The position numbers and the translations under genes are program-made. Of a stretch of DNA of 64,000 nucleotides, positions 1 through 64,000 are shown piece after piece. Origin of the DNA: Siphonodentalium dalli (taxonomy: Eukaryota > Mollusca > Scaphopoda > Gadilida > Siphonodentaliidae); contig CP136066.1 of assembly GCA_032622095.1 (NCBI GenBank), positions 98,105,319 through 98,169,318 on the forward strand. Direction: 5' to 3'. A model generated the notes under the pieces. That model was not told the DNA's origin. It was given only the letters and a program-made list of their open reading frames with translations, and did not search any database. Position 1 is the first letter of the stretch. Each line of letters opens with the position of its first letter.

Positions 1-177
1 TGGCCTGTAGGGTGTGAGGTACACAGTTATCAGAAATTCCAACAAGAGCATCGCTAGGGCGTGGCAAAATACGCCCTTTAGCTATTTCGAATTGTACTAC
101 CGCAAAATAAAATAATACTTTAGGCTTACATTTGAAGAATATCTGATATACCACTAATTTCAATGCCAAAATGCGGT
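1..177. other. unassigned left edge
   Basis: No gene seen. Fragments such as GGCCTGTAG resemble pieces of the tandem repeat that follows, so this may be its decayed outer part. Confidence 0.3.
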
Positions 178-720
178 CAAATTCTAAGTCGAAAAATAAT
201 TAGACAGAACCTATATTCGAACTTGGCCTGTAGTTTTAGCCGGGAAATACACATACCAGCTTTGGTTCAGATCAAGTTATCGATCGGAAACCGAAATGTT
301 ATGAAATTGGTCAAATTCTAAGTCGAAAAAGGGTTGTAACTCACATTAAAATAACTGGACGGAACCCATATTCGAACTTGGCCACTTGGCCTGTATCGTT
401 AGCTGGGAAATACACATACCAATTTTGGTGCAGATCAAATAATCCAAATTGGAGTTAACGGTCAGAAACCAAAAATATTAACAGACAGTCAAATTCTAAG
501 TCGAAAAAGGGCCGTAACTCAAGTAAAAATAATTAGATGGAACCTATATTCGAACTTGGTCTGTATCTTTTGCTGGGAAATACACATACCAACTTTGGTT
601 CAGATCAAATAATCCAAACTGGAGTTATCGATCGGAAACCAAAAATGTTAATGGACGGACGGACGGTACGACAGACAGACGGACGGACAGATGGATGGAC
701 AGACGGACAGCCAGTCTGAT
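178..720 (+). repeat. diverged tandem repeat ending in a GGAC/AGAC microsatellite
   Basis: Three diverged units begin with CAAATTCTAAGTCGAAAAA near 178, 312 and 490. Each continues with a TATTCGAACTTGG block, a ACATACCAA.TTTGGT block and a CGGAAACC block. The last unit runs into (GGAC)n/(AGAC)n at about 655-715. Related single copies with the same block order and the same microsatellite end lie at 8520-8715 and 19975-20185, so this is a dispersed family rather than a local accident. Short open frames inside it are not credible genes. Confidence 0.75.
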
Positions 721-1527
721 TACATAATACGACCTTTTTTCAAAAAGGGCGTATAAAAATGTTGGCATTGAATGAGTTACGGTAATCATAATATTGGTAA
801 ACTGTAAACACTACTGCACTACTCAATCTGCACACAATGAAAATTGTCAGATTGTGACATCAGGGTCAGGATCAATTATCGTAAATTATTCACTGGGAAG
901 TTCTCTGTAGTTCTGTCGATATCACTATATACATGTATATATCCCCAGAAATTTGATACCTCTATAATTACTCACAGAACATGTATGCTACAGCTTTAAC
1001 AAGACATACTACTCTACTAATTATCTAATGCATAAATTTATTGGCCAAGTTGGCAAAGAAATCATTGGACTAACAGCATAAAACGATAGCCTGCATCGAA
1101 ACCTCCAAGAAACAAAAGACCCTGGTCCTAAATTCGCCATGAAACGTCTTAATTTCACTTTAAATTTTCGCTCCTCAGAGAAATTTTCTATAAAATGCAA
1201 ATTCTGTTCTGATGACAAAAGCTTACAACGAGTTGCGGTAAAAATCGATTAGGTTTTGAATTTGGGATTAGAATTTTCAACATTGTTTCTCTTTATCATA
1301 TTTTATGGATGTTAGTGATGAAGAGTAATATCTAAAGAAGGGGTAGTGATATCAACACATTTTATATTTCGAAAAATGGTTTTTTGAGGCCATTTCCCCC
1401 AAACTTCGTGTTATTTTCTCGAGAATTCAGCTGAGACCCTTCAAAAAATAATAATATTAAATTAAAAAAAAAAGTTTTCTGACCCCTGTGAAGGTCACCT
1501 GTCATAGGTGACAACTAGCTTAAAATC
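721..1527. other. non-coding, nothing recognised
   Basis: A short palindrome (CCTTTTTTCAAAAAGG, about 732-747) follows the microsatellite. No exon, RNA gene or repeat relation is seen in the rest. Confidence 0.4.
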
Positions 1528-1750
1528 TACAGTAATGCCCTAAATAATCGACTCTTTGACCACAGATGAATTATGGGTGATTTTTCAGGATTTAGTCGGA
1601 TATATGGCTTGTTGCCATTCATCGGAAAGCTCTCAGTGAGAGCTTTCCAATGAATGGCAACAAGCCATATATTTCAGACTAAATCCTGAAAAATTACCCT
1701 TAATTCTGCTGTGGTTACTTAAGGAGTCGATTATTTAGGGGATTATTGTA
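1528..1750. mobile_element. palindromic TA-flanked MITE, long version
   Basis: The left end TACAGTAATGCCC and the right end GGGGATTATTGTA are imperfect inverted copies, and the element folds on itself through a GGATTTAGTC arm and a GAAAGCTCTC loop stem centred near 1637. The ends match the palindromes at 17214 and 40286-40767, but this copy carries about 85 bp of extra stem (the GGCTTGTTGCCATTCAT arms). TA at the outer edges fits a Tc1/mariner-type target duplication. No coding capacity. It lies in the probable intron downstream of the aminopeptidase exon. Confidence 0.75.
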
Positions 1751-1823
1751 CATGTCAGTGATGTCACCCAAAAACAGTGACCCGTAAACATTTTGAGTCC
1801 TTGTGAAGCCTGTTTATACATAC

Positions 1824-2484
1824 CCTTGCTCTCCATTCCCTCGAGTATACTTGGATTTGTAGAATCCTGAGAGTGATGAATCAAGAGCCCCAGTAAAACC
1901 TATGTCAATATGCAGGAGCTCTTTTGGGTCCACAGTTCTTTTTAGGCCGATATACAACTGTTCATTATCTGGATATAATAGAAGCTCACTCGCTATATTG
2001 TCACTTTTTATGTTATGATCGTCTTTACCATGCACCTTGAAATTATCGGAAATATTCAAGTCTTTCGAGTGAAGAACTATAAAATCTGTTGGAGTAATCA
2101 CTTCCACAGTGATTTCCACGGTCCCACGGAAGACAGACTCAGTCAAATTGGGATGCAAGAATATCCCGTAGGTTTGTGGCACCACACTCTTTGGTAACCG
2201 GATGTTCCGCCAAGGAAACGGCTTCCCATTTTTGGCAATATACGACTGAGTTTTTGTTTTATTTTCATTTTCATTCTTAATGATTTTGTTATTATTCTTT
2301 TCAGTTTCCTTTCCGCAAGGTGCAGAACCTCTCCCTCCGGCAAGTGCAGCAAAAGCAGCCGTTGCCACGATAACAATTCCGACAAACACAGTGATAAGAA
2401 TAGCCTTCTGTTGACTACACACAAGCTGCCTACATCTTTGTGGTATACTTGGCTCATAAACTGACTTCTTATTCCTACCATCAC
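1824..2484 (-). CDS. aminopeptidase N-like M1 metallopeptidase, N-terminal exon (partial)
   Basis: This exon encodes the start of a type II membrane ectopeptidase of family M1, which removes N-terminal residues from peptides outside the cell. Read from 2484 downwards it gives about 30 residues of basic, Cys-containing cytoplasmic tail, a membrane segment (AILITVFVGIVIVATAAFA), an Asn/Lys-rich stalk, then the M1 N-terminal beta domain: PWRNIRLPKSVVPQTYGI, a FRGTVEITVEV strand, a VLHSKDLNI motif and GFTGALDSSLSGFYKS. All match the ANPEP/ENPEP family order. The exon is bounded by TCATTTCAG at 2485-2493 (minus-strand acceptor) and by a GTATGT donor at 1823-1818. The first codon is split, so the start Met lies in an upstream exon; an ATG at 2523 is in another frame. 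The zinc site (HExxH) would be in later exons, which I do not find in the remaining 1.8 kb. The exon is open and looks functional. The exact paralogue cannot be told. Confidence 0.85.
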
Positions 2485-2980
2485 CTGAAATGATAGAACA
2501 CAGTCATATTTCAAACTTCCCATTATCCTTCGACTGCTGAAAGAATTTCCCCACTCTGTTATTTAAGAAATAACTCTTGTTTCTATTATATTTATGCAGT
2601 TATACATGTATCAATAAAGTGACTGGGCCAACTTGAAATATTTAACGAACCCCGAACCAAAGAAGCATCAAACACTAGGTGGTACATAGTCTGGTGACGA
2701 GGGCAATCTGTTTCCAGATCTGTGATGACGAGGGCCGGAGACAACTCGCCCAACAGTAAATTCGGGCCGACTTTGGGCCGACTTGACTTACGTGTCTGGG
2801 CCGACTTGTCTCAGGTGGATGACCATATAATAGTTCATATGTTTTTATGAATTTTTTTATTTGTATTTATAACAAATTATATTAAATTATCCTGATGTTT
2901 ATTATCACTTCAATATAATCCAGGTGTCACATTGTTTGAGGGAATAAAAAGACTTTGTAGATGAGACAGTATTTTTACAG
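2485..2980. other. probable intron or 5' flank of the aminopeptidase
   Basis: No coding signal. A GGGCCGACTTG-like decamer occurs three times at about 2764-2810, a local tandem of unknown meaning; a related GAGTTGTCT/GAGACAAGTC segment lies at 12058-12130. Confidence 0.35.
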
Positions 2981-3045
2981 CAAAATGTTGCATAAACACA
3001 ATTAAATGCTTTAAAAGCATTTAATTGTGTTTATGCAACATTTTG
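2981..3045. repeat. perfect 32-bp-arm hairpin
   Basis: CAAAATGTTGCATAAACACA and the following 12 bases are repeated as an exact inverted copy around a single central base at 3013. The flanks at 2966 and 3056 both read GACAGT.TTTTTA, suggesting a small foldback element or its tandem relic. Confidence 0.75.
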
Positions 3046-3307
3046 AATAGCTCCGACAGTGTTTTTATGGCAAAATGTTATACATACATATAAACACAAT
3101 TAATTATCATTTGACAGTGTTTTTATGGATAGGCCCATTAGGTCTTAACAGGACTCAGAGTGACATGGCTTCAATTATGAACCTCTGGTGGAGAGTATTC
3201 AGTCATAAATAACATGGAAAGACACACATACCCCCACATACATAATAACACCCAGTCCCGACATCAGCTGCCCTATCCTAACAAGAGGTGTGCACTCGCG
3301 TGCTAGC

Positions 3308-4018
3308 ATACCCCCACCGTGGCAAATTCAACCCGCATTATCGGTAAACAAAAAAGATTTTTAACTTTAAAGAAATATTTGGATTAATAATATCGATATG
3401 GTGTCGCATGAAGCTTGTATGAAAAAAAAAATATATATTCAAATTGGTTCATATTTGTTCGAATGATTGCAGAAACCCAAAAAAGGGTAGAAAATGAAAC
3501 GCAATCTTAGCATCTAAGATGGCTTTTGTCGAGTTTTTTGTCAGTCAAATCAAACTTTTGCTAAGAAGGCACACTCAAGGGAAAAAAGCATCCACAAAAA
3601 ATAAGTCAAAATAAGTCGAAAATGAAGTGTAATGTTAGGAAAAACAATCCGAGCCAACCCTGAGCCGCATCATGTAGAGAGGGTGTTGTGAGAAGCATGT
3701 ATACCAAAGTTTATTGAAATCGGTTCATATTTGTTAAAGTTATTAAGTCGGACAAAATTTTCTTAGTCAAAATAAGTCGAAAAGTAAGGCGTAACTTAAA
3801 AAAAGAAAGTCGGACCGCACCGCAATTAGCATCATGTGGAGAGGCGGTCCTAAGGAGATTGCATACAAAAAATTACTGAAATCGGTTATGAGGTCGGACG
3901 GATGACCGGACGGATGGACACACGGAGGGAGAAAGTGTGACGGACAGACTGCGAAAGTGTGACGGACAGACGCAGTCAATCCAGTATACCCCCCATTTTC
4001 TTCGAAAGTGGGGGTATA
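3308..4018. mobile_element. 710-bp element with ATACCCCCAC ends
   Basis: The ends ATACCCCCAC (3308) and GTGGGGGTAT (4009) are inverted copies; near the right end a second ATACCCCCCATTTTCTTCG makes a hairpin with it. Inside are two or three diverged units sharing a GTCAAAATAAGTCGAAAA block and a GCATCATGTRGAGAG block, then a GGACGGATG-type microsatellite at about 3893-3970. No transposase is seen. The organisation resembles the 178-720 repeat. Confidence 0.55.
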
Positions 4019-4590
4019 ATAATAACACAACAAGGGGTCTGCACTATAAAACTGTTGCACTTGTATACAATTTCCTAGTGCGCGGGACAGTTATTTATGA
4101 GCTTATCAGTCTACGTCTGTGCGCTACAGTACCCGCAAAAGAAGCCATTTATAAATTGCATGCTTGCTCGTCCAACTGTACCTTAGTAGTGTTCTATAGT
4201 TTCGTTAGACTCGAATCGGGCAGTTGTAGGCATACATGATGATGAGCATGGATGTTCAGCGAATCACTGGATTGCTTCTTGCTGCGGTGGCATGCACCAT
4301 ACATGTTGGGCACCTATAGATATGAATTTATCCACAAACCTTAAATATCTTCAGCAGCAACACAACATAACCAATGTGGATTGTTGGAGAGGACTGACAG
4401 CCCTTTCAAATCTTCCCAGGTCTCACACCCAAACTCCAAACTGCGGTTCTTTAGTCATAATTTCATAATGTATTACTGCATTCATCATAACAAGGAGACC
4501 AACAACTTCAACAGACTAAAGCCATTGTTTCTTAGCCATGCTATATATTTTTATTCATGTTTTTATCTGTTAATTATAAGGCCAAAATAA
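4019..4590. other. non-coding, nothing recognised
   Basis: Only short open frames without recognisable domains; no repeat relation seen. Confidence 0.35.
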
Positions 4591-5335
4591 ATTAAGTGTG
4601 TGTTTCCAGTACCCGCCCCAATCTAAGATGCCGCGCCCAAAATCATTTTATTGATTTTGACCCTTTCCGTCAATAAACATTTATTAAAAAAGTTTAGTCA
4701 TGTAGTATACTGCACACTGCTATACTATTTTCCAAATAATGATATCACAAGTGTCCGATCATGCCACCTAATGTAATTAAATAGTTTCTGTCCATTTAGT
4801 TGGCAAGCCGACAGCCCTTTTTTTTGAGTGTTCAAACCAAATGACTTCCTTTTCCAATTTTGGATTTTTATTGATGATAAGGCCCAAAAAAAAATATACC
4901 TGTGTTTCTGGTGACATACAAGAAAAAAATAGGGATGGGCGGGTGGCTTTTCATTTTATTTTATTTTTTCATTTTATTTTCAACTTTGCTCAAAATAAAT
5001 ATGAATACCCCCCTCCCGGACTTCTTCTCCTTGTTTGTAATATACTATAAAATAATAAAACTAAGTACATAATATTAGAATATACATGTAATTTATTGTT
5101 TGACTGAATAAAACATGAAAAAATTAATTTGATTCAGCTGTGACCTAACTGAAGTGTGGTATAATTTCCGGTTTAACAGTACACAACACAATGTGTCTAT
5201 TTTTAAAAAAATGAATCAGTTTACAAGGAAAATCAAATTGGATGCGTACTAATTTAGCAAAATCAATAAAATGAAAATGGTCGGTGGCGCTGGAATAGGG
5301 GCGGGTCACCAGAAACACAGGTTTTTGTTTTATTT
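4591..5335. repeat. imperfect inverted repeat pair around GTGTTTCTGGT
   Basis: The segment at about 4597-4660 (GTGTTTCCAGTACCCGCCCC, then TTTTATTGATTTT) recurs inverted at about 5260-5325, and a third part-copy sits at 4890-4915. This looks like the ends of an old foldback element. No coding content. Confidence 0.45.
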
Positions 5336-6740
5336 TGGTCTAAACATGTTCTCATCAAAATGTCTTCGGGCATCACAAAGAGACGATGTTAGTTGTAACA
5401 AATAACATAGTTATAGTCTCCTGATTGTCATAAATTGTAAAATCTAAGACCAATTTCCAAAATGTGACAAAATCAGACAAAGACATTGTGCATAACCTAT
5501 TTTTTATTCACATGGTTTGTGCTTAACTTAAGTAACCCATATGTTAACAGAATAGTTACTCAAAGATAATAATTTTGAACCTCTCAAATTGAGCAATAAT
5601 TAAGATGAGAATTAATCAATGACAGCGAGACATAATTGTAAAGAAATGTGGCTTGGCGCAATCTGTTTTTCATTCAAGGCATTTTTGTTCAACATGTAGG
5701 TAACCTCCAGGGGAACTGAATGGTAATTCACCTCAAATTTGCAGATGTGGTCTGTTTGATTTAACATTAATACATAATGTATATCTTGTCGTTGAATATG
5801 TCAAATCAAAAATACTACATGTGGTAGTCAACTCATCCCAATAGTTCTTTTCTTTTGGTATACTACTCCCACATGGTGAACGATAAGCCATGCATTATTT
5901 ATATATTATAATATATATGTAAGGCTGGTTTACAGCTATGATAGATAAACTTGTGAGCAGTGAAGAGAAAAACAAACATTTGTGTGCACTATCATCACAC
6001 TCAATTTCATAAACATAAAAACTTAAAAAGCAGACCAGATCCCATTTATTTCCATTTATGGTCTCCGGTGCCATTCTGTCACATGACCGGCCATACAATG
6101 CTACAACATATTTGGAACTTCGCTATTCTATTCAGCTGATCTATTTGTAAATATTGCTTTGATATACTGTTGCATGTACAATGTATGCAGTATATCATTT
6201 TCTCTGTTACTGATGTCTGACTACATGTACCTGACTTCACAACAGCTCATTATGTATGTTCCGTTGTTAGTTAACAATGAAAAATAAAAAATTGCACCCC
6301 AATATTTTTGGACCCATTTAGGCCATTCAACAGAGATTCCTTGTTTCTAATCAGACATTTCTGAGAATGGAGTGGGATGGCGTTTTGTTTTTTGTATTGT
6401 AACTTCAAAGTCCACTCATAGTAAATTTAGACAATCACCTTTATGTCATTCAGATGTGTATATGTGGTTAAAATTGGAACATTGGTCAGAAGTTAATTTG
6501 AGATGATTACCATGGGATTTAAATTATTCACTGGCCCTCCCAGAGTATGATATGAATATTAATGATAGTGCACATTGAACTGCAGAAATCATGGCCAATA
6601 TTAACGAGAGGCCGATCACGATCGGCAGATGTTAACCCATCCCTTGGCGATAGTAAATTACTATGATCGGAATCATAAATGAGAGTTTTGATGTTGAATT
6701 ATAGAGTATACTGTTATGTACTATTATAGACAAATGTACA
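5336..6740. other. non-coding, nothing recognised
   Basis: AT-rich sequence with short open frames only. I see no exon, RNA gene or clear repeat. Confidence 0.35.
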
Positions 6741-7890
6741 TAACATAAATTATTGGAATTTATGAGTCACTCGCATGAATATAAGAGAATGCACTGGTAC
6801 AGGATCTGTAATGCTGCACCACCACAGCCTTGGGTTAAATCAGTCCTTCGAATTTGGAAAACGTAGGTGCGCGATATATCGCTCGGAGCTTTTGGGATTT
6901 GCGCGCGCCTTTTTTGAGGGAGCACAATTCAAATTATCATCGATGAAATGATTACTGAATAAATACAAACTCAAGTATAATGATACACACGTATAATTCC
7001 AAGTGTGGCAACAGAAACAGAAATAAAAACATGTTTATATTATACAATAGTCCACATGATAATAACATCAACAATCCCGGTGAATCTGATCACGGTAATT
7101 AGTCGACTTCCGCCTCTGAGAGCGCATGCTCATCAGACTCGATTAAAGCTTCAAACTCGGAAGTGGAATCCGAATCGCTACCGGAATCAGATTGCCAGGG
7201 AGCAAACTACTTTTAAAATTTTGATTAGTATATAGCTAGTCAATTATTGTAATTGAATAGCATCCATTCCGAATTGAATAGCTATTTTTATGGGCCTAAT
7301 ATCTCGGTGAATTAAAAGTAATAATGTCACACCTGTGAATTACGTCCCAGTGAGCACACGCGACAGCTTGTCTGGGACTAATTTGTCACATATTATCTTT
7401 AGAATTAGCGCTTTTAAGATTGCACACTTTTGCCCTTTTAGGCAGTGTCACCATCACTATCCGACATGAATGATGATACAGTATAAACCCTAATCTAATA
7501 TTCAAATGAATCGGCGAATCCCGCATGCCGAAACATCAAACGAGGCCGCCAATGAATTGACACGCTTTTTGCGGGAACTCGCACGTGCAGCAGTTGTGAT
7601 GAGGTGTCACCCCAATCATTGAGTGCGAAAGACGCCGCTTTGATCTTTGTTACCAGGTTCGTAATCAACGTCATCCCTGCTGAGAAAGATACATGGTGAA
7701 TAGTCTTGTCGGCGTTTAACCATTGCTGTGTTGTTTGTTAAAATCTCGTTCACTGGTTGCAATTTCCGAGGCGCGCATTTGAAATTTTCGGCGTACGCAT
7801 TTAATAACTCGCTGGTTTTTAGATCCGCGCGCGACAAGGCGCGCAAGCGCAATTGCGCGCCTCAAAATCGAAGGACTGGTTAAATGTGAA
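6741..7890. other. possible old element with CAGTCCTTCGA ends
   Basis: A piece at 6768-6805 (ACTCGCATGAATATAAGAGA, then ATGCACTGGTACAGG) matches the inner right part of the element at 44202-44664. Further on, TTAAATCAGTCCTTCGA at about 6835 and its inverted counterpart near 7870 both adjoin GCGC-rich stretches and could be ends of a 1-kb element. Weak evidence. Confidence 0.25.
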
Positions 7891-8519
7891 AAAGGTGACC
7901 TGGACATGGAATATTTGGGTTAAGAGAGTCAAATTTAAGTTTACAAGGATAGTGTATCAAATTCTACCAACACCCATCAAGATAAAGACACCTCACTGCT
8001 GACCCATTAATATCAATTAGATAGCAGAGCTGTCAACAAATCAGAGATTGTTTATATTGATGCTGGCATCTCTGTTAAACCAATAACATTTATAATGACC
8101 TCAGGCCATCTGTCGAGTGATATACTCAATGATATACATAGCTTTCTTTATTTGCACATTGGCATAAGAGACATCAGAAAATAAAATCGCCTTATCAATA
8201 GCTAAGTAGTCCAAAGGCATTGGATAGAAATGTTGAATTGGGTTTAAAGTTGCTCCAAACAAATTTACCAGTACATAACACAAGATTATGGACCGATTTA
8301 AACCAAATTTGGTGTGGTGACTCGGGGTACCCTTGGCAGAGTTATAATGGTGTTAGTTTTTCAAATTTTGTTAACTTAATTTTAATTTTTTTTTAATTAT
8401 TCAAACAAAAAATATTTTATTATATATTTTTTTTATTTATTAATTCATATTCATTTTTTTTTTTAAATTGAGCAAGGATTTCAATCTAAAAAAAAAATTC
8501 TTTTTGTTTTGAGTGAATA
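7891..8519. other. non-coding, low complexity at the right end
   Basis: Nothing recognised up to 8340; 8345-8515 is T/A homopolymer-rich low-complexity DNA. Confidence 0.35.
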
Positions 8520-8771
8520 TATTTTTTCGAAAAAGGGCCATAACTCAGTTAAATATAGTCGAATCAATCCCATATTCGAACTAGATCTGTCTTTTATGCT
8601 GAGAAATTCATATACAAAATTTGGTTCAGATAGAAAATGTTCGAGTTATCGCACCATGCGTAAAGTGTCTACAGACAGACAGAGACAGACGGACTGACGG
8701 ACGGACCAACGACGAGTGGTCAATCCGGACAACGACACTATGTTTACCATACTATGGTATGGGTAAACATA
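8520..8771 (+). repeat. dispersed repeat copy with AGAC/GGAC microsatellite, then a hairpin
   Basis: The blocks GGGCCATAACTCA, ATATTCGAACTAG and TTTGGTTCAGAT appear in the same order as in the 178-720 repeat and end in (ACAG)n(GGAC)n at 8672-8710. A near-perfect palindrome, ATGTTTACCATACTATGGTA with its inverted half, follows at 8739-8771. Confidence 0.65.
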
Positions 8772-10244
8772 AAAACGTTGTTAAATTATCAACAGGCACC
8801 GCCCCGGAGTCAATCTGTCAATTTGAGATCGATTCATAGCAATATAAAATTGATGTTCCTTAAGTTATAGGTCAGAAGTTACTGTTCTTTGTAATAATTA
8901 TGCCTTCTTATCTGTTGGCCAAGACAAAGCTTTTTGTTTGATATAAGAATAGGACTCCTCACAAAAGACATTATCCAATTTTTGCATGGTAGAATCAGTT
9001 TCAGTACATTCTTAAATCGGATTTACACAGTTCCAACTTCAATGTTTATTTGTTTCTATACATACATGTAGTACACACATTCTAACAAACTTTTGTTCTG
9101 ACAGCCAAGTATGCTTACCACTTTTAGTTGCTATACAAGTATATTCTATTGTAAAAAGACCCAACAACGGGTATAGGTATATCTTGGGTAATAAATTTGC
9201 ATATGCATGTACTATCATGATCTATGTGCATATCACGATAAACTAGGGGTGCCACGATTAATCGTAAACTGTTGATAAAGCCGATAATCAATTACCATTT
9301 CCGTCGTCGATTAATCTGCGTTATTTATTTCGACGTTGGAAAATGCCGGTTATTGCAGGGTTATTGTTGAATACCCTGATTGTTTTACACAGTTTAATCT
9401 ACAACCGAGGGGTTAACAACCTTTGATCATGTATCAAAGAGATTCCAACAACATGAGTACTTCTAATATATGTTGCAAACAGTCGGCAGTTCATTTGATG
9501 ATGCGACATGGTTACTCTTCGGGTCATTGTATATTCTTCAAATTGGCGGCACTGAAGCTTTGAACTTATGCCGATGTCGTTATATATTTCTACAAGAAAG
9601 TTGGCACTATGTCTGGAAATTGGCTGACTGTCAATGAACTGAATGCACTCGCCCTTGAATCTCATTGTACCAAAGGGGAGTTGATTGACATTCTCTCGAA
9701 ACCAGGGAACCTACAGCATTTTAATCAGTAATATTCTCCGCGGTGTCATTTGCAGCAACTATACTTTGCTTATATAAGTATACTTAGATGTTACTAGTAC
9801 AGGCTATCACTTATTGTGTGGTGACTGCTGAATGAAATTGACTATTATCAAATACTTTTAATATTTAAAACTTGTTCTGAGTCCTGAAATTTGTGGGCAA
9901 GGGCCCACCTTTGTGATTGGGATCCACCTCTGGAACTTTGCTGAAACTTATAGTTTATGTAACATTAGATTCCCTTTTTTAGGAACCACCGTCAGTCCGT
10001 CGTGCATTCCTAATTTTATATTGCTTATATGTTTCGCTATTAAATTAATCGCTATGTTCGTTCCAATGAACTCACAAATATTATAACCATGACATCGCTG
10101 AAAACTGTGTTTGTATTGAATACATTGTTCTCATTAGTCATTAACATAAAAATTACAACAGCCGATGTCTCAAACAAGCAGTGATTGCAGTTAACCCACA
10201 CCCATCCAATATGGCAATATACCAATAACTTGATATTGGAGGGC

Positions 10245-10385
10245 GTTATGGTTTATTAACGGCTCAACAGAAATGATCAACAGCTCGAGGGGTTCATTAA
10301 AGGCCCGAGATGAAGTCGAGGGCCGTTAATGGCCCAAGGGCTGTTAATCATTTCTGGAGGGCCGTTAATAAACCTAAGTCAACGC
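10245..10385. repeat. imperfect palindrome
   Basis: GGTTTATTAACGGCTC with AATGATCAACAGCTC is mirrored by GGGCTGTTAATCATTTC with GGGCCGTTAATAAACC. Probably a decayed MITE. Confidence 0.55.
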
Positions 10386-10740
10386 CCGACAAAATCATGT
10401 TATTACTATTATTATCACTCTCTGAATGAAACCCAACTAGAACATAGATGAGTGAGTAAGCAGCAATATGTCAACTGAAATAATAACAATTCAAACCATG
10501 TGTCATCTGTTTGTTGTCAAACAAATTGTCACGCGACTAATTAATATTATTTACCATGAAAATAGGGCCATATCTAAGGAAAATTCAGTCCGAAATATAA
10601 TTTATTCCATTTGTTAGATAACACTTACTCACCTTGAATGTGTTGTTGGTCTGTTATTACATCTACTACAGTAAAATATCCGTTTTATTCGTAATAATAT
10701 ACTACTGTTTTAACAGAAATTAGGTTGCGTTTGATTAGAT

Positions 10741-10860
10741 TCCTAGCAAATCGCAACCCGGAAGCGGGCCATTAATATTGTTAACACATAACTTCCTGTT
10801 TCCTAGCAAATCGCAACCCGGAAGCGGGCCATTAATATTGTTAACGCATAACTTCCGGTT
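10741..10860. repeat. 60-bp tandem duplication
   Basis: Bases 10741-10800 and 10801-10860 match at all but two positions (A/G near 10786/10846 and T/G near 10797/10857), so the duplication is young. Confidence 0.95.
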
Positions 10861-10948
10861 TGATGCCGGGCGTTATGGCTTGTTACCGTTCGGGTAAAAT
10901 ACTGTTAATCTACTAGAGAACACCCTCTAAAGTGGTAATAATATATGT

Positions 10949-11083
10949 TATTAATTGGTTGTTTCCATACTGGCCGAGTTATGAGGCCGAGGTCTGTCGT
11001 ATTGGCCTGAGGCCACAGGCCGAAGGCTAATACGACAGACCAAGTCTCATAACTCGGTCAATGTGGAAACAACAAATTAATAA
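10949..11083. mobile_element. palindromic MITE-like foldback
   Basis: Arms of about 60 bp (ATTAATTGGTTGTTTCCA outward, GTCTGTCGTATTGGCC inward) are inverted copies around a GGCCACAGGCC loop. No coding content. Confidence 0.65.
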
Positions 11084-11664
11084 GTATTTTATTAATTAGC
11101 AACAATGGCAATAATTGTTTCACAGGATGAATATATTAACATAGATGTACCATTGTGTGTTTTATTAAATTAACAATTATTCCTGATTATTCCAGCAATT
11201 TTTATTCTTGTGAACTTTGTGAAGAACTTGCAGCGATTTCACAGTAATGTCAGTTTCCACTGGGAATGATTTTGACACAGATACATGTAGTTCATCCACG
11301 TACATGTATATTTACTCCCAAAAACAGTGACTGTCCGTAATTCATCCGAAATCAACTGCAATCTATCTTCCGTCGACCCAATATTCTTTGCCGGTAGAGC
11401 TAATAACGTATGACGTCATTTACGTTACCTTTACTTATTGGCCGCATTTTCTACTTATTGGCCGACTTTTTATTACTTATGACGCGGGCAACGTTCTACT
11501 TATTGCGACCGATAACCTATAGCTAATTAATATAGGCCATATTACGGAATACTTCCACTTTTGTTATTAATATTAGGTTCCGGTACGACTAATCGATAAT
11601 AATTGATTATTGACGACCGATTATCGATAAACAAAATCAATAATCGGGGCACATCTGTGATATA

Positions 11665-12227
11665 AAACACCAAAACCACATATTGTTACACCCTAGCATT
11701 TTAGCTACTGCTTGACCGATGTTTTGTCTTCGTGTATGTGCGATATAGATCATTTATAAAATGGGACGGGGGCGCTGATGAGAAACAAGGAATCTTTTTT
11801 GAATGGCCTTATACCAGAAACATGCATGCTTCACGTTATTTTGGCCTAATCGTTTATCTTGTCTTGTGATTTTTGCTTAATATCATTTATCTTTAAAACA
11901 TTTTCAATGATGATTTAATATCATGTCATAATCTTATTAAGTTCTTTTAATCAAGCGTCAAATTTATCGCTAAAACAAAATTAATACCGTATAAATATAA
12001 TTACCAAGGTTATTATGCCAATCACTCTAATCTTATGAAATTAATTAAGTTTCACACCTGAGACAAGTCATCCTGGAATTATGGCCGGGGCGAGTTGTCT
12101 TCGCCCCGAGTTGTCTTTGGCCTGAGCCGTCCCATTCCCTCTGTTTCTATGCTAGCTGGCGCCACACCAATGTTTTATATCAAGGAATGGCAGCACTGTC
12201 AAAGTAACCCTAATGGGGTCCTTCTTG
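11665..12227. other. non-coding, nothing recognised
   Basis: No exon or clear repeat apart from the GAGTTGTCT doublet at about 12090-12118. Confidence 0.3.
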
Positions 12228-12650
12228 TAATGTTTTATACATACTGGTAGATGCATACCGTGTGCATTTCTGTATACATAAATGCACACCAGTCTCGAGT
12301 AGCACTTGTCACGTGACAGGGTCACTGTCGTAGTGTTTTCTACATAAATGCACACGTGAAAACATTGATATTTTTTGTAAGTTCATTTTCTTCCGTTCAT
12401 TGATCCAACAACCATGGAGTTCTTTCAGTCCCTGTTTAATACCGGTACTACTATCAATATGCGACTGATGATCAATTTGATTGCAGTTTCGTCATTGTGA
12501 TAAAACGATGCCTTTATCAGAAGTTCGGAAGAAAAATAGTCTGAATTGAAGCAGACGGCAATTATACGCGGCAACATTTCAATCTCTTGCCGACTGAGAG
12601 TGGTGTGCATTTATGTATACACAGTGTGCATTTATGTATAAAACGTTACA
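12228..12650. mobile_element. possible foldback with TGTGCATTTATGTATAC arms
   Basis: ACATAAATGCACAC-type words occur inverted and direct at about 12255-12290, 12340-12357 and 12602-12645, with TTTTATACATAC at the left and GTATAAAAC at the right edge. This suggests a foldback of about 420 bp. Confidence 0.4.
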
Positions 12651-12735
12651 ACAACGACCCCATTACTGCATTCGGCTAGCCAAAGGCAAAGTAATGAAAC
12701 CAGATTTGCTCATTTAGAATTTTAATTATTAAGAC

Positions 12736-13669
12736 CACAGGGGTTTGTCAGAATGATAGTAAATAAAAAATATAAGAGATATATAGATATATATAGATAT
12801 ATATAGATATATAAGTAATAAATAAAGAATAAGGTCGCAACTAGGGGATTAGCGATTGACGTCATTTTTTTTTATTTTTAGTATCACAAAAATTAGAAAC
12901 ATGAAAAAAACGTTTCGCTCGTGGCGCTCTCCATATTCATTGCTATTATGACTGTTATACATCAACGTGACCGCTGTGATTTACATTTAGCATGACATTG
13001 GCAATATCACCTTATGTTCTCTTTATATCACCGCAACGCCAGGTTTCATTTTCGAACCGTCCGCTGATTTCGTGGACACGCGACCATGTACATCCGTTGT
13101 AATTAGTTGGCGGTGTCAGGCAAAAATGTACACATATAATAAAAGGGCCGAGGAATCTGTGCGTTTGCATCCTGCTGTCCGAATATTACCGGGGCATGTT
13201 AATGTTAGTAACGATGTAACATTTAAAAGATTTAGGTCAAAATATTCGGACCACTGCTGCAAACAACTTCGTCGAAGAGTTGATCAAGTTTTACAGGACA
13301 CCGTACCCAGCAGCGTGTCACCGAGGGCAGCCAACGCTTCGAAAATGAAACTTGCCGTTGCGGTGATTTAAAGAGAAAATAGGTCATGTAGTTAATGCGA
13401 AATTAAATTTCAGCCACATGCAGTCATATTGATGTATAATAGTCATAATAGCAATCTGTCTGAACTTCGATACAATCGATAACATTTTGGCTTTCCTATT
13501 TTCGAGGCAAAAAATTTATAAATACACATTTGTAGGTCAAATCACTAATCCCCTTGATTCAATCCTATACTCTTATTAGTATATTACTATTTATTATTAC
13601 TACTATTTATTATTATTTGTATATATTTATTATTATTATTATTTATTATCATTCTGACAAACTCCTGTG
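12736..13669. mobile_element. 934-bp foldback element with a unique open loop
   Basis: The left end CACAGGGGTTTGTCAGAATG has its inverted copy at the right end (CATTCTGACAAACTCCTGTG), and TTAAGA flanks both sides (12729-12734 and 13670-13675) as a likely target duplication. Inner matching pairs include GGGGATTAG with CTAATCCCC and CGCAACG/TTTCATTTTCGAA with TTCGAAAATGAAA/CGTTGCGG, so the arms are about 300 bp. The left arm holds a TAGATATA microsatellite and the right arm a TTATTA-rich tract. The loop (about 13065-13335) is not self-complementary and stays open in one plus-strand frame through 13371. No transposase is recognised. Confidence 0.65.
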
Positions 13670-13677
13670 TTAAGATG

Positions 13678-14489
13678 AAGAGATTGGTATAATACTTTTG
13701 ATGTGCATTTTCCCACTTTTATCAACTATTGAGCTGCATCATGCAGTCCGAGATTAAGCTATTGCGCAGGAAATTAATTTCCATTTGTGTTTACTGTTTT
13801 TAGTGTTTACCTAAATTACCATGATTGGCATGAATCGCTCACCGTTTCTGCATAAATCATAATTAAATGTAGAATTTCAGTCAATTTACGAAATGTCATT
13901 CAAGTACCTGGTAAGAATGAAACCTCTTCTATTTCGTTGTCAGACATATTCAAAATTCCATTGTCATCGATGAAGATATCGTCAAAATAAACGAACTTTG
14001 TTAATAAAAATCACGCTTGACAGATTGATTTTCAGATCGATAAACAAGTCCGGAAGTTGTTGTGAAACCTGGGACAGATCCAGTCATTACTCGGGGTAGA
14101 AAGGAGCAGTCCAACAAAAACTCCGTCCTGTAAAAGCTAGTCTTGATTGACAGCCGTCTTGTTCCAATAGACGTCTGATAACAGCTGCGGCCATCTTAAT
14201 TTAAGATTAAGCTCCGCCCCTCGACATCTACCGGCGCTTTGTTGGGATGACATTAACTAACACGAACACTGACTTCCGGGTTGATAACACGTTTTTCGAA
14301 AACAATGGATCTAAATTAAAAATCAAGATTAAATCTACTTGAAAACGAAATGACACAAGACTAAATCATAAAATTTAACATCATTGAGTAAAAGCACAAG
14401 AAAAGAGAGTGCGCGCTCCGCATATCGAGATAAATCGATCGAATTGATGGATGCACGATATTGGGCAATAAATTATAAACTGACTCAGT
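13678..14489. other. non-coding, nothing recognised
   Basis: No gene or repeat relation seen. Confidence 0.3.
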
Positions 14490-14503
14490 TACTGAATTCA
14501 CTA

Positions 14504-14637
14504 GTCCAACAAATTAGACTATTCGGATTAATACATATTTTTATATTTGGACATTTACGATTGTATTACTCCTTAAATGGTCCATAAATGTCCAAATATT
14601 AAAATTCCAATTAATCCGAAAGTCTAATTTGTTGGAC
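14504..14637. mobile_element. 134-bp palindromic MITE with 14-bp flanking direct repeats
   Basis: The ends GTCCAACAAATTAGACT and its inverted copy enclose mirrored ATTCGGATTAAT and ATTTGGACATTTA blocks. TACTGAATTCACTA is repeated exactly on both sides (14490-14503 and 14638-14651). Confidence 0.8.
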
Positions 14638-14651
14638 TACTGAATTCACTA

Positions 14652-16368
14652 ACTAACGGATCACAAAATCTATTTGTTATTGTAGGGCCATTAATGCCCT
14701 ATTCTATATCTGATGACTGTTGGACATGAAGATTAGGCAAGTTTTTATCACTTTATTTCACCAATCGACTTTCAATCAATACTTTCTCATATGTCCTGTC
14801 CATCTATTTGTTTACTTGTTTGTCTGTTTTATCTAAATTACTCTACCTGTGAAGGTGACTTGATTGTCAATAAACTTATCTTTACATATATGATAGGCCA
14901 ATAGATATATATCTGTGTTGATTCGTTACGGTATTTAACGTACAAGTCATATTTATAGCTCTAGCCTCTATTAGTTGGGTTGTACATATATGCTAAATAT
15001 GTTGATGTTCTTTGTTGGTTCTTTCGGTTGATGTTATTTCACGGTGTCTGTATCGTCCAGATGATCAATTTCATTATTGTCAACTCAGTCTTGAAAAAAT
15101 GCATATTTCTATTGAGACTTATTTGCTATTATTGCACAAATTATTAAATATTGAAAACAAATATACATTTGGTCAAAATTAATTATGAGCATTGAGCAGA
15201 GCCTGGTTGAAATGCTACGGTGTGGCGAATCATACTCGTCTGCGAGCGACGGTCAGAACTGATGCTATATATGCATGGTTCTATTAATGGTTTGTATTTT
15301 GATGAGGTAAACTGCTCGTAACCTCCATTGTAGACAATTTCACACCAGGTTCTATTCATAAACAAATTAGAAATTTGGCATAAGGATTCAGGAACTGTAG
15401 TAAACAAATGTCTGTCCAAATGACTAGATCATTGAGACTCGGGCAGACATATACGTGTAATCCAATGTTAATAATGTAATGAGGCAGCATGTTTAACACA
15501 ACCTTTATTATTAAACATTATAAAGCTAACATATTAAAGACATATTATGGACTTGTTCGGGCACGTGAAACTGATAAGTTAGTATTCAGGCACCATGCCA
15601 ACTGGGAGAATGTAGTATTCTACTATCAGAGGCTCAGAGCCAAAAATCTGAAACAAATCGACCGTACCACTCCATTGAAAACATCGCCTGAACTACGCTC
15701 AAATGTAAATATTTATGACTAGATTCGGGATGCAACTATCAACGATAAATTTACAAAAATGATTCCGCCAACGAAAGTCACTGCATTTCAATAATATATA
15801 AGAATGACGGTGTGTGTTGTGAATTTGGAAATAATATTTGTAAAAAGTAACTAAGTACTTTGAGGAAGATTATTCACCATTTCTATTTGGTCACCCTACT
15901 GGAGTGTTTCACATCACTTTAAAATTTAAAGAAATATGGTCGAAATGCAAATGAAAGAAATAATGTTGAATGAGGCCAGAAAATAAAGATGCTTTGTTTC
16001 CATGCATCGACCGACCCTAAAAAATAACCCGCCGACCATAAAGTGTTTATTGATATTTGGAGAAAAAAATTTCAAAATTTTTTATTTCTGTTTTTACGAC
16101 TAATGCTCATAAATATTGATGATTATTAGTGTACAAAACACATGGCTTCTAATAACATATCCCTGTGAAAAGTGACGTGAAGTGTGTGATGGGTTGTGGG
16201 TTGATGGGCATGAATTTTGCAATTTTAATTTTATGAGAGTGGATCCCATGCCTGGCTGGTTTACCTGTATGCCTTGTTTCGGACTTATGGAACATACTCT
16301 TGGGTTCCAAATAAACATGCATGCATATTTGTTATTTTATTTGGAAATCTGCCCCTGCATAGTGGTTA
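14652..16368. other. non-coding, nothing recognised
   Basis: Short open frames without domains; no RNA gene or clear repeat seen. Confidence 0.3.
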
Positions 16369-16374
16369 TTTGGG

Positions 16375-16821
16375 CAGCCCTGGGAATTAAGGAAAGTTTG
16401 CCTAGGTGAAAGAAATCAGCCTAGGAAAAAACAGATTTTACCTAGGCAATTTTCCAACAATATTGCCATCTCAAATAAATATGATTCAATAATAACCTGA
16501 AATGCTTAGTTATTTTGGAGAAAATTTCCAGGCCACTACTCATCATATATATACATTCCACAAAGCATCTCCAAAACTAGTGCCCTTATGGGTAGCTAGT
16601 TAATGGCCCAGTACCATGGAATCAATTTTAGGACAATATATGTAAATAGTGATTTAAGGAAGTCATTTTGGCTAAAGAGGTTCTATTTCTGATAGACACA
16701 AATCAATTTTAGTAACCCAATGAACTTGTTTTACCTAGGCAATATAATTTCCTAGGCAAACTTATTTTGCCTCTGCTTTTACCTAGGCATTGCCTATTGC
16801 CTAGGTCAATTCCCAGGGCTG
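16375..16821. mobile_element. 447-bp TIR element with TTTGGG flanks
   Basis: The ends CAGCCCTGGGAATT and AATTCCCAGGGCTG are inverted copies, followed inward by repeated CCTAGGCAA motifs in both orientations. TTTGGG lies directly outside each end (16369-16374, 16822-16827). No coding content; the superfamily is unclear (hAT-like ends, but the duplication is 6 rather than 8 bp). Confidence 0.65.
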
Positions 16822-17213
16822 TTTGGGTCTGCAAGTTTATTAATTTTGAGGCTATGCAAATTGAAAACAGCACAAACTCAAGATTTGTATATGATTCTGA
16901 TACCAAATTGATGAGCTTATAACTTTATGCATGTACAAGTTCAAGTATATTGCATACATGTGAACATTTAAATATTGAATAAACACCACATGACACATAT
17001 TTTGTTGATTACCATGTGTGATTGCTTGGCCTATATTGCATGTACTATACAAATAATTGTTTATTAATAGTTGATGTTTTGCTCAGTTTCCCCTGTGGTA
17101 TTTTTTGGGTCTGCACTGTTATTAACTTGCAATGGAATCCCCCCCTGCACTTTTATTTGGAGCCCGAGAGTACAGATAGGAACACTATCAACAATCATGG
17201 TGGTGTGTATCTG

Positions 17214-17298
17214 TACAGTAATGCCATAAGTAATTGACTCTATCTACAGCAGAGTTATGGGTAACTTTTCAGGATTTAGTACTTAGGGCATTACTGTA
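17214..17298. mobile_element. short TA-flanked palindromic MITE copy
   Basis: The left end TACAGTAATGCC and right end GGGCATTACTGTA match the elements at 1528 and 40286-40767. This 85-bp copy has lost most of one arm after CAGGATTTAGT. Confidence 0.75.
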
Positions 17299-19974
17299 AG
17301 TATATATACATGTATAGAGGTTATCACCACATATGGTAGGGGTACAGCTACTGTTTCCAAAAACCAGGCATGCTAGGTTGGGTGTACTGGCTACCTCCAG
17401 ACAATGGGATGTAGTCGTCACAATACAAGTACAGTATTATAGTCGTGTCATGGGTAAAATTATAAAAAATTAGTGACATCAATTTCGTACCAAGTTGATA
17501 GCCAACTTTAGGAAAATGTGGTATGTGAATATTAAATAAAAAACATTCTTAAGTATGAAGTACCGGTAAGTTTGATCTTTCATCAATCATAATGTATATT
17601 TCCACTGTGTTTATAATCAAGCAATACTTTTCCCACAACACAAGTTGGCATTTTATGTCTCTTCAGTCGAGGTGATTCAATATTTCTGCAGCTGGATAAA
17701 AAATATCAAAATAAAATAGAAAAAAAAATCCCTACCTACCTACAGCCCTCTTTATTCAGATTGTTTGGCTTCGGCAATACACTACGGCAACAGTATGCAG
17801 TGGCCTAGTTTGCTTCAGCAAATTGCTTCGGTATTGAATGCTGATTGCCGTAGGCAATTATGAAGGCTGTACCTACCCTAATTTTTTCGCTCCATTATCG
17901 GAAATATACTCTTTTTTTTTTTTGCCTGACAAATATATTTGTGTTTAAAGAATACAAAAAATGTCAATATAATTTAATATATAGATAATTAAATAAAATA
18001 ATATATATTGAATTAGTTAAAAATAAATTAACAATTTAACATGCTGACCAGTTAACACAATTAGTGACAGTAATCATTATTTCATTATTTAGGATCCATT
18101 GAATGAGACTGCACTTGTCTTCAGTTGTTCAGTGATCAACAATCAGCAGAAAAATTTAATCTTTAAAAAATAAGTTAAAATAGTAATTTTGGGTTCTTAA
18201 ATACGTTCCACATACCGCAGAAAAGAGATTTTTTTCACCTACATGGTGTTACTAAAATAATCTTTAGGAACTCCATATTAAGGTTGATTTAATGAACTTT
18301 ATGAAGCTATGGGGGGGGGGGGTAAAATAATATAAATTGCAACAAAAATGGTAAATAAAATAAATTTCATATGATTTGAGTGAATAGCATATACCACTCA
18401 CACACTGACTCAAGTAACCAAACATTCGTCACAATCAGAGATGGACATGTATGTCCTTTTGTAGCCATAAACACATTTTCAACCGTTGAACTTGACCACC
18501 GGGGTTGCTGGGTGCACGGAAATCTTCCGAAATTGGTTGGCCCATAATGTTTTATAAGTGCAATCTAAGTCGTTCTAGCTGAAAATGTGTTTTAACATTT
18601 GTAAGTCATATCCATATAATTGAGCGTCTTACTGTATAGTATTATTCAATAAATTTGACAGTTTGTGCTATAATTCGTTAACAATTGCAACAACTTGCTC
18701 GTAAAAATTTAAAATGGTGAAGTTTGTTTACCACGTTGGATAGGTCAAGGGTCATTGGCGAAAGGTCGAGGTCACTAGCTGTTCCCTGACGCCTAAAGTG
18801 TATGCTTGGCGTCAGGTAAGCCCTGGTTAGTAAAAGCCAGCTTTGGTCACTAGGACGTAACAACTACAGATACAGACAGATACAGAACTCCAGCTTTCCA
18901 TCCAAGTAATTAATTAATATTCGGATCTACCTAGCATGAGATCGACGAGGGTCCATGTAATCAGACTAGGATCATCCCGGCCCTCAGCCACGTACAATGC
19001 CTAAAAAATAAATAATTAATTTAGTATGTATATATAAAAAAGGAGCTACATCTAAAATAATCATTGGTTGAATGCAAAAATTCGAGAAGGATGGTGTCCA
19101 ATCTGGCCGCGGGACACACTATATGTTATTATTAAAGTAAACTGAGGCCGATCGAGGTGCGATGTAACTGGTGCGCATTCAAGCCGCATTGTCGCGTTTT
19201 CTACTCTATTTCTCAATGGATATGAATGGATTTGGAAAAGCATGTCCGTATTGGGCTATGCAATACATAACGTTTGAAATAAAAAAAAAATCACAAATTT
19301 GTTAATTTTATTGAACGTTTTCGTTCTGAAACACATGCACTAAAATAAAAGTGTTTACAAGCTGATTGGTTTAAGCGGCATAATTAGCTTTATACATGTG
19401 TGAATTGTATAGCAATTTTAAAAGTCTTTTTAATAGGTTATTATATATGTAGTTTGTGTCAATAATGACACAATAATGTACAACTTCTAGACGGTCTTTT
19501 CAATAAGAATTGCCTACATCATTAGAAATACAAATTGGACAATTATATAATAACAACACGGTTCATGAATGCACGTATGCCACACGTAAAATGTTCAGCA
19601 TACACATTTCGTTGATTGCGGCTATTTGATATACGGTAGCTTCCCTAGTCGAATTTTTCAAAATCAATAAGACAGACATGTATGCAGAATTGTGATAAGC
19701 AGAAGCTTAGTGTGTCATACCGTATATACTGTTTAGAGAGTATTCAATTCACAATGTTTCCAACGAAGAAGAGACGACTGTCAAAATTCTTGTGTATACG
19801 ACCTCCAGCTTGATTGTATGTTGATTAATCAATAAATATTGCAACTAAAAGTGGTATGGATGTTCTACGCTGTACGTCTTACTGCGTGATATATGAATGT
19901 TTGGACAAAGACCGTTACCGTACCAAAATCAACATTCAATCAATTCTAAAACGACTTTTTTTGCGTATTTCCAA
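17299..19974. other. non-coding, mostly nothing recognised
   Basis: Contains an imperfect palindrome near 17740-17880 (CTACAGCCCTC/GAAGGCTGTA edges, GCTTCGGCAATA and ATTGCCGTAGGC inside), AT-rich low complexity at 17940-18060 and a G12 run at 18311. No exon seen. Confidence 0.3.
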
Positions 19975-20185
19975 CATGCACGGCCTATAACTCAGGCACA
20001 ATTTCTCGGGCCAACACCATATTCGAACTTGACATGCATGTGTCGACATGTGATTAAACCACATACCAAGTTTGTACTCGAATGAAAAACGAATATGGCC
20101 TACTAAAGTTATCACCCGGAAACCAAAAATGTTGATGGCTGGACAGACAGAGATATCGAGTGGACGGACGGACTGATTACCTGTT
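19975..20185 (+). repeat. dispersed repeat copy with GGAC microsatellite end
   Basis: CGGCCTATAACTCAGGCAC, CATATTCGAACTTGAC, CATACCAAGTTTG and CCCGGAAACC follow in the same order as in the 178-720 and 8520-8715 repeats, ending in GGACAGACAGAG and GGACGGACGG. Confidence 0.7.
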
Positions 20186-21537
20186 ATACCAATTACCGTT
20201 TTGTTTTTCATCGGATACATAGAAAGCATGCAATCAACAGTAAAACATGCACATTATATAAAAACGATTCGAGAATGCACCACATAATTCCTCACGGTGT
20301 ATTATATACATGTAACGGGCAGATTGGAGATATTTCGTATTCTAATCCTTTGTATACTAACTGGATTATCCCAGACAGTTAAAAGGGTACATCGGAATGG
20401 TCTGCATGTGTTATTGCAAACTCCATGCAGAGTTTACCTTCCTTGATGACTCGGAAGTATGACTGGTGCTCTCCGGTAGAGATTGGTGTTATTGGTTTGC
20501 AGGGATCCACGTATATAGGTAATATAAGCAGACGACAGATACATAAAACTACAGAAGGAGCCCTAATTATTGAGGGAATTGTTTAGATAATATGGTCCTT
20601 TGTTGAACTTATTATATGAACATTTCCAATGGGATAATTACTGATCAATGATGCGCATAAAACGGGTTAAAGGAACACAGTGTGTTCGCCATGTGCACAT
20701 GTCGTCGGTGGGCTTCTAAAAGGTCGTACCTGCCATTTTGGCGCGAAACTTTTATTGCATTTTCGGAATCTACGGGTTCCATTACATACGTTCCTGAGAT
20801 AACTTGTCAATATTCCATGTATAAATGCAATTTTTCGATGTTTATCAGGGAAATTGGTATCCTAAAATGTCGTATATGGGTTCCCCGCGAAAAGTTTTCG
20901 TTAATTTTAAAATGTCGTAATGTTTATTTTGAATCTGTTCCGGATAGGATAATTCTGATTGGATTGTTAAGAATTTCCCGATGGCACAGCTGGATGGCAT
21001 ACTCCTTATCTCCTTATCCTTAGTGAAAGAGACTAACGGAGCCAAGATTTAAATTTTTAACTTATAAAGAGTCGTAGAACACAATCAAATCATGTTTTCT
21101 CGTCAACTAGAAGATAATTGAACATGAAATTGTTATATAAAGTGTTATTGTGCACAGTTATTGGCAGATACCAATTATATAGTTCCAGAGATAAATAGTT
21201 TTTGTGTCTCCTGAACAATTTGATTTTCCTGAGGTACGACATTTATATATAGGCCTACCAACGATGTGCAAAATAGAAGAAAAAAATCTGTAAAAACTCC
21301 ACTATATATAGATCACGAACGTGGAGAAATAGATCATCTGTGTTCTTATTATTTATTGAGTTCTACAATAACGAAATTTCAAGTGTTGAAAACATTGTTA
21401 TGTTTAAACAACATCTTTACAGATATCTTCAACAAACATCGCTAATTGCGTAGTAAATTAAAATATTTTAGTCTAAATATATTATTTTAAGAATATTTTT
21501 CAGTGACCTTTTCCAATGTTTAAATGTTAAGTTTTTA
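20186..21537. other. non-coding, nothing recognised
   Basis: A plus-strand frame of about 113 codons (20682-21023) is open but has no domain, splice context or repeat relation, so I do not call it a gene. Confidence 0.3.
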
Positions 21538-21541
21538 TTAA

Positions 21542-21876
21542 AGGTAGTCAATCCGATAAGACGGTCCCTATAATTACAACAAAATAATACTTATCAACAT
21601 GTCGTTCAACGAAATGGCCGTAGTATCACTTGATTATCACACAATTTGGTCGTATTACCACTTGATTTTATAGTTATTCATCTTCATCCGCAATTTTGCC
21701 GAGACCGTCGCCTTGACGATTTATCCCAGGCCACAAATAAGTACATATCTCAAGAAATAACAAATTTAAAAACTCGATATCTGATAACTTCGAGCTTTGA
21801 CGGGCGGGTTCTTCGACTCGAATCAAATATTTTTAACGCCCCGTATTTAGGGAGCGTTAATCGGATTATGTATCTT
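21542..21876 (+). mobile_element. diverged copy of the TTAA foldback MITE
   Basis: TTAA (21538-21541) is followed by AGGTAGTCAATCCGATAAGA, and the right end reads CGGATTATGTATCTTTGAA. Inner blocks ACCACTTGATTTTA, AGTTATTCATC and TTCGACTCGAATCAAATATTT match the 30506 and 38755 copies; it is closest to the 31225 copy. Confidence 0.65.
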
Positions 21877-22313
21877 TGAACTTTGGTATCTTATTGAACT
21901 GATCGGCTATTCGTTGGTAATACCAATATAACTGTAATGTTTGGATATGCGAAATTTAAGAACAAAATCGATCTATTTTGATTGTAGATGTTGGTGATAG
22001 TTGTTCTGACAGACTTTTCTAAAATCTCATTTCACATGAACCCACTTTGAAGGAATATTGTGTCCCTTTAAGTTTTCACACAGTGTATACTATTCAACAT
22101 GGCATACACCCACTTCGCCTTTGGTACTATAACACATATACAAACCAATAGCATATACTTCAAGTTTCCTTCGACCTAGCCAGCCAGTTGCGTCTGATCC
22201 GTAGTGCCAAACCATTTTATGATGTTGCAACATTTACTGAAATGAACGTGCACATTTCTTTCCACCAGTATAATCCGTGCATTTCTTGGAATCATTATGA
22301 CGAAACAACCGCC

Positions 22314-23461
22314 CAGAGACGTGACGACAGGGAGGGGGGTTGGGGTGGCTCACCCCCCCCCCCAACTTTGGTCCAAATTTTCAACAGTTGGAAATTTCAT
22401 ACCTGCCAAAACATTAGTTGGAAATTTAAAACCAACAATAGGTTGAAAATGTTCTTGTAGTCTGATTTTCAAACAATATATAGGGGGAATACAAATTTTT
22501 TGGACCAATATTTGCATATTTTCCTATTTGTTGTCAAAATTTTGGACTGAAATGGTCATCATGTTTGAAATTTTCCAACCTTAGAGGGGTGACAGGTTGG
22601 AAATTTCCAACAGGTTGGAAATTTCCAACACTTGGAAATATTGTGTCCTGGTCCCTACCCCCGTGGCCAGTCAAAAACTGCTAGTTAATTTAAGAAAACA
22701 ATATATTGTCATACATTTGGTGAACATTGTCATTGGAATTGTCATCAGTTGGAAATTTTCCAACCTAAGTGGGGGTGTCAGGTTTGGAAATTTTCGACTC
22801 TAGGAAGGCTTGAGGCCAGTCTAGATGCTAGGATTTTGCGATTTTCTTGTTTAGATTTCAAAATTTTCGCACACCGGGCCGAGGCATGGTCGGCCCGGTG
22901 TGTCATTGTCCCTCCCCCGTGGCCAATACAATACTGCTGATTAGTTTAACAATATTTTACTACATTTTGTCAAACTTGTGGACTGAAATGATCATCAGTT
23001 GGAGAATTTTCCAACCTGTGGGGGAGTATGGAGTTTGAAATTTCCATCACTATAGGAAAGCTTCAGTTCAGGCCAGGCTAGATGCTAGGATTTGCGATTT
23101 TCTTGTATAGTTTTCAAAATTTTCTCACACCGGGCTGAACAACCATGGTCGGCCCGGTGTGTCCTGGTCTCTTGTCATATCCGTGTGCATTTGTCTGGAA
23201 TTAGACCACTAGATGTTAGGATTTATGCAATTTTCAGGTTAAAATATGTGAATGTTCTCACACCGGGAATATAGAACCATGGTTTATGGATATACAGGAT
23301 ATTAATTAGGCCTGAGCACAGAGGTGCAAGGGGGAGGGTGCAAATGGAATTATTCAAAACTTGTGTTTTGTCTGATTTTAATTCAAGGGGGGGGGGGGGG
23401 GGTGCAGTTAGAATTTCCTAATGTGGTCACACCCCCGACAGAACTAGCCACGTCCCTGCTG
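22314..23461 (+). mobile_element. hAT-like non-autonomous element (copy 1)
   Basis: The left end CAGAGACGTG and the right end GCCACGTCCCTGCTG are inverted copies, and AACCGCC flanks both sides (22307-22313 and 23462-23468). Inside are many GTTGGAAATTTCCAAC-type words, two or three tandem units of about 260 bp (GCTAGGATTT, GCGATTTTCTTGT, CACACCGGGC) and C/G runs near both ends. There is no transposase. It is the same family as 58946-59970, which is in the opposite orientation. Confidence 0.8.
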
Positions 23462-23468
23462 AACCGCC

Positions 23469-23984
23469 GAATCAACAAAATAATTAATTCAGGCCCATAG
23501 TCATTCAAACTTCAACATAACACATATTGATGATCACAAAACACCGAGCGAGTCGTGTCTATAACGCATTGTTCACACAGTATATTGACAGACAGAAATA
23601 TCATATTACCACCCGCCTGACATATTGAAACAACCGAATACCGTCCAACATTTCTTATTATGCCATATATAATATATACATGTATACCTGTACTGAAATA
23701 TATTGTATATTATATCCATATATATCTGTAATGTCTTAATTTGACGATCAGAATAAACTAATTGAATTGAATTGGAAGGTTAGATGCAGCGCAGAGATAT
23801 GTTTCTTGGTTGCCGGGGGGGGGGGGGGGGGGGGGTATGCAGTTTTTTTCCAGACACAACTCGCGGGTGGGTGGGTGGCTGTGTCGGGGCCGAAAAAATT
23901 GAGAAATGCATTTTTTTCCTACACTGAAATGTACTCATTTTGTCCTTTATGGGAAGCCAAATTGACATTTAATAAATAATTGGG
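23469..23984. other. spacer with a possible LINE tail and a G21 run
   Basis: GAATAAACTAATTGAATTGA near 23751 ends in a short ATTGA tandem, as many non-LTR retrotransposons do, but no coding sequence precedes it. A run of 21 G lies at 23815-23835. Confidence 0.3.
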
Positions 23985-24204
23985 CTTAAGCGAAATAAGT
24001 ATTCTCTAATTGCACTTAAGCACAATAAGGGAAGATGTAATTGAACTTAAGCGCAATAAGAAAATATCTAATTGTGCTTTAGCACAATAAGGAATATCTT
24101 ATTGCGCTTAAGGAATATCTTATTGTGCTTAAGTGCAATAATGAATCTCTAATTGCATGCACTTAAGTGAAATATAAGGAATAATCGTTTAAGCGCAATA
24201 AGGA
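23985..24204. repeat. array of short CTTAAG-centred palindromes
   Basis: About seven copies of a word like ATTGCGCTTAAGCGCAAT occur at roughly 20-40 bp spacing, separated by TAAGGAATATCT-like linkers. Isolated relatives flank the MITE fragment at 39460-39900. Confidence 0.7.
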
Positions 24205-24666
24205 ATTTTGAAATCTGAACAAGAAAATCGCAAAATCCTAACATCTAGACTACCTTCAAGTCTTCTTAGAGTTGGAAATTTCAAACCTGACACCCCCCCC
24301 CCCCCCCCCCCCCCCCCCCACTTAGGTTGGAAATTTTTCAACTGATGACAATTCCAATGGCAAAGTTGACCAATTGTATGACAATATTGTTTTCTTAAAT
24401 TAACTAGAAGTTTTTGACTGGCCACGGGGGAGGGACCAGGACACCTGTCACCCCCACTAAGGTTGGAAAATTTCCAACTGATGACCATTTCTGTCAAAAT
24501 TTTTGACAAAAAATAGGAACATATGCAAATTTGGTCGAAAAACAATAAATTCCCCCCAATAAATTGTTTTTACCTGAAATTAGGAATTTCCAACTATTGA
24601 AAATATAGCTCTCTGCTGGGGGGGGGGGGTGAGACACACCCACACCCCCCTCTAGCCACATTCCTG
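24205..24666 (-). mobile_element. hAT-like element, truncated copy 2
   Basis: Read on the minus strand from 24666 it starts CAGGAATGTGGCTAG and continues with the same GTTGGAAATT blocks as 22314-23461. It is cut off at about 24205 against the CTTAAG array. It contains a C27 run (24293-24319) and a G11 run (24619-24629). Confidence 0.75.
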
Positions 24667-24759
24667 CACATAGTGTATATGTCACCAGTGACGAATAAGC
24701 GCGTGCTTCCCGCCAACTTGGCAGCGCGCTAACAAAATTACTTTACAAAAAGTTTACAT

Positions 24760-24985
24760 TGATTAGGCGGATTAATACTATTTTGAAAAGCCGCCCATGA
24801 CACAAAAACCAGACATCGCAAAATTATTGATTTGTTCATTAAAGTTAAATTATTGTCCAACTTCGTTACTAACGAAAATAGACACACAAACAACGAGGAA
24901 AATTGGGGGACTATATTTTTCGTCACAATCCTGAGCGCGCAATACTGTCGTATATATACGGGCTATGAAGCGTCTCAGCCAACGT
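24760..24985 (+). repeat. dispersed repeat, copy A
   Basis: From GCGGATTAATACTATTT to GTCTCAGCCAACG this matches, in inverted orientation and with many substitutions, the segment at 35605-35826. No frame is shared between the two, so it is probably an old non-coding mobile repeat. Confidence 0.65.
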
Positions 24986-25363
24986 TGTAAATGCATGTAC
25001 GTATTGTTAAGCTTCTTTTAAGGATTTTGTTTTGTTAAAAAGGCAAAAAGCTCTAGTTTTTTCATGTGATATACAGATCTTCAACTCGTTATGTTGGGAT
25101 ATCAAATTTTATGAAACTCGTTTCATAAAATCTTATATCCCAAGTTACCTCTATATATATACTATCTAAGATGCCCAGGCGACGACGTAACCATCGCGGG
25201 TTGTTTATGTGGAGGAAACAAGAAAATGACTCACCTGAGTGCATGGTGTCAAAAAGTTAGTTTAAAGAGAAAGATATTTGTGCACCCAAATGTAATTAAT
25301 GGTGCATTCACACTGAAAAAAATGTCTCCACGATAACGTCAACCATCGTGGGATATAATAGTC
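24986..25363. other. spacer with a hairpin
   Basis: A near-perfect hairpin at about 25093-25143 has arms TTGGGATAT.AAATTTTATG / CATAAAATCTTATATCCCAA around GAAACTCGTTT. Nothing else recognised. Confidence 0.5.
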
Positions 25364-26227
25364 GAGCCAGGCTCCCCACAAATAGAAAATGGTAATAAAT
25401 TGGTGGGCAAATTCTACAAATATTTTGTCTGGAAGCTAATAATCTGAATTTTATGTCAGTGCTGGGACACACTGGGGCAGTGTAGCCGAGTGTGCAAAAT
25501 GTGTTTCCATGGCAACGGAGGGTGTTTTTGGCCGGTATAACACATATGCTTATAATGGTTTATAACTAGAAAGTGTTATGCAGTAACTATATCTTGGCAT
25601 TGATATGGGGTGCTATACCCTTGGCGGGCTTTCTTTTGACACTGGATATTTCACCTCTAGATGTCAAGGTCATATACTTTATAATATACACAGAAGCACG
25701 ATAACTTGGGCAATATCTTATTTTGACCCATTTTGGAAAATGGTCACCAAAGTTTAAAGGTCGAAATCTCATGACGGACTTGCCGGTTGCAATAATAACG
25801 CAGTTCTCCATGTAGCCTATACGCTGTAAATTATTTCTGAGTAAAGAAAACGTATTCAAAACTGATTTATAAACTCAGTGGGTAGAAAATGTACGACCCG
25901 ATAAAAAGCTAATATTTTGGTCAATGACCTTGACCTCTAGAGATGAAATCTCCCGTGCCAAATGAAAGCCCACCAATGGTAGCACCCCATATCAATGGAA
26001 AGATAGATAGACTTATACTGCTTTAAACTTTCTAGTTATTTGTTAACCATTATAGGCATATTTGTTATACCGGCCAAAAAATCCGTTGCCATGGAAACAC
26101 AAATTTTGCATACTAAGCTACACTGCCCCAGTGTGCCCCAGCACCGAAATAAACTGCAGATTATAAGCTTCAGAAAAATGTTGATAGAATTTGCCAACCA
26201 AAATGGTACCATTTTCGGTCCTGGCTC
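25364..26227. mobile_element. 864-bp foldback element
   Basis: GAGCCAGG (25364) and CCTGGCTC (26220) are the outermost matching words. Inward pairs include CACACTGGGGCAGTGTAG with CTACACTGCCCCAGTGTG, TTTCCATGGCAACGG with CCGTTGCCATGGAAA, and TTGATATGGGGTGCTA with GCACCCCATATCAA. Arms are about 300 bp, with a loop of about 200 bp near 25700-25910. No coding content. Confidence 0.75.
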
Positions 26228-26822
26228 ATATATTGCATGAATCCGGTACATTTTTCCTCCACTAGGTATTTTGTAACAGTGTTACAAGTGTTACAAATGT
26301 TACAATTGTTCCGTTAGAGTATAATCCATAAGACAAAATACAAACCTGGATGCGAAACTCAAGGTTGACTCGTTCAGGAGTATATAGTTCACTTGTGAAT
26401 TGTTTAAATAAAAGCTGTTTGGTAATCATATATCTCAACAATACCTGCACATTAATGAATAGGAATCTAATTTACAACTTTAATAGAGACCTTTTATTAA
26501 AATGTGTTGACTAATAAAACACATATTTATTCATTCACTCCTTTCAAAATAACTAAATATATATAGAAATCCTGTATTCTATACTTGTATTACCACAAAA
26601 AAAAAAAAACAACAACACTATACTCCAAATGAATTCATTCCATGCAATGTTCATTTTAGTCCATTCAGTTTTGAAAGAACTAACTCACGGCGGAAGGTAC
26701 GTTTCCCCACACATCACGATTGTACGTTCCTATATATATATGTGTCCACGTTTTTATAAAAAATAAACCTAATACTATATAGTATACATACTACCAAAAC
26801 CCCCAAGTCCATCACCACAACC
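26228..26822. other. spacer with a GTTACA array
   Basis: GTGTTACAAGTGTTACAAAT and neighbours at 26270-26308 form a 9-10-bp tandem array. No gene in the rest. Confidence 0.4.
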
Positions 26823-26900
26823 ATGCAGCACTATACTGTTACTATTGGCGTTATAATACTACTATATTTAAGTGTTGCTTGTGATTGCGCTAACCCATGA
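26823..26900 (+). CDS. possible signal-peptide exon, very short
   Basis: An ATG at 26823 opens 25 codons whose product has a short polar start, a hydrophobic core (VTIGVIILLYLSVA) and a Cys-containing end before TGA at 26898-26900, as in a secretory signal peptide. A GTGATT inside (after GCTT) could serve as a donor, which would make this a first coding exon. No downstream exon is recognised, and chance cannot be excluded. It lies 28 bp from the 3' end of the opposing fibrinogen-domain pseudogene. Confidence 0.3.
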   Translation: MQHYTVTIGVIILLYLSVACDCANP

Positions 26901-26927
26901 CCACCAATGTTATCTTCCACCAATGGT

Positions 26928-27581
26928 TCACAACCTCCTCAACATCATTGTCGTGTGCATCATTGAGTTTTTATACCCGAAGCCCTTTTCCCAGAACATA
27001 TGTCTTTCCATCCATCCCCACTATTTGTTGTGTTCTTGTACTCTCCATTTAGATTGCTAGTGGCACATCCGGGGATATTCAGTTTGTACCACCAACCGCC
27101 ATGGCACCTGGTAGGGCATGGGTCAGCTGAACCTTGAGTTTTGTCGAAAGTGCTAAATGGCAACCCATCGTGGTAATTCATTGAGTCTCCAGAAGAAGTG
27201 GGGCTGCTGTACCCGCTAACTCGAAGAATGAAGTTGTTTGATTCGTCATCGATGCTAAAATAAGAGTATCTAACATTGGCATCTGTTCCGTTAGCTGTTT
27301 TCAGTTTGACGTACAATTCGGTAGCATTGGGCGTGATTAGTTCAAATATCGACAGCAAGCCAAGCCAGTAATTGCCATCTGTTTTGACGCAACCAAATCC
27401 GCTGACGTAATCGACCCATCCACGGTAGAAATTGACGGTTTGATCTCGACGCTGTTGCATTACGGTCCAGCCGCGCCATCAGCGGTCATGTCACAGACCA
27501 CGTTCATTTCGATTGACCCGTCTGGGCTGATCGAGTACAAGCCGTCTGTGGAGAATCCGGATTCCAGCAGAGATTTGCAAT
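26928..27581 (-). pseudogene. fibrinogen-related (FReD) domain, frameshifted
   Basis: FReD proteins are secreted lectin-like recognition molecules in invertebrate immunity. Read from 27581 down, a pyrimidine-rich TTTTGTGTCTTCTCAG acceptor precedes a domain start (DCKSLLESGFSTDGLY, then CDMTADG). After GATGGC one base is missing relative to the expected G-G-W, so the frame shifts near 27473; the next frame carries MQQRRDQTVNFYRGW, YVSGFGC and WLGL, then GDSMNYHDGLPFSTFD, GGWWYK and CATSNLNGEY. Near 26990-27018 a second disruption (a GGATGGATGG duplication region) shifts the expected tail FWEKGFGYKNS to another frame, which ends in TTMMLRR and TGA at 26930-26928. The summed length, about 218 codons, is the normal domain size. 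The usual calcium-site acidic run is replaced (DKTQGSADPC). No upstream exon is recognised. It is a pseudogene unless the indels are assembly errors. Confidence 0.85.
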
Positions 27582-28095
27582 CTGAGAAGACACAAAACAC
27601 GTTCATGTGTATTTTGGAAAGAACATTCCAGAACTCCCCAGTTAAGACTGATCAATGGGGGTATATATATTTCTTAGAATAGAGTACCGGTATTTTCTAA
27701 CACATTGTGTGTGGATGTGTATTTGAGAGAATGCTATCTATGCACTGGTGGATTTTTGGAGGAGGTCTTCTTTGAATATTTAAAAATATTATGATATAAC
27801 GCATTTCTCTCGTTCTCCTGTAAGGTATACAACAATCTTCGAAGCAGTTTTAATCTTGGCAGTTAAAATCGTCATTCACAAACACCGACAGGAAGACAAC
27901 GCGGTCCACGTGAGTAGGATATCCCGACATTCATATTGCGGATCATAGTGATGTTATATATATGGGATCTAATATGGTTACGAGACTATGTTCCGTGATA
28001 CAATCGGATCAGTGTCCCGTATAGATATCGACGGGACTATATATGTTCCATGATACCTTACTCGTATTTAAATTCCCGCAGTACTATTTTTCACT
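27582..28095. other. upstream of the FReD pseudogene, nothing recognised
   Basis: Apart from the acceptor tract at 27582-27597 no exon or repeat is seen. Confidence 0.3.
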
Positions 28096-28650
28096 CAGTT
28101 TTGAATTCGCGCACTTTAAAGGCACGTGAGGCCTTAGTTGTCGAAAATATTCATATTTGCTCCAATCACCGTAAACATTAAAACATTAAAACGCATACAA
28201 TTTCGTTCATATATACCATGACCATGGCGTAAACAGCATGTTATCATAAAGATTTACTATATTTTACCTAAGCAAGAGCCTGATTGTGTTACAGAAGACA
28301 GCACAATGCTGCTGGCTAATCACACACAAATGGCATAAACGCTCTTTGGTCGTTCCATATCAGGAATTCACCAACAAAGAACGCTCTTTATGTTTACCAT
28401 CATAATATAAACAAACACCAGAAAAGTTACTTTTTATGGTTTTGTTTACATAACAATGGTCAAAGATATGACAATAACATACTGTTTATGCGATATTTCT
28501 TATTTGTATACGGACAAAGTCTGTCTACATTTTGTTGTTCTTTCTGTTTGTGGCGGTTTTTGACGGGTGGAAATATTTTCACAGGATACCCACCGCCAAG
28601 GCCAACCGTACCTTTAAATTCGCGCACCTATCTGCGCGAATTCAAATCTG
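28096..28650. mobile_element. 555-bp foldback element
   Basis: CAGTTTTGAATTCGCGCA at 28096 is mirrored by TGCGCGAATTCAAATCTG ending at 28650, with a 20-bp local insertion in the right arm. Inner pairs include GGCGTAAACAGCATGTTAT with ATAACATACTGTTTATGC. No target duplication is evident. Confidence 0.6.
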
Positions 28651-29920
28651 ACAAATATATTTTCGTAAAAGTCTTGGATCTCTTGACAGTTTCAGTTCTT
28701 AGTCGTTTCTAACATTTATATATTAAACACGATCACAGTGTATTTACATCGTGTAAAACATAACTATACATCATCAATTTGTTGCGATGATGGATGTTTA
28801 TTTGCTCCAAATAATGACTCTGATATTGAAATAGTTACGGACTGGAAATCAATGCAATGAACTCGAAAACAGAATACCATAACCGCGAAGGCAATTGACT
28901 TCAGAAAAATCAACACATGGTTGCGGGTTGTGATGACATTGCTAACCCAGACTGTATGGTCACGATGTCACTCCAGTGTGGTGAATGGTGAAGGTGGGGA
29001 GCGTGCTTTCATGCACATGCGATCTAGAATATGTGCATTTTGTGTGCCGTATAGATATCGACATTTTCAACAATGTGCACGGGAAACAGCACATGTCAGT
29101 GCCGGTATACCAGCGATGACCATTAGGCTTTACTGGCAGACAGCATGATGCCGGCATAAACATTTTATTGAATGCACATCTATACTATATATTTTGAGAC
29201 TTCCGTATATATGTGTGTGTGTACTTTATAGAATCGAAACCGGCTGGCTCGATTGAGTTCAAACTTCCCATCTAAGGGTAAAAACCCACGAACACCGTAG
29301 TTGTCGCGTTTTGGAGAAGCTCTGAGCACCCTTTATCAACTCCCAAATCACCACAAATGCACGGCGGGGGTTAATCAAGTGATAATTTAATGAGCGTTTG
29401 TTTTTTGACGCATCGCTATAAAGAGCGTCTGTTTACCATTCAACGTTATTAGCATATGCAGATAGATATATACGGGAACATTGAGTGGTTTCCTATGCGG
29501 GGAGATTTATTGGATGCCATAGTACTCTTACAACATCATTGTTATAGTATGTATGACACTTAGGTCAGGGCTTGGGGGGGGGGAGGGGTAGTTATAGGCA
29601 TAATGCTTCTCAGAAATCCCGGTTACAAACCAACACTCACAATTTCGTATTTACGCAAACGTATACGGGAACAAGTGCTTTCCCAATTTTAGAACGCAAC
29701 ACATGATACCAAACACAATTACGTCGCGTTGGTGATGGCGTTCACGACGGGATTAATTGACTGTCCGCTCTTTGCGAGGATGGGGTTCACGACGGGATTA
29801 ACTTTGCGGGGACTATTGACCATCTCGTAAGGGTGGACAACCTCTGTCAGGGGCTGCTCAATGGCCACGGGCAGGTTAAAAAAAATCATACCTCTTCTGG
29901 GTCTGGGCGTGTATAGACAT
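28651..29920. other. non-coding, nothing recognised
   Basis: A TTCACGACGGGATTAA word is directly repeated at about 29740 and 29787; a G-run lies at 29574. No gene seen. Confidence 0.3.
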
Positions 29921-29973
29921 GAGCGTGTTGTGTTCCTAAGAACGCGGAGCGTGTTGTGTTCCTAAGAACGCGG
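29921..29973. repeat. 26-27-bp tandem duplication
   Basis: AGCGTGTTGTGTTCCTAAGA plus ACGCGG occurs twice head to tail. Confidence 0.85.
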
Positions 29974-30501
29974 ATCGGGTAAGTTTTTCCGCCCTAGGTG
30001 AGCTCAAACTTCGTATATAAGTGTAAAAACACACGGGGATCGTCGACGTCGCATTGTGTGAAACATTCTTATGTCTGTCGTTCCTAGGAACGGGGGAATT
30101 TTTCATCGGGTCAGTCTTAACCTTCAAACGGGTTCCCACAAATTATATATTGTGACCCCGACATGATCAATTCAAGGTCAAATCGGGTAAAATATTGAAA
30201 AACCCAATATTAACTCATTGAAAAACACAAACAAAACATAAAACATTGTCATGTTTCTGACCAAGCACGCCAGTGGCGGGCTAACCTGCTATAATTTATA
30301 TAATGTAATATCCACTCAATACCGAAATACATGTTTTATGCACTACATATGGATAACGATCATAACGTCTGATGGCACACCATTAATCGTATACAGTTGG
30401 CCAATATTGGCTGCCAGCACGATACAATTGTCATTATGTTGCCATTATAGGTTGCCGGGACCGACTGACTATTAGCATGCATGCACTGCCGGCAATTACC
30501 A
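29974..30501. other. non-coding, nothing recognised
   Basis: No feature seen. Confidence 0.3.
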
Positions 30502-30505
30502 TTAA

Positions 30506-30985
30506 AAGTACTCAATCCGATAAAACTCCTCTCAATTACTATTTCAATGGCTTCGGGGGTCAAAAATATTTGATTCGAGTCGAGGAAGTCACCCATCAAA
30601 GCTCAGATTTGTTAGATATCGATTTTAGAAATCTATTATTTTTCATTATCGGGAATACTTTCTGGCCCAGAACACAGTCAAAATTGCGTTATTATTACCA
30701 CTTGATTTTAGAGTTATCCATCCTTGTCTGTTTGAATAGTGTTTTGATGTACACATCTCGAGCAGGTTACGGAATTTACGGCAATTATTAGTACTCATCT
30801 CGAGCAAATAACAATTTTCAAAAATCAATATCTAATAACTCTGAGCTTTGTTTGATGGGTTCCTCGACTCGAATCAAATATTTTTTACCCCCAAAGCCAA
30901 AGAAATAGTAATATAGGACCCTCTGATAGGATTGTTGTTGTTTGAATCTGTTGAGATGGGGACCCTCTGTTCGGATTGAGTACCT
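30506..30985 (+). mobile_element. TTAA-flanked foldback MITE, full copy A (480 bp)
   Basis: TTAA flanks both ends (30502-30505, 30986-30989). The ends AAGTACTCAATCCGATA and TCGGATTGAGTACCT are inverted copies, and the similarity continues inward for about 130 bp (GGCTTCGGGGGTCAAAAAT and TGATTCGAGTCGAGGAA with their inverted forms). TTAA duplication is typical of piggyBac-type transposition; no transposase is present, so it is non-autonomous. Confidence 0.85.
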
Positions 30986-31224
30986 TTAATGTAAGATGGG
31001 CTATAATGTAAGGTATGTTTGTTAACCAGATGCTGCTGCGATACTCCGTTATGTTGAGAGGGGTCTTTTTTGTTCGTTATAATGTTTCTTGTTTAAATTC
31101 TTCATTCATGGTATTAGATTTAAGTGCTCATATTTTGCTACAAGTAATAGATGGTCGAGGGCACTCGAAAACGCGAGATGGTCATGCAAGGGCACTCGAA
31201 AAAAAGGGGAACTGAATTTTTTAA

Positions 31225-31690
31225 GGTACTCAATCCGATCAGACGGTCCCTATATCATCAAGTTACAACAACAATAACAAAAACAACATTTCTTCAAAAT
31301 ACGCTTTATTTATCAGAAACGATTAATTACAACAAAATAATGCTAACCATGCACTGTCAACTATGGTATAAAATTTCCCAAAACGTGTTATTTAACAGCA
31401 TGTTGTTCAACGAAATATGGCCGTATTATCACTTGAGTATCACGAAATTTGGCCGCATTATACCCACTTGATTTCAGAGTTATCCATCTTCATCCGCAAT
31501 TTTATCAGAGACCGTCGGTTTGACGACTTTTTTCCAGGCCACAAATAAGTACACATCTCGAGAAATAACTAATTGAAAAAATCGATATCTGATCACTCTG
31601 ATCATTGATGTCCTCGACTCGAATGAATTATTTTTACATCCGAAGCCAATGAAATAGTAATTTGGGTGCGTTAGTTCAGAATATGGATCT
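31225..31690 (+). mobile_element. TTAA foldback MITE, diverged copy D
   Basis: TTAAGGTACTCAATCCGATC at 31221 and GATCTTTAA at the right end flank a relative of the 30506 element. Inner blocks GACGGTCCCTATA, CATGTTGTTCAACGAAAT and CTCGACTCGAATGAATT are shared more closely with the 21542 copy. Confidence 0.7.
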
Positions 31691-31739
31691 TTAATTCACA
31701 GATTCTACAACCTGAGAATACAATCTTACAATCCATCTA

Positions 31740-32660
31740 TTAGTCGGATTCCTTATGTCGAAAAAAATGGTCGCGCATTTTCGGAATGTTAAAAGCGATA
31801 TGAGAACGGTTTCTCTACCACCAGTGTGTCATTTTTCAGAATATTTTAGTGGAAACAGGTTTGTGTGAGGCTTTTGTTTGTCTACCTATTTTTCTCGTCC
31901 ACCTGGTAATAAAAAACATGCTATTACGCATAGCAAGTTCGGTAAGTGGCTTTCTTTGTTCCTGCATGGAAATCGAAAAACGGGGAGAGATCTTGCCACA
32001 AATTGCATAATTACATATCTTAATGTGGAATTTTATGATAAGATCATCAGATGAATTGTATTTATGACTGCATTTTCAATTTTCTTTCCCAAATATTAAG
32101 GTATTGTATATTCTTAAAATCAGCTACATCACAGATAGACGAACGTGAACAATCTACAAGGATATCTTGATCATATTTCACAAACAAAACTCCGATACAT
32201 CGAATTTTGGTAAAGATATCGCAGTAAAGATAACCCTACCCCCACCCTCGCTGATTTCACGACAAGTCGGATTCCTTTGGTCGAAAAAAACGGTCGCTCA
32301 ATTTCGGAATGTCAAACACGACAGAGTCTACCTGTGTCCAGTTGAAATTTTATTGGAAAAAAGTTTTTTTTGGACTGTTTTAAGAATTTAAAGAGCGTAA
32401 TTTACTTATTGTACAAATATTAATCCCCATTTACTAACCTTCTGGTGGACTGTGCGAGTTGAAATTAACAAAACTATCAAATATTGCGGTCTACCTGTTT
32501 CCAGCCTGATATTTTAGTGGAAACAAATGTTTGGACGGTTTTAAGAATTTAAAGAGCGTTTCCTGGTTGTATAAAAATATTAACTAACACGATTAGCCTT
32601 ATATAAATCATGAATTGTGCGAGTTGAAATTATGCACATATATCAAGTATGACTCTGAAA
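31740..32660. repeat. diverged direct repeats
   Basis: GTCGGATTCCTTATGTCGAA (31743) recurs as GTCGGATTCCTTTGGTCGAA (32266). Then two units about 163 bp apart share TCTACCTGT.TCCAG, ATTTTA.TGGAAA, TTTTAAGAATTTAAAGAGCG and TGTGCGAGTTGAAATTA (about 32328 and 32491). Confidence 0.6.
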
Positions 32661-32714
32661 TGTATTTTTGAGAATATTGGTGTCGTCAGATAAGTCTCCG
32701 TGGGTACAGTACTA

Positions 32715-35431
32715 CAGTTGCGATCAAAATTTAACGTTGAACCCTATAGAGAGTTTGACAATTTACTCAAATGTTCACAGTAGTGGAACTTAATGGCTAT
32801 CATACATGCATGGCTCTTACATGTAATCTAATGTAACTATGTGTGATTTTACAAAATTATCTTGCAATATAGTCAGGCCACCAGATACAGTAATTGATCA
32901 AAAAATGTGGTTCACATCAATCATATACATCACAATCACGTGCTTCAGTAATAATGTCCACTATTCTACAAATGTAATGTTTATCAAGACTAAAGTTTCA
33001 GGATGTCGTTTTAAATTGATTGATGGTGTTTTTTCATCAATTGACAAACTTAATGTTTATTGCCAGGATGAAGTACCGCATAATACGGAGTTGTGTGGTA
33101 ACAAATCTGAAAGTCGTATTTATGTAAGTGTCAGTCACTGTTTGTTAAAATTGTTCGGTCATGTAGAATTTTTTTAATATTTTCATGCCAAGCTATGGTG
33201 CTTATGGATCATTCCGTTTTAGTATTAAATTTGGAGAAACCCGACCAACATATATGTAACAACTCATCTATGCCAATGATATGTTTAGCCTTACATGTGA
33301 ATATGGTTTATTGTTTCAATTTTTAAACAATGTTATCAAGTCCATATGTATTGCTAAACATTGCTGGGCATAGATTATTTGTTGTTCTATCAATCCTGGT
33401 CGGGTTTATCCAAATTGGGAGTTGAAATTATGCTGATCTGATGATAAAGAAGACACTTTCTCAGTCCACTTAATACATCCCCCTGGATACAAGTTTAACA
33501 TACTAAATTAACATCTTAGTCAACATAACAAATCACTCCCTCAAATCTTTTGCCACAAGAATAAAAATAAATTGTCAGTATAAATAGGCAAGACATCTCT
33601 GGACACTTTCTAAGAGAGAATTGATTTGCAAGAAGACATATATGTGCATTATGTGCTTGGTCTTATATATAAAGATGCAAGTGACAAAACTTAAAAAGAC
33701 TTGCATATGAATGGGATAGAATAATAATGACACATACGCGTGTTGCCAATTTCACCATGTCTACTACAAAATTAAAAGTCATACATTCTATATTTATGTG
33801 CATGTGTGAGAACTGTGGGTCCTAACAAAAGCAATGACTTTGTTGTATTATTATATAGTGATAAAGTTTACTATAATTCTCTCATTTTGCGACACGTATA
33901 CGTGCCTTTACTACATGGACGGACACTTGTCGATATTGTGGATTGTAGAGCATTGTTTATATTGTGAGGAGAGGGTTCAATATATCTTAGGCTGACATGA
34001 TAATGGTGCGACAAGATCGCGAAGAGACAGGAAGTCGTGCATAGTGGTTTCGTGAATACAACTTATTGATACTAGCAAAGTTGAAGAACATAGTTGAGGG
34101 GACCCTTCCATCATCATTCATAATGTACCATGAATCCATCGGTTGTGAACAAACCATCGACTTATAGCTTAATGGATCGTTCTATTCTTGGGCTTTGGTG
34201 GCGATCAGCTGTAGTCGGGTGATATTGGTTACGTTCAAATGGTGACACATATATGAAACTGTACAAATTTGTGCCCCATGGGCCATTGATCATTATAAGA
34301 TCGAGAAACTTAACCTAGGTAACTACCGGGAATTGACTGGAAATTGCAATTATAGCGTCGTAATTCAACGCCAGTGTTTGCATTTCCAACGCAGTTAATA
34401 CCCAAATGTGAAATTTGAGATATACCTGACCACCAGAGTTATCCAAATGTCTTATTTAAGGTTAGCAACGGTTGCTAATCAAGTACCACAATGGTGTACT
34501 AATCATTCATTGGTAGGCAGTGTCTAATCACAAGGTTTGGTTATGTTCTCAAATTGGGCACATGTATGTCTAAAACTGTGCAGGCATGTTCTGCATAGGC
34601 CACTGATCATTATAAGATCGGGAGACTTTGCCACACGATAGCTCCTTAGTAACGGTTACTAAGCACATACTCGGAATTTGCAGGAAAATGCAATTATAGT
34701 TGATATCTATTTTACTCATTAAGCTCTACTTTAGTGGAAATCTGAATTTACTTGATATGTCACAGCTATACATGAAGTGTGAAGATTAATTGTGGTTAGA
34801 ATATTGATGGTGAATGTTGGGTTTCAGTAGCTGTATACTGAAGTTCGCCAAATGTAACCGGCGTGGGAAGTGTGAAAGCCAAGCCTATACTGCTATTGTA
34901 AAGATCTCAGCTGCACCGAAATATATATTTGTCAGTAGCACAAATCCTGCGAAAACACAGAATCTCCCAGTGTATGTGGGATAGACTCCGATGACAACGA
35001 TGGGGTTAATGACTATGAACAACTAACATCGACATCTATACCTGTGTATTTGTGACACTACACAATAGTTATGAGCAACGATGTGGCTTCAAAAACTAGG
35101 CAGTGGACAATACGACAGACAAGTATCAAATAAAACAATAATTTAATATGTAATCACATCGTGAAACTTCAGTCTTGTTGGGAATATTTTCGTTTGCTTC
35201 CACAAAATGCATATTATCGAAATTACAAAACCACTCGACACTTACTTTTGTCAATTACTGTATCTCGAGGCATAACTATATCATATATTGCATCTATTAA
35301 ATCGCGTGTAGTTAGAGTGTTAATCTTCATATATAGTTGCACAAGATCGCCAATAAGTGATATTACAATCAACGATTGAGCATAACACGAAATTCTCCAT
35401 AGGGTTCAGTGTTAAATTTTGATCGCAACTG
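32715..35431. mobile_element. Tc1/mariner-like element without visible transposase (2.7 kb)
   Basis: CAGTTGCGATCAAAATTTAA at 32715 has an exact inverted counterpart ending at 35431, and the match continues with GAACCCTAT.GAGA. TA lies directly outside both ends (32713-32714, 35432-35433), as Tc1/mariner insertions require; the CAGTTG start is also typical of that superfamily. The interior shows no frame with recognisable transposase features. A direct repeat, CTGATCATTATAAGATCG or close, occurs at about 34287 and 34602. Two independent MITE ends 2.7 kb apart remain possible. Confidence 0.6.
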
Positions 35432-35604
35432 TAGCCAGCAAGAATCGTCAGATCACATCCAATCTTTTTAGAACTACGTCTGTGTTCATACTTAGTATTT
35501 TTTAGGAATATCATCATACGCAAAATGGCGCCATTTTTATCCAGAATACTAGAATCTCCCACGAGTTTGATAAATTCGATTCACAACGAGTCGTATTTTC
35601 AAGC

Positions 35605-35826
35605 ACGGCGTTGGCTGAGACGTTTCACAACCGTTTACGACATTATTGCGCGCTCTGCCTTGCAACAAAACATATAGTCCACTAAATTGCTTCTTTGTTT
35701 GTGTGCCTATTTTCGTTAGTGCAACGAAGCTGGACAATAATTGAACCTTAATGATCAAAGCACTCATGTGTGCAATGTCTGGCATTTGTGTTAAGCGCGG
35801 CTTTTCTAAATAGTATTAATCCGCGT
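35605..35826 (-). repeat. dispersed repeat, copy B
   Basis: Inverted and diverged counterpart of 24760-24985, sharing GTTGGCTGAGACG, GCGCGCTCTG, TTTCGTTAGTG and AATAGTATTAATCCGC in mirrored order. Confidence 0.65.
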
Positions 35827-37140
35827 GGTAATTTACTTGGCGCAATGACAAGTATCCAGGGATGCACGCGGCGATTACTCACTAGTGAGAGATAAGAATA
35901 TATCTAATGGATTGTGCAATTTATTGTATGGGCATTGTGTGATTTATATTTATTAATTCATGATTCTAACACATCTGTATTTCGGATATTTGTTTCCAAC
36001 GAAGTAACCAAATTTCGATACACTCAATTATAGAACAATTAAAACAGCATCATACAATACTCAAATTAATTAACAGAAATAGTATTCTACCATTATAAAT
36101 TCGGAAACAAGCATGCACTCCTGCAACGTATGTACCAGCAATAGTTCATGCTATGAAATAGTGATCGGAAAACGGGGGGACGTTTGTCGGATATTCATGT
36201 ATCCACCACGTTGTCCACACCAATCTATGTTATATACCCATGTCAGCATTTAATATGAACCACAAGTACACGCATGTTACCACACCGTTATGCGTATATA
36301 TAGCTAGCGTTGGTGACCGGAATATAAATAAATATGCGCGGATATAAAGTCAACTATTAAGCATGGAGCCAAGCGGTCAACTGAAGACTGGAACAAAATT
36401 GTCCTTCGATCATTTAATTCCTATCTCAATCTTGCGAATCTATATTATGAGTTCGTCTTTGGTCCGATAATTCTAAAGTTTCGGTCCATTGCAGATGGGT
36501 GTCGTTCGACGTGTTGTGATGTAGCAAAAGTGAACAACTATAATCGATATTGTCGGTCGCAAACCAACCACGGAACTATTCATCTAATACAACTTTAAAA
36601 AGAGGACATACAGCGAGTCCCCATTGTATAACGGAATTTACAAAAATACTCCCCATCTAGACAACAACCAACAGTCTTGACTTTTGAAAACTTTCAGTTT
36701 GATGTTGGTATTTTATATTATGTAATAATTTGTTCAAAAGGAACGGCTTTTAAAAGTTATATATTTAGGTTTTAAGTCTGAGTCGGTGAGCTCGTGGTCT
36801 GTTTGCATTGTGAATCTCTGGTTTCTCACAGGCCTTGATGTTTGACATGAATGACCTAATTTATACACGAAATTTCTATAGGACCCACTCTGTCGATGAA
36901 CCCTTGTGTGTGTCTGGAGTGTAATATATCATCACACCACGATATAAGGCCTATGTTAATATTACTTGATGGGAATACGCATCTATGAAGTAATTTTTTT
37001 GGATTAAAAAGACACAGATATATCCTAGATTATGCGTGTGTTTTAGCTGTGGTTCGTTAATTATGCTATCGTATGGTCATATTATTTGTTCATATATATT
37101 TATATATATGAATTTACATGGAAGATAATAATTATATAGA
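35827..37140. other. non-coding, one half-copy of a MITE
   Basis: GCGAGTCCCCATTGTATAAC and GGAATTTACAAAA at about 36614-36645 match one arm of the palindrome at 37141-37289. Otherwise nothing recognised. Confidence 0.4.
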
Positions 37141-37289
37141 AGATCTACGACGAGTCCCCAGTTTATAGCGGAATTTACAAAACGAGTCCTTTAAATTAGG
37201 TCTGGACCGAGCCTTTGGTGAGATCCAGTCGTAATTTACTGGATGAGTTTTGTAAATTTCGTTATAAACTGGGGACGAGTAGTAGATTA
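37141..37289. mobile_element. 149-bp palindromic MITE
   Basis: ACGAGTCCCCAGTTTATAGC and GGAATTTACAAAACGAGTCC are mirrored in the right half (GTTTTGTAAATTTCGTTATA, then ACTGGGGACGAGT). No coding content. Confidence 0.7.
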
Positions 37290-38387
37290 TATTTATTACA
37301 TGATCTAAAACCTCGATAAAACATACTTAAATCAACAAATGGGACGTGGAACTAACATCGGCTTATACAAGGCCTGCGATGAGGTTCCTCGTATCTATGC
37401 GTTGTTTGCCGCATAAGGAAATAGCCCCAGGTCAATACATACATAAAGATTTAATGTGGTGAAATATATTTTCAAACTCTTCATTCATTTGAGTTATTTT
37501 GGGGAAAAAATCACAAACACTGCCGAAGTCAAGGGTCACGTTTACTCAACAATAAAACATTTTGGCACACCTGCCACGGGTTTATTGACAGGAATAATGG
37601 TGTGTTCATGTAATACAAATATATCCCCACACGAAGGTGCTGGTTCACTGCCCACAGGTCATCATAAATATCTGTATGAATATTCAACTAACCTGCAAGC
37701 TGACAATCCCTACAAATGAACACATTTTAATCTGTATTAAATACTAGTTTATATATATATTAGAACATAACTTGAAATCAATATTGAAGAATCAATTATA
37801 CGGAAAGCGATCATACCATGTTTATTAGCAAACCACCAGTAACAGAACTGATGAATATATAGACACACAAAACCACCCTTAATAGAACTGATGAATATAT
37901 AGACACATGCATACAACAGAGGCTATGATATAGGTCGTAGACCAGTCGTTGAGGCCGAGGATTCAAAAGTCAGCCTCATGCAATGGCCATCTAAAATCCA
38001 GTAGAACCAAAATATGATCGTGTATACATTGCCCAAATGTTCATTCATGCTAAACGAAACAAGTGGAAATAGTATCCCTCGCAAAAGTGACTTTCCACTG
38101 AGGTTTATTTATTTTCTGACATTGATCAATTCGGAATAATGTCTGCAAACGGTATATGATTAATAAAATCTGCGTTCAGAGTAACACATATTGAAATCAG
38201 TTCATCTTTGTTTGAGTTATTCAGCGAAAAGACACTTTGTTACCAAGCTAAAACATACTGAATAAATGTTATAATTCACTCCAAGAAATCAATTTAACCC
38301 AATGATTATTCGAAGGTTCCTCACTGTTTTTCAGTGTGTATACATCTGTGCATGAATTTTCATTGTTCTTCGTTGTATCGATTTCAG
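37290..38387. other. non-coding, short tandem duplication
   Basis: AACTGATGAATATATAGACA occurs twice at 37847-37906. No exon recognised before the acceptor at 38387. Confidence 0.35.
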
Positions 38388-38602
38388 GTTATATAGCACC
38401 CACGCAACACTGGGACGGCTACTATGTCGAGGGCGGGAATCAAGAGACAGAGGTTTGGGACATCAGTTTCAACTCAGATGGCACCATTGAGGGAACAGGC
38501 ATTGAAGATTACTGTGACATTATCGTATCGGGATTCTGGAACCGAAACCCGGTGGTCGAGTTCGTCTTAGTCTGCACTGGAACAAGAAATTCAATTAATT
38601 GA
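38388..38602 (+). pseudogene. exon-like fragment of a W-D-G-Y-Y / D-G-x-I-x-G domain
   Basis: A GTATCGATTTCAG acceptor at 38375-38387 opens a frame to TGA at 38600-38602. The product has HWDGYYVEGGNQETEVW, then FNSDGTIEGTGIEDY, IIVSGFW and VEFVLVCTGTRN. I recall this order (W-x-G-Y-Y, then F-x-x-D-G-x-I-x-G-x-G-x-D-x-x-G-x-F-x-I-x-G, then a x-K-x-Y-T-G-x-H-like strand) from a small beta domain found in various invertebrate proteins, but I cannot name the family. The expected Gly after E-D-Y is Cys, and the final strand has Leu where Lys is usual and ends at once in a stop, so decay is likely. The gene it came from is unknown. Confidence 0.4.
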
Positions 38603-38754
38603 GGAAAAACACCCACTGTCCTGAGTGGTATTGATAAGCTATGGGGGGGGGGGGGTCTATCACTTCGCATGCAAAATAACATGTATGACACCAACAGCTT
38701 GAATGTGAGAATAACCCACCATATATGGTAGATATTCAACCAGGATGTGCTTAA

Positions 38755-39234
38755 AGGTACTCAATACGATAAAACTCCTCTCAATTACTATTTCAATGGC
38801 TTCGGGGGTCAAAAATATTTGATTCGAGTCGAGGAAGTCACCCATCAAAGCTCAGATTTGTTAGATATCAATTTTAGAAATCTGTTATTTTTCATTATCG
38901 GGAATACTTTCTGACCCAGATCTCAGGCAAAATTGCGTTTTTATTACCACTTGATTATAGAGTTATCCATCCTTGTCTGTTTGAATTGAGTTTCGGTGTA
39001 CAAATCTCGAGCAGGTTACCAAATTGACGTCAGTTATTAGTACTCATCTCGAGCAATTAACAAATTTCAAAAATCAATATCTAATAACTCTGAGCTTTGT
39101 TTGATGGGTTCCTCGACTCGAATCAAATATTTTTTACCCCCAAAGCCAAAGAAATAGTAATATAGGACCCTCAGATCGGATTGTTGTTGTTGGAATCTGT
39201 TGAGATGGGGACCCTCTGTTCGGATTGAGTATCT
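38755..39234 (+). mobile_element. TTAA-flanked foldback MITE, full copy B (480 bp)
   Basis: TTAA flanks both ends (38751-38754, 39235-39238). Length and inner blocks are the same as in copy A at 30506-30985 with few substitutions, so the two are recent relatives. Confidence 0.85.
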
Positions 39235-39497
39235 TTAAGTTTCTCAACTGATGACTGATGTACATATACAATACACACAAATAGTAATAACAAGTAACGT
39301 TGTGATTTTGAAACTAACCATGCTAGAATATTGACGGTAAGGTAGTATTAACTACTATGAAGACCATTAATAATAGTACTATTCTTTTATAATATATGTG
39401 GGCATGATGTATGGAAATATTAAAGGACAAACCAATAGTTACAATACAATTATAACCTTTTTATAATTAAGCGCAAGAAGAGCTAATTGTGCTTAAA

Positions 39498-39863
39498 AGA
39501 TATCGATTTTAGAAATCTTTTATTTTTCATTATCGGGAATTCTTTCTGGCCCAGAAGAGAGTCACACTTTCGTTATTATTACCACTTGATTATAGAGTTA
39601 TCCATCCTTGTCTGTTTGAATAGAGTTTTGGCGTAAAATCTCGAGCAAGTTACCAAATTGACGGCAGTTATTAGTACCCATCTCGAGAAATTAACAAATT
39701 TCAAAAATCAATATCTTATAACTCTGAGCTTTGTTTGATGGGTTCCTCGACTCGAATCAAATATTTTTTAACCCCAAAGCCAAAGAAATAGTAATATAGG
39801 ACCCTCTGGTCGGATTGTTGTTGTTGGAATCTGTTGAGATGGGGACCCTCTTTTCGGATTGGG
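39498..39863 (+). mobile_element. TTAA foldback MITE, 5'-truncated copy C
   Basis: It begins inside the element (GATATCGATTTTAGAAATC) about 110 bp from the normal start and ends TTTTCGGATTGG. It sits inside a CTTAAG-palindrome stretch (TAAGCGCAAG at the left, GAAGCGTAATTAGAG at the right) like that at 23985. Confidence 0.75.
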
Positions 39864-40285
39864 CTGAAGCGTAATTAGAGATTCCTTAAGTTATTGCGGT
39901 TAATCGAAATTATCTATTAAATGTCAATTTTGATTCCCATAGAGATCATCAATGATGTCTATGCTCAGGGGCGACGTGTCAATCTTCGCTATTGGGGTTC
40001 CAATTGTTGGCTCATTAAATATGCACATATGCTTAAGATACAGTCGCGCACGAAGCGAGCTCCCGTAAGTCGGGTTTTGGATCCCATGCAGTTAATGAAA
40101 ATATTATTGAAATAATCGGTTTCCTCCAATAAACAACCATATATTCAATATACATGTTTTGGAGAAGAATTAGGCAGTCCATATTGGACGCCATCATGGA
40201 ATTTATTTTTGTTTGTTTAATTTTCACACATATTTATTAGTTATGTGGATGGAGTTCTCATTAAACCTAACATCCTTAAATTGGT
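39864..40285. other. non-coding, nothing recognised
   Basis: No exon or repeat relation beyond the CTTAAG-type words near 39865-39905. Confidence 0.3.
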
Positions 40286-40418
40286 TACAGTAATGCCCAA
40301 AGTAATTGACCACTTAATCATATCAGAATTATTGGTAATTTTTCAGGATTTAAAATCCTGAAAAATTACCCATTATTCTGCTGTGGTTAAGTGGTCAATT
40401 ACTTTGTACATTACTGTA
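40286..40418. mobile_element. TA-flanked palindromic MITE, triplet copy 1
   Basis: TACAGTAATGCCCAAAGTAA is mirrored at the right end (ACTTTGTACATTACTGTA); AGGATTTAAAATCCTG forms the centre. 133 bp. Confidence 0.9.
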
Positions 40419-40460
40419 TGAGGATTGAGTTATCATTACACCTCAAATCCTTATATTGGT

Positions 40461-40593
40461 TACAGTAATGCCCAAAGTAGTTGACCACTTAACCACAGCA
40501 GAATTATGGGTATTTTTTCAGCATTTAAAATCCTGACAAATTACCAATAATTATGTTGCGGTTAAGTGGTCAATTACTTTGGACATTACTGTA
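40461..40593. mobile_element. TA-flanked palindromic MITE, triplet copy 2
   Basis: 133 bp, same ends as copy 1, 175 bp downstream of it with a shared spacer (GAGTTATCATTACACCTCAA). Confidence 0.9.
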
Positions 40594-40635
40594 TGAGAAT
40601 TGAGTTATCATTACACCTCAAATCCTTATATTGGT

Positions 40636-40767
40636 TACAGTAATGCCCAAAGTAATTGACCACTTAACCACAGCAGAATTATGGGTAATTTTCAGGATTT
40701 AAAATCATGAAAAAATACCCATTATTTTGCTGTGGTTAAGTGATCAATTACTTTGGACATTACTGTA
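40636..40767. mobile_element. TA-flanked palindromic MITE, triplet copy 3
   Basis: 132 bp, again 175 bp after the previous copy and with the same spacer, so the three arose by tandem duplication of MITE plus spacer and not by three insertions. Confidence 0.9.
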
Positions 40768-41039
40768 TGTAGATGGAGTTAAACCTCACATCAGTGTGTT
40801 GTGGATTTGGACCTTGACTTGGGACCTTTTGTTTTTAACGCGACAAATGCGCGTACACCTTATACACAAATTTCTTTATATATGTAACCAGAGTTTTTCT
40901 TGGATAAGATGAGTTTGAAGCCTGCTTACATTTCAAAATGTTGTCAGTTTTATATTGTCTGCAGCGGAACTCAACGCGTTGAAGCAAAAGTTACAAAAGA
41001 TAAAATGTGTACGTAACGAGACTATAATACAACTGAAAA

Positions 41040-41760
41040 AATAAATTGAGGGAGGGGTGGGCGATACAGGGAACTAAGGGTTGAACCGATATAAATTTGT
41101 AGAGCGATAACGACCAATGTTGACATATTATGCATCTGAACTCTACTGTTGCAACAAGGCTATAAAATAGGGTGGTGTCAGAATCTTAGTCATCTCTATA
41201 TAGTGCCAGAATAGTCATTTATGGACTTCTATAAGAAAAGATGTTGGGTTGGTTATATGGACTCGGAGAAAAAGTGGTTTGTACCGATGAACTGACATAA
41301 ATTAGTGGAGCGATGTTGCATCGCGACTGTACTAAAGCAGCAATGATATAAAATTGGGGGGGGGGGGGGGTATGAAATTATCTATCTCTATAGATGGCAC
41401 CAGGATTATATAGAAAGGAATAGCAATTGATATACGGTATACTATAGTAATACCACAGACATATAAGTACAAGTATCACGTGATAAAATATTACGTAACG
41501 TGACTATACCGATGAAAGAAAGAAATAAATTGGACCGGGATTAGAGGTTGGGTTGGTTATATGTGGATAATTGGATATGGAATTCATACCGATGAAACGA
41601 TACAAATTAGTGGAGCGATAAAGACCAATGTTGACACTTAGTCAGGCTACGCGGTAGAAAATAGGGGTTGATACGATAGACCAAAATAAATTTGTCGGGT
41701 GATAATGACCAATGTTGACCTATAAATTAACGCGACTATACTGTCGCATAATTATCAGGT
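41040..41760. repeat. degenerate tandem repeat
   Basis: ACCGATATAAATTTGTAGAG, ACATAAATTAGTGGAGCG and ATACAAATTAGTGGAGCGAT with GACCAATGTTGAC recur at about 41086, 41291, 41602 and 41685. A G15 run lies at 41356-41370. Confidence 0.55.
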
Positions 41761-41844
41761 GTAACCAGTCAAATATGGACTCTAGTGACCTATATAGAAC
41801 AGCTCAGAAAACATTCGCAGGGCCCTAAAATTTATTTAACGATG

Positions 41845-42185
41845 CATTTGCCATTAAAATCGATTTATGTCGATAAAACTGTCATTTTTCAAAATTTTAA
41901 GCTGAGACTTGGAGTGTGTGTGTGGGATAGCTACATATTCCTAAAATGACAGAGTACAGCACGTAATTATGTTTTAGATGGAAGAAATTAATTTTTTTCA
42001 ATGATAAAATTTAACATAGAATTTACCATTAAAATCTATTTATGTCGATAAAACTGTCATTTTTCAAAATTTTAGGCTGAGACTTGGTGTATGTGCGTGG
42101 GATACATATATGTTCCTAAAATGACAGAGTCCAGTGCGTAATTATGTTTTAGATGGAATAAATTGAATTTGTTTTCGATAATAAA
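41845..42185. repeat. 175-bp tandem duplication
   Basis: CCATTAAAATCGATTTATGT at 41851 recurs at 42026 followed by ACTGTCATTTTTCAAAATTT, GCTGAGACTTGG and CCTAAAATGACAGAGT in both units. Confidence 0.85.
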
Positions 42186-43012
42186 TTTGCACGTGGACGG
42201 GTCATCCAGTGCCGAGTGCGCTCAATTTGTAAACAAAGATTTGTCAATAGTCGTTTTGGTCAAACTATCCCTTTTTAGACCGGGAAAGCGGATCCGAATA
42301 GTAGCTAAGATGTATTTAGATAGAATTATCAAAAGGATTTGACCGATTAGTGTACATTTTAAGAGAATAGAGTGGATAAATATTGGTGAGATTTTCACAA
42401 AAACACTCCGATTCGGCAATGACTGTACTTGCAGACGAGCGCTCGTTAATTTTCATGCCAAGAAATGCAGGCGTCAAACTCATCTTTTTGGAAGGTTAAT
42501 CCGATATACACATATTGAAATAATCCTTCCAGAACACCTTCCAAGATATAGAAGAATATTTTAATAGATTAGGACGCCAAAACAGTCGTGATGAAAGAAT
42601 TAAAATGCACATCGCCTCCGCTTCGATTATCACCGCGGAGACCGCTATCGGCAATTGGAATTCTAATGACGTCATTTGCGTTGCTTACCAACCTTAACCC
42701 TTTCCGCTCTCAACGACATTTCAATTGGTTAAAATTAAAAAGTTCTCAAGTTCTAGCTCAACCTGAATCTAGTTACTCAATTGGTAGAAATACCTTAGCA
42801 GTAATTCTTAGTTTTATAAGTTATAACTCTAATTTCATTAATGATACGAGCTCAACATCATAATATGTCACTGTTTATGGCGGTGTTATCCAAAATTGTG
42901 CTTTGATAATGATTATAATTTTATTTTGCGATCAAACGTCAGTGCAGCTCAGCAGAAACGCATAGGCACTAGTTCAATTCAGCAGAAACGCACGAGTCCT
43001 ACGATTATAGTA
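42186..43012. other. non-coding, nothing recognised
   Basis: Open frames up to about 90 codons lack any recognisable domain. No repeat relation seen. Confidence 0.3.
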
Positions 43013-43050
43013 CACCCACTGGACGCGCTTCGCGCGTCGGGCAGTGGGTG
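43013..43050. repeat. GC-rich hairpin
   Basis: CACCCACTG is mirrored by CAGTGGGTG around GACGCGC-TTC-GCGCGTC, giving a strong stem-loop. Confidence 0.8.
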
Positions 43051-43442
43051 AAAAAATGACGGCGAGACAACCCACGGTGAAATGATCATTGCCGTCACAA
43101 TGGCGACGATGACAGGATGGTGGTGTGAAGATCCAGCATGCAAACATAACGTGCAAACAATGTCATTGAAAACAGATTATTAAAAACTAATGTGAAAACA
43201 GTTTGTTTGAATTAAACACTAAAGCTGTACTGTGACTCTGTTTTGTTTATAAATATGTGTAGTTGAAGTTTCTCTAACGATAGTCTTTTAATATACAATG
43301 CGTTAACGTGCATTACATACAATGTGTCAAATACATTACGTACAATGTGTTACGACAAAACCCATCCGAACTGCTATGCAAAATATTTGACCAAAAACAG
43401 AAAAAAACAACTCTTTTCAATATCTCAGAAGAGGTTTATTTA

Positions 43443-43588
43443 AGAAATAAATACAGTGCGCATCGGCGTGTATCGTAGAATTTGACCACAAAGAAACTAA
43501 GTGTGGGACGACGCGAAGCGGAGTCCTACAATCAGTTTATGTGGTCAAATTCTACTATAAACGCCGATGCGCAGTGTATTTATTTCTT
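43443..43588. mobile_element. palindromic MITE-like foldback
   Basis: AAGAAATAAATACAGTGCGC with ATCGGCG is mirrored by CGCCGAT and GCGCAGTGTATTTATTTCTT; GTAGAATTTGACCACA is mirrored inside. A half-copy (CTGATTGTAGGACGAATCG with GTGTATTTATTTG) lies at about 53711-53812. Confidence 0.7.
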
Positions 43589-43834
43589 TTGTAATTCAAC
43601 TGCAACGTCAAACATGACGTCATTATTGAACGGCGACCCCTTTTCATTGCCTTTTTGTGGCAAACAAATTTCAGTTAACACTTATGTTTGTTCCATCTTA
43701 TATACACTTAAGTATAGTACAGTAGGTAGTCATTATAATATTATGTCTCTTTCTTCGGTCTATAGCATGACATTAACCAATGCCCGTGTGGTTTGACTTC
43801 TGAAAGGTTGAGGCGTTGGCCGCATTTCACTGAT

Positions 43835-43885
43835 TGTACCACGTTTTTTGTGGTACAATTCAGAATATCTAGAATTGTACCACAA
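43835..43885. repeat. GTACCACAA hairpin cluster
   Basis: ATTGTACCACG-TTTTTT-GTGGTACAAT forms a hairpin, followed by another ATTGTACCACAAAACG half. Confidence 0.7.
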
Positions 43886-44201
43886 AACGACGGTCGTGTC
43901 TCCATGGGAATACATGGTACTGACCAATCCGGACGAGCCTTGTATGTAGGTTTAGGCAAGGTCGTATATTACAATTGTGTGTCAATGCATAGTATTTATT
44001 CCATTTGACAATCGAAGTTACTCTTAGACAGGGTTCACTCTGTCATGAGCCAATGACCACTTTTTTTCCAAAATGGCCAAACACAAAAGAAGGTACTATA
44101 TTTCAAGTAACATTTGTGGGATTAAAGCCGTCTATACACGGTAATTGAAGGTATGGAATACTTGTAACGACCCGCTCGGCGTGCAAGCTCGGATCGTGTA
44201 C

Positions 44202-44664
44202 ATATGTGACCCGCCATATCAAATCCAGTCGTAAGTCGGGATTGTTTTACCTTGTGTCAATGCATTCTCGTATATATGCGAGCCGAACATAGGTCGCCTC
44301 GCATATATGAGAATGCATTGGCCTAACAATTTGTTATCATTTTTTTTAAATAAATGTTTCTTACAATTTTTAGGACATAAAATAAAAAAAGATCCATTAC
44401 CCTGCAAGGAGCCCCACACATATATAGAAGCATATAGAAGAGTGTCGTCTGCTCATGTTTGTCTGGGGCTCTGTATGGGTGAAATTATAAAATTGTTAAA
44501 GAATACAAGAAAAAATTATTAAAATTGTAAAACATTGTTAGGCCAATGCATTCTCTTATATATGCGAGGCGACCTATGGTCGACTCGCATATATAAGAGA
44601 ACGCATTGGTACAGGGGAAAAAAATCCCGTCTTACAACTGGATTGGATATGGCGGGTCACATAT
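44202..44664. mobile_element. 463-bp TIR element with ATATGTGACCCGCC ends
   Basis: ATATGTGACCCGCCATATC at the left is exactly mirrored at the right, then AATCCAGT.GTAAG.CGGGA continues the match. Inside, two further hairpins (CATTCTCGTATATATGCGAG and CATTCTCTTATATATGCGAG type) face each other. A fragment is found at 6768-6805. No transposase. Confidence 0.8.
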
Positions 44665-44887
44665 AAACTGGCGAGCGTACATGTACGTACTTGTCACACA
44701 TTATTTACAGTATACGAGAAGGTGACATTTTTGGCGAGAACACTTTTTCGAGAAGCAAATCACGTGACTTCGGCAGTGCATGGTCGCGCAAAAGCGCGGA
44801 CTCAGTAACGAACCATCGCGATGAAACGAAAACAAATGTCACTTCACAACTGACGATATGTGATCATGAACAATTGTATTTTGCGTT
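44665..44887. other. left flank of the satellite
   Basis: Nothing recognised. CGAAAACAAATG at 44828 has an inverted counterpart just right of the array at about 49990-50001. Confidence 0.35.
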
Positions 44888-47800
44888 TTATAATCAGTTA
44901 CTAGGTTCATAGTAGATCAATTCATAATCAGTTATTACGTTCATAGTAGATCAGTTTATTATCAGTTATTATGTTCATAGTAGATCAATTTATAATATGT
45001 TATTAGGTTCATAGTAGATCAGTTTATAATATGTTATTAGGTTCATAGTAGATCAGTTTATAATCAGTTATTATGTTCATAGTAGATCAGTTTATAATCA
45101 GTTATTAGGTTCATAGTAGATCAGTTTATAATCAGTTATTATGTTCATAGTAGATCAATTTATAATATGTTATTAGGTTCATAGTAGATCAGTTTATAAT
45201 CAGTTATTATGTTCATAGTAGATCAGTTTATAATCAGTTATTAGGTTCATAGTAGATCAATTTATAATCAGTTATTAGGTCCATAGTAGATCAGTTTATA
45301 ATCAGTTATTAGGTTCATAGTAGATCAATTTATAATCAGTTATTAGGTTCATAGTAGATCAATTTATAATCAGTTATTAGGTTCATAGTAGATCAATTCA
45401 TAATCAGTTATTCGGTTCATAGTAGATCAGTTCATAATCAGTTATTAGGTTCATAGTAGATCAGTTTATAATCAGTTATTATGTTCATAGTAGATCAGTT
45501 TATAATCAGTTATTACGTTCATAGTAGATCAATTTATAATCATTTATTAGGTTCATAGTAGATCAGTTTATAATCAGTTATTAGGTTCATAGTAGATCAA
45601 TTCATAATCAGTTATTAGGTTCATATTAGATCAATTCATAATCAGTTATTAGGTTCATAGTAGATCAATTCATAATCAGTTATTAGGTTCATAGTAGATC
45701 AATTCATAATCAGTTATTATGTTCATAGTAGATCAATTCATAATCAGTTATTAGGTTCATAGTAGATCAATTCATAATCAGTTATTAGGTTCATAGTAGA
45801 TCAATTTATAATCAGTTATTGGGTTCATAGTAGATCAATTCATAACCGGTTATTAGGTTCAAAGTAGATCATTTCATAATCAGTTATTAGGTTCATGGTA
45901 GATCAATTCATAATCAGTTATTGGGTTCATAGAGGATTAATTTATAATCAGTTATTCGGTTCATAGTAGATAAATTCATAATCAGTTATTAGATTCATAG
46001 TAGATCAATTTATACTCAGTTATTAGGTTCATAGTAGATCAGTTTATAATCAGTTATTAGGTTCATAGTAGATCAATTTATAATCAGTTATTAGGTTCAT
46101 AGTAGATCAGTTTATAATCAGTTACTAGGTTCATAGTAGATCAGTTCATAATCAGTTATTAGGTTCATAGTAGATCAGTTTATAATCAGTTATTATGTTC
46201 ATAGTAGATCAGTTTATAATCAGTTATTAGGTTCATAGTAGATAAGTTTATAATCAGTTATTAGGATCATAGTAGATCAGTTTATAATCAGTTATTAGGT
46301 TCATAGTAGATCAGTTTATAATCAGTTACTAGGTTCATAGTAGATCAGTTTATAATCAGTTATTAGGTTCATAGTAGATCAGTTTATAATCAGTTATTAG
46401 GTTCATAGTAGATCAGTTTATAATCAGTTATTATGTTCATAGTAGATCAATTCATAATCAGTTATTATGTTCATAGTAGATCAATTCATAATCAGTTATT
46501 AGGTTCATAGTAGATCAGTTTATAATCAGTTATTAGGTCCATAGTAGATCAGTTTATAATCAGTTATTAGGTTCATAGTAGATCAGTTTATAATCAGTTA
46601 TTAGGTTCATAGTAGATCAGTTTATTATCAGTTATTAGATTCATAGTAGATCAATTTATAATCAGTTATTATGTTCATAGTAGATCAATTCATAATCAGT
46701 TACTAGGTTCATAGTAGATCAATTTATAATCAGTTATTAGGTTCATAGTAGATCAGTTTATAATCAGTTACTAGGTTCATAGTAGATCAGTTTATAATCA
46801 TTTATTAGGTTCATAGTAGATCAGTTTATAATCAGTTATTAGATTCATAGTAGATCAATTTTTAATCAGTTATTATGTTCATAGTAGATCAATTCATAAT
46901 CAGTTACTAGGTTCATAGTAGATCAATTTATAATCAGTTATTAGGTTCATAGTAGATCAGTTTATTATCAGTTATTAGGTTCATAGTAGATCAGTTCATA
47001 ATCAGTTATTAGGTTCATAGTAGATCAGTTTATAATCAGTTATTAGGTTCATAGTAGATCAGTTTATAATCAGTAATTAGGTTCATAGTAGATCAGTTTA
47101 TAATCATTTATTAGGTTCATAGTAGATCAGTTTATAATCAGTTATTAGGTTCATAGTAGATCAATTCATAATCAGTTATTAGGTTCATATTAGATCAATT
47201 CATAATCAGTTATTAGGTTCATAGTAGATCAATTCATAATCAGTTATTAGGTTCATAGTAGATCAATTCATAATCAGTTATTATGTTCATAGTAGATCAA
47301 TTCATAATCAGTTATTAGGTTCATAGTAGATCAATTCATAATCAGTTATTAGGTTCATAGTAGATCAATTTATAATCAGTTATTGGGTTCATAGTAGATC
47401 AATTCATAACCGGTTATTATGTTCAAAGTAGATCATTTCATAATCAGTTATTAGGTTCATGGTAGATCAATTCATAATCAGTTATTGGGTTCATAGAGGA
47501 TTAATTTATAATCAGTTATTCGGTTCATAGTAGATAAATTCATAATCAGTTATTAGATTCATAGTAGATCAATTTATAATCAGTTATTATGTTCATAGTA
47601 GATCAATTCATAATCAGTTACTAGGTTCATAGTAGATCAATTTATAATCAGTTATTAGGTTTATAGTAGATCAATTCATAATAAGTTATTAGGTTCATAG
47701 GAGATAAATTCATAATCAGTTAGTAGGTTCATAGTAGATCAATTCATAATCATATATAAGGTTCATAGTAGATCAGTTCATAATCAGTTATTAGATTCAT

Positions 47801-49956
47801 AGTAGATCAATCTACAATCAGTTACTAGGTTCATAGGAGATCAATTTATAATCAGTTATTAGGTTTATAGTAGATCAATTCATAATAAGTTATTAGGTTC
47901 ATAGGAGATCAATTCATAATCAGTTATTAGGTTCATAGTAGATCAATTCATAATCAGTTATTACGTTCATAGTAGATCAATCTACAATCAGTTATTATGT
48001 TCATAGTAGATCAGTTTATAATCAGTTATTAGGTTCATAGTAGATCAGTTTATAATCAGTTATTAGGTTCATAGTAGATCAGTTTATAATCAGTTATTAT
48101 GTTCATAGTAGATCTGTTTATAATCAGTTATTAGGTTCATAGTAGATCAGTTTATAATCAGTTATTAGGTTCATAGTAGATCAGTTTATAATCAGTTATT
48201 AGGTTCATAGTAGATCAGTTTATAATCAGTTATTAGGTTCATAGTAGATCAGTTTATAATCAGTTATTATGTTCATAGTAGATCAGTTTATAATCAGTTA
48301 TTAGGTTCATAGTAGATCAGTTTATAATCAGTTATTAGGTTCATAGTAGATCAATTTATAATCAGTTATTATGTTCATAGTAGATCAGTTTATAATATGT
48401 TATTATGTTCATAGTAGATCAGTTTATAATCAGTTATTAGGTTCATAGTAGATCAGTTTATAATCAGTTATTAGGTTCATAGTAGATCAGTTTATAATCA
48501 GTTATTAGGTTCATAGTAGATCAGTTTATAATCAGTTATTAGGTTCATAGTAGATCAGTTTATAATCAGTTATTAGGTTCATAGTAGATCAGTTTATAAT
48601 CAGTTATTAGGTTCATAGTAGATCAGTTTATTATCAGTTATTAGGTTCATAGTAGATCAGTTTATAATCAGTTATTAGGTTCATAGTAGATCAGTTTATA
48701 ATCAGTTATTATGTTCATAGTAGATCAGTTTATAATCAGTTATTAGGTTCATAGTAGATCAGTTTATAATCAGTTATTAGGTTCATAGTAGATCAGTTTA
48801 TAATCAGTTATTAGGTTCATAGTAGATCAGTTTATAATCAGTTATTAGGTTCATAGTAGATCAGTTTATAATCAGTTATTATGTTCATAGTAGATCAATT
48901 TATAATCAGTTATTACGTTCATAGTAGATCAATTTATAATCAGTTATTAGGTTCATAGTAGATCAATTTATAATATGTTATTATGTTCATAGTAGATCAA
49001 TTTATAATCAGTTATTATGTTCATAGTAGATCAATTTATAATGTTATTAGGTTCATAGTAGATCAATTTATAATCAGTTATTAGGTTCATAGTAGATCAA
49101 TTTATAATCAATTACATTAGGTTCATAGTAGATCAATTCATAATCAGTTAGTATGTTCATAGTAGATCAGTTTATAATCAGTTATTAGGTTCATAGTAGA
49201 TCAGTTTATAATAAGTTATTAGGTTCATAGTAGATCAATTTATACTCAGTTATTAGGTCCATAGTAGATCAGTTTATAATCAGTTATTAGGTTCATAGTA
49301 GATCAGTTTATAATCAGTTATTAGGTTCATAGTAGATCAGTTTATTATCAGTTATTAGGTTCATAGTAGATCAGTTTATTATCAGTTATTAGGTTCATAG
49401 TAGATCAGTTTATAATCAGTTATTAGGTTCATAGTAGATCAGTTTATTATCAGTTATTAGGTTCATAGTAGATCAGTTTATTATCAGTTATTAGGTTCAT
49501 AGTAGATCAGTTTATTATCAGTTATTAGGTTCATAGTAGATCAGTTTATAATCAGTTATTAGGTTCATAGTAGATCAGTTTATTATCAGTTATTAGGTTC
49601 ATAGTAGATCAGTTTATTATCAGTTATTAGGTTCATAGTAGATCAGTTTATAATCAGTTATTAGGTTCATAGTAGATCAGTTTATTATCAGTTATTAGGT
49701 TCATAGTAGATCAGTTTATAATCAGTTATTAGGTTCATAGTAGATCAATTTATAATCAGTTATTAGGTTCATAGTAGATCAGTTTATTATCAGTTATTAG
49801 GTTCATAGTAGATCAGTTTATAATCAGTTATTAGGTTCATAGTAGATCAGTTTATTATCAGTTATTAGGTTCATAGTAGATCAATTTATAAAAAGTTATT
49901 AGGTTCATAGTAGATCAATTTATAATCAGTTATTAGGTTCACAGTATATCAATTTA
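44888..49956 (+). repeat. 34-bp satellite array, about 149 copies
   Basis: The unit reads ATAATCAGTTATTAGG, then TTCATAGTAGATCAGTTT, 34 bp in all, with common variants AATT(C/T) for AGTTT, TATG or TACG for TAGG, and ATATGTT for ATCAGTT. Every frame on both strands meets stop codons, so it is not coding. Nearly all units keep one GATC. Some units differ in length by one to three bases (for example near 49033 and 49107). A rare-variant block (CATAACCGGTTATT, AGAGGATTAATTT, AGATAAATTC) occurs at 45841-45999 and again at 47405-47563, exactly 1564 bp (46 units) apart, showing a large internal duplication. Confidence 0.98.
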
Positions 49957-50522
49957 GTTTGTCACTTAACTAAAACCAGTCATGACATCATTTGTTTTCG
50001 CGGACCAGAACACATGCAAAACTGCACTTAATTGTCATGTTGTCTCTGGACAACCTATTTCGTCTCACCAAGTCAGCCATTTAAATGCAGACACGCTTTT
50101 ATTACTATTATTATAACGTGGGATAAACATATAATGTTTACCGTATAACTGTCCGTATTAATCCTGGTTTCTTGTCATGTTTCTGAAGATGTACAATTCT
50201 CGCCAGTATCGGGCTGAACTTTTTTGATCATTAATCAGCGGCTTAATTGCAGAAACATACATCGTATAGAAAAATCGCTACATACAATATGATGTGATAG
50301 GCCTTTGTTACAAAAGGCCGATGTGTAATTTATAGGCGATATTGATATGCATATTAATTATCGCCGTTTACTTGCATCCAAAACTATCAACCGGATTAAT
50401 CAAGCATTCGCATCGTTAACATATACAATAATCATATAGCATGATTATAATACAAATACAAAGTAGTATACAGGTTTATCGTTTCATGACGATGTGGACG
50501 ATCCTTCGCACTCTCCGTCTTA
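49957..50522. other. non-coding, nothing recognised
   Basis: Right flank of the satellite; no exon or repeat apart from the CATTTGTTTTCG word noted for the left flank. Confidence 0.3.
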
Positions 50523-50526
50523 TTAA

Positions 50527-51563
50527 AGATGGAGTATCTCTTTAAGTACCAAATTTGAGATAGTTGCGTGGGCATACAATAATAATAATGAATTGACGAC
50601 CCCTGTCCGGAAATACTTCTATCAATTATTACTGATTTTATTTCGAATATTTATATAAGGATTAACTGTCATGTGGACTGTTTTTATGGAGATGTAACGG
50701 TGAGGTAAGTGGACATAACTTGTGTAAAACCCGAAGGGTTTTACATACAAGTTATGACCACTTACCTCACCGTTACATCTCCATAAAAATAGTCCACATG
50801 GCAGTTAATCCTTATATTTATATACATTTAGCGAAAAAGCCACTTTTGTAAATTTATTTAAATCGAAAAGGGTATCGTGACAAGATCAGCCAAAAATACC
50901 CAATAGCACCCTTGGCAAAAGTTAATAGGAACAATTTCTCTTCATATTGAAACCCGATGATGTATTAAGTCAGTCCTGCGCGAGTCCAAATGCGCCCAAA
51001 ACATTACGCGTTCGTCTTTCCAAACATAATGACGTATCGATGGTGTTATTAGCTTGGTGTTATGAGGCGATGCGCATTCACCGAGAAATAACTGCAACTA
51101 GCCACGTGGGCGCCGACCAATCAGAATGCTGGATTTAGTGATGACAACACTTAGTGTGTAAATATAATAAATTGAGACACTTTGTTTGTATATTTTTAGA
51201 ACATACCATTCGGGTGATACCATACATCGATAGAGAGCAGTAGGCTGCTCCTATATCTACGTACCGAACGTCAAATGTCCCAGATTGATTGATTGTATTG
51301 TTTTGTTCCATAGTTATAAGCGACAATGAGTGTTATTATCGTTTAGTTTTGACAAAATTACACAATAAAAGTTTGGTGTATGTTAACAGTAACCACTAGT
51401 GTTCGTTAGCTAAACAACCACACCTTTATAGACCAGAAAATAATCTAAATAAAATCCGTTTTAATAGATAGAACCATTTCCGGACAGGAGTCTTCTATTT
51501 CATATCTAGTATTTTCTACCCCGGTAACTATATAAAACATGTATACAAAGAGATAATCCACCT
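50527..51563. mobile_element. 1.04-kb TTAA-flanked foldback element
   Basis: TTAA lies outside both ends (50523-50526, 51564-51567). The left arm (AGATGGAGTATCTCTTT, later CCTGTCCGGAAATACTTCTA) is mirrored at the right end (AGGTGGATTATCTCTTTG and CCTGTCCGGAAATGGTTCTA on the minus strand). A second hairpin element is nested at 50657-50813. The loop (about 50880-51360) shows no recognisable protein. One arm of a related copy lies at 60366-60600. Confidence 0.65.
50657..50813. mobile_element. 157-bp hairpin MITE with 10-bp target duplication
   Basis: AAGGATTAACTGTCATGTGG and the following 55 or so bases are mirrored almost perfectly (CCACATGGCAGTTAATCCTT at the right) around a CCCGAAGGG tip. 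ATATTTATAT flanks both sides (50647-50656, 50814-50823). It interrupts the left arm of the larger foldback. Confidence 0.85.
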
Positions 51564-51969
51564 TTAATATATGCCTTGCATATTATCGTACTATGAAATG
51601 TTGCATGTTAAACAAAACACAAACATTCATCAACTGTGGGACAAGAAAATGAGGATTAATTTGGCCAACATAATCAGAAATGGTCAACAGATGGTTCTGT
51701 GTGAACACTGAGTACTACAGTACTGCGGGTTTGTTTATTCCATTGTACAACAAGAAATAGTGTTCATTATATTATAATACAGAACATATTGGGTACTACG
51801 TTACAATACAATGTGTAATGTCCATTACAATATAATACAATGCATTGTATTTATCATATGGTATCAACCTCCTACGCTCTCCACTATACATATAAATCCC
51901 ATTAGATAAAACACCCTCTATCCGTCTACTAGACAGATAAAGCATTCTCTACTAGACAGATAAACTTAA

Positions 51970-53676
51970 TAATATGCTAGGAAGAAAGGTAACAATAACT
52001 TGGACCAGTTAACCTCCAGCAGTTCGTGAGTTACGTCACTGGGTCGTAACAACGTTATGGAGCATCATTGGAACGGACCATGCTGGTTTCCTTTGTTTGC
52101 GACAGCGTCCTTAGAAACGTCAACATCCACAACCTATTTTCATACAATCGGTGGCGACTCATTTCTAAAATATCAAACGATGCGCCCAAAAACGCACTCA
52201 AATAGAATGTTTCAGTTGGTGAAGTCTATAAATTTATTAAGTAATTGGTAGTTTCGTTACTATAAAGTATACGATATTCTTCCGTGAGCTGGTGCATTTG
52301 CACTGTCGATCTTGGTGCTGGTGCTACCGTTAAAGTTCAGATTTTCAATTCATTAATAAGTTTCAAGCACAATCATCCACATTCACTCGAACATTTCAGT
52401 TTTAGATTTGACAGTAACGCAAATCATTTCGATTTTATTATAAATTACACCATGCTATGATATTTCCCCGGCATAATTTAGAAATTATAAAGCGGACTAT
52501 TTCGCGGTGCAGTCGAATGAATACAAAACTCTTTCATAATTAATTAGTATCTACTATACAGATACAGTCGCTAAGTAGGTCATCGCTTCTCTATAAGGAG
52601 CATGTCAATTTTGCGATGTTTTGTACTAAAACTGCGATAAAATACATTTAAATTTGTTCGGTGGATAAACAGAACATCCGCATAGTGTAACTGAAGAGAT
52701 AATTTATTTTGGTCGTATGTGGGCATCTATTTGGCTCGCCCAGAGGCTCGCCAAATAGATGCCCACATACTCGCAAAAATAAATTCTTTATTCAGCTACA
52801 CTATGCGGATATATTAATATGCGAGGGAGGAAGGTTACAAGAACTTGGACAAATTGACCTCTATCAGTCCGTGAGTCACGTCACTGTGTCGTAACGGACC
52901 ACGCTGGTTTCCTTTGTTTGCGACAGCATCATTAGAAACGTCAACATCGACAACATACTTTCGTGCAATCGGTGGCGGCTCCTTTCTAAAAAGTCAAATG
53001 ATACGGCACAAAACGCACTAAAATAGAAGTGTTCAATATTGGTGAAGTCTATAACTTGATTAAGCAATTGGCAGTGTGTTACTCTAAAGTGTATTGTTCT
53101 ATGGGCTGGTGCATCTTGTGCTAGTGCTGTACTGCTAAAGTTTAGACTTTTAATTCAATTATAAGTTTCAAGCGCAAACAACCAAATTCACATGACTGCT
53201 ATACACTTACACTTGAGTTATAAGTGTTAACGTTACGCGAAACATTTAAGTATTATTATAAATTACAACATGCTAAATTTTCCGGCATAATTTTCAAATT
53301 ATAAAGCGGACTATTTCGCGGTCCAGTTCATCAATACAAATCTTTTTCATAATTAGTTAGTTTCTACTAAACAGGTAAAGCCGCTAAGTAGGTCAACTCT
53401 TCTCTACAAGGAGTCTGGTCTCTAGTATACCGGTAAAGTCGCTAAGTAGGTCAATGCTTCTCTACAAGGAGTCTGAGAATTTTGAGATGTTTCTTGACAA
53501 AAAACTGCGATAAAATATATTTCAAATTGTTTGGTGGATAAACAGAACATCCACATATTGTAGTTGAATAGAAAATTTTATTTTACTAGTATGTGGGCAT
53601 CTATTCGGCTCGCCAAATAGATGCCCACATACTCGCAAAAATCAATTATTTATTCAGCTACACTATGCGGATATTC
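51970..53676. repeat. 845-bp tandem duplication, each unit with a hairpin MITE
   Basis: The block beginning AATATGCTAGGAAGAAAGGT (51971) recurs from about 52816. Shared stretches include GCTGGTTTCCTTTGTTTGCG, CAATCGGTGGCG, TTGGTGAAGTCTATAA, GCGGACTATTTCGCGGT and GCTAAGTAGGTCA. Both units end in a palindromic element with GTATGTGGGCATCTATT arms (about 52678-52810 and 53560-53676). Unit 2 has an extra internal copy of the GCTAAGTAGGTCA segment (about 53380-53470). Substitutions and small indels show that the duplication is not very young. Confidence 0.85.
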
Positions 53677-54338
53677 TCTATATAATACAAATCATACTAT
53701 TTATTATGTATCACAAATAAACTGATTGTAGGACGAATCGAACCGGAGTCCTACAAAAATTAAGTGTGGCACAAATTGACCATACACCCTGATATACCGT
53801 GTATTTATTTGATAGAACTTATGCCAGCGAAATGTTCACTATCTTTGTTGGTCACTGAATAACAATGTGAGATTTATTAGTGATCAGTGTAATTTTCGGT
53901 ATGACAAAGAACATGCAACAGCCGTTGAGTATTGTCTACCGAGCCTCGATGTGAATGGCGACAAATCTAAATGCGATAAATTATTGTCCCAACAGTAACA
54001 GTATTTGGGTTACTGGCGCGACAAATTGAAATTTGTAATGCATACTTCGTTACGTCATATATATTTCCACGGAGCGAGTCAGATAGACACTTGGTACCTT
54101 GGGAAGTTCATTCTGCAATCTGAATACAGTTTATTGTGTGTGTTTATGTGCCATTATAAGCTCCTGTTAGGCTATGTTTGTGATAGTTAGCGAAGCTATG
54201 GTAAGCTCCGGTTTGGCTAGGTTTAATTATAAATTTATAATTGTGCTTCTTGGCACCCAATAAGCGTGCCAGTTTTAATAACGGATGAAGGCGAACATGG
54301 CATTGGTGCTTGATGTTATCACAGCGACAATGTGAACG
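53677..54338. other. non-coding, half-copy of a MITE
   Basis: 53711-53812 resembles half of the 43443-43588 palindrome. The rest is not recognised. Confidence 0.35.
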
Positions 54339-54662
54339 ATGGCCGTGGCGGGCAAATCAGTAGGTGTTTATCGGAAATTGGAAACTCTAGTAGCCAGCTT
54401 GGTATTGTGGTTCGTCTTCCTGTCGGAGCACGACAGTGAAATTAATTGTGTCTTATCCGCCGGTGGGAGGATGCATGAAGGTTTCCACGACAAAAGTATT
54501 TGTGAGTTGTCTTCCCGTGTGAGGAAGAATAAAGGTCGCCACACGAAACGTATAATAGCCTTGTCCTCGGGTGGGATGAATAAGGAATGTTTCCACATCA
54601 AGCAGTTTTATCGTAAACATACTCAGAAACATACTATGTTGTCTACAGGGAGGTCATGTTGA
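54339..54662 (+). CDS. unrecognised ORF with three 18-residue repeats
   Basis: ATG at 54339 opens 107 codons. Residues 17-29 are hydrophobic (LVASLVLWFVFLS), a possible membrane or signal segment preceded by basic residues. Residues 39-92 are three 18-residue units (LSAGGRMHEGFHDKSICE, LSSRVRKNKGRHTKRIIA, LSSGGMNKECFHIKQFYR) encoded by 54-bp tandem repeats, all starting L-S and carrying a central basic segment with His. The H-T-K-R-I tail of unit 2 faintly recalls a C2H2 finger, but no C-x2-C is present. I do not recognise the family. The in-phase repeat and ATG favour coding, the short length and isolation argue against it. It lies 1 kb from the zinc-finger array, on the opposite strand. Confidence 0.35.
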   Translation: MAVAGKSVGVYRKLETLVASLVLWFVFLSEHDSEINCVLSAGGRMHEGFHDKSICELSSRVRKNKGRHTKRIIALSSGGMNKECFHIKQFYRKHTQKHTMLSTGRSC

Positions 54663-55705
54663 ACGTTTTCGCTAACGTTGTGTCTGTGTGCAGCGGAGTC
54701 ATTCCTTATGCATGAGAACAGAAACTGGCTGATCCAGTCGCGCCTTTGTATTATCTTAGTCAAAAGTGTAGGCCCAAGTTGAATGTCACAAACTGTCCAA
54801 AATATACCGGTTGGTGTGGTGAATTATCTAGTTATATGTGTCAGGACGCCAATGAATTAAATCTATAACTGGCCAGTATGTGTATCTTTGTTTGATATAG
54901 CGGGTGATACAGTTGTAGTGTCCATGGTGGTACATTTGCAGAAGAAAGTGGGGAACAGATATGTGGTATATAAATCACACAAACAAAATACACAAGATCA
55001 CTATTTTTAGGCAAGGCGACGTTAACCGACGAATAGTTTCTATAGTAATATGCAAGCTGGTATTTAATCATAGCAAATCATGCACCGGTCCGTTTTGAGT
55101 TGTCAAACATTGTTCTCCATTAGGCAGGAGTGATGTGTGATGCGAATGTTTGCACACTATCACTCTTACCACCGCGGGGATTTCCCTAGCTATCCCTTCA
55201 GAAAGGCGCGTTTGTTCCTGAAAACCCACCAGATGAATAATAGACCAGTTCAATGCACACTTTCACAACTGAGTGGGAGTATCCATTTAGTATGCATGTA
55301 AAGAGGTTAGGTGACAATACATGTCATGTTCTTCTGTACTACCTGTACCGTACGACTCAACGTCTCAACATCGCCTTACAATGTATTCGCCTGACTCCAG
55401 ATTGATCTAATGTAGTATTGATCCTTTGGAGCAGTACGTCGCATTATCACTTTAATACAGAAACATTTTGTATTGTGTTATGATAATAATACTCCTCTTG
55501 TTTTCTTGTATTTTTTATAATCTCCATTATGTTTCGTTCTCCTGTAGTCATGTACTGCTTATACGCCGTTCTGTTTAACTTAATATCCTACATAATCGCC
55601 TTAGTTGTCGACGGGTTTTTATGTTTCGCAAGTCGTTTTATTGTTATCGTGGTACATGCTTTTTGATAGTGTCCTCTATCATTGTCAATCTACTTGTGTG
55701 CAATC
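54663..55705. other. non-coding, nothing recognised
   Basis: Region 3' of the zinc-finger array; no exon or repeat seen. Confidence 0.3.
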
Positions 55706-57273
55706 TTATGTACGGTCATGCGACTGTTCTGCACACACCTCGCACGGATAAGGACGATCGCCGGTGTGTGTTCTTTTATGAACGGTGGCTTGAGATAAAA
55801 TAGTGAATGATTTCTCACACACATCGCACTGATACTGACGTGTGAATTTGTGTGGATTTGCATATGTAAGGTCAGAGTTCCCGAATGTGTAAATGCGTTA
55901 AAGCATATCTCACATTCAAATGATCGAGTCCCAGTTTTCTTGTGTTTAGTCCGGTTAGAAGACCGGGTGAAAGGTTTCCAAACAGATATACACTGATATT
56001 GGCGATCTCCTGCGTGGACTCTCTTATGTATTATCAGGTTAGTATTCTCAGCGAATGACTTCTCACACATATCACACGGATACGGACGCTCTCCCGTGTA
56101 GGTCCTCTTATGTATTATCAGGTTAGTATTCTCAGCGAATGACTTCTCACACATATCACACGGATACGGACGCTCTCCCGTGTAGGTCCTCTTATGTATT
56201 ATCAGGTTAGTATTCTCAGCGAATGACTTCTCACACATATCACACGGATACGGACGCTCTCCCGTGTAGGTCCTCTTATGTATTATCAGGTTAGTATTCT
56301 CAGCGAATGACTTCTCACACATATCACACGGATACGGACGCTCTCCCGTGTAGGTCCTCTTATGTATTATCAGGTTAGTATTCTCAGCGAATGACTTCTC
56401 ACACATATCACACGGATACGGACGCTCTCCCGTGTAGGTCCTCCTATGTATTATCAGGTTAGTATTCTCAGCGAATGACTTCTCACACATATCACACGGA
56501 TACGGACGCTCTCCCGTGTAGGTCCTCTTATGTATTATCAGGTTAGTATTCTCAGCGAATGACTTCTCACACATATCACACGGATACGGACGCTCTCCCG
56601 TGTAGGTCCTCTTATGTATTATCAGGTTAGTATTCTCAGCGAATGACTTCTCACACATATCACACGGATACGGACGCTCTCCCGTGTAGGTCCTCTTGTG
56701 TATTATCAGGTTAGTATTCTCAGCGAATGACTTCTCACACATATCACACGGATACGGACGCTCTCCCGTGTAGGTCCTCTTATGTATTATCAGGTTAGTA
56801 TTCTCAGCGAATTACTTCTCACACATATCACACGGATACGGACGCTCTCCCGTGTAGGTCCTCTTATGTATTATCAGGTTAGTATTCTCAGCGAATGACT
56901 TCTCACACATATCACACGGATACGGACGCTCTCCCGTGTAGGTCCTCTTATGTATTATCAGGTTAGTATTCTCAGCGAATGACTTCTCACACATATCACA
57001 CGGATACGGACGCTCTCCCGTGTAGGTCCTCTTATGTATTATCAGGTTAGTATTCTCAGCGAATGACTTCTCACACATATCACACGGATACGGACGCTCT
57101 CCCGTGTAGGTCCTCTTATGTATTATCAGGTTAGTATTCTCAGCGAATGACTTCTCACACATATCACACGGATACGGACGCTCTCCCGTGTAGGTCCTCT
57201 TATGTCAGATGTTTTCTCTGGGTGAATAATTGCTCACACACATCGCACCCATACGGACGATCACTGGTGTGGA
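55706..57273 (-). pseudogene. C2H2 zinc-finger array with homogenised 84-bp units
   Basis: C2H2 fingers normally bind DNA or RNA through Cys2-His2 zinc knuckles. Read from 57273 down there is one divergent finger (CDVCEQLFTQRKHL), then 14 nearly identical 28-residue units (CDMCEKSFAENTNLIIHKR), then QYQCISVWKPFTRSSN, FECEICFNAFTHSGTLTLHM and a last finger QYQCDVCEKSFTILSQ ending in TAA at 55708-55706. In 13 of the 14 units the final His is Tyr (HKRTYTGER); only the last unit has HKRVH. Breaks: about 5 bases missing after the first finger (near 57205), TCA to TAA in one unit (56812-56814), Val in place of the second Cys in the following finger, a missing last His after KHKKTG, and an extra CA near 55840 that shifts the last finger. 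No KRAB, BTB or PRDM module or splice-linked upstream exon is visible. The units behave as a minisatellite; I regard the locus as a pseudogene. Confidence 0.85.
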
Positions 57274-57320
57274 TAATAATACTATATACGCAATATTTAT
57301 GAGTTGTATAAGAACACAAT

Positions 57321-57365
57321 CAGTCAGATGCTCGTAGCCCGTTTATATATAACCATGGGTATATG
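57321..57365 (+). repeat. 45-bp inverted repeat, left copy
   Basis: CAGTCAGATGCTCGTAGCCC followed by 25 more bases is an exact inverted copy of 60280-60324, 3 kb away. It begins about 50 bp beyond the first zinc finger. No clear target duplication. Confidence 0.95.
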
Positions 57366-57654
57366 CGAAAATACACAACGAAAACACACTCCACAGTTTG
57401 GATCGATAAGTCTTGCCCTGTGTATTTTGATGTTGAATTTTTTGACAATCGGTCTTCCGTATCATTTCTACAACACAATTATCGTCTTACCTGCAGCACG
57501 ACTTTATCGTGTGATCGTCAAGGAAGCGTTTTATTTCAGAGTATGGCTAATACATTGCCGCCGGTGAAGTGTATTGTCGGATAAGAAACAAATAAGCATA
57601 TGCCGAGGGCAGAAACTAAAGTTGCGAGAGGCACCCCTGGTTGAGTGTGGGATA

Positions 57655-58605
57655 TTTGGCACTCGAGACTTGGTTAGAGGGTTTTCGTTGGGGTGGTCTC
57701 CACCTTGGAATTTCCAACTGCACCCCACCCAATTGAACCACACCAAACTCATAAGTTTGCGTAAGTCAATTTACACCCCCCTGGATTTTTCCCAAATGTT
57801 CCCTCACAGACTACCAGATGGTAGACTATTCAAAATGAAACAGAGAGTTGTTATACCATGGAACAATTTACCAGAGATGATTGTTTCATCCGTCAACCTG
57901 ACGCAGTTCAAAGAACTGTTTGACTCATATCTCTATAGCCAGAAATGTGAGTACGATGAGTGATTTTAACATATTGTGTTTATGATTACGATTTATATCC
58001 ATGTTTCAAATCGGAACAAAAAGTCGGATGACTTGTTTCGAAATAAATGATACTGATACTGATACTGTGGCCACTTGTCGTGCGGGGGGGGGGGGGGTGA
58101 AAAAGATGGCTCGGCCCAGTATGAGATTAAAACATCTTAACATCTAGTGGTATAACACCACACAAATTTACACCCCGATCTATTTTTTCTTAAATTAATT
58201 AGCGAGTAACTACTGGCAAGGACACAGAACACACGGGTCGGCCGATGGTTAGGCCCGATGTGAGAACATTTTTGAAATATGAACATGAACATTTGACAAT
58301 CCTATAGCATAGACCGGCCTCAAGTTTTCCAATTCTGGGAAATTATTAACCTGACACTCACCCATAGGTTTCAAAATTGCCAACTGATGGCCATTTGAGT
58401 CCATAATTTTGCAAATGAAAGGGAAATATGCAAATGTTGGTCTAAAAACAACGAATTCGTCACTAAGAAAGTGTTGGAAAATCAAACTACGAGAACAATT
58501 TCAACCTAATTTTGGTGTGAATTTTCCAATTAATTTTGCTCGGGGTATTAGGTATGACTACAATTGGGGGTAAGACCCCTGCATAACCACCCCTGTCGGC
58601 AAGTC
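57655..58605 (-). mobile_element. hAT-like element, old copy 3, split by a LINE
   Basis: The left part (GGTTTTCGTTGGGGTGGTCT, TTTCCAACTGCACCCC) and the right part (58070-58605, with CCAACTGATGGCCATTT and GTGTTGGAAAATCAAACTA and the end CACCCCTGTCGGCAAGTCCC) match the two halves of the 58946-59970 copy. The middle is interrupted by a retrotransposon 3' end. Confidence 0.6.
57775..58066 (+). mobile_element. LINE retrotransposon 3' end (reverse transcriptase C-terminus)
   Basis: Before the stop at 57961-57963 the frame encodes KMKQRVVIPWNNLPEMIVSS and VNLTQFKELFDSYL, matching the R-V-V-x-x-W-N-x-L-P ... F-K-x-x-L-D tail common to reverse transcriptases of Jockey/CR1/L2-like LINEs. A short 3' UTR then ends in AATAAATGATACTGATACTG, a GATACT tandem typical of such 3' ends. 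The rest of the element is missing, as in normal 5' truncation on insertion; it cannot be active. The clade is not determinable from this tail. It is inserted in an older hAT-like copy. Confidence 0.75.
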
Positions 58606-58937
58606 CCTACTTGACACCCTATTCTAAATAATCGATACTAAGTTATGTTGGGTGGCACGGGGGGGGGGGGGGGGGGGGTCAGGGGCTACATCCCAGCCCT
58701 GTCGGGAGTCATAGCCATCCCCCGTCGGTGAGTTATGTAATTGTCAACCCGCCAGGGGATATCCTGGTGCCACCCCTGTTTGAAATCATATAAAACTTTT
58801 AAAGAAGACCACATATTGAACAGAAATCAGAGGGAAATGAGCTCTCGTAACCACAAAAGTGCACTAAAGACATCCCAATAAATCCAAATTAGATGCAACC
58901 GCATATTGTATATATATGGCATCGTTCTGTTTGCCTC
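58606..58937. other. spacer with a G20 run
   Basis: GGTGGCACGG leads into 20 G (58659-58678). CAGCCCTGTCGGGAGT and CCACCCCTGTTTG words suggest more hAT-family debris. No gene. Confidence 0.35.
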
Positions 58938-58945
58938 TCTATATC

Positions 58946-59970
58946 CAGGGACGTGGCTATATGGTTTCCGTTAGGGGGTGTCCACCATGGAAAATTCCAA
59001 CTGCACCCCCTTGAATCAGAATCACCCCAAACATAAATTCCATTTGCACCACCCCCCCTTACATCAGTGCTCACGCCTAATATCCTATATATATTAAAAA
59101 AAAACCTATATTCCAGGTTTGAAAATTCAGATAGTTGAACCTGAACAATTGCATAAATCATAACATCTAATGGTCTAACTGCAGACAAATTCCCACGGCT
59201 ACGGGCAAGAGGCGGGGACACACCGGGTTGACCATGGTTCTTCGGCCCGGTGTGAGAAAATTTTTAAAACTATAAAAGAAAATATTAAATCCTAGCATGC
59301 ATCTAGACTGACCTCAATTGAACCTTTCCTGGTGTTGGAAATTTCAAACCTCATACTCCCCCTCAGGTTGAAAAACTCTCCAACTGATGACTATTTCAGT
59401 CCACAAGTTTGACCAAATGAAGTAAAATATTGTTTTGCAGTTTTGTATTGGCCACGGGGGAATGGACAATGACAACGATAGTCGGCAATTTTTTTTTAAT
59501 CTGAACAGGAAAATCTCAAAATCCTAGCATCTAGACTAGCCTCAAACCTTCCTAGAGTTGGACATTTCAAACCTGACACCCCCACTTAGGTTGGAAAATT
59601 CCAATGACAATATTTACCAAATGCATGACAATATTGTTTTCTTAAATTAACTAGCATTTTTTTTGACTGGCCACGGGGGAGGGACCAGGACACAAACTGT
59701 CCCAAGTGTTGGAAATTTCCAACCTGCCACCCTCCTAAGGTTGGAAATTTCCGACTGATGACCATTTCAGTCCAAAATATTTACCAAAAATAGGAAAATA
59801 TGGAAATAATTTGTTTGAAAATCAAACTACAATAACATTTTCAACTTAATGTTGGTGTGAAATTTCCAACTAATGTTTTGGCAAGTATGAAATTTCCAAC
59901 TGTTGAACATTTTGACCAAAGTTGGGGGAGGTGAGACATCCCAACCCCCACCCCTGTCGCCACGTCTCTG
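58946..59970 (-). mobile_element. hAT-like non-autonomous element, copy 4 with perfect 8-bp duplication
   Basis: The ends CAGGGACGTGGC (58946) and GCCACGTCTCTG (ending 59970) are inverted copies, and TCTATATC is repeated exactly outside them (58938-58945, 59971-59978). An 8-bp duplication and CAG ends are the hallmark of hAT transposition. The 1025-bp interior carries the GTTGGAAATTTCCAAC and CGGCCCGGTGTGAGAAAATT blocks of the family and no transposase. Confidence 0.9.
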
Positions 59971-60279
59971 TCTATATCATATAAATACTTTTTCTAAAAA
60001 CCCTTAAACCAACTCGACGTGCGATTTCCCTGCGCTCCTGTTGCGCATATTCTAGTATAAAAAGTGCGTCTATTTCAGACAAAGTTCAAACAGTAAATGT
60101 GACCAGACAAGACATAGAAACCGCTAATCTCATATTACCAATCTGACAACACCAGTCGAACATGATTACCTTTCAAAGCAATAACACCGGGCACCATGTT
60201 ACGGACAACCACAGGCACGCACACCATGGATAAATACACGGTGAAAAGAACGGCGTTTTTTTTGTACGGTTATATCTGA

Positions 60280-60324
60280 CATATACCCATGGTTATATAT
60301 AAACGGGCTACGAGCATCTGACTG
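60280..60324 (-). repeat. 45-bp inverted repeat, right copy
   Basis: Exact inverted partner of 57321-57365; the interval encloses the LINE tail and two hAT-like copies. Confidence 0.95.
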
Positions 60325-60365
60325 ATAATGTCTATATTTTAATGTTCATTCTGTTTGTGGCAGTT

Positions 60366-60600
60366 TTAAAGGTGAATTATCTCTTTGTAAGCATGTATTA
60401 TATAGTTACCGTGGTATAAAATATTATATATGAATCAAAGACTCCTGTCCGGAAATGCTTCTATCGATTAATATTGATTTTATTTCAAATATTTTCTGGT
60501 CTAAAAGTTGCGTTGTTTAGCTAAAGAACAAGAGTGGTTACTCTTAACATAGACCATAACTGTCATTGTGTAATTTTGTCACAAATAAACGTTAATTAAA
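60366..60600 (+). mobile_element. TTAA foldback arm related to 50527-51563
   Basis: TTAAAGGTGAATTATCTCTT, ATATAGTTACCG.GGTA, GACTCCTGTCCGGAAATG and TTTTCTGGTCTA match the right arm of the 1.04-kb foldback in inverted orientation. I do not find its other end downstream. Confidence 0.75.
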
Positions 60601-63248
60601 TCAATTGGATTTCGACCAAGCCCTGTTGCCTAAAACAACGGAACCTTAGTTCGTAGAATTATGAAGTCCAATCTTACTACACTCATATACACATATTATT
60701 TAATGGAAATGTCTGCTTTATTTTTGTATCCATATATGCAACATTGCGATGGGAGAAGATGGCCGGCAGGTGTGTCAAAACTTCATAAGTTCATCGCCTC
60801 ATTAAAGAGTAATCATGTTGAAGCGGGGGTTCCAAATATCATGGACGCCATAAACAATCCAGACATATGAACCATATACATCAAATTATATCACAGAACG
60901 ATGTGATATCTCGCAACATACCGTTATTGAATAACCACAATCATACCCGCCCTTAGACCATACGGCGATACAATTGATTTTATTCAATCAGTAGTAGCGC
61001 CTAATTTGCTCCATTGGCATATTAAGTTTTATCTGAACAAGCAAAAGTTACTACTAAATCAAACAAAATACCAACAAAATAAGATTTGATATTTTCTTAT
61101 AGATATATAATAAACATGACTGGTATAAATATACCTTTGGCAAGCATAGCATAATCCAAGAAATCTCAATGTTTGCACATTGTTTCCTAGAATGACACAC
61201 AGAAAATTATGGTGAATCCCCCAAAAAATCCAAGAAAAGACATCACATATTTTGTCAAATCTGGGGTTTCCATGTTATAAGGCAGGAAACCCAGGGTGAA
61301 TTTTCACCTTTTGGCCATTGGCAGGGCCTGATGCTTGTTCGTGTGACTATTGACCTGGTCAATGCATAATGACATCACATTCATCGTCTGTTATACCACG
61401 TGTTCAAGATGGGAGTCCATTTTTGGTATTTGAAATAATGTTTTTATTTTTGATTACGCTATTCTTACCAAGGGTAAATTTATACCAGTCATGGTTATTA
61501 TACACCCAAAAGAAGATATCAAGGCTTATTGTGTTGATAATTTATGTAAAACTGATGGAAATGACAGATGTGTCACATAAACGGCAAGTTTGGTGCGATG
61601 GATAAATATAATATGTAGTTGATGTTGCCACTTCAGCTGATTATGTACGCTGGGGGAATTTGCATCGATTGAACTCGACAGGGCCTGGCCCAAGATATGC
61701 ACACCCCCCCCCCCCTCACGGACATACACAGTTTACACGACGACACTGGCTACATATTATGTGTATATGCAGGGATATTGTAATTACGACATACCGTTGT
61801 TCGGACCATCGGACGACTTTCATTGGTCAACGGTTGATCGGCGTGTTATACACAGCTGAAGAACAATTGTCTCACATAGGTGTCGATTGTACCGATACAT
61901 GTGGCGTTATGGTATACGTGTACCTCCCCATTCACATATCCAGACAGAAGGGAAGCCCGGTAACGAAGGTCACAATGCCGAGCGTTTGTCTAAACAGACA
62001 ACAAGTCAGAAGGAGGAACACGATAAAATATGCCGAAACTGAACATGTGAACATAATACTACGCCCATTGCTGATATAATGTAAATGTCGCGACCACCAA
62101 AGGCGATCTGATCTGAGTCTCAAAATCAGTAACGAGTCGGAACCATTTCGGAGATTTCGTTTTGAAGTTCAAACAGACTCAATGGTCTATCCATACGTTA
62201 TTATTCGAGTGAACAGTTTCAATGGCAAATCGTATAGACAAGCGCGTGTTTCAGTGACGGTAAATATCAATATACATTGCCCAGTTTGATGGGTCGAACA
62301 TAGCTAACACAACCGTACGAAACCGATAACGATTACAATCATCGGAAACAATATCGAAATAATGTCATCCACCTGTTCGCCTTTGTGCATCAAAAACCTC
62401 TCAACATGTTTGAAAACAACGGAGTCGGAACGAAATCGCTAATGATCCAGCTGAACCCCAGTTATCACATTCCATGGTTGACGCTGCCGATCGCCAATTT
62501 AGCAAAAAAATCCCGATTGGCTACAAAAATTGGCACCTAGCTCTTTGGCTTTTGGTAATTGATAGCCATCGGGCATATAATAATAAAGCTTGCAGTCAAT
62601 CGGTCCGAAACAAAACACATTGATATCCGGTCGCGACATAGCTAATTGGGTCCTAATTGAAAGCGTATAATAGATTCGAGGCTTATGCCAGATCGACATA
62701 TTATATTGCTGGGGTGAATGGGTTTCGAAGTTCTACTCGATTATTACACTGAGTACGGCTATTGACTCCAATTTGACAAACATTAGCAAAACATATAATA
62801 GGTAATTTGCTTCTTCTTTTTTTTTTTGGAAAACCAAATTCAAAAATGGCACCAAAAATATTGGTCGGAAAAAAGTGGCAACATAAATTATAAAGTGGCT
62901 CTTAAAATAGTGCAATTGGCAACAGTGTTGGCACTTCTGAATTTTGGGCCAGCGCGAACCCTGTCACATTCGGTGAATAAACCCATTGAATAAGCGACCT
63001 GCGTTAAGGGGGTGATTGAAATCAAACTTGTTCGGTCCGCCATACGGGATCCCATCGAGTCGAGTGCAGTTGAACATGTGTGTTGTTCAAAATCACGCTT
63101 CTGAAATCCCACCGAGTGACAACTGGTCAAGTTCAAGAAAATCGCACTCAGTAATAAAGCCGGTGAAACGAAACGAACAGTGTTCATGCAGTTATCATAT
63201 CGATACGGGTTATTTTCAACGTCAAAATTGAAAGTGCGACTTTAAAAA
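60601..63248. other. non-coding, nothing recognised
   Basis: Frames up to 139 codons (61660-62079) lack an ATG or any domain. A C12 run lies at 61704. I see no repeat relation. Confidence 0.3.
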
Positions 63249-63359
63249 ATGGCATTTTCCATTTACAGGATGATGATCTTGGTGTTATCGGTTATACTTG
63301 CCTCAGTCTCGTGCAGTGCTCTTCAACAACAGACGGCAGACATCTCATATATATTTTGA
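63249..63359 (+). CDS. secreted-protein gene start, disrupted by a repeat insertion
   Basis: ATG at 63249 in a good context (AAAAATGG) opens 36 codons: a short start with Arg, a hydrophobic core (MMILVLSVILASVS), a C-S-A cleavage-like end, then LQQQTADISYIF and TGA. This is a convincing secretory signal peptide and the first residues of a mature protein. A second in-frame ATG pair at 63270 follows a TTTACAG that could be an acceptor, so the start is uncertain by seven codons. The stop falls inside TATATATTTTGAAGA, which recurs as TATATATTTTGGAAGATC at 63983-64000 after the tandem repeat; there the frame would read on as Y-I-F-W-K-I. So the gene seems to be cut by an insertion, its remainder lying beyond the window. 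Product unknown. Confidence 0.5.
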   Translation: MAFSIYRMMILVLSVILASVSCSALQQQTADISYIF

Positions 63360-63360
63360 A

Positions 63361-63982
63361 GACCTCTGTTTGTTTGTTTGTCTGTCTGTCTGTATGTTTG
63401 TCTGTCATTTATACAAATCTACGATTCTCGACCGATCGGGACGAAACTTGGTACGTGTGTGTAGTTTGACCAGGCGGTGGACGTTGTCGTATTGGCGAGC
63501 CCGTGCGGCGCCCGCTTCGCGCATGCGCAACGAGATCTCGGAAACGGGTGGAGCTATCGACTTGAAATTTGCTATGTGAATGTATCTTGCCCCGGATACG
63601 AATTTTATCGGGTCGCCGAGCCCGTGCGACGCCAGCTTCGCGCATGCGCAGACGAGATCTCGGAAACGGGTGGAGCAATCGACTTGAAATTTGGTATGTG
63701 AATGTATCTTGCCCCGGATACGAATTTTATCGAGTCGCCGAGCCCGTGCGACGCCAGCTTCGCGCATGCGCAGACCAGATCTCGGAAACGGGTGGAGCTA
63801 TCGACTTGAATTTTGCTATGTGAATGTATCTTGCCCCGGATACGAATTTTATCGGGTCGCCGCGCCCGTGCAACGCCAGCTTCGCGCATGCCCAGACCAT
63901 ATCTCGGAAACGGGTGGAGCTATCGACTTGAAATTTGGTTTTTGGATAGCCCGGACAACGTCGGGCTCATCGGCTAGTCTAT
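63361..63982 (+). mobile_element. repeat element with four 122-bp units
   Basis: A TTTG/TCTG microsatellite (63367-63407) and CGATTCTCGACCGATCGGGA are followed by four tandem units starting near 63496, 63617, 63739 and 63861 (CGAGCCCGTGCGACGCC, CTTCGCGCATGCGCAGAC, GAGATCTCGGAAACGGGTGG, TGAATGTATCTTGCCCCGGA). The right end has a hairpin, AGCCCGGACAACGTCGGGCT. It is much more GC-rich than its surroundings. The similar TATATATTTTG.AAGA on each side suggests an imperfect target duplication. Overlapping frames inside it are artefacts of the repeat. Confidence 0.75.
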
Positions 63983-64000
63983 TATATATTTTGGAAGATC

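Follow-up and report, generated by a model that had tools for sequence, protein, structure and literature searches.

The window examined here, a stretch of 64,000 nucleotides from the scaphopod Siphonodentalium dalli, holds a tandem array of near-identical C2H2-type zinc fingers in which tyrosine takes the place of the fourth zinc ligand. This raises the question of whether the array encodes fingers with altered metal binding or is a dead gene that has expanded as a minisatellite. The window lies at 98.1 Mb on contig 6 of the searched genome, which amounts to 2.23 Gb in nine contigs. The region singled out by the initial annotation, 55706-57273, takes in the array and the broken fingers that flank it. 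The array and its final ligand codon are located as follows:

56020-57195, minus strand: array of 14 tandem 84-bp units (script split and Tandem Repeats Finder)
56014-56016, minus strand: CAC (His) codon beyond the copied unit, giving the fourth ligand of the last near-identical finger

Tandem Repeats Finder reported an 84-bp unit in 14.1 copies at 56021-57205, with 99% matches and 0% indels, and with 14 head-to-tail copies chance is not at issue. Each unit codes TYTGERPYPCDMCEKSFAENTNLIIHKR. When the array was split by script, 10 of the 14 units equalled the majority sequence and the other 4 differed from it by one base each, giving 4 changed bases per 1176: unit 5 has a TAA stop, unit 9 has Arg for Lys, and units 6 and 14 differ silently, the latter in its final base at the border with the flank. 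The copied unit begins just past the KR of a finger and extends to that of the following finger, and the TAC at its head is the fourth ligand of the preceding finger. This TAC (GTA on the plus strand) is found at the identical codon in all 14 units.

Reading the array finger by finger, we found Cys, Cys and His as ligands 1-3 in all 14 complete near-identical fingers. The fourth ligand was Tyr, instead of the His or Cys of a C2H2 finger, in 13 of them (one of which contains the stop, and another HRR instead of HKR), while the last finger, which ends HKRVH, has His. The fourteenth TAC serves as the fourth ligand of a broken finger, finger 0, in front of the array. The count of 13 Tyr fingers among 14 given in the initial annotation was thus confirmed. 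Its proposal that one defect had been spread by amplification of the unit, and not by separate mutations, was likewise upheld by the presence of TAC in 14 of 14 otherwise near-identical 84-mers and by the last finger, which ends outside the copied unit and is still His. Since the fourth ligand of the founder finger lies outside the unit and has remained His, a single CAC-to-TAC change followed by copying accounts for the pattern; separate Tyr mutations in each finger were rejected, as the units are otherwise nearly identical. The PF00096 profile matched two open stretches at 169.2 and 75.3 bits, against a curated cut-off of 25.2. We also considered an open frame opposite the array and rejected it, as there was a stop in every unit (first 90 residues of each plus-strand frame); no plus-strand open stretch of at least 80 codons overlapped the array.

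The fingers on either side of the array are damaged, and so is one of its units:

57190-57247, minus strand: finger 0, broken, in front of the array
56812-56814, minus strand: in-frame TAA stop in unit 5, a Ser codon in the other units
55690-56013, minus strand: remains of fingers 15-18, ending in TAG at 55690

The CxxC half of finger 0 is out of frame with the array, the joint lacks five bases compared with the corresponding stretch of the unit, and a TGA stop at 57205-57207, within this finger, lies in the frame of the array. Finger 15 has lost its CxxC spacing, as well as its fourth ligand together with part of the linker; the letters of this finger also suggest to us two indels that compensate each other and a loss of 6 bases. 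The frame shifts from finger 16 to finger 17 and once more within finger 18, ahead of the TAG. The net frame changes in the flanking fingers come to three. With the TAA in unit 5 and the frame broken on both sides, no open frame runs across the array, but 373 codons, internal ATG codons included, are open after the unit 5 stop. In contrast to these disabling lesions, there are relatives whose arrays are long and open. A regular-expression scan of both strands of the window, which would miss strongly decayed remains, found 16 finger-like stretches, none of them outside 55690-57247. The broken state, the uniform array, the stop and the place of the Tyr codon with respect to the copied unit are all read directly from the sequence.

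We consider it very probable that this locus is a fragment of a dead C2H2 gene, and that the 14 copies stem from a recent expansion of one 84-bp unit as a non-coding minisatellite. The initial annotation, which mentioned neither the stop nor the frameshifts nor the mobile element, had left two alternatives standing, a dead gene expanding in this way and a working finger of the C2H-Y type. The first is strongly favoured by the stop, the three net frame changes and the ligands lost from the flanks, and the second finds no support in the sequence. We favour the minisatellite because the stop in unit 5 occurs in an array with so few changes overall, and because the flanks combine frame changes with the loss of ligands from finger 15. 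A further argument comes from the sequence upstream:

57321-60324, strand not assigned: dispersed element with terminal inverted repeats of ~45 bp

This element starts ~75 bp upstream of the first finger and cuts off any upstream part of the gene. We looked for the rest of the gene beyond it and found no finger-like match in the scan of the whole window; the presence of the element from 57321, together with the confinement of finger-like matches to the stretch scanned above, also argues for a dead gene. At least 9 places elsewhere in the genome cover at least 2423 of the 2480 bp queried, at 93-96% identity (best 40 of 10048 candidates). Duplications of 3 bp at the ends matched in 4 of the 5 other copies examined and mismatched in one, and the window copy has no end duplication. 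An open stretch of 131 codons within the element, 57568-57963, had no Pfam match.

Could the element have killed the gene? A comparison of six copies gave a private change of 0.51% for the window copy (15 of 2941 columns), which seems little when set against the number of lesions in the flanking fingers. The element is therefore an unlikely cause of gene death and probably arrived late. Inside the array there are three private changes (0.26%), against 6.0 expected from the element (P = 0.15), so that the array and the element cannot be ordered in time. These figures go against a tidy account of gene death by the element followed by growth of the array.

The indels bear on the relative age of the array and the decay of its flanks. 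There are 3-5 indels in ~400 bp of flanking fingers and none in the 1176 bp of the array. At the flank rate, calculated with a flank length of 420 bp, 8 to 14 indels would be expected in the array, and the probability of finding none is 2e-4 to 8e-7. This difference implies that the decay predates the array or that the array has since been homogenised, which again supports amplification within a dead gene. The three private changes are one stop, one missense and one silent, where random change would be expected to give 4% stop, 73% missense and 23% silent; three events say little about selection, and the unit 5 stop has persisted without being removed.

Of the other explanations, the one that fares best is that the gene was still working when the unit was amplified: the Tyr array came first and made the protein useless, and the frameshifts accumulated afterwards. 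In its favour, the unit itself shows one lesion only, and the relative dating of death and amplification is indirect; but several indels in the flanks set against none in an array three times as long mean that most of the decay predates the array in its present form, unless older changes have been erased by continual homogenisation. We regard amplification in a working gene as unlikely.

Much less probable still is a C2H-Y finger in use, in which the array is translated (or the 3' part of it, starting at an internal ATG past the stop), the zinc site is completed by the Tyr, a neighbouring residue or water, and the identical fingers recognise a simple repeat. Such use would be consistent with a unit length that is a multiple of three, with the otherwise regular finger and with the long open stretch downstream of the stop. 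The case for a dead gene is also weakened because the unit, Tyr aside, is well formed, scores as C2H2 and is stop-free in 13 of 14 copies, and because the open codons with their internal ATGs make partial translation formally possible. Against use of the finger stand the unit 5 stop, the out-of-frame finger 0, the broken fingers behind the array and the element that lies where the upstream part would be. In addition, the four residues that we take, by the usual convention, to contact DNA are the same in all units, and 0 of the 3 private changes fall at them. Equally improbable is an assembly artefact, in which collapse or stretching of the uniform array produced the Tyr or the number of units: assembly is difficult for tandem arrays of such uniformity, and the unit number may contain an error, but units 5, 6 and 9 bear different private changes, both ends join unique flanks, and a consensus error is an unlikely source of Tyr in every unit, since the same wrong base in all 14 is not the usual form of such an error.

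For a dead gene with a growing minisatellite, we propose the following course, and here we infer the order of events, the exchange mechanism and the absence of expression. A poly-finger gene of the large C2H2 family would have become stranded at this place, lost its function and gained frameshifts and ligand losses. One CAC-to-TAC change would then have struck finger 0 at its fourth ligand. This finger and the one after it have similar ends, both containing ACATAAGAG, which may have mispaired, duplicating the intervening 84 bp with the Tyr codon included; the same sequence is common to finger 0 and the end of the array, and is a plausible site of the first misalignment. Further unequal exchange or slippage could have brought the array to 14 units and maintained its uniformity, and the three private changes, the stop among them, would since have gathered unopposed. 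Zinc binding by Tyr has no role in this explanation.

We searched the genome with the array end and the downstream flank as query, and scored the best 40 of 1130 candidates. The window itself was recovered at 93-100% identity and the other matches listed at 66-88%. The 88% match was to a short stretch of the downstream flank, and the non-window matches that cover the unit were at most 79% identical, among the matches listed (best 40 of 1130 candidates). Within that scope the unit is not found at many places, and we rejected the possibility that it is a dispersed satellite; by sequence the array appears to be confined to a single locus. Most of the finger matches listed were in clusters on contigs 2, 3, 6 (15-18 Mb) and 7, and the isolation of the window locus from these clusters further argues for a dead gene.

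The codon pattern HKR-T-Tyr-TG[E/D] occurs 28 times genome-wide. Thirteen of these are in the window, where the fourteenth Tyr unit reads HRR and lies outside the pattern, 11 are in a dispersed family and have identical letters, and 4 are singles on contig 3. Two of the singles (L024 and L026) are in arrays that are largely regular by translation, another is at the end of the array at L027, and one (L025) is in a broken array. With Asn in the place of the ligand (HKR-T-Asn), the linker pattern of the dispersed family, there were 548 occurrences, about as many as the 556 of the canonical HKRTH form, although these patterns, which specify the codons on either side of the ligand, capture just a subset of fingers.

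The dispersed ligand-dead family is more unusual than the window array, and falls outside the locus described in the initial annotation. It was analysed at seven loci (L017-L023, on contigs 1, 4, 8 and 9) that had been picked for carrying the Tyr pattern, and units within 24 mismatches of a probe unit were counted. The majority unit, of HKRTN type and 84 bp long, reads PYERDVYHKEFSHIWSLTMHKRTNTGDR. Among the 126 units over the seven loci, none had His as fourth ligand, 11 had the second Cys, 42 the first Cys and 123 the first His; the loci are mutual copies over long stretches at ~90-98% identity, and the 126 units are not independent. Selection was assessed unit by unit in five arrays. The ten pairs had 1-6 silent among 9-17 changes and ratios of 0.23 to 2.06, where the neutral silent fraction is ~0.25, but the counts are small and the pairs non-independent. 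A poor gapped alignment of all seven arrays gave a pooled ratio of 0.41. From these comparisons we read the family as probably being under no clear constraint. A ~142-bp repeat array adjoins the finger repeat in L017, L018 and L023, and L018 and L021 have units in both orientations. The strand opposite the finger frame is open in L023 at 1489-2454 (plus strand, 321 codons) and in L021 at 1987-2643 (minus strand, 218 codons), where it gives a hydrophobic-looking 28-residue repeat, probably a by-product of the stop-free unit.

Is the uniformity of an array related to the loss of its ligands? We compared 41 sources, the window and 40 loci, on both strands, excluding the overlapping L001-L016 and the element copies L037-L042. 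A run was defined as at least 4 fingers at exact 84-bp spacing, which yielded 47 runs, several from one locus; L017-L023 do not appear among them, as their units fail the finger filter. The window was the most uniform of the 47 (0.976; fourth-ligand His in 1 of 14), followed by L027 (0.962; second Cys in 0 of 5 and fourth ligand in 0 of 5) and L051 (0.863; fourth ligand in 5 of 12). The fourth, L029 (0.842), retains the fourth ligand in 14 of 14 and is a counter-example. The remaining finger runs had uniformities of 0.46-0.78. A link between uniformity and ligand loss is suggestive but not established, as the window and L027 were sampled for Tyr, which leaves L051, chosen through the His pattern, as the one independent case. 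The two parallel arrays are:

1537-2040, locus L027 (contig 3, 296.68 Mb): six near-identical dead units ending an otherwise open array
L051 (contig 1, 112.86 Mb), minus strand: uniform finger array

The dead units of L027 lack both the second Cys and the fourth His, and TAG is present in the first, second and last of the six. In L051, 7 of 12 units carry Arg in place of the fourth-ligand His, and there is a change of frame further upstream in the array. These parallel cases also lead us to favour a dead-gene minisatellite in the window. More tentatively, and at somewhat less than even chances, ligand loss together with gene death may be a recurrent route to the birth of satellites in this genome, taken separately at the window, L027 and L051, and once giving rise to a dispersed family. 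The built-in 84-bp period of dying C2H2 arrays would let single ligand-dead units multiply.

The window array can be compared with several known systems. The ordinary C2H2 poly-finger genes of the same genome (nine loci, L028-L036) share its linker style and 84-bp period, and are ~66-79% identical to it in DNA over stretches covering the unit. Unlike the window array, the majority remain open over long stretches and have kept their ligands: of 147 fingers read, 141 have His as the fourth ligand. The nearest solved relatives of a four-unit stretch, by overall sequence alone, include ZNF568, Aart, PRDM9 and CTCF. Mouse PRDM9 is reported to contain a coding minisatellite of 84-bp fingers, in open arrays that vary at the contact positions (PMC3890296). 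The window array resembles it in its 84-bp finger unit and high unit uniformity (14 tandem units with 4 changes per 1176 bp), and presumably in gaining units as minisatellites do, but its frame is broken and there is no variation at the contact positions. A disrupted state of PRDM9 itself is known from canids (PMC3213085).

A second comparison is with MMSAT4 of mouse. These finger arrays are reported to have long been filed as satellite, with units that occur genome-wide and mostly in KRAB finger genes (PMC5363842); the same work, on MMSAT4 and KZFP-related genetic units, describes how coding potential was lost and how genes or pseudogenes came to have single-finger triplets duplicated in tandem as many as 4 times. 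In contrast to MMSAT4 as described there, the window array is at a single locus, among the matches listed, and has 14 copies and one shared ligand defect. A survey of titles and abstract openings, among the papers listed, found no amplified ligand-dead finger array. The window array adds one more example of processes already known, and is most likely idle repeat DNA, not a new kind of metal-binding protein.

Counts of zinc-finger genes depend largely on motif and profile searches. Amplified fingers with defective ligands still score as C2H2, and could inflate such counts or pass for unusual metal-binding proteins. The main value of the locus lies in the parallel cases in the same genome, which offer a chance to watch a coding repeat become satellite DNA.

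Elsewhere in the window, an Rfam search over its whole length gave 0 matches at the gathering score. Two open stretches on the minus strand, one at 1814-2503 matching Peptidase_M1_N and one at 26960-27478 matching Fibrinogen_C, are neighbouring genes or exons unrelated to the zinc fingers. A 34-bp tandem repeat occupies 44887-49956, in ~149 copies with 93% matches.
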